This document shows positions 1-64,000 of a DNA stretch of 64,000 nt, one piece after another. Each line of letters starts with the position of its first letter. Positions within the stretch are counted from its first letter, which is position 1. Origin of the DNA: Aigarchaeota archaeon (GTDB taxonomy: Archaea; Thermoproteota; Nitrososphaeria_A; Caldarchaeales; Wolframiiraptoraceae). The DNA is taken from NCBI GenBank assembly GCA_025059205.1, contig JANXDS010000004.1, positions 1-64,000 on the forward strand. The letters are read 5' to 3'. Under the pieces are notes generated by a model. It was given only the letters and a program-made list of their open reading frames with translations, was not told where the DNA came from and did no database searches. A program made the position numbers and the translations under genes.

Positions 1-333
1 CACGATATAATACCAGTCAGTCGAGTTTAACAGCGACATGAACCATATAGCATCGGCGTATCTGCTAATAGCATTGATGTTATTGGGGAAAAGTATTACG
101 GGTATTGAAACGTTTTCTTTTATCATTTTGACACCCTCGTCTAAAACTGTTTGTGACTGAAATATGGATCCACCAACCATTATGGCATCCGTCCCTTGCC
201 CCTCACATATCTTTGCGTACTTTGCCATTTCCTGCGTGGAAAAGTTCTCTGGGTCGAGCAAAGTCATATGGGCGCAACCGTTCTTCTCTATCCTCTCAAG
301 TATATAACGCTCAACCCTGCCCAGCTTCAACAC
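1..333 (-). CDS. Geranylgeranylglyceryl phosphate synthase, N-terminal part (cut by window edge)
   Basis: The enzyme joins geranylgeranyl diphosphate to glycerol-1-phosphate, the first committed step of archaeal ether-lipid synthesis. The visible N-terminal 111 residues carry the PcrB/GGGPS TIM-barrel signatures HMTLLDPEN, DAIMVGGS and VILFPNN, in the family order. The C-terminal half lies beyond position 1. I chose GTG at 333 because GAGG precedes it by six bases and the family starts just before the conserved VERYIL helix; ATG at 360 is an alternative. Either start overlaps the 3' end of elf1, so the two genes are probably co-transcribed. Confidence 0.9.
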   Translation of the reverse strand, partial: MLKLGRVERYILERIEKNGCAHMTLLDPENFSTQEMAKYAKICEGQGTDAIMVGGSIFQSQTVLDEGVKMIKENVSIPVILFPNNINAISRYADAIWFMSLLNSTDWYYIV

Positions 334-568
334 CTTCAGCCTCTTTAGTAACAATATCATACCATGCCGCATAAGCATCTACAGGAGTATAGGATGGGTA
401 CCAATGTACCTCCTTAGATACTTTACAGAATCCACATGTGACTCTAGCAACCTCTGAACCTTTTTCATGTACCACTGATACGGCTTCATGGTTGCACAAA
501 GGACAGACGAAGATTGACGGTGGCGGTTTAACGGTCTTACGTATTATCTTTCTCCTTTTCCTTCCCAA
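311..568 (-). CDS. Archaeal Elf1-like transcription elongation factor
   Basis: This 85-residue protein begins with a basic tail (GRKRRK) and has a single zinc ribbon with Cys22, Cys25, Cys45 and Cys48 (VCPLC and TCGFC), the layout of Elf1, which associates with elongating RNA polymerase. The acidic/aromatic end (HWYPSYTPVDAYAAWYD) is also typical of the family. The start is TTG, since the family begins MG followed by basic residues and no in-frame ATG is suitably placed. A TATA-like element (TTTTTATAGA on the minus strand) lies upstream. The 3' end overlaps the GGGP synthase gene by 23 bases. Confidence 0.88.
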   Translation of the reverse strand: MGRKRRKIIRKTVKPPPSIFVCPLCNHEAVSVVHEKGSEVARVTCGFCKVSKEVHWYPSYTPVDAYAAWYDIVTKEAEGVEAGQG

Positions 569-721
569 CTCTCATCCATAGTGTTTTGCACCTTTTTTCT
601 ATAAAAACCCTTGTTTTCGGTTGACACAGAGGCTAACTCGTTTTAACTCAGTATCTTGGCGCGAATAATATGTTTAGGTATGACCAAAGACTAAATACGC
701 GCTAGTAGATGTTCCTATGAA

Positions 722-1378
722 TTGAAAAAAGTAGGGAGGCCTGAAAAACGCAAAGTATCCGTCGGTCTTCTTCTATCTGATTTTAGGACGGTTTACAATG
801 TTATATCCGAGGCCCGGAGAAGGGGCATAGAGGTGTTATACGTTAATAGCTTCAGCGAGTTGCCTCTTAACGCAAAGGCGATAATAACCAGTAAAAAGGA
901 CGATCCTAAACTTCCTATTCCTGTTCTGTTTGTCGAGGACTTCCCCTCATACAAGGCCCTTATGGATAGGGCGTACGAAGTAGCTTTTGGAAAAGATTGT
1001 CCAAAATTCATAACGGTCTCCATAGATCCTGGTGAGAAGAGGACAGGTTGCGCCTTCTTCGCCGAAGATATTTTGCTTAGAACCTCGACATACTCTGACA
1101 GACAGCGCCTCTTTAACGATATCGAGGAATTCTTTAACACGCATCAAAATTGTAAGAAATATGTAATAATCGGAGAAGGTGCGGGCAATCTTTCTTATGA
1201 TCTTGAGAAGGACATCCGCGAGAGGTTTCTGGGAACCGATCGTGTAGAGATAATGACGGTATCAGAAAATAGCTCAAGCCGGAGAAACGTTTTTATTTCT
1301 GCACATCCGTCTGATGAGAGCGCGGCCCTCATGCTTTTTGTTAAGGTCAGAGGAAAGCTGATACTGTCTGGGAGGTGA
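722..1378 (+). CDS. Predicted RNase H-fold (RuvC/YqgF-like) protein, possible nuclease
   Basis: The protein has 218 residues. The C-terminal half looks like a RuvC/YqgF-type RNase H fold: a first strand with Asp102 in SIDPGEKRTGCAFFA, an acidic residue at the end of a central strand (Glu152 in VIIGEGAGN) and a late acidic helix (HPSDESAALML, Asp198), which together could form a two-metal site. The first 90 residues are of unknown type and include a Rossmann-like strand pattern. The start is TTG; no ATG or GTG is close by. Its stop overlaps the GTG of the Clp1 kinase gene by four bases, so the two are translationally coupled. The fold is my reading of motifs and the substrate is unknown. Confidence 0.6.
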   Translation: MKKVGRPEKRKVSVGLLLSDFRTVYNVISEARRRGIEVLYVNSFSELPLNAKAIITSKKDDPKLPIPVLFVEDFPSYKALMDRAYEVAFGKDCPKFITVSIDPGEKRTGCAFFAEDILLRTSTYSDRQRLFNDIEEFFNTHQNCKKYVIIGEGAGNLSYDLEKDIRERFLGTDRVEIMTVSENSSSRRNVFISAHPSDESAALMLFVKVRGKLILSGR

Positions 1379-2568
1379 AGGTTTCAATGAACGTAGGGGC
1401 CGGTAAGACTTTACTCGTTAAAGGTCCAGCATCCGTGAAGTTAATATCGGGTTCTGGAAAGATCTTTGGGTACATTTTGACCCAGAAAAAACCGCTCTTC
1501 GTAAGGGACTCAAGAGCACTACCGATATTCACCGACGTAGGCATGGAGGTTGAGTTGAGTCTAGGGGAGGGATCATCCGTTGAGATCGTGGATCATGATA
1601 CCGTGCCGGAAGATTGGAAAACGTTAGTATCCCAAGTTGTTAAGAATCATAAGAAGATCGTAGTGATGGGCGGAACAGACTCGGGAAAGACGTCTTTGAC
1701 CACTTTTATCATCAACTCGTTATTAAACGAGGGTAAAAAAGCAAGCTTGGTGGACTTGGACCTGGGCCAATCAAATATATGCCCCCCCACCACCATAGGA
1801 TCTGTTCTAACGACAAAACAAATACCGGATATTTACCAACTCAAGGCAGATTTTATCGCACCGGTCGGCTTCACGTCACCTTCGTTTGTGAGGGAATACC
1901 ATCTCAAGAAAACCGGTGAGCTTCTTAGCTACGCAGCCGGTGAAGGAGATCACACGGTTATCGATTGCGATGGTTGGATAGAAGGTAAGGATGCGGAGGA
2001 ACATAAGATTAACCTCCTTAACGTCATTAAACCCTCACTCGTGATATTCCTGGAAAAGTCGCAAGAAAAAGTCGAAAGTTATTGTAAGGAGATCGGCATA
2101 GAGTGCGCTGTCGTAGACAAGTCTGAGTATGTGCATAAGCGGGACCACGAGGCACGCAAAAGGCTTAGGGAAAGCTCCTTCAGAAGATACCTGAAGGATG
2201 GCTCTATAAAGACCGTACCGCTCTCTTGGCTTAAACTTTCAACGATACCCGCGGAAGCGCATAACGTAGCGATCAATCCTTTACAACACGTAAAGTCTCT
2301 CGTAGATGCTTACAACACACAGGCTACGGTCGTACCGGCATTGAACGTTGACTCGCTTTCAAAGAATAAGGTGGGCGTCCTCTCGTACTTGTTTGATGCT
2401 GATGAACGGTGTTTAGGTATAGGGCTTGTAAGCGATATAGACACCAAGAGGAACGCTATTAAGATATATTCAAAGCTTGATACTATACCTAAGAAACTCG
2501 TCGTAGGTTGTATGCTATTGTCCTATCATGGTGATGAGCTGTTTGTCTGGACAATGCCACGTACCTAA
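1375..2568 (+). CDS. Clp1/Grc3-family polynucleotide 5'-hydroxyl kinase
   Basis: The protein has 397 residues. An N-terminal beta-rich domain (about 1-75) is followed by a P-loop kinase domain with Walker A GGTDSGKT at 99-106 and the Clp1-type segment VDLDLGQSN at 126-134. A C-terminal beta domain runs from about 310. Clp1 relatives phosphorylate 5'-OH ends of RNA or DNA and act in tRNA splicing, RNA repair and 3'-end processing; the archaeal enzyme is a free-standing kinase. The GTG start overlaps the stop of the preceding RNase H-fold gene. The stop shares bases with that of the convergent GINS gene. Family assignment is firm, the in vivo substrate is not. Confidence 0.87.
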   Translation: MKVSMNVGAGKTLLVKGPASVKLISGSGKIFGYILTQKKPLFVRDSRALPIFTDVGMEVELSLGEGSSVEIVDHDTVPEDWKTLVSQVVKNHKKIVVMGGTDSGKTSLTTFIINSLLNEGKKASLVDLDLGQSNICPPTTIGSVLTTKQIPDIYQLKADFIAPVGFTSPSFVREYHLKKTGELLSYAAGEGDHTVIDCDGWIEGKDAEEHKINLLNVIKPSLVIFLEKSQEKVESYCKEIGIECAVVDKSEYVHKRDHEARKRLRESSFRRYLKDGSIKTVPLSWLKLSTIPAEAHNVAINPLQHVKSLVDAYNTQATVVPALNVDSLSKNKVGVLSYLFDADERCLGIGLVSDIDTKRNAIKIYSKLDTIPKKLVVGCMLLSYHGDELFVWTMPRT

Positions 2569-3134
2569 GTTAACTCTAAAAGTCTTACAGCCTGCTTCGT
2601 AGCAAGTAACCTAACGCTTTCCGGTGGTAAAGTAGCTATGTCATACTGTCTAAACGGTCCATAACTCTTCATATCCTCGCATACGATCTTTGGAAATGTT
2701 TGCATGAAGCAAACAATTCTATACTTTGCCGACCTATCCTCTATTTTTGGGATTCTGAACTCATGCGCGATCGAATTTATTCTTTCTCTGTATTCGTAAA
2801 TTATCTTAGAGAGTTCTTCAGCAAAGCGTCTCTCCATGCTCAGAAGGTTTTCAAGCTGCACTCCCTTGAGTAAGGCATAGACAATCTTTCTAAATCTTAT
2901 TTCAAAGAGTGAAGATAGCAACCTCTTAACGACGTCTAACTCAACGTATCTGATTAATGTAGATGCGGCTTTTTTATCGGATACTTTCAGTTGCTGTCTT
3001 ATCGAGGATGCATAAGCATACAATTTATTCTCAAAATCTTGTGGTATATGTGTGAGATTATCTTGCGTTCTCTCCTTAAGCCATATGGTCATAAGTTCGT
3101 CGTAAAAACCTTCCGTAGCTTCTTCTGACATCAT
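2565..3134 (-). CDS. GINS complex subunit, archaeal DNA replication
   Basis: This 189-residue protein has the all-helical A domain followed by a small C-terminal B domain (KSYGPFRQYDIATLPPESV), the order of archaeal Gins15/Gins51. GINS bridges the MCM helicase, the Cdc45/RecJ-like factor and polymerase or primase at the replication fork. It lies 40 bases downstream of the primase small-subunit gene, a pairing seen in many archaea, and probably shares its transcript. Its stop overlaps that of the convergent clp1 gene. Sequence conservation in GINS is low, so the call rests on domain pattern plus context. Confidence 0.85.
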   Translation of the reverse strand: MMSEEATEGFYDELMTIWLKERTQDNLTHIPQDFENKLYAYASSIRQQLKVSDKKAASTLIRYVELDVVKRLLSSLFEIRFRKIVYALLKGVQLENLLSMERRFAEELSKIIYEYRERINSIAHEFRIPKIEDRSAKYRIVCFMQTFPKIVCEDMKSYGPFRQYDIATLPPESVRLLATKQAVRLLELT

Positions 3135-3174
3135 GTTAAAGTCGTGACATCTTGCTCTTAAACTGTTGCTCTTA

Positions 3175-4413
3175 CTATGCCAGGGTCGCGATGCCCTTGC
3201 AGAGTAGTAAGACGGCCAAATAAGCCGGTAGCTTTACGTTCTCGTTATCGTAAGGTCCGTACCATTCATCACATATGCGCGTTTTTGGCATGTATATTAC
3301 ATGCACTTTACATGGCTCGTCGGACATCACGACAGCATCAACGAACGGGTTGAACTGGTCTAAAGCGTCGATTTCAAGTCTCTTTGCTAAAAAACCAGTC
3401 TTTCCGTTTAACGTGTTGGCAAGTCTTATAAGTCGATGTATGTCTGTTGTGACGATCGTGTCTATCATGCTTCTCGCCTCTTCTACAGCTAATGTTGTAA
3501 TAGCTTTTATAACGCTGGGCTTTAAAACTTCCCATTTAGGAGATTCTAACCACAACGTCAACAACGAATCCTTAATTTGCAACAAATCACTGTATTCTTT
3601 ATTTCCGATCAATCTTATCATCCTTTCGGCGATACGCGGTTTGTGAAGGTCTTTGATCACTTCAAAAGCCGCTTTCGCCAACCTACCTCTCCATGAACCG
3701 TCCGTATACTCAAGCGTAGTGGAATAGTGGCGCCTCCTATCGATGGGTAATCCATAAAGCGTAGGGTCGAGCCCGTTCCCCAGGATGTAGTCAGTAATCT
3801 CCTTTCTCGACACTTGGTCGAGTGTAAAAAGTTTCTCGTCGTTTACTATTATGTGGAAACCTCTATTTCCCGAAAAATTCACCGAAATCTTCGAGTATGG
3901 AATACCAAAATCCATCTCAAGGAAATCTAAAAGTTTACGGTTTTCTTCCTTTGCCGCCTCTATGCAGTTCTCACAAACCCAGTCAACACGTCTAACTTTT
4001 GTGCTGCCGCAATTGTTGCATTGCTCGGCCTCAGGTGATAACTTGACCCTGCAATCTTCACATATTGAAAAGTCATGCCTTTCTTTGCACGGAAGGTTTA
4101 GATGGTCGGCATCTATATCGAATATGAGTTCCGCACCTAACCATACCTTTTCCTCCATGGGGGCCTGAGGATGCTGATAATGGGCAGCCGAATGATATAT
4201 ATGCAAAGGTGTTACCTTCTTTATTAATTCAAACAGTTCATGTGGGCTTTTTAACGATATGTGCCTTACCATGATCTTCTGCCCAAAGGCGAAGTATCCA
4301 AACTCCCTCCTTTCGATCATGCGAGGTACGTGCACACTTTCTGCATCTTTTCTATAATACTCGTTAAACAGGGCGTGGACGTATTCAGCATCTTTGTTTG
4401 TTAGAAAACTCAG
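3175..4413 (-). CDS. priS: DNA primase small (catalytic) subunit PriS, apparent CTG start
   Basis: This is the AEP-superfamily primase that makes the initiating oligonucleotide. The catalytic ELIFDIDADH motif, the SGNRGFHI motif and a zinc-binding insert (CKERH, CEDC, CNNCG, CENC) are all present. The first in-frame ATG/GTG/TTG is GTG at 4335, but the reading frame continues upstream to about 4416 and encodes the expected N-terminal helix (KDAEYVHALFNEYYRKDAE). No canonical start exists between the upstream in-frame TGA and 4335. A CTG at 4413-4411 lies six bases after GGTGA (4424-4420) and overlaps the stop of a small membrane-peptide gene. That start gives 412 residues. The family call is certain; the start codon is inference. 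Confidence 0.93.
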   Translation of the reverse strand: MSFLTNKDAEYVHALFNEYYRKDAESVHVPRMIERREFGYFAFGQKIMVRHISLKSPHELFELIKKVTPLHIYHSAAHYQHPQAPMEEKVWLGAELIFDIDADHLNLPCKERHDFSICEDCRVKLSPEAEQCNNCGSTKVRRVDWVCENCIEAAKEENRKLLDFLEMDFGIPYSKISVNFSGNRGFHIIVNDEKLFTLDQVSRKEITDYILGNGLDPTLYGLPIDRRRHYSTTLEYTDGSWRGRLAKAAFEVIKDLHKPRIAERMIRLIGNKEYSDLLQIKDSLLTLWLESPKWEVLKPSVIKAITTLAVEEARSMIDTIVTTDIHRLIRLANTLNGKTGFLAKRLEIDALDQFNPFVDAVVMSDEPCKVHVIYMPKTRICDEWYGPYDNENVKLPAYLAVLLLCKGIATLA

Positions 4414-4523
4414 GATTTCTCACCGCGGGTTTTTATCGTATACGTTACTATCAAAAGCCACACGAATAGAATCAACCAGTAGACGTTTAGCCTAACCTGG
4501 TCGAAGAATGCCTCCAATGACAT
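4410..4523 (-). CDS. 37-residue single-pass membrane peptide, translationally coupled to priS
   Basis: An ATG reading frame encodes 37 residues: a short amphipathic N-terminus (MSLEAFFDQVRLN), one hydrophobic segment (YWLILFVWLLIVTY) and a basic C-terminus (TIKTRGEKS). Its TGA overlaps the apparent CTG start of priS, and its last codons contain the GGTGA that could serve as the priS ribosome-binding site. TATA-like sequences lie just upstream (about 4531-4538 and 4550-4556). It does not look like Sec61-beta or SecE, although the translocon genes are next door. It may be a real micropeptide or only a translated leader for priS. Confidence 0.45.
   Translation of the reverse strand: MSLEAFFDQVRLNVYWLILFVWLLIVTYTIKTRGEKS
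4420..4424 (-). promoter_or_regulatory. Shine-Dalgarno supporting a CTG start of priS
   Basis: GGTGA on the minus strand ends six bases before the CTG at 4413-4411. It matches the anti-Shine-Dalgarno core and is the only such match near the conserved N-terminus of PriS. It also lies inside the last codons of the membrane-peptide gene, as expected for translational coupling. Confidence 0.45.
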
Positions 4524-4590
4524 GGTGTTGTTATAAAAGTTATCCTAACGTAAAAGCTTTTTCCTAAGCCCGTTCCTCTACCGCGATAAC

Positions 4591-4869
4591 CTACGCTTCG
4601 TGTTTGGTCCAAAGATCGTATGCAAAGTCCATTAACGCATCCTTTACACAAGAGGTGCAAACACTCCCTCCATAAATCCTTGACACTGTTCTTTCGCTCT
4701 TAGAAGTCTTTGAAGGTTTTTCAATAGAGATGCCGTGCAGCGGTTTGCCGCATGTGCCGCAACGGGGTGTTCCTGGCCTTTCCTCAAAGTAGTGGGTAAC
4801 GAGCCTCCCACCTGGTGTCCTAACCTGCTTTCTTTTCCTGCTTCTTGTCCTGAGGGCTCTTCTCGGCAA
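4591..4869 (-). CDS. Ribosomal protein eL34 (L34e)
   Basis: The protein starts MPRRALRTRSRKRK, as archaeal L34e does, followed by VRTPGGR and a zinc ribbon with CGTCG and CTSC pairs. I chose TTG at 4869 because it gives the family N-terminus; GTG at 4878 would add three residues. The gene overlaps the 3' end of the YidC-like insertase gene by 50 bases and belongs to the L15-secY-ylp1-L34e run, a remnant of the archaeal spc-type operon. L34e is a 60S-type protein shared by archaea and eukaryotes and absent from bacteria. Confidence 0.92.
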   Translation of the reverse strand: MPRRALRTRSRKRKQVRTPGGRLVTHYFEERPGTPRCGTCGKPLHGISIEKPSKTSKSERTVSRIYGGSVCTSCVKDALMDFAYDLWTKHEA

Positions 4870-5335
4870 GAGTACCACCCGCCATACTTAAGCCGAATGC
4901 CTTATACAAAGGTAAGCTTACTGCAAAGAATGCTAAAACGTACCATCCATAAAAGGTTAACGCACCGTCTTGAGTTATAAAAGGTATAAAAAAGTCACCA
5001 GGCAGGGTTACTTTAGTGTCACCGAAAAACATGGTCATGGCCCAGTATGTTGCCAGAAAGAGTACCAAGCTGACTATCATTACTACAAAATTTTTCTTCA
5101 TAACGTTAAACTCTACTTTCTTTATATAATCCATTCGTTTTTCTAACTTCTGAAGGGTTTTCTGATCGCCGCGTCTCTTTGCCCTCATAAGTTCCTGCCT
5201 GAATAGATTCGCCTCCATCATCTTTTCTATGTCTTGTTTTTTAATTATGGACTTTCTAATGAAATTCGTTAGGGATATCGTCAGCGCCGCTATGGCTACC
5301 GTGAGCAACATGTAAAAAACGCTCGAACTCATCAA
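4820..5335 (-). CDS. Ylp1/DUF106 YidC-like membrane insertase (EMC3/Get1 relative)
   Basis: The protein has 171 residues: an N-terminal transmembrane helix, a cytosolic coiled coil rich in charge (FRQELMRAKRRGDQKTLQKLEKR, about 45-67), then two more membrane helices and a basic tail. This is the layout of archaeal DUF106 proteins, homologous to YidC/Oxa1 and eukaryotic EMC3 and TMCO1, which insert membrane proteins. Its ATG overlaps the secY stop by four bases, so it is expected to work with the Sec translocon. The C-terminal tail is co-encoded with the start of L34e in another frame. Confidence 0.88.
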   Translation of the reverse strand: MMSSSVFYMLLTVAIAALTISLTNFIRKSIIKKQDIEKMMEANLFRQELMRAKRRGDQKTLQKLEKRMDYIKKVEFNVMKKNFVVMIVSLVLFLATYWAMTMFFGDTKVTLPGDFFIPFITQDGALTFYGWYVLAFFAVSLPLYKAFGLSMAGGTLAEKSPQDKKQEKKAG

Positions 5336-6765
5336 CTCTCACCAAGCAGTCTGCCAAGTGCTGGATACATCTCTGTAAGCCTTTCTCTAACCAAAAGCTG
5401 ATAGTACTGGTAGATTATTCCTATCAATAAGAGGAGGCCAGTGCCTGTTCCGAAGGTGTGGGTGTAGTCCGCGACGCTTGCTATAAGCCCCACGATTATT
5501 GCTCCCAATATCGTGACCGTTGATATGTATTTTCCTATTATTTTTTCTATAACTTCGGGTGACCTACGGAATCCGGGAATTTGCATGCCGGCTTTGAGTA
5601 ACTGCTCCGCTACTTTTGAAGGACTTAGCCCTCCTATGTTTACCCAGAATTTGGCAAAGAGTAAGCACAACGTTACGAGTAGTCCAGCGTATACGATGCC
5701 CCTAACCGGGTCTTTCGATAATCCTTCTATGGAGCCGGGCGTCGTCATGTAGTAGGCCAACCCACCCGTCGGCACTATCTGGCCTCCCTCGGTCTTTTCG
5801 AACGTACCTAACAAGTTCAAGAAGACGTTTTTCCCATCTTGGTTGTAGCTATTCCATAGCATTGATGCCAGATAGTAAACGTTGCCGAATATCATGCTGG
5901 CAAATATTACTGGTATAACCGAGACGTAGAGTAACTTCACTGGATACTTCGCTCTGAATCCTGAGAACTTAGCATAAGATATCGGTATCTCCACCTCGAC
6001 CGCGTTGAGATATATTAACGTCAGAATTAGGATGACCGTCGTCATAAGACCTATAAGGTCCGGCATGTTATGGGTTCGTATTATCACTGGGGATATCCCT
6101 TGCCCAGAAATTAGGGACTGGAACGTCGCCAGTATAACGCCCTGGTAAAGTCCGTCTGGGGATACTATCATCGGCGAAAATAATCTAATCATTATATCCT
6201 GCGCAACACCGACTGCTATGAACAAGCTTATGCCGCTACCAAGCCCCCAGCCTCTCTGTATCAACTCGTCGAGCATCATTATGACGAACGTGGCTATCAT
6301 AAGCTGGATGAATATCAAAGCTACCTGAACCGCCGTTATTGTGCCGAACATACCGCCCATGCTGAACGCGAGTGCTTGAATGGCAGCAACCACAAGCGAC
6401 AGGATCTTGCTCAGAGATGTGAAGAGCGCTCTATCTTCAGGTTTAGTTAAATTCAGCTTTATTATCTCCGCACCGACTAGTAGCTGAAGAAGTATGCCTG
6501 CCGTAACTATCGGCCCAATACCAAGCGTGGTTAGAGTTCCAGTTTTTTGAGCAAAAACCACGTGGAGTATGAAGATATGTTCGGTGATCTGGGTCCTCGG
6601 TACGCCGTAAAGGTACACTTCCCCCATGATGAGGTATATGAGCATAGCCAAGGTTGTCCATACGAGCTTTTCGGCTAAACTAACCCTTCTTGTCGGTTTA
6701 GCTACTTCTGGCATAAACCGGCTTATACTTTCGATGAACTTCCTCGCTGTCGACAATCGCTCCAC
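5332..6765 (-). CDS. secY: Protein translocase subunit SecY
   Basis: The 477-residue protein has the ten-helix SecY/Sec61-alpha layout. The plug and helix 2 region (TGTLTTLGIGPIVTAGILLQLLVG) and the cytosolic loop before helix 9 (PGFRRSPEVIEKII) are both recognisable. It forms the protein-conducting channel for secretion and membrane insertion. It lies eight bases downstream of the L15 gene and overlaps ylp1 by four bases, the usual archaeal order except that adk is missing between secY and ylp1. The ATG start gives a cytosolic N-terminal amphipathic helix as expected. Confidence 0.97.
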   Translation of the reverse strand: MERLSTARKFIESISRFMPEVAKPTRRVSLAEKLVWTTLAMLIYLIMGEVYLYGVPRTQITEHIFILHVVFAQKTGTLTTLGIGPIVTAGILLQLLVGAEIIKLNLTKPEDRALFTSLSKILSLVVAAIQALAFSMGGMFGTITAVQVALIFIQLMIATFVIMMLDELIQRGWGLGSGISLFIAVGVAQDIMIRLFSPMIVSPDGLYQGVILATFQSLISGQGISPVIIRTHNMPDLIGLMTTVILILTLIYLNAVEVEIPISYAKFSGFRAKYPVKLLYVSVIPVIFASMIFGNVYYLASMLWNSYNQDGKNVFLNLLGTFEKTEGGQIVPTGGLAYYMTTPGSIEGLSKDPVRGIVYAGLLVTLCLLFAKFWVNIGGLSPSKVAEQLLKAGMQIPGFRRSPEVIEKIIGKYISTVTILGAIIVGLIASVADYTHTFGTGTGLLLLIGIIYQYYQLLVRERLTEMYPALGRLLGES

Positions 6766-6772
6766 GTCCGCT

Positions 6773-7237
6773 TTATCCTAATAATGCGGTTAGTTCATCA
6801 GGTTTTATAATTTTGCCCCCTGCGCTAGATATTTTTTTACTAGCCTGCTCCGTCCATCTGTCTGCTACAACCAATAACGGCTTATAAACCTCGCCACCGC
6901 CCAAAACTTTCTCTATACCCATAGACTTGAGGTTGACGAGTAACATGTTGTCTACTCTTTGTAGGTTTTCACTTTTCTCGAGCGCCTCAGCAAGCTCAGA
7001 TAGCTGCTTTAGGTTGATGGCCTTGTAGACTTTCCTATTCGGTCTAAAGAAACCGTGCTTGCCGAAGTAGTCGGGCGCATACTTTAAAACCCAGGTCCAC
7101 TTGTGCTTGTGACTTCCCGCCATTCCCCTCCCTCCCTTAGAGCCCGTCTTTCTATGCTGACCTATCTGTCCCCAGCTACACGTCCTAGAGCCCCTCAGTT
7201 TTCTTATCTTTCTCAACCTCGTCGGCAAAGTTCTCAC
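6773..7237 (-). CDS. Ribosomal protein uL15 (L15)
   Basis: This 154-residue protein has the archaeal/eukaryotic L15 (L27a-type) pattern: a basic N-terminus (TRLRKIRKLRGSRTCSWGQIGQHRK), the glycine-rich GSKGGRGMAG and a C-terminal globular part. The start is GTG; an overlapping ATG is out of frame. A TATA-like sequence (AACTATATATC on the minus strand, about 7266-7276) lies some 35 bases upstream, so this is probably the first gene of the L15-secY-ylp1-L34e transcript. The rest of the spc ribosomal operon is not upstream; aconitase is there instead. Confidence 0.95.
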   Translation of the reverse strand: MRTLPTRLRKIRKLRGSRTCSWGQIGQHRKTGSKGGRGMAGSHKHKWTWVLKYAPDYFGKHGFFRPNRKVYKAINLKQLSELAEALEKSENLQRVDNMLLVNLKSMGIEKVLGGGEVYKPLLVVADRWTEQASKKISSAGGKIIKPDELTALLG

Positions 7238-7344
7238 CCATTTTTACTTGAACGTATTCACGGTTTTTTCTGACCGGGAAGATATATAGTTATACCTTTC
7301 GTACACTGAAGACGGCACGGCTAAGGGGCATAATTGGTCAGCGT

Positions 7345-9285
7345 TCAAGATGCCTGTATTTTCCTCTTTATGTAGGGGAGAAGGCCGCCAGCAAGCAACA
7401 CTTCCCTCTGTTTGTCGATTAAGCTGCTTGTCGCAACGAACTCCGTACCCTTTGTCTTGTTTATGATTTTTATCGGCTCTCCCCTTCTTACCGCCTCTGC
7501 CAATCTTGGAATTTCTAGCTCGTCACCGACGTCTATCTTATCATAGTCCGACGGGTCTTTGAACGTTAATGGGACTATTCCAAAGTTGACCAAGTTTTCT
7601 TTATGTATTCTAGCCAGGGATTTGGCTATTACAGCTTTCACGCCTAGGTACATGGGTGCAATTGCTGCATGTTCCCTTGAAGAACCCTGGCCGTAGTTTT
7701 CGCCGCCTACTATCACACCAACCTTGGCAGCTCGTGCTCTTTCATAAAACGTAGGGTCTATCCTGCTAAACGTGTACCTCGATAATTCTGGTACGTTCGA
7801 TCTGAGTGGCAGGATCTTCGCACCTGCTGGAAGTATGTCGTCGGTGCTTATATTGTCGCCGACCTTTATCAAAACCTTGGCTGTCAAAGACTCTGCTAAA
7901 GGTTCCTTCACCGGTACGTCCTTTATGTTTGGCCCCTTTATCACCTTGACGGCTTCGGGCGTCGGTGACGGAGGTATTATCATGTTGTCGTTTACCAAAA
8001 AGCGCTCAGGTTCCTCGACGTATTTGATGTCGATGTCGGACTCCCTTGGGTCTGCGAATTCTCCCTTCAAAGCTATGTAGGTTGCAACGAGCGGATTAGT
8101 CAGGTAAACGTCAGCCTCGGAAGTCCCCGACCTACCCTTAAAGTTTCTGTTAAACGACCTGACCGACACACCGTTGTAAGGTGGTGCCTGGCCCATGCCT
8201 ATACAAGGACCACACGCCGATTCAAGAATTCTTGCACCAGCTGCTATCATGTCGGCCAATGCACCATCCCTGGCCAGCATCTCGTAAACCTGCCTGGATC
8301 CCGGTGAGATCGTCATGCTCACGTTCGGCGCAATTGTTCTTCCTTTGAGTATCTGAGCTATGGTCTTCATTATTTGATACGAGGAATTCGTGCAACTTCC
8401 GATGCATACTTGGTCTACCTTTATACCCTTAAGCTCGCTTATTTTCACGACGTTGTCAGGTTGGTGTGGTTTGGCGACGTAAGGCTCCAGTTCGCCTAAG
8501 TTCACAGTGATCGTATCCGCGTATTCCGCGTCCGGGTCTGGGCTTAACTCCCTCCAAGCGCCTCCCCTGCCTTGAGCCTCAAGGTAGTGCTTTGTCCTCT
8601 CGTCCGATGGGAATATTGACGTCGTTAAACCTAGCTCCGCCCCAAAGTTAGCGACGGTCGCCCTCTCCGTCACCGTGAGCGTCTTAACACCTGGACCGAC
8701 ATACTCGAATATCTTTCCGACACCACCCTTGACCGTGTACCTTCTCAAAAGCTCAAACACGATGTCCATGGCCGTAACCCAAGGCCTCTTCAGCTCACCT
8801 TCAAGGACAACCTTTACGATTTCGGGTACCCTGAACTCGTAAGGCTCTCCTGCCATCGCGGCTGCAACTTCCAGGCCTCCGACACCTATCGCAAGCATAC
8901 TCATGCCGCCAGCTGTCGGTGTATGACTATCGGAACCGAGTAGCACCTGCCCGGGAACCGCAAACCTCTCTAAGTGCACCTGATGACAGATTCCGTTCCC
9001 TGGTCTAGAGTAGTGTATGCCGTACTTCGCCGCCGCGGTCCTTAAGAATATGTGGTCGTCGGCGCTTAGGTTATCGATCTGAAGCATGTTATGGTCGACA
9101 TAAACTACCGCTAGCGGAACCTTTATACGCGGGATGCCCATTGCCTCAAATTCTAGCATAGCCATCGTACCTGTCGCGTCTTGCATCAGAACCTGATCGA
9201 CCTTTATGGAAACAACCTCACCAGGCTCGGGCTTCCCGCTTACAAGGTGTTCTTTTATTATCTTCTGGGCCATCGTTAGACCCAT
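7345..9285 (-). CDS. acnA: Aconitate hydratase
   Basis: This 646-residue monofunctional aconitase interconverts citrate and isocitrate. The three [4Fe-4S] ligands are Cys298 (GSCTNSSY) and Cys358/Cys361 (CGPCIGMG). The swivelling C-terminal domain carries GQGSSREHAA. Length and domain order match the single-chain bacterial and mitochondrial-type enzyme rather than a split isopropylmalate isomerase. Citrate synthase lies elsewhere in the window (54.3-55.4 kb), so at least two citrate-cycle enzymes are encoded here. The gene is transcribed alone, away from the MscS gene, from a 181-base divergent spacer that holds an inverted repeat. Confidence 0.95.
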   Translation of the reverse strand: MGLTMAQKIIKEHLVSGKPEPGEVVSIKVDQVLMQDATGTMAMLEFEAMGIPRIKVPLAVVYVDHNMLQIDNLSADDHIFLRTAAAKYGIHYSRPGNGICHQVHLERFAVPGQVLLGSDSHTPTAGGMSMLAIGVGGLEVAAAMAGEPYEFRVPEIVKVVLEGELKRPWVTAMDIVFELLRRYTVKGGVGKIFEYVGPGVKTLTVTERATVANFGAELGLTTSIFPSDERTKHYLEAQGRGGAWRELSPDPDAEYADTITVNLGELEPYVAKPHQPDNVVKISELKGIKVDQVCIGSCTNSSYQIMKTIAQILKGRTIAPNVSMTISPGSRQVYEMLARDGALADMIAAGARILESACGPCIGMGQAPPYNGVSVRSFNRNFKGRSGTSEADVYLTNPLVATYIALKGEFADPRESDIDIKYVEEPERFLVNDNMIIPPSPTPEAVKVIKGPNIKDVPVKEPLAESLTAKVLIKVGDNISTDDILPAGAKILPLRSNVPELSRYTFSRIDPTFYERARAAKVGVIVGGENYGQGSSREHAAIAPMYLGVKAVIAKSLARIHKENLVNFGIVPLTFKDPSDYDKIDVGDELEIPRLAEAVRRGEPIKIINKTKGTEFVATSSLIDKQREVLLAGGLLPYIKRKIQAS

Positions 9286-9347
9286 TTAGACAACCCGCAT
9301 ACCTTCCAAAAATTTCGGATATTTTAGTATTTGCTGATGCCCTCTCT

Positions 9348-9361
9348 CCATGGATCCATGG
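9348..9361. repeat. Perfect 14-bp palindrome
   Basis: CCATGGATCCATGG is self-complementary over its full length and lies in the divergent acnA-mscS spacer, upstream of acnA. It may be an operator for a dimeric repressor, or chance; nothing else in the window identifies a binding protein. Confidence 0.4.
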
Positions 9362-9387
9362 TGTTATGGGCGCAGCGTACACCAAAA

Positions 9388-9432
9388 TTAGTTCAGCAGT
9401 GCGGAAAATTTTTTCTGAGGATGCTGAACTAA
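9388..9432. repeat. Perfect 11-bp inverted repeat (23-base spacer) between acnA and mscS
   Basis: TTAGTTCAGCA at 9388-9398 is repeated in exact reverse complement at 9422-9432 (TGCTGAACTAA), with an A/T-rich spacer between. As RNA it would form an 11-bp stem. As DNA it could be a two-site operator just upstream of the mscS TATA box. It has no C/D-box pattern and does not overlap a gene. Confidence 0.7.
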
Positions 9433-9452
9433 TCCTTAGCGTACAATGCGAG

Positions 9453-9459
9453 TTTAAAA
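9453..9459 (+). promoter_or_regulatory. TATA box of the MscS-type channel gene
   Basis: TTTAAAA lies about 75 bases before the ATG at 9533 and should place transcription start near 9480. That excludes the upstream TTG at 9467 as a start codon and leaves a leader of about 50 bases carrying GAGGGT before the ATG. Confidence 0.45.
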
Positions 9460-9532
9460 ACTGCGCTTGTCAATTGAAAGCCTCCATGCTAATATAGGCG
9501 AATTCGACCGTAGTAAACGGGTTGAGGGTAGA

Positions 9533-10447
9533 ATGAACACAAAAAGCATAACCCTTAGGATAGCGATAACCATCATAACTCTAAGCCTTCTAGCTGTGCT
9601 TATATGGTTCTTATGGAGTACAGGCATAATTCCGGCCACAGTTCCCCTTAACGTCGTTTACACGATCCTAGCGGCCGTAGGCATCGTGTTGATAGTCTAC
9701 ATTATAAGCGACCCGATACTCAAAACCCTTACGCCCAAATATGGACGCAAGGCTTATGCAGTCACGAACGTCCTTAAGCTCTTCACGTACATAGTAGCTG
9801 GCATAATGCTCTTAGCATCTTTAGGAATAAGTCCCGAGGCGGCCCTTGCGGGAGGAACATTCTCCGGGCTTATCGTTGGTCTGGCCTTACAGCCTGTGCT
9901 TAGCAACTTCTTCGCCGGTCTCATAGTGTTGCTTACGGGTTATGTGAAGCCCGGAGACGATATCAGGCTCGTAACGCCTGAGATGCCGTACCAATGGGCA
10001 CTCTTTCCAGGTTACAAATATTTCTCGCCTGACTACGTGTTTGTGGGTTATAGAGGTAAAATCATAGAGGTCGGCCTGCTATATTCTCTAATGATATCAG
10101 ACAGTGGTGTAGAATTAAAGATCCCGAACAGGATAATATTCAACGCAGCGATCGTTAATTATACGCCAGAACGTCAGCTGGAAAGGATATCGCAGGTTCG
10201 TTACGAATTCAAGGTGGACTACGACCCAGATTTGGTTCTTGAGCGGATTAAGAAGGCACTAAGCGATATGAATGAAATAGAGGAGATAACGATCAACGAG
10301 CAGAGCGATAAAGAGTATTACATCGTTCTGATACGGTTTACCACGCCCCTTGACAAGGATTGGAAGGAAATAAAGTCCGAGGTATTAAAGAGGATCGTAA
10401 AAGTGCATAGAGAGCTTAAGCTTGTTGAAAAGCCCGTAGGCGGATGA
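9533..10447 (+). CDS. MscS-family mechanosensitive ion channel
   Basis: This 304-residue protein has three N-terminal membrane helices (about 8-30, 38-58 and 75-95) followed by the glycine/alanine-rich pore helix region (GGTFSGLIVGLALQPVLSNFFAGLIVL), the hallmark of MscS TM3. A cytosolic beta/alpha vestibule domain with the PGDDI and IPNRI elements follows. The channel releases solutes under hypo-osmotic stress. The ATG at 9533 is preceded by GAGGG; a TTG 66 bases upstream is open in frame but lies before the likely transcription start. A roughly 20-residue insert (PEMPYQWALFPGYKYFSPDY) in the beta domain is unusual. Confidence 0.88.
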   Translation: MNTKSITLRIAITIITLSLLAVLIWFLWSTGIIPATVPLNVVYTILAAVGIVLIVYIISDPILKTLTPKYGRKAYAVTNVLKLFTYIVAGIMLLASLGISPEAALAGGTFSGLIVGLALQPVLSNFFAGLIVLLTGYVKPGDDIRLVTPEMPYQWALFPGYKYFSPDYVFVGYRGKIIEVGLLYSLMISDSGVELKIPNRIIFNAAIVNYTPERQLERISQVRYEFKVDYDPDLVLERIKKALSDMNEIEEITINEQSDKEYYIVLIRFTTPLDKDWKEIKSEVLKRIVKVHRELKLVEKPVGG

Positions 10448-10452
10448 GTTTG

Positions 10453-10461
10453 AATTTAAAG
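10453..10461 (+). promoter_or_regulatory. TATA box of purB
   Basis: AATTTAAAG lies about 45 bases before the purB ATG at 10503, inside the 55-base spacer after the MscS gene. A Shine-Dalgarno-like TTGGAGAT sits between it and the start codon. Confidence 0.4.
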
Positions 10462-10502
10462 ATAAAAACACCAAACCTTAGCTGTGTTGGTTGGAGATAG
10501 GT

Positions 10503-11876
10503 ATGCCAATACTTCCCATAGATTCTGAAAGGTACGGTAGCAAGGAGATAAAGGAGGTGTTCGAGGAAAGTAGTAGACTTAAGTACATACTAGCAGTAGA
10601 GGCGGCCGTTGCAGAGACACAAGCGGAATTGGGAGTTATACCGACGGCCGCTGGTAGGGAAATAGCCTCGAAGGCAAACCTCGACTACGTAACCCTGGAA
10701 AAATGTAAAGAGGTCGAGAAAATAATAGGCCATGAGCCTGCAAACATCGTGGAAGTTCTAGTTGATGTGTGCGAGGAGTATGCAAAACCGTGGGTCCACT
10801 ATGGTCTAACGAGTAACGATCTCTTGGATACGGCAACGTCCATGCAGATAAGGGACGCCTTGAGAATAATCGAGGGTAGGATGCGTGAGCTTACGGTGCT
10901 ACTGGCTGAGATGGCACAGCGATATGCTGACCTGCCTGCAGTCGGGAGGACCCACGGACAGCATGCGAGCATAATTTCTTTTGGTTTGAAGTTTGCCGTC
11001 TGGGCATCTGAAATGCTGAGACACTTCGATAGACTTGCCCAACTACGCGAGAGAGTGTTAGTATGTAAGACGTTGGGTGTGGTAGGCACAGGCTCCGTCA
11101 TGGGCGAGAAGGCACTCGAAGTCCAAAGGCGCGTTGCAGAAAAGCTTGCCCTTAAACCTATCGATGCCGCGACGCAGGTGGTTCCTAGAGAGCTTCACGC
11201 AGAGGTCGTCTTCTTCGCCGCACTTCTTGCATCTACCTTGGATAGGGTTGCCACGGAGATAAGAAATTTGCAGAGGACAGAGATAGGTGAGGTTGAAGAG
11301 CCCTTCAGGCCGGGACAGGTTGGGAGCTCGGCAGTTCCTGTGAAAAGAAACCCCATAAAATCCGAAAAGGTCTCTTCGATAGCGCGCTTGCTAAGACCAC
11401 TTGCTCAAGTTGCCCTCGACAACATACCGTTGTGGCACGAAAGGGATCTAACTAACTCTGCGAACGAACGTTTCATAATTCCTATGAGTCTCATCTTACT
11501 CGATGAAGCACTCAAAACCATGACGGAAGTGTTAAAAGGGCTTAGGGTTAACAAGGAATCCATAACGGCCAATATACAAAAGACCGACGGAAGAATTTTT
11601 TCCGAGTTTATACTTGACCTGATGTTAAAGAAGGGCTTTTCCAGGATTAATGCCTACAGAATCATTCAGAAAGCATCAGAGATGACGGATGTATCCTTTG
11701 TTGATGCCTTATTGAGGATGCCTGAGGTCGTATGTAGGTTATCGAGGGAAGAGATAGAGGGTGTCATGAGACCGGATAAATGCTTAGGCGCATCAAAGTT
11801 GATAATAAATCGTATCGTCGAGGAAGTGGAAAGAAAGCTGTCTACTCTTGGAAGCTCCTTTCCTCCGACGGCTTAG
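10503..11876 (+). CDS. purB: Adenylosuccinate lyase
   Basis: The enzyme cleaves SAICAR and adenylosuccinate in purine biosynthesis. The fumarase/aspartase-superfamily signature GSSAVPVKRNPIKSE, the active-site GRTHGQHA and the HYGLTSNDLLDTA segment are all present. The protein has 457 residues. ATG at 10503 (MPILPIDSERYGS) matches family starts; a TTG four codons upstream is less likely. The last 35 bases overlap the convergent S30e gene. No other purine genes are nearby. Confidence 0.95.
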   Translation: MPILPIDSERYGSKEIKEVFEESSRLKYILAVEAAVAETQAELGVIPTAAGREIASKANLDYVTLEKCKEVEKIIGHEPANIVEVLVDVCEEYAKPWVHYGLTSNDLLDTATSMQIRDALRIIEGRMRELTVLLAEMAQRYADLPAVGRTHGQHASIISFGLKFAVWASEMLRHFDRLAQLRERVLVCKTLGVVGTGSVMGEKALEVQRRVAEKLALKPIDAATQVVPRELHAEVVFFAALLASTLDRVATEIRNLQRTEIGEVEEPFRPGQVGSSAVPVKRNPIKSEKVSSIARLLRPLAQVALDNIPLWHERDLTNSANERFIIPMSLILLDEALKTMTEVLKGLRVNKESITANIQKTDGRIFSEFILDLMLKKGFSRINAYRIIQKASEMTDVSFVDALLRMPEVVCRLSREEIEGVMRPDKCLGASKLIINRIVEEVERKLSTLGSSFPPTA

Positions 11877-12009
11877 CTTCCAACACTCTCAACCTGTAGT
11901 TGTTTCTGTTCCTTATCCTAGGGATCGGGCTACGTCTTGGCTTGGCCTCTAGCTTAGGTGTCTGGGACCTGACCTTTCCAGCCTTAGTCACAGACCCGTG
12001 ACTCGGCAT
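11842..12009 (-). CDS. Ribosomal protein eS30 (S30e)
   Basis: This 55-residue basic protein begins MPSHGSVTKAGKVRSQTPK and continues AKPRR and PRIRNRNNYR, which is diagnostic for archaeal S30e, a small-subunit protein shared with eukaryotes (fused to a ubiquitin-like domain in animals). A TATA-like GGTATAAATGG on the minus strand (about 12040) lies upstream. Its last 35 bases run antisense through the end of purB, which makes it easy to miss. The C-terminus (AKPSEERSFQE) is longer than in many relatives and is the part that overlaps purB. Confidence 0.93.
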   Translation of the reverse strand: MPSHGSVTKAGKVRSQTPKLEAKPRRSPIPRIRNRNNYRLRVLEAKPSEERSFQE

Positions 12010-12101
12010 CCCGAATTCCCGGGATTACGTGTTTCACCCATCCATTTATACCTTATGACAACAGCTATATCTTAATACGTGATGGTTTATCCTGAATTAA
12101 A

Positions 12102-13295
12102 ATGGCTATAGCGCGTATCTTAGCAAGTCCGCTGGGCATATTGGCCCTGGATGGCGACAAGGTCGTAGGCTTTCGTAGTTATAACAACGACTTGAACGAA
12201 GCCGCAAAAGTTTACTTAAACGTACAGAACGGAGTGCTCCCCTCAAACATAAAGGAGCTACTCAAGGAATTAGTGGATAAGGGCTACTCTTCGTTAACAG
12301 TTGAAGACCCAAGGATCTTCGAGTCGTTGAATAAGTTGACAGAAGGTATCGCCGTTAGTATAGAGTACGCAGAGCCAGAACCTATAGATTTAGAATCCTT
12401 GTTCGTGAAAAACGGACTCGTCGGTAGTCGGGAAGAGTATGAGCAGAAAGTAAAAATGGTTTGTGACGTAGCGTTAGCGCTCAGTCTCAAGGTTGCTATA
12501 AGTAGAAGAGACGTACTCATCATACCAGCAGTCCATGTTCACGAGAACGTTGAGAAGCAGATAAACACCGTTTACATGGGTTGTAGAGAGTGGTATGGTA
12601 TTCACTTCCCAGAACTAAACGACTTGGTTGATGACCCCGAAGACTATCTGAAAATTGTAGCAAAAATAGGCTCAAGGGACAGAATGAACGAAGAAAACCT
12701 CTCAAAGATAATTCCGGGTCACAAGAGGTTAAAAGAAATACTCATAGCTAAGGAAAAGTCCGTCGGTGCCGGTCTGCTAGAACAGGACGAAGAATACATA
12801 AGAAGATTTGCCGAAGAGGGTCTAAGGTTAATACAGCTTAGAAAGGATTTAGAAAATTATATCAGGTCGCTCATGAGCCTTGAAGCACCGAACCTGACTG
12901 CTATAGCAGGACCGATACTTGGAGCTAAGCTATTAGCATTGGCAGGAGGGTTGGATAAGCTTGCTAGGATGCCTGCAAGCACGATACAGGTACTCGGTGC
13001 CGAGAAGGCACTCTTCCGTTTCCTTAAAACTGGTAGAGGCGCACCCAAACACGGGCTGATATTCCAGCACCCGTACGTCCATACATCGCCTAGGTGGCAG
13101 AGGGGTAAAATAGCCAGGGCACTCGCGGCCAAGATATCCATAGCGGCACGCATAGACTACTTCTCCCGCGAGGACAGGAGCGCCGAACTTAGGAAGGCCT
13201 TAGAAGATAGGATAAAGGAGATAAAAACAAAGTACGCAGAACCTCCTAAACGTGAGAAGAAAGTGAAGAAGATGAAAGGTCCTCGAAAAGGTTAA
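12102..13295 (+). CDS. Nop5 (Nop56/58) C/D-box ribonucleoprotein core protein
   Basis: This 397-residue protein scaffolds the box C/D guide RNP that directs fibrillarin to 2'-O-methylation sites. It has an N-terminal fibrillarin-binding domain (about 1-110), a central coiled coil (about 120-250) and the Nop domain with GAPKHGLIFQHPYVH and the GKIARALAAKISIAARIDYF helix, ending in a lysine-rich tail (KREKKVKKMKGPRKG). The fibrillarin gene follows directly, the usual archaeal pairing. A TATA-like CTATATCTTA about 30 bases upstream suggests a nearly leaderless transcript. Confidence 0.96.
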   Translation: MAIARILASPLGILALDGDKVVGFRSYNNDLNEAAKVYLNVQNGVLPSNIKELLKELVDKGYSSLTVEDPRIFESLNKLTEGIAVSIEYAEPEPIDLESLFVKNGLVGSREEYEQKVKMVCDVALALSLKVAISRRDVLIIPAVHVHENVEKQINTVYMGCREWYGIHFPELNDLVDDPEDYLKIVAKIGSRDRMNEENLSKIIPGHKRLKEILIAKEKSVGAGLLEQDEEYIRRFAEEGLRLIQLRKDLENYIRSLMSLEAPNLTAIAGPILGAKLLALAGGLDKLARMPASTIQVLGAEKALFRFLKTGRGAPKHGLIFQHPYVHTSPRWQRGKIARALAAKISIAARIDYFSREDRSAELRKALEDRIKEIKTKYAEPPKREKKVKKMKGPRKG

Positions 13296-13313
13296 CCGTA
13301 TTGGGTGGTTAGA

Positions 13314-14012
13314 ATGTTAAGCGTTGAGAAGCACGATAGGTTTGATGGTGTGTACTGGGTCTATTCAGACGCGGAGAAGATACTTGCGACCAGAAGCTTG
13401 GATAAGGGCTTCAGGGTCTACGGTGAAAGGTTATTCAGGTTAGGGGATGAGGAGTACCGAGAATGGATTCCTTACAGGAGCAAGCTCGCGGCCGCGATTC
13501 TCTCCGGCATTAAGGAAGTAGGGATCAGGTCAGGTTGTAGGGTTCTGTACCTGGGCGTCGCGTCGGGAACGACGGCAAGTCACGTCTCCGATATAATCGG
13601 CGAGAAAGGTATGCTTTACGGCGTCGACTTCGCACCCATGGTCTTGGCCCAGTTTAAGCGTAACGTAGCCGACAGGAGGAAGAACGTCGTCGCGATATAC
13701 GCGGACGCCAGGTTCCCTATAACTTACAAATCCATCGTCGGTCAGGTAGATTTCGTCTACTGCGACATCGCACAGCCAGAGCAGGCCAAGATACTTGCCG
13801 AGAATGCCAGGCTCATGCTGAAGGACGACGGGCTGGCTATGATAGCTATAAAGGCGAGGAGCATAGACAGCGTCGAAGAGCCTAGCAAGGTTTACAGACA
13901 GGAGATTGCGGTGTTAGAAAATAATGGCTTCGTCGTACTCGAGAAAGTTGACCTGGGAAAGTACGAGCAGGACCACATCATGGTCCTGGTAAGATACTCA
14001 TCGAGAAGGTAA
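13314..14012 (+). CDS. flpA: Fibrillarin-like rRNA/tRNA 2'-O-methyltransferase
   Basis: This is the catalytic subunit of the C/D-box RNP. The Rossmann methyltransferase core is seen as LYLGVASGTTASHVSD (SAM-binding motif I), the acidic GVDFAP strand and YCDIAQPEQ, with the fibrillarin-specific N-terminal DGVYWVYSD. Length is 232 residues from ATG 13314; GTG at 13305 would add three residues. It lies 18 bases after nop5 and one base before the RNase HII gene, so these genes likely share an operon. Confidence 0.96.
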   Translation: MLSVEKHDRFDGVYWVYSDAEKILATRSLDKGFRVYGERLFRLGDEEYREWIPYRSKLAAAILSGIKEVGIRSGCRVLYLGVASGTTASHVSDIIGEKGMLYGVDFAPMVLAQFKRNVADRRKNVVAIYADARFPITYKSIVGQVDFVYCDIAQPEQAKILAENARLMLKDDGLAMIAIKARSIDSVEEPSKVYRQEIAVLENNGFVVLEKVDLGKYEQDHIMVLVRYSSRR

Positions 14013-14013
14013 A

Positions 14014-14670
14014 ATGATAATCTGCGGTATAGATGAGGCTGGTAGGGGCTCGGTAATCGGACCTTTGGTGGTTTTGGGTATAGCAATTCATGAGAAAGAC
14101 ATTCCATCGCTAAAGGATGTGGGTGTTAGGGATTCAAAAACTTTGAGCAGGAAAGTTAGGGAGGAGCTTTACCAAAAAATCTTAAGCTTGAACGTTAGCG
14201 TCTACGAGGTCGTCGTGGACGCCGCCGAAGTAGACAGGTACTTAAAAAAGAGGTCCGGACCCAGCATAAACACCCTAGAGGCGAATGCAGCAGCGGAAAT
14301 AATAAGAAACCTAAGACCAGACGTGGTTTACATAGATTCCCCAGATGTAAAGCCAACTAGGCATGCTGAAAGGGTTTTGGCGATGCTGGACTACTCCCCG
14401 AGGATCGTGTGCGAACACAAGGCGGACTCCCGTTACGAGGTTGTGGCAGCCGCCTCGGTCCTCGCTAAAGTAAGAAGGGACACTATGCTGGCAAAGCTGT
14501 CCGAGGTCTATGGGGACTTAGGCTCCGGATACCCCTCGGACAAGAGGACGATAGATTTCCTTAGCAAATGCTTAAGGGATGAGGATGAAATTCCTTCTTG
14601 CGTAAGGAAAGGTTGGAGAACTATCGACAAACTCCTACAAGCGAAGCTGGATCTTTTTGGAGAGAGGTAG
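14014..14670 (+). CDS. rnhB: Ribonuclease HII
   Basis: The enzyme removes RNA from RNA/DNA hybrids and single ribonucleotides from DNA. The type 2 RNase H signature CGIDEAGRGSVIGPLV lies at the very N-terminus (catalytic Asp7 and Glu8), followed by YIDSPDV and the late DSRYEVVAAASVLAKVRRD block. Length (218 residues) is typical for archaea. It is tightly packed between fibrillarin and the THEP1 NTPase gene with spacers of one and three bases. Confidence 0.95.
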   Translation: MIICGIDEAGRGSVIGPLVVLGIAIHEKDIPSLKDVGVRDSKTLSRKVREELYQKILSLNVSVYEVVVDAAEVDRYLKKRSGPSINTLEANAAAEIIRNLRPDVVYIDSPDVKPTRHAERVLAMLDYSPRIVCEHKADSRYEVVAAASVLAKVRRDTMLAKLSEVYGDLGSGYPSDKRTIDFLSKCLRDEDEIPSCVRKGWRTIDKLLQAKLDLFGER

Positions 14671-14673
14671 GCA

Positions 14674-15225
14674 ATGGACGGCGAAAAGTTATTTGTCCTC
14701 ACTGGAGCTCCTGGAAGCGGCAAGACGACAGTGGTACTGAGGCTTGTAGAGATTTTGAAGAACATGGGACTCAGCGTAGGAGGAATGTACACAAGGGAGG
14801 TTAGGTCTTCCGGGGTTAGGGTAGGGTTCGAGATAGTGGACGTCGCCACGGGCAAAGTCGGTACGCTAGCTTGGACAGGTTGCGGTCCCGGCCCGAGGGT
14901 TGGCAAGTACGTAGTCAACCTGAGGGACTTGGAAGAAGTTGGTGTCAAGGCTATAGAATTAGCTAGCCAATTTGACGTTGTTGTCGTGGACGAGGTCGGG
15001 CCGATGGAGCTGAAAAGCCGTAAGTTTAAGGAAGCCGTGAGGAAGCTTTTGGCTAAGGGTAGACCTGCTGTGCTTACGATACACTATAGGGCAAGCGATG
15101 AGCTGCTCGACGAGATAAGGAGGCTCGTGGGCGATAGGAGCATAGTGGTAACTTTCGACAACCGAGATAGTCTGCCCATGGTTTTGGCAGAGAAGATTAA
15201 AGGCATCGTAAGAGGTGGCGCATGA
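14674..15225 (+). CDS. THEP1-type nucleoside-triphosphatase (NTPase/kinase)
   Basis: This 183-residue P-loop protein has Walker A GAPGSGKTT near residue 11, then GGMYTREVR, VVVDEVGPMEL (Walker B) and VTFDNRD, which together mark the archaeal/eukaryotic THEP1 (cancer-related NTPase) family. Purified relatives hydrolyse several NTPs slowly; the physiological role is unsettled. The end of the gene overlaps the Trm1 start by 11 bases, giving a fibrillarin-rnhB-THEP1-trm1 transcript dominated by RNA metabolism. Confidence 0.88.
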   Translation: MDGEKLFVLTGAPGSGKTTVVLRLVEILKNMGLSVGGMYTREVRSSGVRVGFEIVDVATGKVGTLAWTGCGPGPRVGKYVVNLRDLEEVGVKAIELASQFDVVVVDEVGPMELKSRKFKEAVRKLLAKGRPAVLTIHYRASDELLDEIRRLVGDRSIVVTFDNRDSLPMVLAEKIKGIVRGGA

Positions 15226-16417
15226 GTTGGACGAGGGAATCATAGAGTTCCCAACAAGGGTTTACGAGGAAGGGAAGGTTAGGTTTTTGGCTCCGGCCCT
15301 TCCAGAAGGTTGGGAGAAAGCCGTTTCGCCAAGCGGTATGCCCGTCTTCTTTAACCCACACTCCAAGCTCTCACGCGACATGACAGTTCTGGCGGTCGGA
15401 GCATACTTTGACAGAAAAGACATAAAGGTTTGCGAGCCTTTAGCCGGCTGCGGCATCAGGGGTATAAGGATCGCCGTAGAGACCGGGCTCGTATCGAAGT
15501 TGATTTTGAACGACATAAACACCTTTGCCTATTCTTTGATAAAAAAGAACGTTGAGACGGCCGGCTTAGCCGACATAACCGGGGTCTACAACATGGACGC
15601 GAACGCGCTTCTTGCGGCGCACTCTTCCAGAAAACTCAGGTTTGACTACGTGGACGTGGACCCCGCAGGCTCACCTGCACCCTTTCTTGAGAACGCGATA
15701 CGCTCATGTCGGAGCGACGGATTGCTTGGCTTTACTGCAACGGACTTGGCGCCCCTTTGCGGGACCAATCCCCTTTCGTGCATGAGGAAGTACGATGCCG
15801 TGCCTTATGCGTCACCCTATTCAAAAGAAACGGCCGCAAGAATCTTACTGGGCTTCGCGGCACGGACCGCAGCAAGGCTCGGTATGAGCATCTCCCCGGT
15901 CTTAACGTTCTACAGGAGACACTACATCAGGGCCTTCGTGAGGCTAACCTACGGCAAGACACTAGCTAAGGAATCTTTTAGGAACATCGGATGGATGTAC
16001 GAGTGCAAATCGTGCGGCAGCATCCAGTGGTCGAGTTATGTCGAGCCCTTTAAGTTATGCGAAGCTTGCAGGTCTGTCCCGCAGGTTTTCGGTCCCTTAT
16101 GGCTTGGAGAGTTAACCTCCAGAGACTTCGCATTAAAGATGTTAGGAATGGCGCGCGAAGCTGGTATGAAAGAGGCCTATAGTCTGCTAAGAAAGATCTC
16201 CGAGGAGCTTCAGACGATCCCGTTCTATTATAGGGTTGATGAAATCGGCAAGAGGCTTAAGTCAAAGGTGCCAAAACCTGCCAACGTCGTGGATAGGCTA
16301 CGCTCCCTCGGCTTCAGCGCATCGTTAACACACTTTGACGGGCAGGGCTTTAAGACAAACGCTCCACGTGAGGTTATCGAACAGGTGTTTTCTGAACTTG
16401 TATCTTCAGAGGTTTAA
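15215..16417 (+). CDS. trm1: tRNA (guanine(26)-N2)-dimethyltransferase Trm1
   Basis: This 400-residue SAM-dependent enzyme makes m2-2-G26 in tRNA. Family motifs are FFNPHSKLSRDMTV, CEPLAGCGIRGIR (SAM site) and DYVDVDPAGSPAPFLENAI (catalytic DPAG region). A zinc ribbon with YECKSCG and LCEACRS sits near residue 270-290 and precedes FGPLWLGEL. The GTG start lies within the end of the THEP1 gene. The C-terminal domain that binds the tRNA body is intact. Confidence 0.95.
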   Translation: MAHELDEGIIEFPTRVYEEGKVRFLAPALPEGWEKAVSPSGMPVFFNPHSKLSRDMTVLAVGAYFDRKDIKVCEPLAGCGIRGIRIAVETGLVSKLILNDINTFAYSLIKKNVETAGLADITGVYNMDANALLAAHSSRKLRFDYVDVDPAGSPAPFLENAIRSCRSDGLLGFTATDLAPLCGTNPLSCMRKYDAVPYASPYSKETAARILLGFAARTAARLGMSISPVLTFYRRHYIRAFVRLTYGKTLAKESFRNIGWMYECKSCGSIQWSSYVEPFKLCEACRSVPQVFGPLWLGELTSRDFALKMLGMAREAGMKEAYSLLRKISEELQTIPFYYRVDEIGKRLKSKVPKPANVVDRLRSLGFSASLTHFDGQGFKTNAPREVIEQVFSELVSSEV

Positions 16418-16441
16418 TCAGCCAAATGCACGTTACGTGTT

Positions 16442-17047
16442 TTATTTCTTGTCCAACGCCAACAAGAATATCTCGGAACTGTGTTTTCTTGTAGCCGTAG
16501 GTACGACTCGCTTGACCCTTCGAAAGTTAAGACGCAACCTTTCTTCGATGCTCTTTACCTCGGGACTTTCAAAAAGTTTTATGTAAAGTCCGCCACCCTT
16601 ACGAAGCAACTCTCCTGCTATCCTTAGAGCAGCTTCGACGAGTTCGAGCTGTCTCGGTATATCTACTTCTCTGATGCCTGTTAAGCTTCGTGCTAAATCC
16701 GATACAACCTTATCGGCCAACTCACCGTTCAGCGCTTCCCTTATCTTCTCTGTTATATGAGGGTCAAGGACGTCCGAAGTTATTCTTACAACGTTGTTCG
16801 CGATATTGAAATCTTGTGGTTTTATATCCACGGCTACGACAAGACCTCGTGGACCGACGTACTTGGCAGCTAGTTGTACCATCCCTCCGGGTGCCGAGCC
16901 TAAGATTACGACTTTATCGCCTGGCTTTAGAAAGCCGTACTTCTTCTGTACGTACTGGAGCTTAAAGGCAGCCCTTGAAAGTAGTCCCAATTTTCTCGCA
17001 AGCGTGGTATAATGATCTCTAGAAGGAGAAGGGTGTTTCCTAAGCAT
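16442..17047 (-). CDS. rlmE: RlmE/FtsJ-type 2'-O-ribose RNA methyltransferase
   Basis: The protein has 201 residues and a compact Rossmann fold. SRAAFKLQ carries the first catalytic lysine, VVILGSAPGGMVQLAAKYVG binds SAM, KVVSDLARSLTG gives the aspartate and LYIKLFESPE gives the second lysine, so the K-D-K-E tetrad of FtsJ enzymes is intact. Archaeal members methylate 23S rRNA or tRNA ribose. It is convergent with trm1 and lies three bases downstream of the TFE-beta gene. Confidence 0.92.
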   Translation of the reverse strand: MLRKHPSPSRDHYTTLARKLGLLSRAAFKLQYVQKKYGFLKPGDKVVILGSAPGGMVQLAAKYVGPRGLVVAVDIKPQDFNIANNVVRITSDVLDPHITEKIREALNGELADKVVSDLARSLTGIREVDIPRQLELVEAALRIAGELLRKGGGLYIKLFESPEVKSIEERLRLNFRRVKRVVPTATRKHSSEIFLLALDKK

Positions 17048-17050
17048 ACA

Positions 17051-17422
17051 TTAGACCTGGCCGATACCGTCGGTCTGCTGTCCCAGTATCCACTCTTCCA
17101 ACCGCACGCATATACAGGGCGTTACCGTCCTTTCCAAGCCGCATGTATTTTCATGCGTGCAGGATGGACATGGAGCGCCCTTGATGGGGTCGACGCTCAG
17201 CTGCTTTATCAGAGGAACCAACCTTCTGGTCCATCTATCATTCGCAAACTCCTTAACCCGCTTTACTATCCCCTTCTTTTCTAACTTTATCGCTATCCTA
17301 GAACCTTCTCTACTCGTAACGCCGAGTTTATGCCAGAGCTCAGATTGAAGTATGCCCTTGTCTTCGTATTTCAGCAGGAGCTTTATTGCTCGCTCCTCAA
17401 GTTTTGTCATCTTCATCTGCAT
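17051..17422 (-). CDS. TFE-beta (RPC34/39-like) transcription factor subunit
   Basis: This 123-residue protein has an N-terminal winged helix (about 5-70) and a cysteine cluster at Cys85, Cys88, Cys94 and Cys103/105, ending in CVRLEEWI. That arrangement matches the C-terminal iron-sulfur element of RNA polymerase III subunit RPC39 and its archaeal counterpart TFE-beta, which helps open the promoter with TFE-alpha. The TFB gene lies directly upstream in the same direction, which supports a transcription role. A generic MarR-like helix-turn-helix regulator is the alternative, but it would not explain the cysteines. Confidence 0.78.
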   Translation of the reverse strand: MQMKMTKLEERAIKLLLKYEDKGILQSELWHKLGVTSREGSRIAIKLEKKGIVKRVKEFANDRWTRRLVPLIKQLSVDPIKGAPCPSCTHENTCGLERTVTPCICVRLEEWILGQQTDGIGQV

Positions 17423-17515
17423 GTTCGTTGCACCATAACTTCACACTATCAACTGGTTTTATATCCTTGAGATTATGTCTTGTTTACAAATATTTCACTC
17501 AGTAATATTTAAACA

Positions 17516-18445
17516 CTATTCTGTTTGCAGTTCAACGTATATCTTGGTATTTGTTAACAGTTCTTTATACCTGTTCCTGATGGTTACTTCGGTTACCCTT
17601 GCAACCTCTGCAACCTCTCGCTGTGTTATCTTGTAACCCATGAGCGTTGCTGCCAAATAGGTAGCGGCCGCCGCCAAACCTACGGGCCCTCTTCCGTCAA
17701 TCAAGCCGCATGTCCTCGCATGTTCTAGCAATTCGATCGCAACCCTCTCGACATCGCCCCTCACCCTGAAGTTATTAACGAACCTTGAAACGTAGAGTTT
17801 AGTATCTGGTGAGAGCGGTGCTATGTTTAATTTCTTAATAAGAAACCTATAACATTTCGTTATCTCCTTTTTATTTAAATTTAATGCCATAGCTATCTCG
17901 CTCAGCATCCTTGGGATTCCGCATTGCTTACACGCTAGGTAAACCGCAGCTGCTGCCGTGTTTCTTATGGACCTACCACGCATCGCGCTTGTCTTCACTA
18001 CTTTTCTGTATATGAGACTTGCAGTTTCCATGATATTTGTGGGTAGACCCAACTTTAAACATATTGCCGCAATCTCCGATAAGCCCCTTACGGAACTTCT
18101 CACTGTACCGTTCATTATCGTCATTTTATCGCATCGCTTAAGAGCGGACAACGCTTCGGCTTGCAAGTCCGAAACGTACGCGCCCTTTCCATCTTTCCAT
18201 CCTATTTTAGTTGAAAGGCCCATGTCGTACATGACTAAAGTTATTGGGGCACCAACCCGCGTTCTCTTTCCATCCTTTTCTTGGTTAAAACTCCTCCACT
18301 CAGGTCCTAAGTCGGCTGTAGTATTTACTATTACAAAACCACAATCCACGCAGACTACCTCACCGCTGAGCTTATCGAACAACAGGTTCGAGCTACCGCA
18401 TTCAGGACATCTTGTTACCGTTTCGTCGTGTAACATTCGCGACAA
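17516..18445 (-). CDS. tfb: Transcription initiation factor TFB
   Basis: The 309-residue TFIIB homologue recruits RNA polymerase to TBP-bound promoters. It has the N-terminal zinc ribbon (CPEC and CVDC), the B-reader/linker (GPEWRSFNQEKDGKRTRVGAP) and two cyclin-fold repeats, the second ending in a helix-turn-helix (ITQREVAEVARVTEVTIRNRYKEL) that contacts the BRE. All parts are intact. It lies seven bases after the Gar1 gene and upstream of the TFE-beta gene. Confidence 0.97.
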   Translation of the reverse strand: MSRMLHDETVTRCPECGSSNLLFDKLSGEVVCVDCGFVIVNTTADLGPEWRSFNQEKDGKRTRVGAPITLVMYDMGLSTKIGWKDGKGAYVSDLQAEALSALKRCDKMTIMNGTVRSSVRGLSEIAAICLKLGLPTNIMETASLIYRKVVKTSAMRGRSIRNTAAAAVYLACKQCGIPRMLSEIAMALNLNKKEITKCYRFLIKKLNIAPLSPDTKLYVSRFVNNFRVRGDVERVAIELLEHARTCGLIDGRGPVGLAAAATYLAATLMGYKITQREVAEVARVTEVTIRNRYKELLTNTKIYVELQTE

Positions 18446-18451
18446 AAGCTT

Positions 18452-18691
18452 TCACTCCGTAATATAAAATTTTGAACCCTGTGAGTACTGCTTATCTGTT
18501 GTAAGCTTTATTGCCACAAAATGTGAGCTGACCGGTCCAAAAACGTTTGAAACATAACCAACGTGATTAAGTTCTTCGTCGTAAACTTTAGCTCCCAGGG
18601 CCGGGACAACCTTTCCCTTTAATATAATTTCATTACCTACGGTGTGAATAAGGGTACCCAGAACCACCGGTCCATGCTTCAGCTTAGACAT
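18452..18691 (-). CDS. Gar1-like H/ACA ribonucleoprotein subunit
   Basis: This 79-residue single beta-barrel protein has LGTLIHTVGNEIILKG, GAKVYDEELNHVGYVSNVFGPV and a C-terminal strand (GSKFYIT), the core Gar1 pattern without eukaryotic GAR tails. It binds Cbf5 and helps substrate turnover in RNA-guided pseudouridylation. The adjacent tfb gene with a seven-base gap is a common archaeal arrangement. Confidence 0.88.
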   Translation of the reverse strand: MSKLKHGPVVLGTLIHTVGNEIILKGKVVPALGAKVYDEELNHVGYVSNVFGPVSSHFVAIKLTTDKQYSQGSKFYITE

Positions 18692-18724
18692 ATTTAATAC
18701 TTAATATCGGTTGCATTTAAAATT

Positions 18725-19021
18725 TTATCGTTCTTTCATTTCTTGTTTTAATAATTCCTGTGCTAAGGCCTTTATGACGGATTGTTTGCTTAGTAGTTTA
18801 TCTGGCTTAACTACGAGCCTGCCGGTTTTTTTCCAGTGAGTCTTGGGATGAGCGGCAACCTCAACCTTAACGTACCATCCAAGCTTCTGAGCGGCCTTAC
18901 TCAATTTCTCTACAGTTGGTGACCTAGAGGAGAGTCGCAGTGGAACCCTCCTACCTTCCCTCCAACTCAGTGACCTATCAAAGTACGTAGGCCATATTAT
19001 GAAACCTTCACGCCTAATCAT
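18725..19021 (-). CDS. srp19: Signal recognition particle 19 kDa protein SRP19
   Basis: The protein has 98 residues. The N-terminal IIWPTYFDRSLSWREGRRVPL and the PTVEKLSKAAQKLGW helix are SRP19 hallmarks, and the C-terminal TGRLVV strand followed by a basic helix completes the RNA-binding fold. It organises SRP RNA so that SRP54 can bind. It sits between gar1 and the S8e gene in a leftward run of informational genes. Confidence 0.92.
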   Translation of the reverse strand: MIRREGFIIWPTYFDRSLSWREGRRVPLRLSSRSPTVEKLSKAAQKLGWYVKVEVAAHPKTHWKKTGRLVVKPDKLLSKQSVIKALAQELLKQEMKER

Positions 19022-19052
19022 ATTAAATATCGCCTCTGCATATGCGCTAAGA

Positions 19053-19445
19053 TCAACCTGCAGGAGTTATCAGAACCGCGTTTATAACGCCATCCCTACC
19101 AGGTCTTGAGGTGATTTTAGCGTCCCCGAGTGGTGTTTCGATTATTGCACCTTTAGTGATCACGCCTCTCCTTTCGTAGTCTTTATTGGAGGGGTTAGAT
19201 TTAACCCGGATTATAGTGGTCTTCTCAACTCTTTTCGTAACTGGATTGTAGACGTTTACCACATTATCAGAAACCACAGCTACCTTGAGCCCTCCACCAA
19301 AAGTATCCTTAATCTTTATCTTTCTATCGCCTACGCTGGCTAACGTTGGCTCTCCTCCTCGCTCATACCTCCTCTTCTTCCTATACGGAACCTTTTTGCC
19401 GCCGGTTGGTTTTCGTTTGTGTATATCGGTGTGCCACTGTACCAT
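19053..19445 (-). CDS. Ribosomal protein eS8 (S8e)
   Basis: This 130-residue small-subunit protein starts MVQWHTDIHKRKPTGGKK and continues KKRRYERGGEPTLASVGDRK with the eS8 C-terminal TKGAIIETPLGDAKITSRPGR. The archaeal form is shorter than the eukaryotic one, as here. It lies 27 bases downstream of scpB. Confidence 0.95.
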   Translation of the reverse strand: MVQWHTDIHKRKPTGGKKVPYRKKRRYERGGEPTLASVGDRKIKIKDTFGGGLKVAVVSDNVVNVYNPVTKRVEKTTIIRVKSNPSNKDYERRGVITKGAIIETPLGDAKITSRPGRDGVINAVLITPAG

Positions 19446-19472
19446 GCTTATTCCTTTAAATGAGAGAAGCTT

Positions 19473-20018
19473 TTAACTTTTACCGGAGCTTTTTTCTAAC
19501 AGCCCCTCTATGTATTTTCTTATTTCTTGGGGATTATTCTTGATGTTAAAATAGTCTGCAAAAAGTTGGGTAGTCCTTAGCAGGAGTGTTCTGCCGGATT
19601 TTTCGGCCTCAACTAACCCTTTCTCAATTAACTGTTTAACATGTTTGTAGGCTTCCTTTCCTCTGGCTGCCGCCAGAACCGCCTGGCTTACAGGCTGATG
19701 GTATGCAATGAATGATAAAGTTTTGAGCAAAGCTGTGCTCAAAAGCGGCTTCTTCACGTACCTCCTAACTATTTCCGAGTACTCTGGCGCTAGGCATAGA
19801 AAATACCGCTCACCCTCTAGTTTTTTAATCCTAAACGGATGATTGGATTTTTCGTATTCAGTAGAGATGTCGTTTATAATCTCCCTTATGGTGCTTTTTG
19901 ACGTTGTGCCTACAGCATTCATGAGTTTTTGTAACTCAACCGGCTTATCGGAAGCATAGAGCAGCGACTCAATAACCGCTTTCATCCATGCCTTTCTTTT
20001 TTCATCCATGTATCCCAC
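19473..20018 (-). CDS. scpB: Segregation and condensation protein ScpB
   Basis: This 181-residue protein has two tandem winged helices (about 8-85 and 90-165), with the ScpB features AVIESLLYASDKPVELQKL and LKTLSFIAYHQPVSQAVL. ScpB dimers bind the kleisin ScpA and regulate the SMC ring during chromosome segregation. The GTG at 20018 overlaps scpA; an ATG three codons later (20009) is equally plausible. The order smc-scpA-scpB, all overlapping, indicates one operon. Confidence 0.92.
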   Translation of the reverse strand: MGYMDEKRKAWMKAVIESLLYASDKPVELQKLMNAVGTTSKSTIREIINDISTEYEKSNHPFRIKKLEGERYFLCLAPEYSEIVRRYVKKPLLSTALLKTLSFIAYHQPVSQAVLAAARGKEAYKHVKQLIEKGLVEAEKSGRTLLLRTTQLFADYFNIKNNPQEIRKYIEGLLEKSSGKS

Positions 20019-20652
20019 CCATGGATATCAAGATCTTCCCATTATCGTCTTCGATGATCGTAATCATACCTCTTGACGCAATAAACAGGAGTAGTATAAA
20101 ACGTCTCACTGCCTCTAGCCTATTAACTCCACTCATAATCTCATCTAACGTTATGATCCCTTTAATTTCCAGAACCTCTTTTATAAAATTGTAGAACTCC
20201 TCCAACTTCTCCTCGATTTTTATTATAAAGTCTTCGATGTTTAGTTGTTGTTCGTCATCGTTGTTTTGCTTGCGTTGCGGTGGTGATTCAGAGAGAACGT
20301 GCTTTAGAGCACTAATCAGCTCCATTATAGTGGTCGTCACGAATTCGCCCTTCAACGGTGGAAATATTGGAGGCGGTATGAAGTATTCTTGCTTTTGTTT
20401 TACGACAGGCACTTCGTCAGAAGCAAGTAGCCTCTCCGTTTTTATCCTATGCAGTGTTGCTGCGGAGTATACGGCTATTCCTGAAGAAGTAAAATCAAAC
20501 GTTTCCCTTCTTTTTAGGACCGAGGCCAAAGAACTTAGCAGCTCTCTTAAGTTAATTTCCCAAACTCTTAATTTATCCCAGTTTGTAATGTCGAATAGTA
20601 CACGCCAGGGTGACCTGATCCATTGAATCTTTTCACCTTCTACCTCAGCCAG
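20002..20652 (-). CDS. scpA: Kleisin subunit ScpA, no canonical start codon
   Basis: ScpA is the kleisin that closes the SMC ring. The first in-frame ATG/GTG/TTG is TTG at 20529, but the frame is open to 20682 and encodes the conserved N-terminal SMC-head-binding helices (WIRSPWRVLFDITNWDKLRVWEINLREL in two adjacent parts), so the true start is upstream. CTG at 20652-20650 is preceded by GGAGGG (20666-20661) with an eight-base gap and overlaps the smc stop. ATT at 20628 after AAGGTGA is another option. From CTG the protein has 216 residues and ends in the kleisin winged helix (GIITLDEIMSG, AVRRFILLLFIA). Confidence 0.9.
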   Translation of the reverse strand: MAEVEGEKIQWIRSPWRVLFDITNWDKLRVWEINLRELLSSLASVLKRRETFDFTSSGIAVYSAATLHRIKTERLLASDEVPVVKQKQEYFIPPPIFPPLKGEFVTTTIMELISALKHVLSESPPQRKQNNDDEQQLNIEDFIIKIEEKLEEFYNFIKEVLEIKGIITLDEIMSGVNRLEAVRRFILLLFIASRGMITIIEDDNGKILISMGGIHG

Positions 20653-23600
20653 CTTCGACTCCCTCCAACTTCGTCCTAATTATTCTGGACTCGCCCCTCT
20701 CCATGTAAACACCAATAAGTTGGTCAGCTTTTTCGGCCAGCACATCTTTAAGACTTACGATGATTATCTGCGTCTTCTTAGACATCTCCTTCAGCAATTC
20801 GGCCAACGCAACGGTGTAGGCCACGTCCATATGGGCGTCTATCTCGTCGAAAATGTAGAAGTCGGCAGGTGTGAGGCCTTGGAGTGCCATAAGGAGCGAG
20901 ACGGCTGCAACGGACCTCTCCCCTCCACTAACGCTCCTCAAAGAACGTTGAGGTTTCCCAGGGAACTGCACCACGACTTCAACTCCCGATTCGCTTGGTT
21001 TTGTCTCGTCAACAAGCCTGAGCCAGGCCACACCGTTCGTAAGCCTGTTAAAGTATGCCGCAAACTTTTCGGAAACTTTTTCCATCGTTGTAAAGAAAGC
21101 TTTTAGCTTCTCCCCTTCGACCATCTTTATAAAGTTGATTATCTCTTGCCTTTCCAGCTCTAATTCGCTTATTCTAACTGACCTGAGTTTGTAGTTTCCA
21201 ATCAAAGCCTCGTATTGCTCCGAAGCCAATTGGTTCACAAAAGACAGCTCTTCCCTTTCACCCTCTAAGGCTGTAAGTATTTGCTCTCTAAGTGCAGGCT
21301 CGAATGCTAATAACTCCGTCGCATCTACGTTACCCAACTCGGACAGTTTTCCCATTATCATTTGAAGCTGGGATTCTATCTTCACACTTTCAAGCTTAGC
21401 TTCTTGTTGCTCCGACCATAAGGCCTTTAACCTTTCAGATATCTCGCCTTCTTCTTCGGCTTGCGTTGATATCGATTGTCTTATTTCGTCCCTAATCTTA
21501 ATTAACTCTTTATGTCTCGCCGATAGGTTTTCAATTTCTTGGTCAAGTTTATGAAGTTCCGTCTCCAGCAAAGTTAACCTAGATTCAAGCTCAACCCTCA
21601 GCTTTTTCTCCTCCCCTAGCTTTAGTTTGCTGGCCTCTAGCGAGCGGTTAAGCGATTCGACTTCGGACCTATACCGATTTATCAGATTTAGGATTTTTCT
21701 TTTTGTTTCCTCTAAACTTTTAAGATTCGTTGACTTCTCGGCTAGCTGCACTTTTAATTCCGTATACTTCGATTCAAGGAATTTTAAATTCGATGAAGCT
21801 GACTCGAAATCTTTTTCCATATTTAGTCTTTGTTCCTCTCCGATCGACTCGATGCTGTCAACCTCGGATAAACTCTTTTTAACGCGCTCTTCTTCTTTTG
21901 TAAGGGCCTCTATCCGTTCGTTTATTTTCTTCTCCTTAACCATCAATTGCGAAATGGACCCCTCCAACAATTTGCGCTCAGCGTTGAGCGATTTGATGTC
22001 TGCATTCATAGAAGAAAGCTTCGCTTGATACCTTTGGATTTCACTTCTAATCGATTCTGCCTTTTTTGCGAGCTCATCACGTCTTAATCTCAATTCGTTC
22101 AGCTTAAGTTTTACAACTCCCATATGAGATTCTAGATTTTCCAACTCAGCATGCAGCATGCTTAGCTTGCCTCTCTTATCCCCGAGAACCTTAACAAAAC
22201 CGCCAGGATAGCAAACTATTTTCCTGTCTACAACAACCAGTTTGCCGTTCTTCGTCTTTTCACGCACTCCCTCAAAATTGTTAGCAAATTCTACATTATT
22301 CTTAATCCATGTCTGAAATTTTTCTAAACTATCGCGACCAGTTTCGTCTAATTTGTCGTTTAATGTCAAAAGCCTACATTCAAAATCCAGAGATGCAAAA
22401 GTTTCGGATAACAATCGAGTTACAGCATAGTTGTCTGTTACGATGGCATTTTTCCAATCGTTAAGAACTACGTCAAGCTTTTCAGTATGTTCTGGTAATG
22501 ATTTGAGGAAGCCACCTAACGTTCCCGCAACCCCGTCGACAAATTTGCTGGCCAATAACCCGACAAAATCTTCAAACTTCTTCGTCTCTTCATCTTCAGG
22601 CTGAGTTGTCAATCGTATCCTTAGCTCTGTTATAATGCCTTCAGTCTTCTTGATAACCTCGTCTGCATAAGTCAACATGCCGGAGTAACGTTCGATCAAA
22701 AAATCGTGCTTGCTCAACTCTTGGTTAAGCTTCGTTACCTCATCTTCTGTCATGCGCACTTCGGAAAGAAAATCTTCAAACCTTTCGTCAATCTCAGCGA
22801 TTTTGTTCCTAATAGTCAGGATCTCTTCGCGTACGTCCTCCTTCTCCTTCGTTAATTGCTCCTTGCTGTTTCTGATATTCTCAAGCTTTAAGTGTGCTTC
22901 GGATCGTGCCCTTTCACTCTTAATCTTTGAGAACTTGACCTCTTCTAACTTCTTCTCAAGCTCTTTTACGGTGCTTCTTAACCTCTCAACCTCATCGGAC
23001 ATCCTTGCAACCTCTTCTTCCAATCGTTTTTTATCCTTTGAACATTCGGCAATCTTTAACTCAAGATCGTTAAGCTCCTGCTCGGAAGCCGACGTCGCCG
23101 ATTCAAGCTCGGCAATCTTTTGCTGTATATGCGCAGACTCTTTCTCCAAAATTCCTACACGATTCTCGGAATCTCTTATATCAAGTCTTAACTTTACGAT
23201 CTTCTCAAACGTTTCCTGTCGAGCTTTTACGATCTCTGACATATTTCGCTCTATTTCAGATATTTCGTTTTCTGTTGCTTGTAGGTTAAACTTGAGCTTC
23301 ATAAGCTTCGCGGATACTTCCTGTTTTGCACCCTCTAATGCGTGGATCTGTTCCGTTATGCTAGCGATTTTTGATTGCACCGTTTTAAGAGCTTCGGAGA
23401 TTTTCTCCATCTCTAGTCTGTACTGAAGAGTTCTGAGTTTGGCGATTTCTGCCTCTACAGCCCTCCTCCTAAGATACTGGTTCCTTTCTTTCTCAAGTTG
23501 TTTAACCCTTGTTCTAACCTCGGCCGTGCTGGCTTTAGCAACCTCTAGGTTCTTGTCAGCCTGCGCAAGCTGCTCTTCGGCCTCAGCTTTTTTCCTATCG

Positions 23601-24109
23601 TACTCTGCTATGCCTGCAACTTCTTCTATCAACTTACGCATATCGTCTGGACTCATTTCGGCTAAATTCAATATAGCACCTTGTGGTAGTATGTTAAATC
23701 CTGAAGGTCTTATGTTAGCGGCCGAAAGCAGTGTGAGCAACTCTCCTCTTGATGCTAACTTTCCGTTTATGTAATACTCGCTCTCACCGTTCTGATATAT
23801 CTTCCTACTGATCGTAACCTCATCCGTTTCTATCGGCAGTGCTTTTTCTGAGTTGTCCAAAGTTATTGATACTTTAGCGTATGCTGCTTTTCCTTTGCTC
23901 CCTTCGTGAACTAACTCGGAAAGTCTGCCTACCCTTAAAGCATGCGGACTAAGTTCACCCGTTACAAACCTGATAGCATCGAGTATGTTGGACTTACCGC
24001 CACCGTTCGGACCGGTAATTACGACCAGACCCTTAATTAGCTCGACTGCAGTCTTTCTTTGACCAAAGGACTTAAACGCATGGAGCGATAGCTTTTTAAT
24101 GTAAACCAT
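20645..24109 (-). CDS. smc: Chromosome segregation protein SMC
   Basis: The 1154-residue ATPase has an N-terminal head with Walker A GPNGGGKSN, long heptad-rich coiled-coil arms, a hinge at about 490-650 (LASKFVDGVAGTLGGFLKSL onward) and a C-terminal head with the signature VSGGERSVAAVSLL and Walker B FYIFDEIDAHMD. It compacts and segregates chromosomes with ScpA and ScpB, encoded immediately downstream. ATG at 24109 directly precedes the conserved head. A TATA-like element (GTATAATAAAAAAG, minus strand) lies near 24140. Confidence 0.97.
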   Translation of the reverse strand: MVYIKKLSLHAFKSFGQRKTAVELIKGLVVITGPNGGGKSNILDAIRFVTGELSPHALRVGRLSELVHEGSKGKAAYAKVSITLDNSEKALPIETDEVTISRKIYQNGESEYYINGKLASRGELLTLLSAANIRPSGFNILPQGAILNLAEMSPDDMRKLIEEVAGIAEYDRKKAEAEEQLAQADKNLEVAKASTAEVRTRVKQLEKERNQYLRRRAVEAEIAKLRTLQYRLEMEKISEALKTVQSKIASITEQIHALEGAKQEVSAKLMKLKFNLQATENEISEIERNMSEIVKARQETFEKIVKLRLDIRDSENRVGILEKESAHIQQKIAELESATSASEQELNDLELKIAECSKDKKRLEEEVARMSDEVERLRSTVKELEKKLEEVKFSKIKSERARSEAHLKLENIRNSKEQLTKEKEDVREEILTIRNKIAEIDERFEDFLSEVRMTEDEVTKLNQELSKHDFLIERYSGMLTYADEVIKKTEGIITELRIRLTTQPEDEETKKFEDFVGLLASKFVDGVAGTLGGFLKSLPEHTEKLDVVLNDWKNAIVTDNYAVTRLLSETFASLDFECRLLTLNDKLDETGRDSLEKFQTWIKNNVEFANNFEGVREKTKNGKLVVVDRKIVCYPGGFVKVLGDKRGKLSMLHAELENLESHMGVVKLKLNELRLRRDELAKKAESIRSEIQRYQAKLSSMNADIKSLNAERKLLEGSISQLMVKEKKINERIEALTKEEERVKKSLSEVDSIESIGEEQRLNMEKDFESASSNLKFLESKYTELKVQLAEKSTNLKSLEETKRKILNLINRYRSEVESLNRSLEASKLKLGEEKKLRVELESRLTLLETELHKLDQEIENLSARHKELIKIRDEIRQSISTQAEEEGEISERLKALWSEQQEAKLESVKIESQLQMIMGKLSELGNVDATELLAFEPALREQILTALEGEREELSFVNQLASEQYEALIGNYKLRSVRISELELERQEIINFIKMVEGEKLKAFFTTMEKVSEKFAAYFNRLTNGVAWLRLVDETKPSESGVEVVVQFPGKPQRSLRSVSGGERSVAAVSLLMALQGLTPADFYIFDEIDAHMDVAYTVALAELLKEMSKKTQIIIVSLKDVLAEKADQLIGVYMERGESRIIRTKLEGVEAG
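20661..20666 (-). promoter_or_regulatory. Shine-Dalgarno supporting a CTG start of scpA
   Basis: GGAGGG on the minus strand, inside the last codons of smc, ends eight bases before CTG at 20652. This is normal spacing for coupled translation, and no canonical start codon lies in frame behind it for more than 100 bases. Confidence 0.5.
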
Positions 24110-24305
24110 CCCACACGCCCTACAACTTCTTTAACCCTTTTTTATTATACGGGCAATATTTGTTTATGCTGCCAGAATGGAAGCGCGAATATCACGGCGC
24201 TACGATTGCGTCTTACTAAAAGAATATTCTTATGCTTGTGTTTTAAAGGTTATATTAGTCATTTTGTCTTTTTCCGCCTAGGTTAAAAAGGTAGCTGGTG
24301 TATAA

Positions 24306-25373
24306 ATGGAGAGGATAAAGCACCTTCTAGACCTTATGGAGGAGAAGGCTTTCAGCGCGTATCTGCTGACGTTACCCGAAAATCTTTACTACTTTACAGG
24401 GTTTAGGGGTGAAGGTGCGGCCATAATAACATCCGACGGTACCGTCAAACTCTATACGTTGCCTCTTTACTACGAGTCGGCCGTTCAGCAGGTCATAAAA
24501 GGTATTGACGTAATTAGGACAAAGACACACGATATGTTCAAAGAAGAGCTTACGGAAGAATTGGGTAAATTAGTTGGGGACGTCGGGTTCGACCATATGG
24601 ATGCCGAATCCTTCTGGAAGATGTCATCAAAGCTGAGGTTTTTACATCTGGTACCTTCATCCGAACTTGTTTGGAAGTTAAGGTCCATAAAAGACGAGAA
24701 GGAATTAGAGAATATAATGAAAGCTGCGACGATATCTGATATAGGTATAGAGGTCGCCTCAGACCTGATCTCACCAGGTGTTACCGAACAAGAGGTAAAG
24801 GCAGAGTTAACTGAAGAGTTATTGAAATGTGGTGCAGATGGTGTTGCTTTCGACATAATAGTGGCCTCTGGTGCAAAGTCATCCCTACCCCATGGTGGTC
24901 CAGGTAATAGACAAATTCAAGCTGGTGATGTTGTTGTGATAGATTTAGGCGCCTCGGTAAACGGGTATTCGGCAGACGTAACGAGGACGTTTTTTGTAGG
25001 GGACAAAGTACAGGAAAAGATCGAAAAAATTTACAAAGTGGTCGAGGAAGCTAAAAATTTAGCTGAAGAGCACATGATGGCGTGGGTTTCTGCTTCGTTC
25101 ATCGATAGGGTTGCGAGACAGTTCGTAGAGAATGCAGGACTTGCTGAGTACTTTATCCATAGCTTAGGACACGGCATAGGATTAAGTGTTCATGAGCCGC
25201 CAAAGATATCGCCCAATAGCAAAGACCTACTTGCTGAAAACATGGTCGTGACGTGCGAGCCTGGCGTATATATTCCAGGACAATATGGTATAAGACTCGA
25301 AGACACTTTACTAATTAAGAAGGATGGTGCCGTACGGTTATCTAAAGCACCGTTCCATCCATATACGTATTAA
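24306..25373 (+). CDS. pepQ: M24-family Xaa-Pro dipeptidase/aminopeptidase
   Basis: The protein has 355 residues: a creatinase-type N-terminal domain (about 1-125) and a pita-bread catalytic domain. Metal ligands are visible as DLGA (Asp), SADVTRTFF (Asp), HSLGHGIGLSVHE (His), CEPGVY (Glu) and RLEDTLLI (Glu). It cleaves peptides with proline in the second position and is probably cytosolic since no signal peptide is present. Its stop codon overlaps that of the convergent cis-prenyltransferase gene. Confidence 0.92.
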   Translation: MERIKHLLDLMEEKAFSAYLLTLPENLYYFTGFRGEGAAIITSDGTVKLYTLPLYYESAVQQVIKGIDVIRTKTHDMFKEELTEELGKLVGDVGFDHMDAESFWKMSSKLRFLHLVPSSELVWKLRSIKDEKELENIMKAATISDIGIEVASDLISPGVTEQEVKAELTEELLKCGADGVAFDIIVASGAKSSLPHGGPGNRQIQAGDVVVIDLGASVNGYSADVTRTFFVGDKVQEKIEKIYKVVEEAKNLAEEHMMAWVSASFIDRVARQFVENAGLAEYFIHSLGHGIGLSVHEPPKISPNSKDLLAENMVVTCEPGVYIPGQYGIRLEDTLLIKKDGAVRLSKAPFHPYTY

Positions 25374-26164
25374 ACTCCAAATCTACGATTACGTCTCTGA
25401 TACGTTCTAATGGTTCGCAGGAGATCTATCTTTCTAAAGTCTGGCCAGAATATGTCGAGGAAAACGAGCTCACTGTATGCTGATTGCCATAAAAGAAAGT
25501 TGCTTATTCTCTCTTCACCCGACGTTCTTATTATCAGGTCTGGGTCAGAGTTTGGTATACCGGATGTGTACAGATTTGATTCGATGGTTTTTTCGTCAAT
25601 GTCATCAACGGAAAGACTTCCCTCTTTCACCATAAGGGCTATTTTCTTTGTAGCGTCGACTATTTCCGCTCTTCCACCATAGGCTACAGCGATGTTCAGA
25701 AAATGATCATTATAGTTTTTGGTTACGTCCTCTAAAGTTTCGAGCTCTCTCCTGACGTCGTCAGGTATAAGTTGTCTTCTACCAATTACTGTGATCTTTA
25801 CCCGATTGTTATGTATCCTCGGATCGTTTACAAGCCTACTCGCGCGCTCCTTTATCAGCTTGAATATCTCCGATAGTTCTTCTGAATTTCTCTTCAGGTT
25901 TTCCGTAGATAGAACGTAAAGTGTTACCGTTTTTATTTTTAGCTCAATGCACCATTCAAGAACTTTCTCTGCAACGTCTGCTCCAACTCTGTGTCCAAAA
26001 GCATGGTCGAGTCCTTTATTCCTAGCCCAGCGTCTATTCCCATCTAAGATTAAGGCTACGTGTCTTGGCATGGGGCCGTTTTTAATACTTCTCATCAACC
26101 ACTTTTCGTATAACCAGTATACACCAAATGCCTTCAGTAACTTTTGAAACATATCGCCCCTCAC
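25370..26164 (-). CDS. uppS: Undecaprenyl/polyprenyl diphosphate synthase (cis-prenyltransferase)
   Basis: This 264-residue enzyme elongates isoprenoid diphosphates in the cis configuration to make the glycosyl carrier lipid (dolichyl type in archaea). Signatures are HVALILDGNRRWARNKG with the catalytic aspartate, TLYVLSTEN, LNIAVAYGGRAEI and RTSGEERISNFLLWQSAYSEL. The start overlaps the DUF373 membrane-protein gene by four bases, so they are coupled. Confidence 0.95.
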   Translation of the reverse strand: MRGDMFQKLLKAFGVYWLYEKWLMRSIKNGPMPRHVALILDGNRRWARNKGLDHAFGHRVGADVAEKVLEWCIELKIKTVTLYVLSTENLKRNSEELSEIFKLIKERASRLVNDPRIHNNRVKITVIGRRQLIPDDVRRELETLEDVTKNYNDHFLNIAVAYGGRAEIVDATKKIALMVKEGSLSVDDIDEKTIESNLYTSGIPNSDPDLIIRTSGEERISNFLLWQSAYSELVFLDIFWPDFRKIDLLRTIRTYQRRNRRFGV

Positions 26165-27342
26165 TTTGTTTTCTTAAAATATGACGCATATGCTTTTCTC
26201 ATGTATCTCGTAACTATGAACGTTATAGTTAGGGCCGGTATACCTAAAAGCCCTATCGTAAGTAACATTACTATACTAGGACCAAACATTGTGGCTGCAG
26301 AAGCATCTGAAAGAACTGCTCCGACCCTCTTCAATAATGCCCATAACCATATCAACGTAACGGTCGCTTGCACAGTTCTCCAAAATTTGACATTCTTCAA
26401 AACTATATAATAAACGCTGTACGTAAGCACCACAAGTAACAAGCTTATAAAAATTAGGTCTATACCTCCGAGTATGAATTGTCCTGCAAGCATGGGCAAC
26501 ATCCCTAACCAGTAATAAAAGTCCTCAGAGAGTGATGGTAATTGTACGTTTTTTGGTAGTGCTGAGACCGCTCCTATGTAGCCCGAATAAATGCCTATAA
26601 ATAGAACGATCAACGATGAGATCACACCAAAAATTCTCAACTGTACTAACGGGTGTGACGATATAAACTTCGATAACATTTTGAACCTTGTTGCTATTGA
26701 GTTATCGATACCAAAACCTTTGATGGAAAGTGCTATACCTATGATCAGTAAGAGTATTGGTAGGTTCATCAAACCAAGAGTGTAGAGGATTCCTATGAAA
26801 GTTAACAACACTCCCGGTATCCCGAGAAAAACTCTAGAATATCTGGTATCAAATATCGCCATTTTTAGATACCTTCCGAGAAGGAGCCATGTGTGCTCTA
26901 TACTCTCGCTCTGTTTAACCACAACCCTTTTAACAGAAACTATGGGTAACCTTGATGAAATTATTGGCGAAACTAATTGGTCAGTAATGCCGTCACTAAC
27001 GAAGATGCAGGCAGACGATGGAAAGATCTTTAAAACTTCATCTAACTCGCGCCTTATCTTTTCGTCAGACCAGTAGCCACTTTCTTCGCTACCAGCTATT
27101 GTTGCAACCTCGATATTCTCCTTTCCATAGTTGCTAACCAGCTCATCATAGAGTTTAAGGGCTCCAAACATAGCGTTTGCATCTGATTCTTCAGGGTCTG
27201 CCAAAGCTAGGCTTTTTGCTGCCTCTAGGTTGTTCTCTTTTCCTATAATAGGCGTTTTTATGCCGGTTTTCTTACCGATATCGTTGTCCCTGTCAACCAC
27301 GAGGATAAGGAGCTTTTCTTGCTTCTTTTCCAAATTTTCCAT
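26161..27342 (-). CDS. DUF373 family polytopic membrane protein
   Basis: The protein has 393 residues. An N-terminal soluble domain (about 10-150, starting LLILVVDRDNDIGKKTGIKTP) matches the archaeal DUF373 family, with repeated conserved segments DPEESDANAMFGA and ATIAGSE. About six hydrophobic segments follow. The function is unknown in all members; the conserved acids in DRDNDIG suggest a nucleotide or metal site. It overlaps the prenyltransferase gene by four bases, so a role in lipid-linked sugar or envelope metabolism is possible but unproven. Confidence 0.82.
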   Translation of the reverse strand: MENLEKKQEKLLILVVDRDNDIGKKTGIKTPIIGKENNLEAAKSLALADPEESDANAMFGALKLYDELVSNYGKENIEVATIAGSEESGYWSDEKIRRELDEVLKIFPSSACIFVSDGITDQLVSPIISSRLPIVSVKRVVVKQSESIEHTWLLLGRYLKMAIFDTRYSRVFLGIPGVLLTFIGILYTLGLMNLPILLLIIGIALSIKGFGIDNSIATRFKMLSKFISSHPLVQLRIFGVISSLIVLFIGIYSGYIGAVSALPKNVQLPSLSEDFYYWLGMLPMLAGQFILGGIDLIFISLLLVVLTYSVYYIVLKNVKFWRTVQATVTLIWLWALLKRVGAVLSDASAATMFGPSIVMLLTIGLLGIPALTITFIVTRYMRKAYASYFKKTK

Positions 27343-27431
27343 ACTATTTTTCCGTCACAGATCTCTCTACTTAGTCTAATATAACGTTAATTATTCTAAA
27401 AATATAAAAAGACATAGTTCACCAATCTATT

Positions 27432-28283
27432 CTAAAGTTTAAATTCTTCGTCGTTTTCGAGCAGAAGTTTTAATTCTTGGAATGTTACGCTCTTGCCCTT
27501 TAATATCTTCTGCTTGGTCTCGGCAATGACGCGCTTTTTAAACTCTTCTTCCTTCCGTCTCGCTACATCATCCATGGCTATCTTCATCTGCTCCATCAAT
27601 AATGTCAGTCTAGACTGAAGCAGTATTCGTTCAGCCTCCGCCCTGTCGAGCCTATCCCTTACCTGCATGTAATCTTTGCGTCTTTCTTCGTATTTTTTCT
27701 TTAAATTATCATATTCTTCCTTCACTTTGTTAATTTCTTCGTTAAGGCCTTTTAGCGTGTTTTTGATCGCGCTTAACTCATCTTTTATCGACTTAATTTT
27801 ATCATTTAGAGCGTTGATGTCCATGATTAGGCTTTCCCGTTTCTCAATCAATGCCGCAACCTCTTCTAGCTTCTTAGATTCAAGGAAAAGTCTCTTCTCC
27901 TCGCTGGGTTTTAGTATCGAAGTATGTATCGTCCACTCTATGTTTCTGATTTTATCCTTTATTTCGTCTACGCTAATACTGTTCTTCGGATACCTCGTGT
28001 CGCTCTCGATACTCCTCAACTGTTTGATAAGGTCGTTTTTTGAAGCGTAGCATGCATCCAGGTCAGACTTTAGTTTTTTATAGTCTTCCAAAAGTCTCTT
28101 CTTTTCGTTTAACTTTTCTTGAAATTTTTGTTTTGCCTCTTTTTTCTGTTCGCGAAGATTTTCTAGCTCTTTTGATATCTCGCTAAGTTCTGCCTCAATT
28201 TGCTTTATTACGCCACTTATTTCCCTGACTTTTTCCTTAAGCTGCTCGACCTCTGTATCCTCGTACGTCATTGTTCTCTCCAC
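27432..28283 (-). CDS. Archaeal coiled-coil protein (COG1340-like)
   Basis: This 283-residue, highly charged protein consists almost wholly of heptad repeats (for example EIEAELSEISKELENLREQKKEAK-type segments) with a short helical C-terminus (TFQELKLLLENDEEFKL). Length and composition match the conserved archaeal COG1340 coiled-coil family, whose function is unknown. A conserved central segment around residues 85-130 (TRYPKNSISVDEIKDKIRNIEWTIHT) looks like the non-repeating hallmark of that family. It lies 89 bases upstream of the DUF373 gene. Confidence 0.75.
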   Translation of the reverse strand: MERTMTYEDTEVEQLKEKVREISGVIKQIEAELSEISKELENLREQKKEAKQKFQEKLNEKKRLLEDYKKLKSDLDACYASKNDLIKQLRSIESDTRYPKNSISVDEIKDKIRNIEWTIHTSILKPSEEKRLFLESKKLEEVAALIEKRESLIMDINALNDKIKSIKDELSAIKNTLKGLNEEINKVKEEYDNLKKKYEERRKDYMQVRDRLDRAEAERILLQSRLTLLMEQMKIAMDDVARRKEEEFKKRVIAETKQKILKGKSVTFQELKLLLENDEEFKL

Positions 28284-28376
28284 TTTGAAAGTTTTAGGAT
28301 TATATAAGCCTCTGTTTTTCGATGTCCACGCTAGCTTTTAAAACGACGTTCGCGGAATTTATGAACGAAAATGCCT

Positions 28377-29138
28377 TTACCTAAGCTCCAACTCTCCCTC
28401 GCTGAATATTCTTGTGATAGCACCATGAAGTTCAACGAGGCCGCTCATATTGAGGGCCGATACAGGTATTATTGGTGCAAAGCTACTTATGTCAAAAACG
28501 GCTTTCGCAACGTCTCTTGCGAGTAACATCTGCGCTCCTTTAAGTCTGTTCTCTAAGTCGACCAGGAATGCTTCATCCGACTCGGCCCATCTAAGTATCC
28601 TGTTCAAGTACTTTTTTGGTATCGCATCGATCTTCGATAACACCATGATGAGAGGTATGCCAAAGCTTAAGTATATCGATACGGATAGGAATATGCTTGC
28701 GGCGAAGTTTTTTGGATTAATGCAGAACATTGGATCCAGAAGGAACAACATCGCCTTGGGTCCGTCAGTAAGGTTTTTGGCGATTATCTTGCCCTCTTTC
28801 CTAAATGCAAAGAGTTCAAGTTGACCCGGCGTATCAACGAGCACGTAGTCTACGTTGAAGGAATTGACCTCCTCTCTTAGTTCTTCTATATGTCTGACGA
28901 TCTCTCTCACGGATGCTATCAAGGCTGCATTTGGTCCAAGCCTCCGCGTTACCATTATCCTCTCGTAGTCGACCATTTCTCTCACGTCCACGTCAGGTTC
29001 GTAGGGTAGAACCGTTGCCGCAGGGTCTAGGTTGACCGTTATGGTTGTCTGTTCCTGATCGCGGAGCCACTCATTCAACGATCCGGTCAACGTCGATTTA
29101 CCGGAACCTGCAGTTCCCGCTATGAACAGGGTGTACAT
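28377..29138 (-). CDS. GPN-loop GTPase
   Basis: This 253-residue P-loop protein has Walker A FIAGTAGSGKSTLT, the family-defining Gly-Pro-Asn insertion (RRLGPNAALI), DTPGQLELFAF as the G3 motif and VLSKIDAI as the base-recognition NKxD-type motif. Archaeal relatives such as Pyrococcus PAB0955 are dimeric GTPases; eukaryotic GPN1-3 help assemble and import RNA polymerase II. The gene stands at the downstream end of a leftward cluster with a 93-base gap before the coiled-coil gene. Confidence 0.92.
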   Translation of the reverse strand: MYTLFIAGTAGSGKSTLTGSLNEWLRDQEQTTITVNLDPAATVLPYEPDVDVREMVDYERIMVTRRLGPNAALIASVREIVRHIEELREEVNSFNVDYVLVDTPGQLELFAFRKEGKIIAKNLTDGPKAMLFLLDPMFCINPKNFAASIFLSVSIYLSFGIPLIMVLSKIDAIPKKYLNRILRWAESDEAFLVDLENRLKGAQMLLARDVAKAVFDISSFAPIIPVSALNMSGLVELHGAITRIFSEGELELR

Positions 29139-29198
29139 TCACTCCACTCCGAATATTTGCCTTCACATCACCTTATATGCATAGCCTGTCTTAGAGCT

Positions 29199-30425
29199 TT
29201 ATTCGGCCCTAAGCGCTTGGACAGGGTCTAGCCTTGCAGCCCTTAAAGCCGGATATATGCCCGAGGCAAGACCAACGACGACAGCGAACAAAAAACTGTT
29301 GACCAGTACGCTTGGTGTTATGCTTGGCTGGTATAATACCGGATTACCGCTAGTTCCGATTAGGAACGAAGAAAACATCCCTCCGAGTGACATAGCTAAC
29401 AGGCTTCCTAAAACTACGCCAAGCAAACCTCCTATTATTCCTATTAGCGTTGACTCTGTTAAGAAAATCTTTGCAACATCCTTTTGAGAAAAGCCCAGGG
29501 CTCTAAGGACTCCTATCTCCTTGGTCCTTTCCATAATAGTCATAAACATTGTGTTCATTATACCTATACCAGCAACGACTAACGCTATGCTGGACACCAC
29601 CAAGAGGAAAACCGTGAAGTTGTTGAGTATTATTCTAACCTGCTTTACTATCGTTAAAGGACTAATAAGGTCGGCATCTTTTCCATAAATCTTGTTCAAT
29701 GCTTCGATTATAGAATCAATGGCGTCCGTGGATTCAGCTATCACCACTATGCTCGGGTAACTTGTAGATTTGAAAATGCTGCGTGCTTGCGGTATCGTTA
29801 TCATGATGCTTTTATCGACATCGAGGTATGGAGTCGAACCAAATTTCTTGTATATTGCTCCGACGATGTAAGACCTCGTGACACGCTGTCCTTCAACCAT
29901 AAGCTCTAGCGTTACCGAGCTATACAGAGGTATGCTTCTACCTACCTCCCCAGGCGGGAACGCCACATCGTATCCTATGGCTATTATTGCCACATCGTTC
30001 GGCGAAAGTTCTTCGCCTTGGTATATCTCCAAATCAGGCAATACTTGATAGGTCAACGTCGGATCCAGGCCTATTATGGAGACCGTTTGCTCGAAGCCAC
30101 CGCCTATGAGCTTACCTCGAGAGAGATAGAACGGACTGACAGCCTTCACTCCTGGTAAGTTTGCCAGGAGCATAACGTCGGTATCCGTTAACTTTAGCGT
30201 CTCCCTCGGGCCGACTTGAGCGGACACCGTTCCAGAAGGTGTTACAAATATGTTGTTGACACCTATCTTCGATAGAACGTTGTCTATTAAGACGTTTAGC
30301 CCCTCGGTGTTCGATATGAGGGATATGATTAGCGCAGTCCCTATCATTATACCTACAATAGTCAGAACAGTTCTTACCTTACGCGTCCTTAGGCCGCCGA
30401 ACGCGTACCAGATTGTATCAACGAT
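29199..30425 (-). CDS. MacB/FtsX-type ABC transporter permease, start codon unclear
   Basis: The protein has four membrane helices, one near the N-terminus and three after residue 250, and a large extracellular MacB core domain between them, as in FtsX/MacB permeases. The first canonical start (ATA-ATG at 30347) would cut the first helix; the frame continues upstream through DTIWYAFGGLRTRKVRTVLTIVGIMIG, the standard N-terminus of this family. No in-frame ATG, GTG or TTG precedes it, so ATC at 30425 or ACG at 30431 (eight bases after AGGGGG) may start translation. The gene overlaps the exported-protein gene by about 37 bases. Confidence 0.85.
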   Translation of the reverse strand: MVDTIWYAFGGLRTRKVRTVLTIVGIMIGTALIISLISNTEGLNVLIDNVLSKIGVNNIFVTPSGTVSAQVGPRETLKLTDTDVMLLANLPGVKAVSPFYLSRGKLIGGGFEQTVSIIGLDPTLTYQVLPDLEIYQGEELSPNDVAIIAIGYDVAFPPGEVGRSIPLYSSVTLELMVEGQRVTRSYIVGAIYKKFGSTPYLDVDKSIMITIPQARSIFKSTSYPSIVVIAESTDAIDSIIEALNKIYGKDADLISPLTIVKQVRIILNNFTVFLLVVSSIALVVAGIGIMNTMFMTIMERTKEIGVLRALGFSQKDVAKIFLTESTLIGIIGGLLGVVLGSLLAMSLGGMFSSFLIGTSGNPVLYQPSITPSVLVNSFLFAVVVGLASGIYPALRAARLDPVQALRAE

Positions 30426-32407
30426 TCTCGTCTCTTTCGCCCCCTTACCCTTATTACTGATACAATAGAAACAACAACGACCAAAGCGACTATAATGGTG
30501 GCTGCATACCAGGTAAACATGTCAGGCAAGTTATTGCTTGTATTCTCTTGTGACTGCGGCCAGCCACCCATGATGGTCACGTTATATACAAATGTCTTCG
30601 AGAAGTTGTTCCTTAGCGTATCCTTGTACTCAACTACGATTTTCACGGGTACGATACCGGGTGTGAGGTTCCCTACAACAACTATCGGTAGATTAAACAT
30701 CAGCGGAGCGTTGGGGCTTACATCCCCGAGGTAAGTGGGCCTGACTGGGCGTATAACATCGTTACCATCAGCCAAAAAGATCCTCGTAAACAATGCAGGT
30801 TCATTCCCTTCGTTCAACAACCTTCCAACGATGTATGGTTGTTTATTTACGAGCTCAAAGTTAAGATCCTGGATTTTCAAGTCTATTATACCTCTAACAT
30901 AGTATCCCAGCTTGTAACTTTCTGTTTTTGTTGCGCCCTGCCAATCTACGTACTCAACGTTCACATTTATGTAAGTCGAGTATCCAACTGTAGACAATTT
31001 TTCAAAAGTCTGCTCTGAAACGAAGGCTAAGACGTTAAGCGCAACTTCCTCGTCTGGACGTATTTCTCTGAAATATTCCCTGGCCCCCTCCAGGAGAGTT
31101 AACCAGCTAGTTGTGGATTCCAGCGTTACAGATACATCCTTAAGGGTGTACGGTTTTAAGTTTTTTACGAGTATTTCCACGTTATTTATAGAACCAGACA
31201 TCAAATAAGCTTTTGATGTAATTTTGAATGCTTTAGAAAGCGGCTGGTCCGCAACCCTAACACCTATCGTTCTGATCACCTCGTATGGGTTATTGTAAAC
31301 ATCACGGTAGGATAGCTTCAACGAAAGCAAGAAAGACTTGCCAGATGCTAGCTGGCTGGCGAACAGTTCAAAATCTAACGGATACTCTTCTCCAGGTTTC
31401 AGCTCGTTTAAGCTCCACCTACCAGGTTTTCCAACAAACGTAAGGAATGCCGGTACACTCTGCGGAAGCATTAATTCAGCTTCTACAGAGTATGCAGGTT
31501 CCATCCCCTCATTCCTAATGAGTATCCTAGCTTGATTTATTTCTGTAGGCGATAGCAGATCATTGTCGAGTGTCACCTCAATCCTTATCCTCTCACTTAC
31601 TTGCGTACCTATGCGGAACATGACATTATAGTAAAGCCTCTTTTGCTGTCCGTAAGAGTCCAAATACGTAATGTCCACAGGGATGCGTAAGGCTCTGTTT
31701 GCAACGGGACTTTCTATCTGTAGTAGTATAGGCAACACAACCTCGGTATTGGGTTGGATTCTGCTAAATTGCCAAGAACGTTTCGTATCGATCATCGTCA
31801 CACCGGGTATGTCAGGGTCTCCTAACGAAATCATTACATTATACATGTATGCAGTACCATCGTTAGATACCGTGATCTTAGCTTCGTTCAACATTCCTGG
31901 TGTCAAAGAGGCCTGCCCTGCCTTGACTAAAGCTAGACTCTTCCCAGTAATTCTTATGTCAAAATAAACGTACGATGAGGAGCTAACAAGATCATTCTCT
32001 TCCTCATCATAATAACTGTAGTGCACGACCGCATACGCTTTGTAAAGACCAGGTTTTAAATCTTCGTGTATGTCGAGAAGATAGCGGAGTATAAAGGACC
32101 GTCCGCTTGGTACAGGGTCGACATAAGCAACTTCACGTGTAATCCTGGACTTCGTTAACGAATCTTCAAACCCTTCTGGAAGAACGAGATAACCCCTTAC
32201 ACCTATGATCTGTTCCTTCCTTGCGTTAACCATCTGCAAAATCAATGGTACGTTCTTATCACCCGCATCGACCTCGATTTTGTTGCCTATGTCGCCCCAA
32301 AATGCCTCTACAGGTACTATATTTTCTGAGTTTACGCCTATCAAACTTGTAAGCGTGAATACAAATGCTACTAAGAGTACTATCAAAAAGATTCTATGCT
32401 CCCTCAT
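30389..32407 (-). CDS. Large exported membrane-anchored protein with repeated beta domains (COG1361-like)
   Basis: The 672-residue protein has an N-terminal signal peptide (IFLIVLLVAFVFTLTSLIGV), several NEW3/CARDB-like beta-sandwich repeats with the recurring pattern of asparagine-glycine-proline turns (NEGNEPALF, NDGTAYMYNV, NEGMEPAYSV), and a C-terminal membrane helix (WYAATIIVALVVVVSIVSVI) followed by a basic tail. It resembles archaeal S-layer-like COG1361 proteins that accompany MacB transporters. The gene lies between the ABC ATPase and permease and overlaps both, so it is probably a periplasmic-side subunit acting like an adaptor. Confidence 0.75.
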   Translation of the reverse strand: MREHRIFLIVLLVAFVFTLTSLIGVNSENIVPVEAFWGDIGNKIEVDAGDKNVPLILQMVNARKEQIIGVRGYLVLPEGFEDSLTKSRITREVAYVDPVPSGRSFILRYLLDIHEDLKPGLYKAYAVVHYSYYDEEENDLVSSSSYVYFDIRITGKSLALVKAGQASLTPGMLNEAKITVSNDGTAYMYNVMISLGDPDIPGVTMIDTKRSWQFSRIQPNTEVVLPILLQIESPVANRALRIPVDITYLDSYGQQKRLYYNVMFRIGTQVSERIRIEVTLDNDLLSPTEINQARILIRNEGMEPAYSVEAELMLPQSVPAFLTFVGKPGRWSLNELKPGEEYPLDFELFASQLASGKSFLLSLKLSYRDVYNNPYEVIRTIGVRVADQPLSKAFKITSKAYLMSGSINNVEILVKNLKPYTLKDVSVTLESTTSWLTLLEGAREYFREIRPDEEVALNVLAFVSEQTFEKLSTVGYSTYINVNVEYVDWQGATKTESYKLGYYVRGIIDLKIQDLNFELVNKQPYIVGRLLNEGNEPALFTRIFLADGNDVIRPVRPTYLGDVSPNAPLMFNLPIVVVGNLTPGIVPVKIVVEYKDTLRNNFSKTFVYNVTIMGGWPQSQENTSNNLPDMFTWYAATIIVALVVVVSIVSVIRVRGRKRRESLIQSGTRSAA

Positions 32408-33083
32408 AAACCATCCCGTCCCTTAGCCTGATTATGCGCTCAGCCGACTCTGCTATCTCCATGTTGTGTGTTACCACAACGATCGTGGACCCATATCTTT
32501 TATTTATATCTTTTATAACATTCATAACACCTTCTGCAGATTTCGAGTCAAGATTACCCGTAGGTTCATCGCATAGTAGGATCTTCGGATCGGTCACTAT
32601 CGCTCTAGCTATAGCCACGCGTTGCTGTTCACCTCCGCTCAGTTCCGTGGGCTTGTTGTTAAGTTTCGATGCTAGCCCGACTAACTCGAGTGCCCTAATT
32701 GCTAACCTTTCTCTTTCATTTGGAGGAATGCCTCTCAACATCAACGGAAGCTCGACGTTTTGTTTGGCAGTCAGTCTTGGAATTAGGTTATATGCTTGGA
32801 ATACAAACCCGATAGTTCTATTTCTTAGTTCACTTAACTCGGTATCGTTTAATACTGAAATGTCCACACCATTTATGAAGACCTTACCTTTCGTTGGTCT
32901 ATCTAATGCTCCTGATATATGGAGCAAGGTAGATTTACCACTACCGCTCGGCCCAACAACTGCTACAAACTCGCCACTTTCGATAGACAACGTTACGCCC
33001 CGCAGTGCCGGAAATTCGACGCTTCCCATGCGATAAATCTTCCATACGTTCTCAAATCTAATGGCAGGGATCTTTACAACCAT
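32394..33083 (-). CDS. MacB/LolD-type ABC transporter ATP-binding protein
   Basis: This 229-residue ATPase has Walker A GPSGSGKST, the signature LSGGEQQRVAIARAI, Walker B ILLCDEPTGNLDS and the H-loop VVTHN, in a compact LolD-type size. It is the first gene of the ATPase-exported protein-permease operon; its stop overlaps the next start. The upstream spacer with the htrA gene is A/T-rich and divergent. Confidence 0.95.
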   Translation of the reverse strand: MVVKIPAIRFENVWKIYRMGSVEFPALRGVTLSIESGEFVAVVGPSGSGKSTLLHISGALDRPTKGKVFINGVDISVLNDTELSELRNRTIGFVFQAYNLIPRLTAKQNVELPLMLRGIPPNERERLAIRALELVGLASKLNNKPTELSGGEQQRVAIARAIVTDPKILLCDEPTGNLDSKSAEGVMNVIKDINKRYGSTIVVVTHNMEIAESAERIIRLRDGMVYEGA

Positions 33084-33147
33084 TTTCTACAAAAGAACGC
33101 TCAACGATAACAATATAAATATATACCATAAAATAAAATAATTAAGT

Positions 33148-34092
33148 ATGGTTCTGATAGATGAGGATACAATAACTTCTGCCATAGAAAAAGTCATACC
33201 TTCTGTGGTAAACGTTAGCACGATCCACCTCCTTCAGGTATCTCCCTTTGAAATTGCACCTATAAGCGGTGTAGGTTCAGGAATAGTGTTCGACCCAAAC
33301 GGATACGTTATGACCAATGCTCATGTAATAGAAGCGGCCCAAAGAATAAACGTTACGCTATACAACGGAGAAGTTCTAAGCGGTGAAGTTATCGGTAAAG
33401 ATATAGCAACAGACATCGCAGTCATAAAGGTCGATAGGAGAGGACTACAGGCGGCTAAACTAGGAGACTCTTCGAAACTTAAAGTCGGACAATTCGTGAT
33501 AGCTATAGGGAATCCGTTTGGTTTAGCAGGCGGTCCTACGGTAACCGCAGGTGTAATCAGTGCGCTGAACAGAAGCATACAGACGCGCTTTGGTTTAATG
33601 GAAGGCCTAGTTCAAACAGATGCCGCTATAAACCCAGGCAATAGCGGCGGGCCTTTAGTAAACTTAGCGGGTGAGGTTATAGCCATTACAACGGCAATAG
33701 TGCCTTTTGCTCAAGGCATAGGGTTCGCAATACCGATAAACACTGCGAAGAGAGTTGTCGAAGACATAGTGATGGTAGGTTACGTCAGAAGGCCGTGGCT
33801 CGGTATAGTGGGTGTATCAATTAATCCTACGATATCAGCGTACTATAACTTCCCGGTCGATGAAGGTGTTCTGGTCTATAGGGTAGCGCCGAATAGTCCA
33901 GCCCACTTAGCCGGTATAAGGGAAGGCGACATAATAGTTGCTATAGACGACGAAAACGTGAATTCTATTGATGTGCTAAAGAGGATGATAGAATCGAAAA
34001 AAGTTGGAGCTGAAATAGAAGTAAGCTTAGTTAGAGGTTTGAGTTTGACCAGAATAAAAGTTAAGCTTCTGACCTTCAGGCCTCCAGAGTAA
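33148..34092 (+). CDS. HtrA/Deg-family serine protease with one PDZ domain, no signal peptide
   Basis: The protein has 314 residues. The chymotrypsin-fold domain carries the triad His59 (TNAHV), Asp89 (TDIAV) and Ser166 (NPGNSGGPL), and a PDZ domain runs from about 215 to 310 (GVLVYRVAPNSPAHLAGIREGDIIVAIDD). Relatives are protein-quality-control proteases. Most HtrA proteins are exported, but no signal peptide or membrane helix is visible here from the ATG, so this one appears cytosolic. A TATA-like TATAAATATATA lies just upstream. It precedes the aminotransferase gene by nine bases. Confidence 0.93.
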   Translation: MVLIDEDTITSAIEKVIPSVVNVSTIHLLQVSPFEIAPISGVGSGIVFDPNGYVMTNAHVIEAAQRINVTLYNGEVLSGEVIGKDIATDIAVIKVDRRGLQAAKLGDSSKLKVGQFVIAIGNPFGLAGGPTVTAGVISALNRSIQTRFGLMEGLVQTDAAINPGNSGGPLVNLAGEVIAITTAIVPFAQGIGFAIPINTAKRVVEDIVMVGYVRRPWLGIVGVSINPTISAYYNFPVDEGVLVYRVAPNSPAHLAGIREGDIIVAIDDENVNSIDVLKRMIESKKVGAEIEVSLVRGLSLTRIKVKLLTFRPPE

Positions 34093-34101
34093 GCTAAGAG
34101 A

Positions 34102-35415
34102 ATGTCCATCATGTTTCAGGACTTTTACGAATTTAAGACACAAAAGTCGCGGGTTCTTTATGACGAAGCCAGAAGGTTCCTGCCGGGAGGCGTTAGCTAT
34201 GCGATAAAATACTGGGAACCTTATCCGATCTACGTCTCTAGAGCTAAAGGTAGCAAGATATGTGATGTTGACGGGAATGAGTATTTAGACTTCTGGATGG
34301 GACACACAGCAATCATAATGGGACATGCATACGAACCGGTTATCAAGGCTGCAAAAGAGCAACTTGAACTAGGTGCGCACCTCGGTTTCTGCCACGAATG
34401 GGAAGTAAAGTTGGCGGAAATTATAACGAAGATGGTTCCGAGCGTAAAGTTGTTCAGAGCTACAAATAGCGGTACTGAGGCAAACATGTACGCTATCAGG
34501 CTTGCTAGGGCGTATACGGGAAAAAGAAAGATAGCAAAGTTTGAAGGGCATTGGCATGGCGGTTACGATGCACTACATAAAGCCGTCAACCCTCCGTTAG
34601 ATAAACCAGCTTCGTTAGGCCTAACCGAATGTGTTATGAGTGATACGATAGTTTTGCCGTTCAACGACCTTGAAGGTGTGAGACAAAAGGTAAAGGGTGA
34701 ACCCTTAGCATGCATAATCCTGGAACCTGTTATGGGCTCCAACGGTATGATACCCGCAGATAGAGAATTCCTGAAAGGACTCAGAGAACTTTGCGACGAG
34801 CTTGACATCCTATTGATATTCGATGAGGTAATAACGGGCTTCAGGTTGGCCAAGGGTGGTGCACAAGAGTACTACGGCGTATTACCGGATATCACCACTT
34901 TTGGAAAAGTTCTCGGTGGAGGCATATTCCCCGCTGGTGGGTTTGGCGGCAGAGAAGACATCATGGAATTACTAGATCAGACGAAAAGGAAGCATTATGA
35001 AACGTCATTCCACGGCGGAACTTATGCCGGAAACCCGCTCACGACTAGGGCAGGCTATACATTGTTGAGCGAGTTAATAAAAGGCGAAGTGTATCCGAAG
35101 ATAAACGCGCTTGGTGAGAAGGCCAGGAAAGGATTAGAGGATATTTTCAGCAGGTATAAGATAGATGCTCACGTTACTGGTGTGGGTTCGCTGTTTTCTA
35201 TTCATTTCACGAAAGAAAAACCAAAAGACGTCAGAAGCGCGATAGGTGATACCAAGCTCACAAAAGATTGCTTTTACTTTCTGCTTAGAAATAATATCCT
35301 TTGCATGAAGCCCAGCAAGCAAGTGTTCGCACCCTCAGCAGCCCATTCTGAAGAAGATATAGAGTACTTGCTTTCAGTTATGGAGGATTTTTCGAGAAGA
35401 GTATCGGCTCAGTAA
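34102..35415 (+). CDS. Class III aminotransferase, glutamate-1-semialdehyde aminomutase-like
   Basis: The 437-residue PLP enzyme has FRATNSGTEANMYAIRLARA, FEGHWHGGYDA, LIFDEVITGFRLAKGG and TTFGKVLGGGIFPAGGFGG, where the lysine binds PLP. The closest family pattern is glutamate-1-semialdehyde 2,1-aminomutase (HemL), but no heme gene is nearby and it follows an HtrA protease gene. Related enzymes of the same subgroup use other substrates, so the reaction is uncertain. The stop overlaps the convergent Toprim gene by seven bases. Confidence 0.8.
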   Translation: MSIMFQDFYEFKTQKSRVLYDEARRFLPGGVSYAIKYWEPYPIYVSRAKGSKICDVDGNEYLDFWMGHTAIIMGHAYEPVIKAAKEQLELGAHLGFCHEWEVKLAEIITKMVPSVKLFRATNSGTEANMYAIRLARAYTGKRKIAKFEGHWHGGYDALHKAVNPPLDKPASLGLTECVMSDTIVLPFNDLEGVRQKVKGEPLACIILEPVMGSNGMIPADREFLKGLRELCDELDILLIFDEVITGFRLAKGGAQEYYGVLPDITTFGKVLGGGIFPAGGFGGREDIMELLDQTKRKHYETSFHGGTYAGNPLTTRAGYTLLSELIKGEVYPKINALGEKARKGLEDIFSRYKIDAHVTGVGSLFSIHFTKEKPKDVRSAIGDTKLTKDCFYFLLRNNILCMKPSKQVFAPSAAHSEEDIEYLLSVMEDFSRRVSAQ

Positions 35416-35813
35416 ACCGACCAACTTTCCGGTACGACATTGATTATGTCCTTTATTTCGCTTATGCCTGCTCTCCTCATTATCGATAACTTTCTCATGT
35501 ACGAGACGTCAACTTCTTTCATACGGCCCGATAAGTTAGCGACTACCCTTCTGGCGATGCTTAAACCTTCAACGTCCAGATCTGTCAGTACTATTAATTT
35601 AGTTGCGCTATTTTTTTCAGCCCAACTTAGCAAGGCTCTTATAGAGGTGTACCTAAGTATCGTGCCCTTTATGCCCAATCTTTTAAGGCATTCTTCGTCA
35701 CGCTTTCCCTCAACTAGTATGACTGCACCTGATTCACTTTCAGCCCTTAAGTCGTTTACGATCTTAAGCATTTTCTCGGTCAGTTCTCGCCTTCGTTCCA
35801 TATCAAACTCCAC
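35409..35813 (-). CDS. Small Toprim-domain protein (RNase M5-like)
   Basis: This 134-residue protein contains a stand-alone Toprim fold: a conserved glutamate in ILVEGKRDEECLKRLGI and the acidic DxD pair in IVLTDLDVEGLSIAR. Such small archaeal proteins belong to the COG1658-like group related to ribonuclease M5 and to the Toprim part of primases and topoisomerases. A nucleic-acid cleaving or binding role is likely, the target unknown. Confidence 0.78.
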   Translation of the reverse strand: MEFDMERRRELTEKMLKIVNDLRAESESGAVILVEGKRDEECLKRLGIKGTILRYTSIRALLSWAEKNSATKLIVLTDLDVEGLSIARRVVANLSGRMKEVDVSYMRKLSIMRRAGISEIKDIINVVPESWSVY

Positions 35814-35986
35814 TATAACATCTGGTCTAAAAAATCTTTTTTTGAAAAATTTAGCACGTTTTTCCGATGGAGATCGTCATCTTATGAGATTCTGCTAAGC
35901 AAAAATTACTCATATGTACCTCTTGTGAATATACGGGCGTATTAACAACGGATTTCTGATACTTTCACTTTTAACCCGCTCCAAGT

Positions 35987-35996
35987 AAAGGAGGTG
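35987..35996 (+). promoter_or_regulatory. Strong Shine-Dalgarno upstream of the CdrS-like gene
   Basis: AAAGGAGGTG ends eight bases before the GTG at 36005 and is the most complete Shine-Dalgarno match I noticed in the window. A TATA-like CTTTTAAC lies about 20 bases further upstream. Confidence 0.6.
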
Positions 35997-36004
35997 TATA
36001 ATAG

Positions 36005-36151
36005 GTGAAGGTTGTAACGGTTCACCTTCCAGAGGTTTACCTTGACGTTATAGATGAGCTAGTAAGACGAAAGTTATATCCCAACAGGGCCGAGGCCATA
36101 AGAACCGCAGTTAGAGATTTCATTATGGAGGAGATGCCGGCAAGTGAGTGA
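36005..36151 (+). CDS. CdrS-like ribbon-helix-helix protein upstream of ftsZ
   Basis: This 48-residue CopG-type protein starts MKVVTVHLPEVYLDVIDELV, with NRAEAIRTAVRDFI as the second helix of the ribbon-helix-helix fold. It overlaps ftsZ by eight bases. In euryarchaea a short RHH protein of this type (CdrS) sits beside ftsZ and controls cell-division genes, so a similar autoregulatory role is likely here; that is inference from family and position. Confidence 0.8.
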   Translation: MKVVTVHLPEVYLDVIDELVRRKLYPNRAEAIRTAVRDFIMEEMPASE

Positions 36152-37301
36152 GACCATGCTTCCTAGCTCTAGTGATATTGAGAAACTCGACGGCATTCGT
36201 ATAAAGCTGGTCGGTATAGGTGGGGCCGGCTGCAACACGATCAGTCGGCTGGCCTCACAAGGATTAAATGGTGTTATAACGATCGCAGCGAATACGGATG
36301 TACAGCATCTAGAGATGGTTAGGGCTCACCACAAAATCGTACTCGGAAAAAATGTAACGAGGTTTAAAGGTTCTGGCGGAGACCCAGAAAAGGGTAGGAT
36401 GGCAACCGAAGAATGTGAAGACGAATTTAGAAATTTACTCGACGGTGCTGATATAGTGTTCGTGATGGCTGGCTTAGGTGGTGGTACCGGTACCGGAGGC
36501 GCACCCGTAGTCGCGTCGATAGCAAAGGAGCTGGGTGCTATAGTCATCAGCGTAGCTACTTTACCCTTTAGGTTCGAAGGCAACGTTCGAAAGAAGATAG
36601 CGATACAAGGCTTACAAAAACTAAAAGAAGTATGCAACACCGTGGTGCTAATAGACAATAATAAGCTACTTGATTTCTATCCACAGTATGAACTGAGGAC
36701 GGCCTTCTCATTGGTTGACGACGTGATAAACAACATGATGCTAAGTATAACGGAATCGATAGTGAAACCAAGCCTGATAAACATAGATTACGCGGATTTC
36801 AAAACCCTAGTCGAAAGGGGTAGCCTGGCATCTTTAGGTATAGGCAGGTCTTCATCACCAAACAGAGCCGAGGAGGCCACTTTCAACGCTTTACAATCGC
36901 CGCTACTTGACGTAACTTACGACAAGCTGTCGGGCGCGATAGTACACGTAACGGGTGGTGAGGATATGAAGCTGAGCGAAGCGGCAAGACCCGCAGAGAT
37001 AATATCAGAGTTGATGGGCATGGATGCCCTTGTAATATGGGGCGCGAGGATTGATAACTACTATGCCTCAACAATACAGGTATCACTCATACTCACGGGT
37101 CTTAGCGATACCTTTAGTAACGCTGCCGAAGTTGAAGCTGTGAGTTTGCCGACTAAGAAATCGAATGAGGAATTTAAGATTTCGCAACCTGCTGTGCCGG
37201 CCCAACCCACTATCGACAACGAGTTGGAGTATGAATTAGAAAGAATAGTGGCCGAGCTCGGGATTAGAAAACTCTCAATAGAAAATGCACACGTATACTG
37301 A
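36144..37301 (+). CDS. ftsZ: Cell division protein FtsZ
   Basis: The 385-residue tubulin homologue has KLVGIGGAGCNTI at the N-terminus, the GTP signature GGGTGTG at 112-118, and the T7-loop region (NIDYADFKTLV) that completes the GTPase site of the next subunit. A flexible linker (VSLPTKKSNEEFKI to PTID) leads to a conserved C-terminal helix (LEYELERIVAELGIRKL). It forms the division ring. GTG at 36144 and ATG at 36156 are both possible starts. Coupling to the RHH gene is by overlap. FtsZ in a TACK-like gene context argues against Sulfolobales or Thermoproteales. Confidence 0.97.
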   Translation: MSETMLPSSSDIEKLDGIRIKLVGIGGAGCNTISRLASQGLNGVITIAANTDVQHLEMVRAHHKIVLGKNVTRFKGSGGDPEKGRMATEECEDEFRNLLDGADIVFVMAGLGGGTGTGGAPVVASIAKELGAIVISVATLPFRFEGNVRKKIAIQGLQKLKEVCNTVVLIDNNKLLDFYPQYELRTAFSLVDDVINNMMLSITESIVKPSLINIDYADFKTLVERGSLASLGIGRSSSPNRAEEATFNALQSPLLDVTYDKLSGAIVHVTGGEDMKLSEAARPAEIISELMGMDALVIWGARIDNYYASTIQVSLILTGLSDTFSNAAEVEAVSLPTKKSNEEFKISQPAVPAQPTIDNELEYELERIVAELGIRKLSIENAHVY

Positions 37302-37320
37302 ATCAACTTTAAAATTTCTC

Positions 37321-37336
37321 TAATTTTTTTGTTTTT
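37321..37336 (+). terminator. T-rich terminator after ftsZ
   Basis: A run of seven T followed after one G by five T lies 20-35 bases after the ftsZ stop, in the 33-base spacer before the convergent metG. Such oligo-T tracts end archaeal transcripts without a hairpin. Confidence 0.5.
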
Positions 37337-38987
37337 ATGCCAAACTAAGCTTTGACATATATTTCGATATCTCCTCGTCAGTTACTTTTCTGAACAACGG
37401 CTCTGGTTTGTTGATTTTGTGTTGTGGTTTAATGGGCACGCTGAGCTCTTCCCATCTTACGGTCTCCGGCGTTAAGTTCAGGTTAATCATGCTCATGAGT
37501 TTATGTGCTGAAAAAGGTAAGTAGGGTGACATAAGAACACAGAGTGCCTTAACTACTTGCATCGCCACATACATTGCCCTAGCTGCGTTCTCCGTTATAG
37601 CCCACGGCTTCATAGTGTTCAGATACCTATTACCCAACTGGGCCAGCTCCAATATGATCTTTAGACCCGATTTAAAACGACAGTTTTCCAACCTGTTCTT
37701 AAACATGACGGTTAGCTTTTCTACATCATTTAGAAGCTCTCTATCCTGCGGCTCAAGCTCACCTGGTTCTGGTACTACACCTTCAAACTTAGTATGAACG
37801 AACAACAATACTCTATGAACAAAGTTACCGAGCGTTGCCACAAGCTCGTTGTTTATTTTTGCTTGGAAATCCTTCCACCTAAAATCAGAATCTTTCGTTT
37901 CAGGAGCTATTATCGCGGCGTAGTATCTAATCAAGTCTGGCTCGTAACTTTCAAGCATCTCATGAAGCCAAATGACCCAGCCTCTGCTCGTTGAGAGTTT
38001 TTGCCCCTCTAAGTTTACGAACTCGTTCACGACGACGTTATAAGGCAAGACGTAATCACCATGCGCTATAAGTATGGCTGGAAACAGGATCGTGTGAAAG
38101 AAAAGGTTGTCCTTTCCTATAAAACAGTAAAGCCTTGTTTCTGGGTCTAGCCAAAACTTCTTCCATGCATCTGGTTGCCCAACCTGTATGCTCCAGTCTT
38201 TGGTTGCAGATATGTAGCCTAGAAGATTTTCAACCCAATTATAGAGTACCTGTCCCTCTGCTCCGGGGAAGGGTGCAGGCGGTCCCCAATCGTAATCCCT
38301 CGTTATATCCTTGTCCTTTAACCCCTCGTTCTCTAACCAAGATGTTGTCTTATTATAGGTTGATTTTCTCCAAAACTTCTTCGGTTTTACGTACTCAAGC
38401 ACTTTTTGCGTCAAAGCCGACAGCTTCAGGAAGTAGTGGTCTTTCTCTATGATTATTGGTTTGTTGCCGCACAAAGTACAAACAGGGTCTATTAGTTCGT
38501 TCGCCTCGTACCAGCTTGCACACACCTCGCAGACTTCGCCATACTGGTCCGGTGCTCCGCAAATCGGACACGTACCCTTCACGAATCTATCAGGTAATAC
38601 TTTATCATCCTTCGGACAATACCATTGCTTTATTCTTTTTCTGTATATGTAACCCTTTTCCCACAGTCTAGTGTAAAACTCGTACACAGTATCGTAATGG
38701 ATTTTTTTGGACGTTCTGGAGAATATGTCGAAACTTATTCCAAGCTTAGCGAAAGTATCTCTCTGAATCGGATAGAACATATCGCACAGCTGTTGCGGTG
38801 TCATGCCCTTTTTCATGGCCTCCAGCACGATGCTGGATGCGTTTTCGTCTGTTCCACATACGAATAGAACTTCATGTCCAAGCATCCTCATGAATCGCGC
38901 AAATATGTCGGCCGGAAGATACGCTCCGCTAAGATGACCAAAGTGTCTCGGTGCGTAGGAATACGGTAAGGCAGCCGTTATCAGAAT
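37335..38987 (-). CDS. metG: Methionyl-tRNA synthetase, no canonical start codon
   Basis: This class I synthetase charges tRNA-Met. The HIGH motif appears as HFGHLSG, the KMSKS motif as KLSTSRG, and a four-strand zinc knuckle (CPKDD, CPICG, CEVCA, CTLCG) lies between them. The first in-frame ATG (38897) falls after the HIGH motif, yet the frame is open to 39014 and encodes ILITAALPYSYAPRHFGHL, which is essential to the fold. Between the upstream TAG and that ATG there is no ATG, GTG or TTG; ATT at 38987 or CTG at 38984 are the plausible starts, or an indel. The product is about 550 residues without the C-terminal EMAP-like domain. Confidence 0.93.
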   Translation of the reverse strand: MLITAALPYSYAPRHFGHLSGAYLPADIFARFMRMLGHEVLFVCGTDENASSIVLEAMKKGMTPQQLCDMFYPIQRDTFAKLGISFDIFSRTSKKIHYDTVYEFYTRLWEKGYIYRKRIKQWYCPKDDKVLPDRFVKGTCPICGAPDQYGEVCEVCASWYEANELIDPVCTLCGNKPIIIEKDHYFLKLSALTQKVLEYVKPKKFWRKSTYNKTTSWLENEGLKDKDITRDYDWGPPAPFPGAEGQVLYNWVENLLGYISATKDWSIQVGQPDAWKKFWLDPETRLYCFIGKDNLFFHTILFPAILIAHGDYVLPYNVVVNEFVNLEGQKLSTSRGWVIWLHEMLESYEPDLIRYYAAIIAPETKDSDFRWKDFQAKINNELVATLGNFVHRVLLFVHTKFEGVVPEPGELEPQDRELLNDVEKLTVMFKNRLENCRFKSGLKIILELAQLGNRYLNTMKPWAITENAARAMYVAMQVVKALCVLMSPYLPFSAHKLMSMINLNLTPETVRWEELSVPIKPQHKINKPEPLFRKVTDEEISKYMSKLSLA

Positions 38988-39104
38988 TCTTAGGGCTTGA
39001 CACCCTCCCGTTACATCCTAAAAAAGGTTTATTTAAACAAATCGTTAACTTAGCACTAACAAAAGCTATATTATCGGCAAGAAATCCTCTAATTTTAACA
39101 AAAC

Positions 39105-40961
39105 ATGAAACTGTTAATACTGCATACGAACTTTGTTGAGTATGAGCCAGTAGAGATAGAGGGGAAGGTATTCGAAGAGGCGGAACCGGGTCGTAAGAGG
39201 TTTGAGGAAATAATTTTGGTCCTTACGACTATGGAAGAAGGAGACGACGAGGCTACGGTAGATAAAGCGGTGAGCGAGTTAAAGGGTTATTCGTCAAAGG
39301 TTGGCAGTAGGCGTATACTGATATACCCTTACGCTCATCTTAGCAACAAACTTGCAACACCGGAAAGAGCTTTGGAACTTGTTCGTATATTTAGGGAAAA
39401 ATGTGGGCTAGTAGGAATGGAGGTCTATACTTCGCCTTTCGGTTGGACTAAAGCACTTTCCTTATCGATCAAGGGACATCCTTTGGCTGAGCAGTTCAGG
39501 TCGATAACACCAGAAGCAGCTAGCGCTACTTATGTCCCCAAGGCTTTAGTTATGGAGGAGAGAATAAGATCGTATTGGTACATATTGACACCGGACGGGA
39601 AATTGACTCCAGTAGAATCTTTCGATTTTTCAGGGCATGAGGGTCTAAAGGCCCTTGCAGTGTACGAAATGGCAAAGTCAAGGGCAGTCTTACAAACGCC
39701 ACCTCATGTGGATCTAATGAAGAAATTAGAGATTGCAGATTATGAGCCGGGAAGCGATCTAGGCAATATAAGGTGGCCGGCAAAGGGGCGATTGATAAAA
39801 TCCCTTATTGAACACTACGTAACCGAAAAGGTCATAGAGTATGGTGGTATGGAAATCGAGACACCCATAATGTATGACCTAAAGCATCCGTGCTTAGAGA
39901 GTTACTTGAACAGATTTCCTGCCAGACAGTATATAGTAAAATCCGATGAGAAGGAGTTCTTCCTAAGGTTCGCTGCATGTTTCGGTCAGTTCCTTATGGC
40001 GCATGACATGCAAGTATCTTACAAACAACTCCCCGTCAGACTCTACGAGTTAACGAGATACAGCTTTAGAAGGGAGAAAAGCGGTGAACTCGTCGGTTTA
40101 AAGAGATTGAGAGCGTTTACGATGCCTGATGTTCATGCATTATGCGCCGATATCCAGCAAGCCAAAGAAGAAATGCTTCGCAGGTTTGAGTTATCAATAA
40201 ACGTTTTAGAAGGTATCGGTTTGACCAAAGATGATTATGAGATGGCGATAAGATTCACGAAAGACTTCTACGAATCTAACAAGGAATTCGTGACCGAATT
40301 GGTTAAGACGTTCGGAAAGCCGGCGCTTGTGGAAATGTGGGAAGAAAGATTCTTCTACTTTGTTCTGAAATGGGAGTTTAACTTTATTGATAATTTAGGA
40401 AAAGCATCAGCACTCTCCACAGACCAGATAGACGTCGAGAACGCAGAACGTTATGACATAACTTACGTTGACCAATTTGGAAACAAGAGATATCCAATAA
40501 TTTTACACTGTTCACCAAGCGGCGCTATAGAAAGGGTCATCTATGCTCTACTAGAGAAAGCTTACAAGGCTTACATGGAAGGTGGTAAACCTATGTTGCC
40601 AGTGTGGTTATCGCCAACGCAAATCAGGCTGATACCGGTATCAGACGCATTCGTTGAAGACTGTGTGTTATTAAGTGAAAGGCTAGAAAGCGAACAGATA
40701 AGGGTTGATGTGGATGATAGATCAGAGACGGTCGATAAAAAGGTTCGAGATGCGGAAACAGAGTGGGTTCCCTATATAATAGTTTTTGGAAAGAGAGAAA
40801 AAGAGTCCAACGTGTTCTCCGTAAGGGATAGAGCATCAGGCAGCATAAAACAGATGACCATCGAAGAATTGATTAGAGAGATACGTTCAAAGACTGCCGG
40901 AAGACCATATAAAAGGCTCAGCCTGCCTAGGATGTTATCCAAGAGACCAAGCTTCAGGTGA
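39105..40961 (+). CDS. thrS: Threonyl-tRNA synthetase, archaeal type
   Basis: The 618-residue class II synthetase has the archaeal N-terminal D-aminoacyl-tRNA deacylase-like editing domain (about 1-140, starting MKLLILHTNFVEYE). A catalytic core follows with IETPIMYDLKHPCLESYLNRF-type motif 1 region, RLYELTRYSFRREKSGELVGLKRLRAFTMPD (motif 2) and HCSPSGAIERVIYALLE (motif 3), then an anticodon-binding domain. It is transcribed away from metG from a 117-base spacer, a divergent synthetase pair. Confidence 0.96.
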   Translation: MKLLILHTNFVEYEPVEIEGKVFEEAEPGRKRFEEIILVLTTMEEGDDEATVDKAVSELKGYSSKVGSRRILIYPYAHLSNKLATPERALELVRIFREKCGLVGMEVYTSPFGWTKALSLSIKGHPLAEQFRSITPEAASATYVPKALVMEERIRSYWYILTPDGKLTPVESFDFSGHEGLKALAVYEMAKSRAVLQTPPHVDLMKKLEIADYEPGSDLGNIRWPAKGRLIKSLIEHYVTEKVIEYGGMEIETPIMYDLKHPCLESYLNRFPARQYIVKSDEKEFFLRFAACFGQFLMAHDMQVSYKQLPVRLYELTRYSFRREKSGELVGLKRLRAFTMPDVHALCADIQQAKEEMLRRFELSINVLEGIGLTKDDYEMAIRFTKDFYESNKEFVTELVKTFGKPALVEMWEERFFYFVLKWEFNFIDNLGKASALSTDQIDVENAERYDITYVDQFGNKRYPIILHCSPSGAIERVIYALLEKAYKAYMEGGKPMLPVWLSPTQIRLIPVSDAFVEDCVLLSERLESEQIRVDVDDRSETVDKKVRDAETEWVPYIIVFGKREKESNVFSVRDRASGSIKQMTIEELIREIRSKTAGRPYKRLSLPRMLSKRPSFR

Positions 40962-41000
40962 TTTAGGTACTTTTTCGTAACAAAATTTGTATCAAGCAAA

Positions 41001-41010
41001 TTTTTATATA
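41001..41010 (+). promoter_or_regulatory. TATA box of the his operon
   Basis: TTTTTATATA lies about 150 bases before hisG. Transcription would start near 41030, which leaves a leader of roughly 125 bases, long for an archaeon in which many genes are leaderless. Confidence 0.55.
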
Positions 41011-41029
41011 TCGGATTTTAATAGTTTGC

Positions 41030-41156
41030 ATGTCTAAGCGTGGGGAGGGCCTTGGCCGAAGAGGTCGGTCAAGTTCATCGTGGTGTTTACACTTATCCTT
41101 AGCATCGTATCTAGGCTAAGGCCTTCTCTACGGTACGTAAATGTTGGTGACGTTTT
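41030..41156 (+). promoter_or_regulatory. Structured leader of the his operon
   Basis: Two stem-loops can be drawn between the TATA box and hisG: CTTGGCC (41051-41057) with GGTCAAG (41067-41073, one G-U pair), and CCTTAGC (41097-41103) with GCTAAGG (41115-41121), a perfect seven-base stem with an eleven-base loop. A 29-codon frame (41030-41119, ATG at the predicted transcript start) covers the same region but has no run of histidine codons, so it is not a classical attenuator peptide. It may be an RNA-level control element or a small RNA. Confidence 0.4.
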
Positions 41157-42122
41157 ATGGTCAAAATAAAGTTTGCTATACCAAAAGGTTCGCTCGAAAA
41201 GAACACGTTCGAGTTGCTAGAAAAGGCTATGTACAGATTACATGGTCAAGAGAGGACATACCGACCAGTGATTAACGATCCGGAAATCGAACTTAAAATA
41301 TTAAGGCCCCAAGAGATTCCGATATTTGTCGCCGAAGGTTCTCAGGATCTAGGTATAACTGGCATTGACTGGATACGTGAGACTAACGCGGACGTTGAGG
41401 TTTTAATGGATTTAGAGTACGGTAGGGTTAAGCTTGTCGTAGCCCTTCCCGAAAGCATAGGCTTCAACTCATTACCTGAGCTCTTTGAACGTTATTGGAA
41501 AGAGGGCAAGATCGTAAGGATATCGACCGAATACCTGAATATATCGGCACAACATGTAAAGAACTACGACATTTACAGGAAATGGTTTAAAGATGAGGAA
41601 CCACTCGTCATAACACCCTGGTGGAAAAGAGGAACAAATCGATTTGTTAGCATATTCTTGTCGTTTGGTGCTACTGAGGCGAAACCACCCGAGGATGCGG
41701 ATGCTATAATCGACGTCATTGAGACTGGTAGAACCCTTGAGCAGAACAACCTAAGACCGGTGGAAGTGATACTAGAATCGTCAGCAGTTTTGATAGCCAA
41801 CAAAAAGTCCTTAAACATGCCGGATAAGCGTGAAAAGATACTTGACGTCATGACGATGTTGAAAGGCGTAATCGATGGTGGGAAGAAACTACATATATTC
41901 GTTAACGTAAAGGAGGAGAACCTTGAGCAACTTCTTAGCAGCCTTCCGGCTTTGAAGAAACCGACCATAAGTCCGCTGTCTATGAAGGGTTGGTACTCAG
42001 TAAACACTATCGTCAACAAACAAGAATTCCTCAAACTGCTACCAGTACTGAGAAGGTTAGCACAAGGACTTGTCGTCCACGAGCCCCAGTTGATACTCCC
42101 GCTAGAAGACATCCCGCGTTGA
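41157..42122 (+). CDS. hisG: ATP phosphoribosyltransferase, long form
   Basis: The enzyme joins ATP and PRPP, the first and feedback-regulated step of histidine synthesis. At 321 residues it is the long HisG with two catalytic periplasmic-binding-like domains (FAIPKGSLEKNTFELLEKA, AEGSQDLGITGIDWIRE, DVIETGRTLEQNNL) and the C-terminal regulatory domain (about 225-300) that binds histidine, so it does not need HisZ. It starts the eight-gene his operon; hisC follows after six bases. Confidence 0.95.
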   Translation: MVKIKFAIPKGSLEKNTFELLEKAMYRLHGQERTYRPVINDPEIELKILRPQEIPIFVAEGSQDLGITGIDWIRETNADVEVLMDLEYGRVKLVVALPESIGFNSLPELFERYWKEGKIVRISTEYLNISAQHVKNYDIYRKWFKDEEPLVITPWWKRGTNRFVSIFLSFGATEAKPPEDADAIIDVIETGRTLEQNNLRPVEVILESSAVLIANKKSLNMPDKREKILDVMTMLKGVIDGGKKLHIFVNVKEENLEQLLSSLPALKKPTISPLSMKGWYSVNTIVNKQEFLKLLPVLRRLAQGLVVHEPQLILPLEDIPR

Positions 42123-42128
42123 CGTGAA

Positions 42129-43235
42129 ATGCATATGAGAGGAAGGAATCCTAAAGCTTGGTTAAAGAATGCACTGAAGAGGTTAAAGATGCTTGAGCCC
42201 TACACGTTTCCCGAGATATGGGACAATAGATTTGGGTGTCATGAACCCCTAATAAAACTCGATGCGAACGAAAATTACTTCGTCCCGAAAGAGCTTATTG
42301 CAAAAGCATTGCAAGAGGCAGCCTCTGAAGTAGACCTTAGGTTTTACCCAGTAGTCGAATACAAGCAGCTAATGGACGCTCTTGCGGAAAGGCTGAATGT
42401 ACCCCGCGAGTGTATTGTGCTCGGGAGCGGTAGCAGTCAACTTATTGACGCTATCATTTACTCTTTTGCGAAACCAAACGTTAAGGTGACGTCGTTGAAG
42501 CCGTCTTTCTCGCTATATCGTATGAGGTCAAAAGTACATGGTGCGAAGTTTGTTGAAGTACCGCTGAATGAGGATCTATCGATGGACAGTAAAAAACTAC
42601 TCAAGGCTGCAGGAAACTCGGGCGTGATCTTTATATGCTCACCGAACAACCCCACTGGCAACCAGTTTTCAAAAGAATCTATTCTTAGCGTAGTGGAATC
42701 TTTTCCGGGACTTATTGTTCTCGACGAGGCTTATGTAGACTTTGCGGATTTTTCGCTTATAACAAAGGCCGTAGAGTATCAAAACTTAGTGGTTCTTAGA
42801 AGCTTTTCAAAAACCTATGGTCTCGCGGGCGGAAGGCTCGGATATCTAGTAGCGAACGCTGAGCTGGCAGAACTTTTAAGAAGTAGGGTGCTTCGACCGT
42901 ACAGCGTTTCTAGCGTTACGCTTAGGGTTGCCTTAAAGTTACTCGAGAATTATGACGCATTATTGCCTTGCATCGAAAAGTTAAAAGATGAAAGGAAAAC
43001 ATTTCAGCAAAAACTGAATGCCCTAAACGGTGTTAAGGCTTTTGACTCCAAAGCCAACTTCATACTCATTAACGTACTAGGCGACGATGGCACATTAAGA
43101 GATAAACTAGCGTCGAGAGGAATCTACATACGAAAGATTGGCAAGATTTTTGCCGAAGGTTTTGCGTACAGGATAACCGTAGGCCTGCCGGAAATGAACA
43201 ACAAATTGATCGAGGAGCTGAAGGTGTTGATATGA
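42129..43235 (+). CDS. hisC: Histidinol-phosphate aminotransferase
   Basis: This 368-residue class I/II PLP aminotransferase converts imidazole acetol-phosphate to histidinol-phosphate. Typical features are LDANENYFVPK, GSGSSQLIDAII, SPNNPTGNQFS, LDEAYVDFAD and SFSKTYGLAGGRLGYLV, where the lysine binds PLP. It is the second his gene and overlaps the next by four bases. Confidence 0.94.
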   Translation: MHMRGRNPKAWLKNALKRLKMLEPYTFPEIWDNRFGCHEPLIKLDANENYFVPKELIAKALQEAASEVDLRFYPVVEYKQLMDALAERLNVPRECIVLGSGSSQLIDAIIYSFAKPNVKVTSLKPSFSLYRMRSKVHGAKFVEVPLNEDLSMDSKKLLKAAGNSGVIFICSPNNPTGNQFSKESILSVVESFPGLIVLDEAYVDFADFSLITKAVEYQNLVVLRSFSKTYGLAGGRLGYLVANAELAELLRSRVLRPYSVSSVTLRVALKLLENYDALLPCIEKLKDERKTFQQKLNALNGVKAFDSKANFILINVLGDDGTLRDKLASRGIYIRKIGKIFAEGFAYRITVGLPEMNNKLIEELKVLI

Positions 43236-44440
43236 GCGAATCGGCTTATAATAAGTTAGAGATAAACGGTAAGCACGTCATTATAAAAGAAGGAATTAAA
43301 GAATCCTTGGCAAAAGTTGATGCCATAATCTTCGATTGCGATGGAGTTCTCATAGACATTAGCGATTCATACAACAAGGCTATACATAAAACGGTGGAGT
43401 ACCTCTTCTCAATAATGTCGGTAGATGCTGATGGACACATCACGACAGATGCCCAGATTGAGGCCCTCAGAATATGCGGTGGTTTTAACAACGATTGGGA
43501 TACGACGTACGTGTTAAGCGAGTGGACGTTTCTGAACATGCCTAAAGAATGGACTAAGTACTTTTCCAATGTGATGAACAATTTAGAAGTAAGCGGATCG
43601 TTAATCGATGTAGTGAATATGGTATCAAATAGCTTTAAGAAGGCTAGATTTAGAGTATCTCTTCGTGAGCAACAAGTCAAGTTCGTAGAAATGCTCAAGG
43701 GAATTATGAAGACCAAAACCAAAGCCCATCTTGACCGATACGACATTGACGTAATGATGGACGCGATTGCTGCCGAAAAAGAACTCACGAAAGAACTCCT
43801 CCAGTTTAGGATGTTTCTGGGCTATCCAGGAAACTTCGGAGAATGTCTTCTGGTAACGGTCTTCGACGAGCTTTTTTACGGTTTGGAAGGCGTTGAGGCA
43901 GTATACAACATGAAGCCGTTTTTCTTTAACGGCCCAGGTCTCTTCCAGAATGAGAGACCGTTAATCGAGGAGGAGACTTTAATAAAACTACAGAGAATAG
44001 TCGGTCATTCCAAACTGACGATAGCCTCCGGTAGGGATAGGTGGTCAGCGAAGAGAGTTTTGGGAAAGTTGTTCGAATATTTCGACCAAGAGGCGGCCGT
44101 GTTCTTGGCTGATGAGGTCCGGCTTATAGGTCCGGAGGCTCAGAAGGTGGGAAAACCAGACCCTTATTCTCTATTAAAAGCAGTGTCCTACTTACTACCG
44201 AAGAGGAATGTTTTATACGTTGGCGACTCAGCAGAAGATCTGCTAATGGCAAAAAATGCTAACGAGTCGATGAATAGGTTCGTGTTTGCTGGTGTATATG
44301 CGAGCAGCAACGCACCAGAATTAAAGATCGAGTATTTTATGGAAAAAGGCGCAGACATCATAATACCTAGTGTGAATGAGCTCCCACACCTTTTTACTTA
44401 CAGTGAGGGAGGATGTGTATGGAAAGAAGGGCAACGATAG
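43232..44440 (+). CDS. HAD-family phosphatase in the his operon, probable histidinol-phosphate phosphatase
   Basis: The 402-residue protein has the HAD motif I AIIFDCDGVLIDISDSYNK near residue 33, motif II IASGRD, the motif III lysine in GKPDPYSLLKA and the acidic motif IV in LYVGDSAEDLLMAK. A long insert of about 180 residues lies between motif I and motif II. Histidine synthesis needs a phosphatase for histidinol-phosphate, and no bacterial HisN or HisB-N type is present here. Its place between hisC and hisB (overlaps of four and 22 bases) makes this the best candidate. The assignment to that step is inference. Confidence 0.75.
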   Translation: MSESAYNKLEINGKHVIIKEGIKESLAKVDAIIFDCDGVLIDISDSYNKAIHKTVEYLFSIMSVDADGHITTDAQIEALRICGGFNNDWDTTYVLSEWTFLNMPKEWTKYFSNVMNNLEVSGSLIDVVNMVSNSFKKARFRVSLREQQVKFVEMLKGIMKTKTKAHLDRYDIDVMMDAIAAEKELTKELLQFRMFLGYPGNFGECLLVTVFDELFYGLEGVEAVYNMKPFFFNGPGLFQNERPLIEEETLIKLQRIVGHSKLTIASGRDRWSAKRVLGKLFEYFDQEAAVFLADEVRLIGPEAQKVGKPDPYSLLKAVSYLLPKRNVLYVGDSAEDLLMAKNANESMNRFVFAGVYASSNAPELKIEYFMEKGADIIIPSVNELPHLFTYSEGGCVWKEGQR

Positions 44441-44994
44441 AAAGAAGAACGCTGGAGTCAAATATTTTTGTGGATGTGCTATTGGATGGACATGGAGCCG
44501 TAAAATCTAAAACCGGTATAAAATTCCTCGATCACATGATAGCGACTCTGGCGATGCATAGTACGATGGACTTAGTTGTGGAAGCGACGGGCGACCTCAC
44601 ACATCACACAGTCGAAGACGTTGCCATAACCCTTGGCTCTGCCATCTCAAAGGCATTAGATGGAAGAGAAGGTATCAAAAGATTTGGTTACGCTATAATA
44701 CCCATGGACGATGCCCTGGCAGTGGTAAGCATTGACTTAGTCAAAAGACCATACGCTGTCGTGAAGCTCAAGATAGACGGTCCGCAGATAGAGGATGTTG
44801 CAAAAGAAGATATCTATCACTTCTTCAGGTCGCTCACGTTCTCGCTTGAAGCTACGATGCATATGCTAGTGCTCTATGGTGAGAACGACCATCATAAGGT
44901 CGAGGCGGCCACAAAAGCGTTAGCCATATCTCTGAAACAAGCTACGTCTTTCGACGAAAGAATAAAAAGAGCTAGTGTGAAGGGAACGCTTTGA
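44419..44994 (+). CDS. hisB: Imidazoleglycerol-phosphate dehydratase
   Basis: This 191-residue monofunctional HisB contains the metal-binding histidine pairs GIKFLDHMIATLAMH, TGDLTHHTVEDVAI and ENDHHKVEAATKALA. It converts imidazoleglycerol-phosphate to imidazole acetol-phosphate. I chose ATG 44419; GTG at 44413 would add two residues. The start lies inside the end of the HAD gene, and the stop overlaps hisH. Confidence 0.95.
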   Translation: MERRATIERRTLESNIFVDVLLDGHGAVKSKTGIKFLDHMIATLAMHSTMDLVVEATGDLTHHTVEDVAITLGSAISKALDGREGIKRFGYAIIPMDDALAVVSIDLVKRPYAVVKLKIDGPQIEDVAKEDIYHFFRSLTFSLEATMHMLVLYGENDHHKVEAATKALAISLKQATSFDERIKRASVKGTL

Positions 44995-45587
44995 GGATAT
45001 TGATATTAGATTACGGTGTAGGGAACCTCTACAGCATAAGGCACAGCTTGATTAAGGTCGGCGCCAATCCGGAGATATCGTCCGAAATAAGAACGCCTTT
45101 AGATGCTTTGATACTGCCTGGTGTTGGCAATTTCACTGCAGCATCTAAAATACTTAAGACACTAAAACACACACTTGAAGAATTGAAGGAATCCGGTCTA
45201 CCTATTCTAGGAATTTGCTTGGGCATGCAACTATTTTTCGAATTTAGCGAGGAGGGAAACGCCCAAGGGCTTGGTTTCTTGAAAGGAAACGTTGTTAGGT
45301 TCCCCAAAAACGTTAAAGTGCCTCAAATAGGCTGGAATATTGTAAAGGTCAAATCTTACCATGAAATCGTCGACGGTTTAAGTGAAGAATTTTGGGCTTA
45401 CTTCATACACTCATATTATCCGCAACCGAAAGATGCATCAACGATAGTAGCAGAAACAGAATATTATGTAAGATTTCCTTCAATTGTGGCAAAAGGGAAC
45501 GTCGTCGGAACACAATTCCATCCGGAGAAATCCTCGATTGATGGTTTTGCACTGCTGAAAAATTTCCTTAGAATGTGCAGGGTGTGA
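44991..45587 (+). CDS. hisH: Imidazole glycerol phosphate synthase glutaminase subunit
   Basis: The class I glutamine amidotransferase (198 residues) supplies ammonia to HisF. The triad is Cys76 (GICLGMQLFF), His177 and Glu179 (GTQFHPEKS). The TTG start overlaps the hisB stop (TTGA), so translation is coupled. LPGVGNF is the conserved oxyanion segment. Confidence 0.95.
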   Translation: MRILILDYGVGNLYSIRHSLIKVGANPEISSEIRTPLDALILPGVGNFTAASKILKTLKHTLEELKESGLPILGICLGMQLFFEFSEEGNAQGLGFLKGNVVRFPKNVKVPQIGWNIVKVKSYHEIVDGLSEEFWAYFIHSYYPQPKDASTIVAETEYYVRFPSIVAKGNVVGTQFHPEKSSIDGFALLKNFLRMCRV

Positions 45588-45592
45588 GAACG

Positions 45593-46312
45593 ATGGAAGT
45601 GTGGGCATCGGTTGATATAATCTCGGGTAAGGTTGTTCGACTCGTTAGAGGTGACCCAAACCAAGTAATAGTTTACAGCAACGACCCAGTCTCTGTGGCA
45701 CGGAGATGGGAACAGATTGGATTTGATGGTATTCACATCGTCGACCTTGATGCCGCCTTGGGAAGAGGCAACAACTTCGATCATATTAAAAAAATTGCTG
45801 AAAGTGTTGACTTACCGATACAGGTCGGTGGTGGATTACGTAGCATTGAAGTATTGTATAATTATATGAATGCAGGCGTAAGTAGGTTTGTGCTAGGCAC
45901 CGTGGTTTTTAAAAAACCAGAAGTCTTTAACGAACTACTAGAAAAGTTCGGGCCGGAAAAGTTCGTCATCGCTTTGGATTTTAGGGGCGATAGCGTCGTG
46001 GTTGAGGGCTGGAGAAGTGATACAGGTACTAAGGTAGTGGATGCCATGCTTTGGTTAATGGACAAAGGTGTTAGGTCGTTCTTGTTGACGGACGTTGAGA
46101 GGGATGGAACGTTGTTAGGTCCGAGCCTGAAAACGATAATGGAAGCGGTGAGTGTGAAAGGCGCTCTAATATATGCGGCTGGTGGAATCTCTTCTGTTAA
46201 TGACGTAGTTACCCTCGGTAGGTTAGGTGTAAAGGGCGTAATACTTGGAAGGGCAATATATGAAGGAATGATCAACGTAGGAGATCTTATATCGATAGTA
46301 AGGGGGCTTTAG
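45593..46312 (+). CDS. hisA: ProFAR isomerase
   Basis: This (beta-alpha)8-barrel of 239 residues opens the ribose ring of ProFAR. The catalytic aspartate lies in [17 protein letters not shown] and the phosphate sites in [10 protein letters not shown] and [11 protein letters not shown]; the second aspartate is in [14 protein letters not shown] 45593 (MEVWASVD) fits the family; in-frame GTG codons upstream overlap hisH and are less likely. Confidence 0.94.
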
Positions 46313-46313
46313 T

Positions 46314-47078
46314 ATGCTGGCAAAGCGGATAATACCCTGTCTTGATATGGACCATGGGCGAGTGTTAAAGGGCAGGAAGTTTGTGGGACTCAGAGACGTA
46401 GGGGACCCCGTCGAGCTCGCTCTTAAGTACAGGAATGAAGGAGCGGACGAGCTCGTATTATTGGACATAACGGCCTCTGTCGAAAAAAGAAGGATATTGT
46501 TAGACGTGGTTAGAAGGGTTGCTGAGGTGCTTGACATACCTTTTACCGTAGGTGGTGGTATAAGGACGACCGAAGATGCGCATGACATCTTGACTAACGG
46601 TGGCGATAGGGTGGCCGTTAACACAGCAGCCGTAGAGAACCCAGAGTTCGTAAAAGAGCTTTCAGACATTTACGGTAGTCAGTGCGTCGTCGTCGCTATA
46701 GATGCAAAAAGGGTCTACACCAAAGACGGCTTGCGTTTTGAGGTCTACACGTATGGTGGTAGAAAATCTACCGGTATCGATGCGATAGAATGGGCAAAAA
46801 ATGTAGAGAAATTAGGAGCCGGTGAGATTTTGCTAACATCGATTGATATGGATGGTACGAAAGATGGTTACGACCTCACACTAATACGTGCGATATCAAA
46901 TAGCGTCTCGATACCGGTCATCGCAAGCGGTGGATGTGGAAGGCCTGAGCACTTTCTTGAGGCATTCGAGGCTGGTGCAGATGCTGCCCTTGCTGCTTCT
47001 ATATTTCACTATGACGAGTATCCAATCCCCTTCATAAAAAAGTATCTCAAAGAAAGGGGAGTGCATGTAAGACTATGA
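46314..47078 (+). CDS. hisF: Imidazole glycerol phosphate synthase cyclase subunit
   Basis: The 254-residue barrel paralogue of HisA starts [20 protein letters not shown] with the catalytic aspartate, and has [28 protein letters not shown] and [17 protein letters not shown]. With HisH it makes imidazoleglycerol-phosphate and AICAR. It follows hisA after one base and overlaps hisI by four bases. Confidence 0.96.
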
Positions 47079-47407
47079 AGCATGTGAGGATTGATGAGTT
47101 GGATTTTGAGAAATCCGGAGGACTTATCCCTGTGGTAGCATACGATAGAAGGACGGGTGAAGTATTGATGCTTGCTTATGCCAACAAGGAAGCTGTCAAG
47201 AGGACACTCACGTCTGGTTACGCGCATTACTTTAGCAGGTCAAGAAATACGATCTGGATGAAGGGTGAGACATCTGGTAACATACAAAGGGTTATCGAAG
47301 TTCTAGTGGATTGCGATAATGACTCGTTAATTTATGTAGTCGAGCAGGAAGGTGTCGCATGCCATACCGGAAACAGAACCTGTTTTTTCAGGAAACTCGT
47401 CCCTTAA
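47075..47407 (+). CDS. hisI: Phosphoribosyl-AMP cyclohydrolase
   Basis: This 110-residue enzyme opens the adenine ring of PR-AMP. It has [44 protein letters not shown] and the metal/catalytic region [28 protein letters not shown] with its cysteines. It is the single-function form without a fused HisE pyrophosphatase. HisE and HisD are not encoded nearby, so those steps must be elsewhere. Confidence 0.95.
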
Positions 47408-47496
47408 ATACGTTCGAGCCCCTAGGTTAAGCGGTTCGCTGGCATTATAACAAAAGTTTTATCCTTGAAATTACGATATAACTAACCGGATAAATT

Positions 47497-48795
47497 ATGC
47501 GTAAACGTATGAAAGGTTTTCCGGCACTCGTCAGCTTTAAAGAGAGTAAACAAAAGCTGGCTGAGATCATTAAATATCGTATAATTGAAACGGTTGATGT
47601 TACGCTAGAGGACGCATTGAACATGGTGTGTGCCGAGGACGTACTCGCACCTACTGACTGTCCAGAGTTTGACAGAAGTGCCGTCGACGGTTATGCAGTT
47701 ATCGCAGAAGATACGTTTGGCTCGTCTCCAAGTAACCCTGTCGAGTTAAAGCTTGTAGGTAGGGCTCACGCTGGAATGAAGCCATCTGACATACCAAAGA
47801 TTGATAGAGGAGAGACCGTCGAGATATACACGGGCGCACCTTTACCAGAAGGCGCGAATGCCGTCGTTATGGTCGAACATACCAACAAACTAGATAACTC
47901 TATTGAGGTGTTGTATCCTGTTTCACCGTACCAGAACGTATCAAAGAGGGGCGAGGATTACAAAAAAGGTGATATAGTGATCAAGAAAGGCACGAGAATA
48001 AGACCATGGCATATCGCTGCACTTGCCGAGTTAAATATTTCAAGAGTAAAGGTGTTGCGTAAACCAAGAATAGCCGTCCTGTCGACTGGTAGCGAACTGG
48101 TCGAAGTGGGCTCGGAGCTTAATGTGGGTAATGTTGTGAACAGTTCAAAACCGATGCTCAAGAGTCTTTTAAAAGAAACTGGCTGTGAGGTGTTGGATTT
48201 AGGAACAGTTCCAGACGATTTGGAGATGATAAAAGAATCTATACGAAAAGGATTGAGAATGGCCGATGCTATTATAATTACAGGGGGTACAAGTGTCGGT
48301 GAGCTAGACCTCGTCCCTGAAGCAATAAACTCTCTAGGCAAACCGGGACTCGTGGTCCATGGCATAATGATGAGACCAGCAAAGACTACTGGATTCGGTG
48401 TAATAGATAACAAGCCGATTTTCATGCTCTCTGGTCTACCTGTGGCAGCGCTAGTAGGTTTTCAGAACTTCATAAAGCCCTCAATCCAGATGATGTTAGG
48501 ATTGCCCGACGAACTCAAACTCATGCTAAGAGGAAAGCTAACCAGAAGGATTGCTAATCCACATGGTGTAAGGTCCTTTATTAGGGTCAGGGTCGTAAGA
48601 AAAGATGACAACTATTATGTCGAACCGCTTGTGCTTACAGGCTCAGGGCTTGTTTCAACACTTACAAAAGCCAATGGTATATTAGTGATTCCAGAAAACG
48701 TTGAAGGCTACGATGAGGGTGAGGAAGTCGAGGTCGAATTGCTTCAACCTATAGAGACTTCCATAGGTGATTGCAATGGTCTTGATATTTCATAG
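47497..48795 (+). CDS. moeA: Molybdopterin molybdenumtransferase MoeA, first copy
   Basis: This 432-residue MoeA inserts molybdate or tungstate into adenylated molybdopterin. Domain features are CPEFDRSAVDGYAV, TGAPLPEGANAVVMVEHT, VLSTGSELVEVG and the catalytic region IITGGTSVGELDLVPEA, with a C-terminal beta barrel. A second MoeA gene follows after one base. Two MoeA paralogues are typical of tungsten-using archaea. Confidence 0.94.
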   Translation: MRKRMKGFPALVSFKESKQKLAEIIKYRIIETVDVTLEDALNMVCAEDVLAPTDCPEFDRSAVDGYAVIAEDTFGSSPSNPVELKLVGRAHAGMKPSDIPKIDRGETVEIYTGAPLPEGANAVVMVEHTNKLDNSIEVLYPVSPYQNVSKRGEDYKKGDIVIKKGTRIRPWHIAALAELNISRVKVLRKPRIAVLSTGSELVEVGSELNVGNVVNSSKPMLKSLLKETGCEVLDLGTVPDDLEMIKESIRKGLRMADAIIITGGTSVGELDLVPEAINSLGKPGLVVHGIMMRPAKTTGFGVIDNKPIFMLSGLPVAALVGFQNFIKPSIQMMLGLPDELKLMLRGKLTRRIANPHGVRSFIRVRVVRKDDNYYVEPLVLTGSGLVSTLTKANGILVIPENVEGYDEGEEVEVELLQPIETSIGDCNGLDIS

Positions 48796-48796
48796 A

Positions 48797-50722
48797 ATGG
48801 TTTCTATTGAAGAGGCTTTAAACCTCGTCGAAGAGAGTCTTGGACATATAGGGCCCGTTGGTGTAGAAGAAGTAGGTTTACTTGAAGCGCTTGGACGCGT
48901 GCTTGCAGAAGATGTATATGCAAAAATAGATTCGCCACCCTTTGATAGGTCTACTGTGGATGGTTACGCGGTCGATGCAAAAGATGTTTATGGTGCTAGT
49001 GAGTTAGAGCCCGTATGCTTAATTGTGTCCGGTAAGGCCGAGGTCGGTTCTATACCTACCGCCGAGGCTGGTAATGGGCGTTGTGTGGAAACAGCAACGG
49101 GCGCTCCATTAGCTAGAGGCGCAAATGCTGTAGTCATGGTGGAGTATACAAAGCGTGTGGACGACAGGCTTTACGTATACAGACCTGTAACTCCGGGTGA
49201 AAACGTCTCTCAAACTGGCTCGGATATAACAGCAGGTGACGTGGTGATAAGAAAGGGTAAGATAATTTCACCGAGTGACATAGCAGTACTGGCAGCATTG
49301 GGTTACGAATCCGTTAAGGTTTATCGTAAGCCAAGAATCGCGGTCTTATCAACCGGTAACGAGCTCGTTGAACCGGGCCAACCTTTATCACAAGGAAAGG
49401 TCTACGACGTAAATGGTTATGCGATAACGGCCATGCTAAAAGAAGCTGGCGCTAATGCTGATTTCCTCGGAATAGTCCCTGATGATTACCAGATGATAAA
49501 ACAAAGCATAGAGCAAGCGCTTCGGCATTACGATGCCGTAATTACATCCGGAAGCACATCTGCCGGATTCGGTGATGTGATATACAAAGTATTCGCAGAA
49601 CACGGAGCTGTTATCGTTCATGGTCTTAAGTTGAGGCCCGGCAAACCGACCGTTATGGCCGTTAGTCAAGGGAAACTTCTCATTGGTCTTCCGGGATTTC
49701 CGTTATCTTCCATGATGGTATTCATGAATGTAGCGAGACCGCTCATCTCAAAAATGTGTGGAATAAAGGACGGTGAAACTCATGTACTCGTAAAGGCTAA
49801 GATGGCCTATAGAATGGATGCCGGAAAAGGTGTCAGAGAGCTCATACCCGTTCAACTAGTTGAGACCGAAGAAGGCTTGGTTGCTTACCCGATAGTTTTG
49901 GGCTCTGGCTCTGCTTCTGCGATTGCAATAGCAGACGGATTTGTCGAGATCCCTGAGGATAAACAGTACGTTGAAGAGTATGAGGTCGTTAACGTTAAAT
50001 TATTAAGCCCATCGTTTAGGCCCTCACCGCTCAATATAATAGGTAGCCACTGTCCGGGGATAGAAGTGCTCTTACAAACTTCTGGCTTAACGACGTCTAA
50101 AATAGTGAACGTCGGTTCACTTGGTGGTTGGAGAGCGTTAAAGAGAGGTGAAGCAGACGTTTGCGGCACACATTTACTTGATGAAGAGACCGGTAAGTAC
50201 AACATACACATACCAAAGAAGATGGGACTAGAGGGGCTCGTGGAAATATACAGAGGGTATACGCGCAGAGTAGGGTTGCTTGTCAAGAAAAATAATCCTA
50301 AAAATATTCGCTCTATGATGGACTTAATAAGGAAGGATGTGGTATTCATTAATAGAGTAAAAGGCTCGGGCGCTAGAGCACTCATAGATAAATTGCTCAG
50401 GGAAGACGGTATAACTAGGCCCGAAGATACCATAAAGGGCTACACGTACGAGGCGAAGACGCATACGGCAGTAGCATCAGCCATCGCACAAGGCAGGGCC
50501 GACGTAGGCGTTGCAATAGAATACGTTGCAGACATTTACGGTCTGGATTTTATACCGCTGGGCGAGGAGGTTTTCGATTTTGCTATAAGGAAAGATAGGC
50601 TGAAAAAGGCAGCGGTAAGAAAGTTTATAGAAACATTATCCAGTGAGACCTTTCATTCAAACCTTCTGTCCCTGAGAGGTTATGCTCTGCTTCCGGAAAC
50701 AGGGCAAAAAGTGTACGGATGA
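48797..50722 (+). CDS. MoeA with C-terminal periplasmic-binding-protein-like domain
   Basis: The protein has 641 residues. MoeA domains (about 1-405) show PPFDRSTVDGYAVDA, TGAPLARGANAVVMVEYT, VLSTGNELVEPG and ITSGSTSAGFGDV. A PBP-like domain (about 415-635) follows with GSHCPGIEVLL, GSLGGWRALKRGEADVCGTHLLD and INRVKGSGARALIDKLL. This MoeA-PBP fusion is widespread in archaea; the extra domain may sense molybdate, tungstate or the pterin. ATG 48797 follows the first MoeA stop by one base; a start at 48767 would add ten residues. Confidence 0.92.
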   Translation: MVSIEEALNLVEESLGHIGPVGVEEVGLLEALGRVLAEDVYAKIDSPPFDRSTVDGYAVDAKDVYGASELEPVCLIVSGKAEVGSIPTAEAGNGRCVETATGAPLARGANAVVMVEYTKRVDDRLYVYRPVTPGENVSQTGSDITAGDVVIRKGKIISPSDIAVLAALGYESVKVYRKPRIAVLSTGNELVEPGQPLSQGKVYDVNGYAITAMLKEAGANADFLGIVPDDYQMIKQSIEQALRHYDAVITSGSTSAGFGDVIYKVFAEHGAVIVHGLKLRPGKPTVMAVSQGKLLIGLPGFPLSSMMVFMNVARPLISKMCGIKDGETHVLVKAKMAYRMDAGKGVRELIPVQLVETEEGLVAYPIVLGSGSASAIAIADGFVEIPEDKQYVEEYEVVNVKLLSPSFRPSPLNIIGSHCPGIEVLLQTSGLTTSKIVNVGSLGGWRALKRGEADVCGTHLLDEETGKYNIHIPKKMGLEGLVEIYRGYTRRVGLLVKKNNPKNIRSMMDLIRKDVVFINRVKGSGARALIDKLLREDGITRPEDTIKGYTYEAKTHTAVASAIAQGRADVGVAIEYVADIYGLDFIPLGEEVFDFAIRKDRLKKAAVRKFIETLSSETFHSNLLSLRGYALLPETGQKVYG

Positions 50723-50733
50723 GTTCGCATAAA

Positions 50734-50741
50734 ACTTAAAA
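50734..50741 (+). promoter_or_regulatory. TATA box of moaD
   Basis: ACTTAAAA lies about 30 bases before the moaD ATG at 50771. A GGAG Shine-Dalgarno at 50765-50768 lies between them. Confidence 0.4.
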
Positions 50742-50770
50742 ATCACGCCTTCTTAGAATACATTGGAGCG

Positions 50771-51055
50771 ATGAAAATAATCGTAAGAGCTTTTGCGACA
50801 ATAAGGGAGTCATTAGGTACAGGTTATGTTGAAATTTTACTCGAAGATGGAAGTGACGTACGAACATTATTGAAAACTTTAACGAAAAAATTTGGAGATG
50901 TTTTTCGAAATCAGGTCTTAGTAAACGAAGAAAAGCTAGCACCGTACGTGAAGGTGCTGGTTAACGGAAGGGATATAGAATATCTCAGTGGTATGGGAAC
51001 TAAGCTGAAAGACGGTGATGAAGTCGCAATAATTCCACCAGTAGCCGGTGGCTAA
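50771..51055 (+). CDS. moaD: MoaD/ThiS-like sulfur carrier protein
   Basis: The 94-residue ubiquitin-fold protein ends in the required di-glycine (PVAGG), which is thiocarboxylated to donate sulfur to molybdopterin. KIIVRAFATIRESLG and VKVLVNGRDIEYLSGMGTKLKDGDEVAIIPP are typical of MoaD. It follows two MoeA genes and precedes a convergent tungsten-enzyme gene, so a role in pterin cofactor synthesis is most likely. Confidence 0.88.
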   Translation: MKIIVRAFATIRESLGTGYVEILLEDGSDVRTLLKTLTKKFGDVFRNQVLVNEEKLAPYVKVLVNGRDIEYLSGMGTKLKDGDEVAIIPPVAGG

Positions 51056-51092
51056 AATATACAAAAAATAAGGAAGGGAAGTTAGCCAGGCC

Positions 51093-52946
51093 TTAAATTA
51101 TGCCTAGCTCACGTAGTTTCTTTTCCGGTACCTTTCCGTCCTTCGTCCATCCTCTTTTCTCATAATACTCGTCCAAGAGCTTGTTGAAAGTCTCCCAAGT
51201 AATCCTCCAACCCTTGGCCGGTCCTGAGGCTGCAGGTTCTACGACGAGCCTCTTCGGTAACGTATCGTCCTTTCTGTCAAAGCCGTTTAGCTGGTTGTAG
51301 TACCTCTCCAAGTTCCAGATTCTCTCTCCAATCTTCATGACTTCCTCAGGAGTTATATCCCAGCCGGTCATACCAGCGGTCAGGGCTGCGTAGTCTTCTA
51401 CGGTATAAGCGAAGGAGGAGAACTTACATATGTCTAAGGAATCTATAAAGGCGAACAGGTTCTGGAGCATTATTACAAGGTCAACCTTGCCCTCCAAGGC
51501 AAGTGGGTCAGTCTTGTAAGGTATGCCCAGTATCTCGGATGCCGGTGTATAGCCTCTTAGATGACATGCACCCCTGTTGGAGGTAGCATAACCAAGTATG
51601 AATCCCCTAAGTCCCCTCGGGTCGTAAGCTGGTATACCCTGCTTCTTTACCGTCATAGATATATCTACATCGCCCAGCGCCTGAGCTGCTCTGTACCCTC
51701 CCTCGGCAAATAGGTTGCCTATTCCCTCTCTTAACGCTATCTTCCTTATGAAGTCAGCCAGCTTGTCGACGTCGCCGAACCTGACACCCTCCGCCTCGGG
51801 TATGTAGCCCTTCTCGGTAGCCTCGCATGCAGTAGCTAGCGTTACACCCAAGCTTATAGTGTCGAGACCGTAGTAGTTTGCAAGATAGTTGAGGTATGCA
51901 ACTCCCTCTATATGGCCGACACCCACCATTGCACCGAGTGACCAGCAAGTTTCGTACTCAACGCCCTCGCTCTTGAACTTGTACTTGCCATCCGTAACTT
52001 CGGTCAGCCTCTTACAGTGTACTGGACATGCGTGACAAGTCGGCGTCTCCTTTAGTATGGTACCTCTCTGGTTCTCTCCGCTTATAAAGTAAGCAAACTC
52101 GAACTGCACCTGTTTTGCGTTCCTAGTCGGAAACGCTCCCAACTCGTTTACGGTATTAACTAGTACACTCGTACCGTAAACAGACAAACCTCCTTTTCCT
52201 GGCGAGGTTACAGGACTTTCCTGTATGTGCTTCAGTGCAGTCCTCCTGGCCTCCTCAAACTTCTCCGGGTTTGCAGGCTTTGGTATAGCTTTCTCACTGC
52301 CGATTATGACGAGGGCTTTGACCTTCTTCGAACCCATGACAGCGCCTGTTCCGCCTCTTCCACTAAACCTGCCAGCGTCATGGCCTATACAAGCCTCTCT
52401 ACAGAGATTCTCGCCGGCTGGACCTATAGCATATACCTGAATGCCTGTGGGTCCTAACTTCGTTACCTCGCGTGTGTCTCCGTACTTGTCCCTTAGCATA
52501 CGCGTCGTCGTAAAGAGGTCCTTGCCCCATAGTTGTGACGCATCCTCAAAAGTTATATTTCCGTCCTTCACCACGAGATAGACTGGTTTATCGCTCTTGT
52601 TCTGAAGTACAATCGCATCGAAGCCTGCCCACTTTAAAGCAGCTCCTGCCCAGCCGCCTGCATGACTGTCTGTAACCCCGTCTGTGAGTGGCGACTTCGT
52701 AACAGCACAGATTCTTCCGCTCATCGGCACAAGTGTACCCGTTAAGGGTCCTACGGCTATGACCAATATGTTGTCGGGTGAGAGTGGATCGGTACCAGGC
52801 TTAACTTTATCATAAACAAGTTTTACGCCTAGCCCTCTACCACCTATATATTTCCTCGCTAGGCCCTCATCAAGTTCTTGGTACTCGACCTTCTTATTCG
52901 CTAAGTCAACCCAAGCAAGTTTATTGGCATAACCTCCTGCTTTCAC
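51093..52946 (-). CDS. aor: Tungsten-containing aldehyde:ferredoxin oxidoreductase (AOR family)
   Basis: This 617-residue enzyme oxidises aldehydes to acids with ferredoxin as acceptor, using tungstopterin and one [4Fe-4S] cluster. Domain 1 has GGRGLGVKLVYDKV and GRFSGRGGTGAVMGSKKVKA. The cluster ligands are Cys304, Cys307 and Cys311 (CHACPVHC) plus a cysteine near 511 (LDICKFSSF). The pterin region carries DPRGLRGFILGYATSNRGACHLRG. The exact aldehyde is unknown; the AOR family also includes FOR, GAPOR and other members. Confidence 0.93.
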   Translation of the reverse strand: MKAGGYANKLAWVDLANKKVEYQELDEGLARKYIGGRGLGVKLVYDKVKPGTDPLSPDNILVIAVGPLTGTLVPMSGRICAVTKSPLTDGVTDSHAGGWAGAALKWAGFDAIVLQNKSDKPVYLVVKDGNITFEDASQLWGKDLFTTTRMLRDKYGDTREVTKLGPTGIQVYAIGPAGENLCREACIGHDAGRFSGRGGTGAVMGSKKVKALVIIGSEKAIPKPANPEKFEEARRTALKHIQESPVTSPGKGGLSVYGTSVLVNTVNELGAFPTRNAKQVQFEFAYFISGENQRGTILKETPTCHACPVHCKRLTEVTDGKYKFKSEGVEYETCWSLGAMVGVGHIEGVAYLNYLANYYGLDTISLGVTLATACEATEKGYIPEAEGVRFGDVDKLADFIRKIALREGIGNLFAEGGYRAAQALGDVDISMTVKKQGIPAYDPRGLRGFILGYATSNRGACHLRGYTPASEILGIPYKTDPLALEGKVDLVIMLQNLFAFIDSLDICKFSSFAYTVEDYAALTAGMTGWDITPEEVMKIGERIWNLERYYNQLNGFDRKDDTLPKRLVVEPAASGPAKGWRITWETFNKLLDEYYEKRGWTKDGKVPEKKLRELGII

Positions 52947-53026
52947 AATATTTACTTCTACCTCAATCTATGAGTTAAGCTTACTTTGGGTTTATAAATT
53001 TTTTGTGAAACGATCTCTATAATATT

Positions 53027-53319
53027 ATGTATTTTGAAGAATCTCGTTATGTTTTTGTTAGACTAAACGTCTGAGCTATTTTTCCATCACTCATCACTAA
53101 AACTAGTATAAGGGGTAAAGCAGAAGTCGTGCTTGAAAACAATCGTAACCTCGATGACTTGCTGAAATAGAGATATTCCCAAGCATCAAGGTACAGCATT
53201 CATAATTTTGTTTAAACGATACACGTAGTCCTTCCTTTAAAAGAAGATATTGCTCAACAAGAAAAATGGCGTCGCAATTAAGGACGAAACTGAGATAAAA
53301 AGATGACCGTGAGAAAGTA
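53027..53319 (+). pseudogene. Decayed MoaD-like gene remnant in the 457-base gap
   Basis: The 52947-53403 spacer holds no intact gene. Frame 53027-53170 reads FVRLNV, then TGA at 53072, then AIFPSLITKTSIRGKAEVVLENNRNLDDLLK and a stop, which follows the MoaD pattern of first strand, LFA-type helix and DLL helix. A second segment in another frame (53247-53306, ILLNKKNGVAIKDETEIK) resembles the MoaD VLVNG...LKDGDEV region. An in-frame stop, a frameshift and loss of the Gly-Gly tail suggest decay. The similarity is by eye and short. Confidence 0.4.
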
Positions 53320-53403
53320 GTAATAATTTATTATACTTTTTTACAATTTTAATTTTCTAAGTAGGATACCGAATCCGCAGAAACAATCGCCGTACTTTAA
53401 TTG

Positions 53404-54198
53404 TTAAAACATTCCCTCCTTTTCTTTTCCTTTATTAAATACTTTGGGGTGCCAGTACAGCATCCTCTTTGTCCATTCATAAATAGCGGTCTCTAAGTCT
53501 TTCGGTATTACCATTTCCCTTATGAATTTTATATGTTCGCCTACGAGCTGCCTAACCCTCTCTTCCGAGACCTTTCCTAAGCGCACCTCTCTTTTAAGAA
53601 CTTCAAGTGGCGTAAAGTGGTGTGGTAAGCCGATATACTTGACCCAAGTCTCCGTCTCTTGCTCCAAATGCTTCTTTAAATCTCTGCCTTCAAAGCCGGC
53701 TATGCATATATTCTTCTTGTAGTTGGATGATTCCTCAAGTATATATTCTGCTTCTCGACGCGTAGCGTCAGCTATTTGAGATTGTGAAGTTAACAATTTT
53801 AGCCATTTGTCTGTGCTCACCTTTCCAACGATGGAGTCTCTCAACACAAGTAAAGCGGTCTCTATAGCAGTCTTCGTTTCAAGCTCGAACGATTTATCAT
53901 CTTTGTAACAAAAAGTATAAACTTCAACACCTTCTTTCCTTAAATTTCTGAATAAAGGCTCGTATTCCTTTAACCAAGACTCTACGGGTTCTGGTAAAAG
54001 TTTACGTTTTCTAACTTCTTCCACGAGGTCTTCGTATCTCATTCCCATAATATATTCGGCCAAACGTTCATCAAAACTCCTGGGCAAATTTATAAAACGC
54101 GACTCGAATTTCCGACCCTTGAGATAGGCCGCCACTTTTGCCGAAGAGGTAGTCGTAGGAGATTTTATTATTAATCCCAGCTCCCTGCCAGGAGACAC
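53404..54198 (-). CDS. Uncharacterised 264-residue protein
   Basis: I do not recognise this protein. It is mostly alpha-helical and highly charged, without signal peptide or membrane helix. Noteworthy segments are FINLPRSFDERLAEYIMGM, an EYEPLFRNLRKEGVEVYTFCYKD segment, and a strand-loop ICIAGFEGRDLKKH; these loosely recall TraB/ChaN-type folds but the match is too weak to name. A TATA-like AATTAAAATTTAGG (minus strand, near 54230) lies about 30 bases upstream of the GTG, so it is likely expressed, perhaps leaderless. Neighbours are the AOR region and citrate synthase. Confidence 0.7.
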   Translation of the reverse strand: MSPGRELGLIIKSPTTTSSAKVAAYLKGRKFESRFINLPRSFDERLAEYIMGMRYEDLVEEVRKRKLLPEPVESWLKEYEPLFRNLRKEGVEVYTFCYKDDKSFELETKTAIETALLVLRDSIVGKVSTDKWLKLLTSQSQIADATRREAEYILEESSNYKKNICIAGFEGRDLKKHLEQETETWVKYIGLPHHFTPLEVLKREVRLGKVSEERVRQLVGEHIKFIREMVIPKDLETAIYEWTKRMLYWHPKVFNKGKEKEGMF

Positions 54199-54261
54199 AG
54201 CTATTAATCGATAATTCGGAACCTAAATTTTAATTTTTTTTTACAAACGTAAAAGTATTTA

Positions 54262-55407
54262 TTACTCTCTTTGTTCTATCGGAGTGTATTTAAGGTCGAG
54301 TTGACCTATATAGTAGGCTCTAGGTCTAATGAGCTTGTTATCCTGAAGATATTCTATCACGTGGGCAGTCCATCCAGACGTTCGCGCCATCGCAAACATT
54401 GGTGTAAACAAGTATGAGGGTATGCCCAACATATCGTAAACCGCACCCGAGTAAAAGTCTATGTTTGGGAAAATGCCCTTCTTGCCAAGTAGGTTGATCA
54501 TCACCTCCTCGATCTTTTCTATAACATGGTAAATCGTCCATTCGTCCTTCTTTTCACATAGTTTCCTAAAATATTCTTTTAAGATTCTAGCTCTAGGGTC
54601 ATATACTTTGTATACTCTATGCCCGAAGCCCATTATCCTCCTCTTTTCTGCTAGCGCTTTCCTGATGTACTCTTCAACCCTTCCTGGAGTTTTTATTTCC
54701 TTCAACATTTCCAGAACTTTCTCATTCGCTCCACCATGTAGAGGACCTTTCAGCGCAGCTATACCTGAAACTATGGCGGAGTAGATATCAGACAATGTGG
54801 ATATCGTAGTCAACGCGGCGGTCGTTGAAGCAGGTAGCTCGTGTTCAGCGTGAAGAATCAGCGACACATCTATTATCTTACTACTCAAATCATCAGGCTC
54901 CTTTCCGAACATCATGTAAAGGAAGTTTGCAGCATAGCCAAGCTTTTTGTTAGGAGGTATTACTTCAAATCCTTCTTTAATTCTGTAGATGTATGCTGTT
55001 ATGGTTCCGACTTTTGCCTGAAGTCTGATGGCCTTTCTTATGTTAGCCTCTCTAGAATTATCTTCAAGTTCGGGGTCGTATGGACCGAGAGCCGAGACCG
55101 CCGTCCTCATAATGTCCATGGGATGCGCATTTTTAGGGATTTTTTTAATAAGGTCAACTATTTCGTAGGGTATGTCGGCATTTTCCATAAGATTCTTCTT
55201 TAGGTCATCTAACTCTTTTCTATTGGGAAGTCTGTTGTACCAGAGAAGGAAGCAAACTTCTTCAAACGACGAATATTTTGCTAAATCTTCTATCGGATAA
55301 CCCACATAATATAGTGTTCCCTTTTCACCATCAATGTAGGATAGTTTTGTCTCAGTTATTATAATGTTCTCCAATCCTTTGTGGATTATGACTTCGGGTG
55401 TGGGCAT
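54262..55407 (-). CDS. gltA: Citrate synthase
   Basis: This 381-residue type I (archaeal/Gram-positive length) enzyme condenses oxaloacetate and acetyl-CoA. The active-site residues lie in LILHAEHELPAST (His), RRIMGFGHRVYKVYDPRA (His) and NIDFYSGAVYDMLGIP (Asp), and GPLHGGANEKV is the helical core. Aconitase is encoded at 7.3-9.3 kb. A 2-methylcitrate synthase activity is possible, since small archaeal citrate synthases can use propionyl-CoA. Confidence 0.94.
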   Translation of the reverse strand: MPTPEVIIHKGLENIIITETKLSYIDGEKGTLYYVGYPIEDLAKYSSFEEVCFLLWYNRLPNRKELDDLKKNLMENADIPYEIVDLIKKIPKNAHPMDIMRTAVSALGPYDPELEDNSREANIRKAIRLQAKVGTITAYIYRIKEGFEVIPPNKKLGYAANFLYMMFGKEPDDLSSKIIDVSLILHAEHELPASTTAALTTISTLSDIYSAIVSGIAALKGPLHGGANEKVLEMLKEIKTPGRVEEYIRKALAEKRRIMGFGHRVYKVYDPRARILKEYFRKLCEKKDEWTIYHVIEKIEEVMINLLGKKGIFPNIDFYSGAVYDMLGIPSYLFTPMFAMARTSGWTAHVIEYLQDNKLIRPRAYYIGQLDLKYTPIEQRE

Positions 55408-55503
55408 CTTCGCCTATACTGCCCAAGGAGGCATAGGAGAGGTATATAACGATTTTTTAAATTTTTCTGTAAAAATTAATTATTTTAAAAATTCCGTAAA
55501 AGC

Positions 55504-55512
55504 CTTATATTT
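55504..55512 (+). promoter_or_regulatory. TATA box of the 3-hydroxyacyl-CoA dehydrogenase gene
   Basis: CTTATATTT lies 27 bases before the ATG at 55535, which implies a leaderless transcript and excludes the far-upstream in-frame codons back to 55364. Confidence 0.55.
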
Positions 55513-55534
55513 ATCAAATACGATAACAGGAAAT

Positions 55535-56719
55535 ATGTTTGAGAAGATCGCAGTTATTGGAGCAGGTACGATGGGTCATGGAATCGCTGAAATCGCTGCG
55601 CTTAATGGATACGTCGTCTCTTTATGCGATATAAGCGAAGAGATACTCCAAGGAGCCATCAAGAAGATAGAGTGGAGCCTTCGAAAGATGGTTGAGAAGG
55701 GAAAACTGGGTGAGGAGACCCTAACATCAACACTTAACAGAATCAGAGTAACGACAAGCCTGACAGAGGCCGTGAAAGATTCTGAGTTAATAATAGAGGC
55801 CGTGCCCGAAGACCTGAAATTGAAAAAAGAGCTTTTTTCGAAGCTTGATAGGATGACACATCCAGAAACGATTTTGGGCACGAATACAAGCTCCTTACCC
55901 ATTTCCGAAATAGCGTCAGTCACCTCACGTCCAGATAAAGTGATCGGAGTGCATTTTTTCAATCCCCCAGTTCTCATGCCTTTGGTCGAGATAGTGTGCG
56001 GTGATAGAACGTCAAGACAAACCGTTGATTCTATTATGACGTTCGTCAAAACCTTAGGTAAACAAGTGGTGGTTTGTAGGAGGGATGTGCCAGGTTTCAT
56101 TGTAAACAGGATATTAGAATCTTTAATTCAGGAGGCCGCTTGGATGGTGTACCGAGGCGAAGCATCAATACTGGAGATAGATTCTGCGATTAAATACAAG
56201 GCTAAACTTCCTATGGGCTTATTTGAATTATCGGATTACGTCGGTATTGACGTCCTTTACTCCGCAGGCAAAGCGATACAGGATAGGGATAGGGGCGTTA
56301 TCGTATCTCCGCTCTTTGAAGAATACTATAAAAATGGATTGTACGGAAAGAAGAGCGGTAGGGGGTTCTACACTTATACCGGAGATCTGTGGGAGAAACC
56401 GAAGATCCCTCCAGAAATTGCGGAAAAGGTTAGGCTTGAAGAAATATTTGCACCTGCGGTAAACGCTGCCGCTTGGCTGTTAAGGAATAATGTTGTCGAG
56501 AAAGAAGACCTTGATAAGGCAGTTATGTTAGGGTTGAATTTCCCAGAAGGTATTTTACAAATGGCTGACAAGTGGGGCATAGATGTAATTGTGCAAGTTT
56601 TAAGGACAAAGCGGTCGAAGTATGGTGAATATTATAATCCAGACCCCCTCTTAGAGGAAATGTTAAGCAACAACAGACTTGGTGTAAAGACGCGCAGGGG
56701 TTTCTATGAATATGCCTAG
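55535..56719 (+). CDS. 3-hydroxyacyl-CoA dehydrogenase
   Basis: This 394-residue NAD-dependent enzyme oxidises L-3-hydroxyacyl-CoA. The Rossmann motif VIGAGTMGHGIAEIAA lies at the N-terminus, followed by EAVPEDLKLKKELFS and ILGTNTSSLPI. The catalytic His-Glu pair is in GVHFFNPPVLMPLVEIV; two C-terminal dimerisation domains follow. The longer upstream frame is discounted by the promoter position and the family N-terminus. It overlaps the enoyl-CoA hydratase gene by 14 bases. The pair could work in fatty-acid oxidation or in a CoA-ester cycle such as crotonyl-CoA conversion. Confidence 0.93.
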   Translation: MFEKIAVIGAGTMGHGIAEIAALNGYVVSLCDISEEILQGAIKKIEWSLRKMVEKGKLGEETLTSTLNRIRVTTSLTEAVKDSELIIEAVPEDLKLKKELFSKLDRMTHPETILGTNTSSLPISEIASVTSRPDKVIGVHFFNPPVLMPLVEIVCGDRTSRQTVDSIMTFVKTLGKQVVVCRRDVPGFIVNRILESLIQEAAWMVYRGEASILEIDSAIKYKAKLPMGLFELSDYVGIDVLYSAGKAIQDRDRGVIVSPLFEEYYKNGLYGKKSGRGFYTYTGDLWEKPKIPPEIAEKVRLEEIFAPAVNAAAWLLRNNVVEKEDLDKAVMLGLNFPEGILQMADKWGIDVIVQVLRTKRSKYGEYYNPDPLLEEMLSNNRLGVKTRRGFYEYA

Positions 56720-57500
56720 TGGACAGGAAATAAAGGTCATTCGAGAGCCGCCCCTTGCGTGGATCGTGCTTAACAGACCAGAAAAACTAAACGCCCTTTC
56801 GTTAAAAATGCTGGATGAACTTTCAAACGCACTTGAAGAACTATCAAAGGATAAAGAGATAAGGGTTGTCCTTATAAAAGGAAATCCTGACGGTAGGTCT
56901 TTCAGTGCTGGTGTTGATATATCGACGTTCGTAAACCTAAAACCGTTAGACGCATTGCATGTATCAAAAAGATTGCAGGATGTCACTAACATGTTGGAGA
57001 AGTTCCCAAAGCCCGTTATAGCGGTCATAGATGGCTATGCGTTAGGTGGCGGATTGGAGCTGGCTTTGGGTTGCGACTTTAGGATTGCGAGTAATAGATC
57101 TGAGTTCGGATTACCCGAGATAAAATTGGGACTGATTCCGGGAGGAGGTGGAACGCAGAGACTTCCGAGAATCGTAGGTGAGGCCAAAGCAAAGGAACTT
57201 ATAATGTTTGGTGAGAGGTTGAAGAGCGAAGATGCGCTGAGGATTGGAATAGTGAACTGGATCGTACAACCTGAAAAATTGGACGATGAAGCAAGAAAGA
57301 TAGCCCAAAGATTGGCCGAAGCACCACCAATCGCCGTTATAGCAGTAAAGAATGTTATTAGGTTTGCTCGTCATGGTGCTTTTGAAGAAGGGTTGGCATT
57401 CGAGGCAACCTCATTTGCGTCACTATTTACAACAAAAGATGCAGCCGAAGGTATATCGGCTTTCTTAGAGAGAAGAAAACCAAACTTTACGGGGGAATAA
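56706..57500 (+). CDS. Enoyl-CoA hydratase (crotonase family)
   Basis: This 264-residue enzyme hydrates enoyl-CoA to 3-hydroxyacyl-CoA. Both catalytic glutamates of true hydratases are present, in GGGLELALGCDFRIA and FGLPEIKLGLIPGGGGTQRL, and the oxyanion segment is RSFSAGVDIS. The ATG lies inside the end of the dehydrogenase gene, so the products are made together. Substrate length is not evident. Confidence 0.92.
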   Translation: MNMPSGQEIKVIREPPLAWIVLNRPEKLNALSLKMLDELSNALEELSKDKEIRVVLIKGNPDGRSFSAGVDISTFVNLKPLDALHVSKRLQDVTNMLEKFPKPVIAVIDGYALGGGLELALGCDFRIASNRSEFGLPEIKLGLIPGGGGTQRLPRIVGEAKAKELIMFGERLKSEDALRIGIVNWIVQPEKLDDEARKIAQRLAEAPPIAVIAVKNVIRFARHGAFEEGLAFEATSFASLFTTKDAAEGISAFLERRKPNFTGE

Positions 57501-57543
57501 ACGCTTATCTCTGGGGAATTTTAATGAAGTCTTAGATTTAGAT

Positions 57544-57903
57544 ATGGTTGAAATAATATACAGACCAATCCAGCAGCTCATAATATTAGAATGTATAAAA
57601 TACAAGTCACCATCGGAACTACTACAAAGTCTGATACTTGCTCCTGGCCAACCCGCCGTCCTCTTTTGGGCCGAAGACGTACTCTTTTTACCCACTCCTT
57701 TATCGCCATCTATGGAGTTCTTTGCAGAAGAACTAGCAAAAGGTAGGATGTACTGGACGTCCGTAGCATTCACACTCATGCCTAAGTACCAAGATAAAAT
57801 TCTGACCGAAAAGGGTCCTGAAGCTAGCGTCATAAACGTTTCAAGTAGTCCGACACTCAGAGAGGTCGCGAGATGGCTTAAAGAAAACTACGACAATCTT
57901 TAA
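57544..57903 (+). CDS. Uncharacterised 119-residue protein
   Basis: I do not recognise it. It is a small soluble protein with alternating strands and helices: VEIIYRPIQQLIILECIKY, AVLFWAEDVLFLPTPLSPSMEFFAEEL, MYWTSVAFTLMPKYQ, ending SPTLREVARWLKENYD. A TATA-like AATTTTAATG lies about 20 bases upstream. It sits between enoyl-CoA hydratase and the convergent SAH hydrolase gene, one base from the latter's end. Base composition looks like its neighbours, so it is probably a real conserved gene. Confidence 0.65.
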   Translation: MVEIIYRPIQQLIILECIKYKSPSELLQSLILAPGQPAVLFWAEDVLFLPTPLSPSMEFFAEELAKGRMYWTSVAFTLMPKYQDKILTEKGPEASVINVSSSPTLREVARWLKENYDNL

Positions 57904-57904
57904 A

Positions 57905-59218
57905 TCATGTGCCTGCCTGCCACTCGGTTAGGTATCTTCTTTGCTCCTCGGTAAGCTCATCTATTGCGATGTTCATCGTATCAAGCTTAAGCCGTGCAAC
58001 TTCCCTATCGATGTCATCTGGAACAATCAAGACCTTTTTCTCTAACCTGTCCTTATTTTTTACGATGAACTCCACGCATAGCGCCTGAAGTGAGAACGAT
58101 AGATCCATAACTTCTGAAGGATGACCTTCAGCACATACAAGGTTAACTAATCTTCCATCACCAAGTAAGTATATTTTCTTACCGTCCTTCGTTCTGAAAA
58201 GTGTCATTAGTTTGCTTATCTCCACCTTTTCTTTTGCCAGCATCTCTAAATCTCTTTTTGAGATCTCCACATCCATGTGTCCAGCGTTTGCAAGTATTAC
58301 ACCATCCTTCATCTTTTCAAAATGCTCGCCCCTGATAACGTTAATATTTCCAGTGGCGGTTATGAATATGTCGCCGTATTCTGCGGCCCTCGATAACGTG
58401 TCAACGTTGAAACCATACATCGCCGCCTTTAAAGCCTTTATTGGGTCAACCTCGACAACCGTGACTCTGGCTCCTAGGCCCCTGGCCCTCTCAGCTATAC
58501 CGGATCCAACCTGACCGAAGCCAACAACGACTACATCCTTACCAGCAAAAAGCACATTCGTAGCCCTCAAAATTCCATCAAGAGCTGATTGACCTGTTCC
58601 AATAGGGTTGTCGAATAAGCTCTTTGATTTAGCGTCATTTACAGCAATTATCGGATACTTTAACATACCCTTTCTTTCTAGAGCTCTTAGCCTTATGACG
58701 CCCGTTGTGGTTTCTTCCGTACCACCAAAAACCCCATGGATCAAATCTTTGTCAAAGCCCCCAAGAATCTCTTTTACATATTCTACGTCCATCCCTTCGA
58801 TATTGTACGCTAGCTTATGCAGAATTGATACCAGGTCAGCACCATCGTCCATGGTTATCGTGGGCCTATGTAGGAGGGCATGTCCTATGCATTCATAGTA
58901 TTCTTTCGCAGTTAGACCCCTAAAACCATAAACCTTTATCCCTTCCTCAACTAATGCTGCCGCAACGTCGTCTTGGGTACTGAGCGGATTAGACGGACAT
59001 AAACTGACCTGAGCACCACCTTCCATTAACGTCTTTACTAAGACGCCCGTTTCTTTTGTGATGTGCAAACAAGCGCTTATTTTCTGGTTCTTAAGCGGCT
59101 TGTCCCTCTGGAATCTTTCCCTTATCTTCATCAATACCTTCATCTGCCCTTCTGCCCAGTCCAGTTTCTTCCTACCCTCGCTCGCATAACTTAGGTCCTT
59201 TATCCAGAATTCCCGCAA
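57905..59218 (-). CDS. ahcY: Adenosylhomocysteinase
   Basis: The 437-residue enzyme hydrolyses S-adenosylhomocysteine, the product of methyltransferases such as those encoded at 13-17 kb. Hallmarks are CLHITKETGVLVKTL, CPSNPLSTQDDVAAAL, VNDAKSKSLFDNPIGTGQS and the NAD Rossmann motif VVVGFGQVGSGIAERA. C-terminal residues that bind NAD of the partner subunit are shorter than in eukaryotes, as usual in prokaryotes. TTAAAAA (minus strand, 59245-59251) lies about 30 bases upstream and suggests leaderless transcription. Confidence 0.95.
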   Translation of the reverse strand: MREFWIKDLSYASEGRKKLDWAEGQMKVLMKIRERFQRDKPLKNQKISACLHITKETGVLVKTLMEGGAQVSLCPSNPLSTQDDVAAALVEEGIKVYGFRGLTAKEYYECIGHALLHRPTITMDDGADLVSILHKLAYNIEGMDVEYVKEILGGFDKDLIHGVFGGTEETTTGVIRLRALERKGMLKYPIIAVNDAKSKSLFDNPIGTGQSALDGILRATNVLFAGKDVVVVGFGQVGSGIAERARGLGARVTVVEVDPIKALKAAMYGFNVDTLSRAAEYGDIFITATGNINVIRGEHFEKMKDGVILANAGHMDVEISKRDLEMLAKEKVEISKLMTLFRTKDGKKIYLLGDGRLVNLVCAEGHPSEVMDLSFSLQALCVEFIVKNKDRLEKKVLIVPDDIDREVARLKLDTMNIAIDELTEEQRRYLTEWQAGT

Positions 59219-59285
59219 ACGTTGAAACCTCCACTTTTGTTTACTTTTTAAGCACTTATCGATTTAGAAAATTCACGATACGGCT

Positions 59286-59293
59286 CTTATAAA
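59286..59293 (+). promoter_or_regulatory. TATA box of the SPFH-NfeD pair
   Basis: TTATAAAC lies about 37 bases before the ATG at 59326. Transcription should start near 59315. Confidence 0.45.
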
Positions 59294-59325
59294 CTTTATT
59301 TACTGCTATATCAGATTTGATTATT

Positions 59326-60153
59326 ATGGACAACTTGTTGGAAATAATTGCGCTGCAAGTAGGCCCGGCAGAAGCAATTGCATACCTATTTGTAGTAATG
59401 CTTATCATAATAATTTTGTCCGCCTCTATTAAGGTTGTTAGGGAATATGAACGTGGCATCATCTTTAGACTGGGTCGTTTTATTGGGGCTAAAGGTCCAG
59501 GTCTATTCTTCTTAATACCAATAATTGACAGGTTTGTTAAAGTAGACCTTCGAACGGTCGTCGTTGACATACCAAGACAGAAGGTTGTGACAAAAGATAA
59601 CGTAAGCGTTGATGTCGACGCCGCCGTTTATTACCGCGTTATTGACCCAGCAAAGGCGATTCTTCAAGTTGAGAATTATACACAGGCAACTAACCTTTTA
59701 GCCCAAACAACTTTGAGAGACGTACTTGGGCAAGTTGAGCTTGATGAGCTGCTTACCAGGAGGGACGAACTTGGGAAGAGGATCAGTGGCATAGTTGACG
59801 AACTTACAGAGCCTTGGGGGATAAAAGTTAGCATGGTTGCGCTGAAAGATATCACGATGCCCGAAACGATGGTTAGAGCAATAGCCAAGCAAGCAGAGGC
59901 AGAAAGGGAGAAACGCTCCAGAATAATCATAGCCGAGGGTGAACTAATGGCATCGGAGAAGTTGGCGGCAGCTGCAAAACAGTACAGCGAGCAGCCAATT
60001 TCGCTACGCCTGAGAGAATTACAGACGTTGACAGAGATTGCTAGAGAAAGAAACCTCGTTGTAGTAACGACGACTACGGATGCTTCTTCATTAGCAAGCA
60101 TGGTTGGTTTGATAAAAGGGATGGGTAAGGAGGATAAAGGTCCCAAAGAATGA
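59326..60153 (+). CDS. SPFH-domain membrane protein (stomatin/prohibitin-like)
   Basis: The 275-residue protein has a single N-terminal membrane helix (about 16-35), an SPFH domain (VREYERGIIFRLGRFIGAKGPGLFFLIPIIDR and VDIPRQKVVTKDNVSVDVDAAVYYRV), then a helical C-terminal coil (IAKQAEAEREKRSRIIIAEGELMASEKLAAAAK). Such proteins scaffold membrane microdomains. It overlaps the NfeD gene by four bases, the stomatin-protease pair known from Pyrococcus PH1511/PH1510. ATG at 59326 is preferred over TTG at 59317. Confidence 0.93.
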   Translation: MDNLLEIIALQVGPAEAIAYLFVVMLIIIILSASIKVVREYERGIIFRLGRFIGAKGPGLFFLIPIIDRFVKVDLRTVVVDIPRQKVVTKDNVSVDVDAAVYYRVIDPAKAILQVENYTQATNLLAQTTLRDVLGQVELDELLTRRDELGKRISGIVDELTEPWGIKVSMVALKDITMPETMVRAIAKQAEAEREKRSRIIIAEGELMASEKLAAAAKQYSEQPISLRLRELQTLTEIARERNLVVVTTTTDASSLASMVGLIKGMGKEDKGPKE

Positions 60154-61472
60154 GGTCCCGTGCTATTTTTGTTCTACTAACGTTACCGTTATTTGCTCTT
60201 TTTTTATTTCAACTAGGTTCAGCTAGTCCCGAACAGCCTAAAGTACTCACTGTCAGGATAGAAGGAACGATAACAACCGCCACGTCAAACTTGGTAAAAG
60301 AAGCTCTAGAATACGCTATCGTAAACAGATACGATACACTCCTAATAACTATGGATACGACTGGAGGTTTACTTTCAGCAACTTTCGAAATAGTGGATGC
60401 CATAGAGCGCTCTAAAATACCTGTTATAGTTTACGTTTATCCGTCAGGGAGTAGAGGTTGGTCTGCAGGTACCTTTATACTTCTGGCATCTCACGTTGCA
60501 GCGATGGCACCTTACTCTCTTATAGGCTCATGTCAACCAATTAGTTACTCGCCGTTTGGTGACCCTGAACCCATCCGAGACGAAAAGACGATAAATGCTC
60601 TTACGGCTTATATCGCAGAAAGGGCCAGAATGCATGGGCGAAACGAGACCGCCGCGAAACTTTTCGTTACACATAATCTGAACCTAAACGAAGAATTAGC
60701 GCTAAGGTATGGTGTGATAGATGTGGTAGCATCGGAGATAGACGAACTGTTGACAAAAATAAATGGAAAAAGTGTAGAGGTACTCGGTCAGAACTTCACT
60801 TTGAATACAAAAGGTGCTGTTGTGCACCATTACGAACCGAGTTTAAGGGTGATGTTTCTGAACATCATAAACGATCCAATAATTGCGTCCTTAGCTTTTC
60901 TTGTAGGTCTTTATGCGTTGATATTCGGTATATCGGCTCCCGGCCATCTTGCAGAAATAATCGGTGCTTTTCTACTCATACTTGGCCTGATAGGGCTAGG
61001 GTTTAATATTAACATAGCAGCCCTTTTGTTCCTAATAATAGGTGCGATTCTTATGATAGCGGAAGCCTATACGCCGGGATTCGGCATCCTTGGAGGTTCC
61101 GGTTTCCTGTTCATAATTGTCGGAAGCTTGCTTTTAATACCCTTCGGTAGCATACAGTGGTTAGCAAGCGAGGATTTTTACAGAATCTTCTTCGGTATAA
61201 TCATAAGCTCGGCATTGGTTATAGGTGGTTTCACACTATTCATGGTGTATAAAGTTGTAAAGGCGAGGAGACGGAAGCCTCTAATTAAGGATATAATCAA
61301 CGAAATAGTTTACGTAGTAGACGAGTTGGGACCGGATAAGTATGGTTTTGTTAAATATTCAGGCGAATACTGGACAGCAAAGTCGCAAGAAACGATAAAA
61401 CCTGGCAGTAAGGCTGTGGTTATAGGCAAAGAGGGGCATGTACTCGTTGTGAAACGCTTAGAAGAGAAATGA
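60150..61472 (+). CDS. NfeD-type membrane serine protease (stomatin operon partner)
   Basis: The protein has 440 residues. A signal helix (about 5-25) leads into a ClpP-class protease domain with Ser105 (GWSAGTFIL) and Lys146 (PIRDEKTINA) as the likely catalytic dyad. Four to five membrane helices (about 240-345) and a C-terminal OB-fold NfeD domain (about 385-440) follow. The partner SPFH gene overlaps. In Pyrococcus the homologous protease cleaves the C-terminus of the stomatin. It likely acts at the outer face of the cytoplasmic membrane. Confidence 0.92.
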   Translation: MRSRAIFVLLTLPLFALFLFQLGSASPEQPKVLTVRIEGTITTATSNLVKEALEYAIVNRYDTLLITMDTTGGLLSATFEIVDAIERSKIPVIVYVYPSGSRGWSAGTFILLASHVAAMAPYSLIGSCQPISYSPFGDPEPIRDEKTINALTAYIAERARMHGRNETAAKLFVTHNLNLNEELALRYGVIDVVASEIDELLTKINGKSVEVLGQNFTLNTKGAVVHHYEPSLRVMFLNIINDPIIASLAFLVGLYALIFGISAPGHLAEIIGAFLLILGLIGLGFNINIAALLFLIIGAILMIAEAYTPGFGILGGSGFLFIIVGSLLLIPFGSIQWLASEDFYRIFFGIIISSALVIGGFTLFMVYKVVKARRRKPLIKDIINEIVYVVDELGPDKYGFVKYSGEYWTAKSQETIKPGSKAVVIGKEGHVLVVKRLEEK

Positions 61473-61525
61473 TTAAAAATCAAACAGTTAAATTTATCTT
61501 ACGCTAGATTTTCGAAAGTGAGACG

Positions 61526-61954
61526 ATGGTAGACATTAATACAAAAGAAGCCTATCTGAAGATACTGGAAAATGTGATGGCAGAAGTTAAATCTGTCACT
61601 AGTAAGTCCGGCGATAGAACGTTAGAGTTAAGACCTGTCATAATGCAAACGGCCAAACATACGATAATAACGAACTTCGGTCACCTAACTGAAATTTTAA
61701 ACAGAGACCCACAACATTTAGCAAGGTTTATCTTCAAAGAATCTGGCAAGCCCGGTGTCTTAGAGGGCGAACGGCTAGTAATTCAAGGTAAGCTTTCGAA
61801 TGAAGAAATCAAAAGATTACTAGAAATATATATGAAAGAATTTGTTAAATGTCCTGTTTGCGGTGGTGTTGATACAAGAATAGAGGCCGAGAAGAGGTTT
61901 AGATTTTTACAATGCGATATTTGTGGAGCAAAGAGTAGTGTCAGAAAAATCTAA
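61526..61954 (+). CDS. Translation initiation factor aIF2 beta subunit
   Basis: The 142-residue subunit of the ternary complex that delivers Met-tRNAi. A central alpha/beta domain (RPVIMQTAKHTIITNFGHLTEILNRDPQHLARFIFKE) is followed by the zinc ribbon CPVCGGVDTRIE...CDICGAKS. The N-terminal helix that binds the gamma subunit is short as in archaea. A TATA-like TTAAATTTATC about 35 bases upstream indicates a transcript of its own. Confidence 0.94.
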   Translation: MVDINTKEAYLKILENVMAEVKSVTSKSGDRTLELRPVIMQTAKHTIITNFGHLTEILNRDPQHLARFIFKESGKPGVLEGERLVIQGKLSNEEIKRLLEIYMKEFVKCPVCGGVDTRIEAEKRFRFLQCDICGAKSSVRKI

Positions 61955-61959
61955 GAGCT

Positions 61960-63198
61960 TCATTCTGTCAGTATTTTCTTTATCTTTTCTAAGCTGCTGG
62001 TTAGCAGATCTATCTCCGATGGAATGTTGTAAATGTAAAAGCTTGCTCTGGCAGATGCGATAATGCCAAGTTTGCTATGAAGTAACATTGCACAATGATG
62101 ACCCGCCCTTATAGCGATCCCTTCGTTATCTAAAAACATTGCAACGTCGTGAGGGTGTACGCCCTTTAGGTTAAAGGACACTATTCCGCATCTTTTTTCC
62201 GGAGATCTTGGACCATAATACGTAATCCCATCTATACATACGAGTACATCCAGAGCGTACTCTGTTAATTTAACTTCATGTCTCCTGACAATATGCATGC
62301 CTATCTGCTGCAGATAGTCGACCGCAGCAGCCAGACCTATTGCACCCTCAACATTTGGTGTACCTGCTTCAAACTTCCAGGGTATTTCGTCCCACTCAGA
62401 ACTTATAGGGTCCACGCTCTTAACCATCTCACCGCCCACCATGAAAGGTTCCATCTCTTCAAGCAATTCCTCTTTTCCGTACAATACACCAATGCCCATA
62501 GGGCCGAGCATCTTGTGTCCTGAGAATGCCATGAAATCGCAGTCTAGTTGTTGCACGTCAACTGGCATATGCGGTACAGCTTGGGCAGCGTCGACAACTG
62601 TTATCGCTCCCATGTCTTTGGCGTGCTTGACAAGCTCACGTACTGGATTAATCGTCCCTAGAACGTTAGACGCGAACGTGAACGCAAACAGCTTTACGCT
62701 CTCGTTTTTATACTTATCAAGCTCCTCGATTTTCAGAAAACCTTCCTCATCAAAACCAATAAGCTTAAGACTTGCCCTCTTCGACTTAGATAAAATTTGC
62801 CATGGCAATAAGTTGCTATGATGTTCCATCTCAGTTGTTAATAATACATCGCCTTCTCTTACGTTGCTCTGTCCCCAGCTATACATCACGAGATTTATCG
62901 CCTCCGTCGTATTTTTGGTAAATATGATTTCGCGAGGACTTCTAGCGTTTATGAAGCGTGCTACTTTTTCCCTCGCTTTTTCGTAAGCGACGGTAGCCTC
63001 TTCAGCTATGCTGTAAATCCCTCTATGAACGTTAGCGTTAAGAGTCTCATAGTAGTTTTTTATTGCTTCGATTACTTGTACGGGTTTCTGTGTCGTTGCC
63101 GCAGAGTCTAGGTACACAAAAGGTTTTCCCTTTACTAATCTTTTTAATATCGGGAAGTCTTTCCTTATCTTGTTACCAAACTCAAAAACCTCGTTCAT
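61960..63198 (-). CDS. sufS: Cysteine desulfurase SufS
   Basis: The 412-residue PLP enzyme takes sulfur from cysteine for Fe-S cluster assembly. PLP binds Lys229 (AFSGHKMLGPMG), with Asp203 and His126 nearby, and the persulfide forms on Cys369 (RAGHHCAML), in the short-loop SufS (group II) context. The gene is divergent from sufU, 86 bases apart, so both are likely expressed together. Other suf genes (sufBCD) are not in the window. Confidence 0.95.
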   Translation of the reverse strand: MNEVFEFGNKIRKDFPILKRLVKGKPFVYLDSAATTQKPVQVIEAIKNYYETLNANVHRGIYSIAEEATVAYEKAREKVARFINARSPREIIFTKNTTEAINLVMYSWGQSNVREGDVLLTTEMEHHSNLLPWQILSKSKRASLKLIGFDEEGFLKIEELDKYKNESVKLFAFTFASNVLGTINPVRELVKHAKDMGAITVVDAAQAVPHMPVDVQQLDCDFMAFSGHKMLGPMGIGVLYGKEELLEEMEPFMVGGEMVKSVDPISSEWDEIPWKFEAGTPNVEGAIGLAAAVDYLQQIGMHIVRRHEVKLTEYALDVLVCIDGITYYGPRSPEKRCGIVSFNLKGVHPHDVAMFLDNEGIAIRAGHHCAMLLHSKLGIIASARASFYIYNIPSEIDLLTSSLEKIKKILTE

Positions 63199-63284
63199 CC
63201 CTGCCTAAAGTACAACCTTTGTTTTGACACTTTTAAACTTTCGAGTTGTGAAGATGTTTATAAAAGAGTCGGATATATCTATGC

Positions 63285-63674
63285 TTGGGAACACGTTTGT
63301 CAGAAGATTTCCCAAAGTGTATTCTTGATCATTATAGAAAACCAAGAAACTATGGAGAGATGAAGGACGCAGATGTTATAGTAAAAGATTCTAACAAGCT
63401 ATGCGGTGATTACGTGGAGATCTATTTAAAATTTGATGGAAACAAAATTTCTGCCATATCCTTTAAAGGTCAAGGATGTATGGTGAGTCAAGCTTCGGCG
63501 TCGACGCTGACAGAGTTTGTGAAAGGTAAGGAAGTAGAAGATGTGTTAAAGCTTACGAAACACGACGTAACGAATATATTGGGCCTGAAACTCGGTCCCG
63601 TGAGAATGAGGTGCGCAGTGTTGCCGCTCATGGCATTAAAGAAAGGTATTAAGTCCTATCTAAATAAGAGATGA
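63285..63674 (+). CDS. sufU: SufU/IscU-like Fe-S scaffold or sulfur-transfer protein
   Basis: The 129-residue protein has the three conserved cysteines Cys40 (NKLCGDYVEI, with Asp42), Cys65 (GQGCMVSQASAS) and Cys110 (RMRCAVLPLMALKKGI). Its IscU/SufU fold accepts sulfur from SufS encoded next door in the opposite direction. The start is TTG at 63285; TTG at 63297 is another option, and no in-frame ATG precedes the conserved region. Confidence 0.9.
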   Translation: MGTRLSEDFPKCILDHYRKPRNYGEMKDADVIVKDSNKLCGDYVEIYLKFDGNKISAISFKGQGCMVSQASASTLTEFVKGKEVEDVLKLTKHDVTNILGLKLGPVRMRCAVLPLMALKKGIKSYLNKR

Positions 63675-63762
63675 AGTACTATAGACATTTTTATTGATAC
63701 AAAAATTGTTCCAAATGTAATACTACGTAAAACATAAAAAATTTATATTATAAATAAAAATT

Positions 63763-64000
63763 ATGGTCTCTTGGACTACGGCTCTTAAGAAAGCGGCGGT
63801 GTACATCGGTCTTATTATAATTTGGACGATAATAGGTGGTGTGATTTTTGGTATTGGACTATTAATAGGAGGATTTACAATAAAGGGAATGCCGTTGTCT
63901 GGATTGCTTGAGCAGTTTGGCATTGATATTCCTATTAATATTACCATACCTTTACCATACATGGCTAATCCTCTAGCATTCATTGCGTTTGTCGTAATAG
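63763..64000 (+). CDS. Membrane protein of unknown type (cut by window edge)
   Basis: The frame is open from ATG 63763 to the window end (79 codons visible). It encodes a short basic N-terminus (TTALKKAAVY), a hydrophobic segment (IGLIIIWTIIGGVIFGIGLLIGG), an exposed loop (LEQFGIDIPINITIPLP) and the start of a second helix. A TATA-like TTTATATTATAAAT lies about 20 bases upstream. The family is not recognised and the rest is outside the window. Confidence 0.65.
   Translation, partial: MVSWTTALKKAAVYIGLIIIWTIIGGVIFGIGLLIGGFTIKGMPLSGLLEQFGIDIPINITIPLPYMANPLAFIAFVVI

Follow-up and report, generated by a model that had tools for sequence, protein, structure and literature searches.

The window analysed here, a stretch of 64,000 nucleotides of an archaeal contig, carries on the minus strand the genes smc (20645-24109; Pfam SMC_N, E 2.8e-63), scpA (20002-20652) and scpB (19473-20009; Pfam SMC_ScpB, E 3.4e-39). 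For the kleisin gene scpA the question arises where translation begins. Its frame is limited upstream by the stop TAA 20682-20680 and is open thereafter, and up to the TTG at 20529 no ATG, GTG or TTG occurs in it. This TTG is therefore the first canonical in-frame codon (ORF 20002-20529), as a sequence-only reading of the region had stated. The same reading had placed the start at a CTG behind a Shine-Dalgarno (SD) sequence inside smc. The comparison with related genomes indicates that scpA is very probably translated from this CTG (20652).

Start site and N-terminus of ScpA

Read directly on the minus strand, GGAGGG (20666-20661) is followed by 8 nt and the CTG (20652-20650); the coordinates of the proposed layout, including the overlap with the smc stop, are correct. 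GC separates the CTG from the smc stop TGA (20647-20645), and start and stop overlap over 8 nt as CTGGCTGA. The SD core GGAGG(G), within the end of smc, lies in a register of 9 nt from the CTG and reaches a score of 14 in a simple pairing count devised for this analysis. The term perfect SD, used before, is a fair description for the GGAGG core. At the next junction the 8-nt layout is the same with ATG as the codon: the ATG of scpB (20009) overlaps the scpA stop as ATGGATGA (20009-20002), and all six Terraquivivens genomes compared have this ATG. Because of these two overlaps, smc, scpA and scpB are probably translationally coupled. As the frames of smc and scpA overlap by 8 nt, a fusion of Smc and ScpA by frameshifting was considered as well. 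Its probability is negligible, since in relatives the genes are separate and have ordinary ATG or GTG starts at this overlap, the SD has been kept, and the junction is designed like that of scpA and scpB.

The best named relatives of scpA belong to Candidatus Terraquivivens yellowstonensis, tengchongensis, tikiterensis and ruidianensis. The window genome (G000) is a further Candidatus Terraquivivens of the order Caldarchaeales, a name given as synonymous with Aigarchaeota in the passages available of PMC9246946. These archaea are uncultured and come from hot springs. Counted from the CTG, the protein has 216 aa. It misses the cut-off of Pfam PF02616 (17.8 vs. 24.6 bits, residues 125-200 only), and a search of the whole genome with this family gave no ScpA match above cut-off. 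With a profile built from 20 relatives, matches were obtained to ScpA chains of known structure; the N-domain is covered by 6ivh (E 8.2e-16), the C-domain by 4i99 chain C (E 2e-9) and 5xns (E 1.9e-6). As the Pfam match is below threshold, the name ScpA rests on these chains and on the gene order smc-scpA-scpB at the locus. This order and the 6ivh-like N-domain correspond to the archaeal Smc-ScpA(B) system, from which the locus differs in the scpA start codon only. Many archaea are argued to be without working ScpB in passages of PMC7055376, whereas here a clear ScpB adjoins ScpA.

Initiation at TTG 20529 would give a product beginning at residue 42. The N-terminal helical domain of ScpA is described as contacting the Smc neck in archaea and bacteria (PMC7055376, in part). 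The earlier claim that the short product would be deprived of the neck-binding part holds: residues 1-41 are lost, including W16, L19, D21, W31 and L35, which are invariant across the order and align with the N-terminal domain of archaeal ScpA in 6ivh. The TTG has in its favour that it is the first ATG, GTG or TTG in the frame, with the upstream conservation then being left over from the smc overlap. Such a start is extremely improbable. The overlap measures only 8 nt, while the 41 upstream residues are conserved as protein with 26, 14 and 62 differences at codon positions 1, 2 and 3, mostly at the third. Moreover, the six Terraquivivens genomes share no canonical scpA codon within 100 codons of the upstream limit. 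An AlphaFold model of ScpA (15-sequence alignment; mean pLDDT 48, approx. 28-36 over the N-terminal 40 residues) was uninformative on the neck-binding domain, because the pLDDT was too low.

The smc/scpA junction, whose comparison in relatives had been suggested as a check, was followed through the order. For this, 121 genomes were searched, 79 gave a match and the best 30 loci were compared. The codon forming the same 8-nt overlap was CTG in 11 loci, ATG in seven, GTG in three, TTG in two, ACG in one and another codon in six; hence 24/30 loci have NTG or ACG as the in-frame codon that lies 5 nt ahead of the smc stop. The overlaps ATGGCTGA, GTGGCTGA and CTGGCTGA, found in different genomes of one family, show one-base differences. 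Within the six Terraquivivens genomes the column holds CTG in five and TTG in one (CTG 4 and TTG 1 among the five other genomes). Since ATG, GTG, TTG, CTG and ACG interchange at an identical overlap with the smc stop, we regard the CTG as a drifted start codon and not as an internal leucine. A sequencing error near 20650, which the sequence-only reading had taken into account, is excluded because independent genomes share the start layout. Canonical orthologues at the identical overlap, the SD and the conservation of the protein up to the start together support the CTG as the scpA start.

Six of the 11 CTG loci have a nearby canonical codon that might serve as start: a TTG two codons upstream (L010, L011), an ATG three (L005) or six codons downstream (L019, L026), or GTG/ATG three to four codons downstream (L009). 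The other five (L001, L002, L003, L006, L012), with the window genome among them, have none nearby. A further candidate is AUU 20628 behind GAAGGTGAAAAG. All six Terraquivivens genomes have the ATT, and in four of them a second SD-like sequence, GGTGA, lies 7 nt before it (score 12-15). A start at this AUU is nevertheless very improbable, as the SD-like match is absent in two of the six, and the CTG column holds TTG in one genus mate and ATG or GTG in many relatives.

Further genes without canonical start

The window was compared with the syntenic stretches of five genus mates, yielding 64 conserved ORFs. By rule, 52 of these have a canonical codon near the shared upstream limit; ORF 35409 was scored canonical by eye, seven were set aside and four are without. 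Dropped before the count of 57 were 132, 9162, 38929 and 41034 (short or ghost frames) as well as 51093, 56688 and 57905 (mixed or badly joined orthologues). Thus, four of the 57 resolved genes are without a shared canonical start, namely scpA, priS (CTG), an FtsX-like permease (ACG) and metG (CTA), and in each the beginning of the conserved protein offers no ATG, GTG or TTG. With their starts at CTG 20652, CTG 4413, ACG 30431 and CTA 38993, respectively, they are presumably the four cases among which the sequence-only reading had counted scpA.

All four lie on the minus strand. The gene of the primase small subunit, priS (3175-4413), has its CTG at 4411-4413 with GCGGTGA upstream, the GG of which is 9 nt away. 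It starts CTG AGC TTC in all six Terraquivivens genomes, two codons past an in-frame TGA; in the other 24 of 30 loci, ATG or TTG occupies that position or an adjacent one. For the FtsX/MacB-like permease (29199-30431) the ACG (30429-30431) follows GGGGG by approx. 8 nt. The comparison of this gene covers the six Terraquivivens genomes, all of them with ACG and three with an in-frame stop just upstream; by inspection, the next ATG falls inside the first hydrophobic segment. The CTA of metG (methionyl-tRNA synthetase, 37335-38993) is found at 38991-38993, 10 nt after GGAGG.

As control, the region round scpA in five genomes of another family of the phylum (f7) was treated by the same procedure. 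Among its 85 genes 75 were canonical by rule. Of the ten unsettled by rule, eight have canonical codons at the protein head and were accepted by eye, and two (38885, 64688) look like ghosts; no gene without canonical start was found among the remaining 83. Fisher's test, computed as 4/57 vs. 0/85, gave p 0.024 against a control that is weak and not like-for-like, because f7 seems to use fewer SDs. Other designs were rejected. Pairwise controls with two Caldarchaeum and two f7 genomes (5/88 and 1/107 flagged) were replaced by the five f7 genomes, because the paired genomes are too similar to separate coding sequence from leader. Clustering by the column with most canonical codons picked internal methionines, and of the 68 members (out of 419) flagged by a second clustering, many were judged on inspection to be antisense open frames.

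The survey was widened to take in the remainder of one contig in three species (174-kb trio). Of the 179 ORFs there, 26 could not be settled by rule; six of these are genes named here, and the others were inspected in part. A nucleotidyltransferase beginning (start)-KAVILAGG has CTG in all six Terraquivivens genomes, in G005 directly behind an in-frame stop. In the other 18 of 24 loci the codon is ATG (10), TTG (5) or GTG (3). The tatC gene has ACG in five Terraquivivens genomes, in G003 directly behind an in-frame stop, and ATG in the sixth. Canonical orthologues of a non-canonical start were thus seen for scpA, priS, the nucleotidyltransferase and tatC. The starts of these four genes and of metG are preceded by SDs with scores of 12-19 at 8-10 nt, that of the FtsX-like permease by one with score 15 at 8 nt. 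An SD is no general feature of this genome: a score of 13 was reached by just 14 of 52 canonical starts. In the best reading of these sequences, SD-directed initiation at near-cognate codons would be tolerated across Caldarchaeales and used by several core genes, and the start codons of the order are seen as drifting among ATG, GTG, TTG, CTG and ACG at fixed places.

Start of metG and the initiator

The more striking case than scpA is metG. The enzyme type was found in 31 of 300 genomes of the phylum, and 30 loci were read. G000 has one metG of this type; its other two matches are weak. At the start position CTA was found in 15 loci, CTC in ten, CTG in two and ATG in three, the last being G051, G072 and G093 of an outgroup family (f12). 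Correspondence with these canonical loci is by place, not codon for codon. In Terraquivivens the frame reads GCC (or ACC) CTA AGG ATT CTG ATA ACG GCT, with CTA in all six genomes and a stop just before the frame in three. None of the 27 CTN loci has ATG, GTG, TTG, TTA or CTT at this place, and TTA/TTG and CTT account for 38% and 23% of the leucine codons of the window. The CTN falls no more than one residue from Met1 in 1rqg (query residue 2 aligns to residue 3), a solved methionyl-tRNA synthetase (MetRS) of the Pyrococcus type.

The distance between CTN and SD is 7-11 nt in 26 of the 27 loci and 13 nt in G036. Between CTN and the conserved TAALPY, five to seven residues are found. As the residue count varies while the distance to the SD hardly does, the codon follows the SD and not the protein. 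In 11 of the 27 loci an upstream start is precluded by an in-frame stop that coincides with the SD or closely follows it, and three further loci have no canonical codon upstream within the open frame. A GTG start is possible in the remaining 13, where an upstream canonical codon is present that in most cases falls within the SD or adjoins it. In two genomes, G014 and G035, the CTN is closely followed by a TTG. The weak start codon of metG is conserved over long times, as in genes of the infC type, which suggests selection for CUN.

Concerning the translation apparatus, the genome G000 has one initiator tRNA with the anticodon CAU, A1-U72 and a GGG/CCC anticodon stem, the hallmarks of initiator tRNAs, and five ordinary tRNA-Leu. 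A dedicated leucine initiator tRNA was not found among its 38 tRNA places, two partial ones left out. No 16S rRNA gene was found in G000, probably because it is missing from the assembly; two genus mates have one, with the 3' end GGATCACCTCC. The factor aIF1 is present in 41 of 41 genomes, and its absence as a cause of non-canonical starts was rejected. In Sulfolobus, aIF1 favours discrimination against such starts according to passages of PMC6237735 and PMC8211752. Since initiator tRNA, aIF1 and anti-SD look ordinary, nothing gross is missing.

For scpA, the small subunit would be held by the GGAGG in the end of smc, either after termination of smc or by direct binding, and CUG would thereby be placed in the P site, approx. 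9 nt from GGAGG. The ordinary initiator Met-tRNA (CAU) would read CUG with a mismatch at the first position, methionine most likely being inserted, and the initiation rate would presumably be lower than at a canonical codon.

The archaeal factor aIF2 should select initiator tRNA that is charged with methionine. This speaks against CUN starts being read by a leucyl-tRNA separate from the initiator, so that ScpA and above all MetRS would begin with leucine. Such a route is improbable also because G000 has no initiator-like tRNA-Leu and because CTG alternates with ATG, GTG or TTG in scpA, priS and the nucleotidyltransferase, as fits the initiator tRNA. It is favoured by the CTA, CTC or CTG kept in 27 of 30 metG loci, by CUA and CUC keeping only the middle-base match to the initiator anticodon and by the CUG initiation with leucine documented in mammalian cells (PMC524250, in part).

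A further reading of metG can be put forward tentatively. It is possible, though rather doubtful, that MetRS of Caldarchaeales and of family f16 is started at CUN and is under selection to stay so. MetRS translation would then depend on the placement of the SD more than on codon pairing, and an elongator Leu-tRNA may possibly serve at this start. MetRS output could increase whenever charged initiator runs short, giving a feedback loop on initiator supply that resembles infC in its logic. If true, the metG case would link start-codon choice to the supply of initiator tRNA.

Relation to known systems and further observations

Interchange of AUG, GUG, UUG and CUG at orthologous starts was also described by Belinky et al. 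2017 (PMC5622118). In 36 prokaryote genome triplets, 2 of 61,358 ancestral AUG starts had changed to CUG, a count limited by annotation rarely calling CUG. The passages available of that study name no ACG, whereas five genes of a single genus here have CTG or ACG at or close to fixation. Among bacteria, non-canonical starts are known for infC (AUU, autoregulated through IF3) and sigR (GUC), which are likewise conserved weak starts of chromosomal genes overlooked by automatic annotation (PMC5472188, in part). Both are individual, regulated genes of bacteria that possess IF3, while the habit described here extends over several unrelated core genes in an archaeal order. Furthermore, in contrast to infC and sigR, most starts here drift to and from canonical codons, and only metG looks held. 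Mammalian CUG initiation with leucine shares the use of CUG as start (PMC524250, in part); it is carried out by scanning ribosomes in Kozak context, whereas the ribosomes here would be placed by the SD.

The scpA CTG therefore belongs to a known kind, the non-canonical start. In the open-access literature consulted, we met no account of such starts being spread over the core genes of an archaeal order, of non-canonical starts in Aigarchaeota/Caldarchaeales, or of a MetRS started at CUN. Caldarchaeales genes with CTG or ACG starts are likely cut short or mis-started in annotation, because gene finders commonly accept ATG, GTG and TTG only. A lineage with CTG and ACG fixed in core genes opens archaeal start-codon choice to comparative study, beside aIF1, which is regarded as rejecting such codons. 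A proteomic test is made possible by Wolframiiraptor gerlachensis of the same family, described in passages of PMC9246946 as a stable enrichment culture with approx. 0.5-7% of the community.

Some minor observations were made on other genes. A Cbf5-like frame was rejected as a start-less gene: in L039:12410-13246 (G005:C8:92409-93245) and also in G001 and G002, a TruB/Cbf5-type frame begins mid-domain (WGHPAVSGVLP) and is preceded by a short stretch with TAGGAGGCTTTAA, which resembles the site of the archaeal cbf5 intron. This is probably an intron case with a separate first exon. The hisB gene (L038:3679-4266, corresponding to G005:C8:143678-144265) has ACG in T. tengchongensis only and ATG in G001 and G002. 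In a Caldarchaeum locus (L058), a TFB-like gene, named by inspection, has no canonical start before the zinc-ribbon motif; approx. 9-10 nt after GGAGGGTGA there is an ATA. SRP19, also named by inspection, has CTG in three of 22 loci (L055, L056, L075), all outside Terraquivivens in other members of the order, and ATG or TTG in 19.
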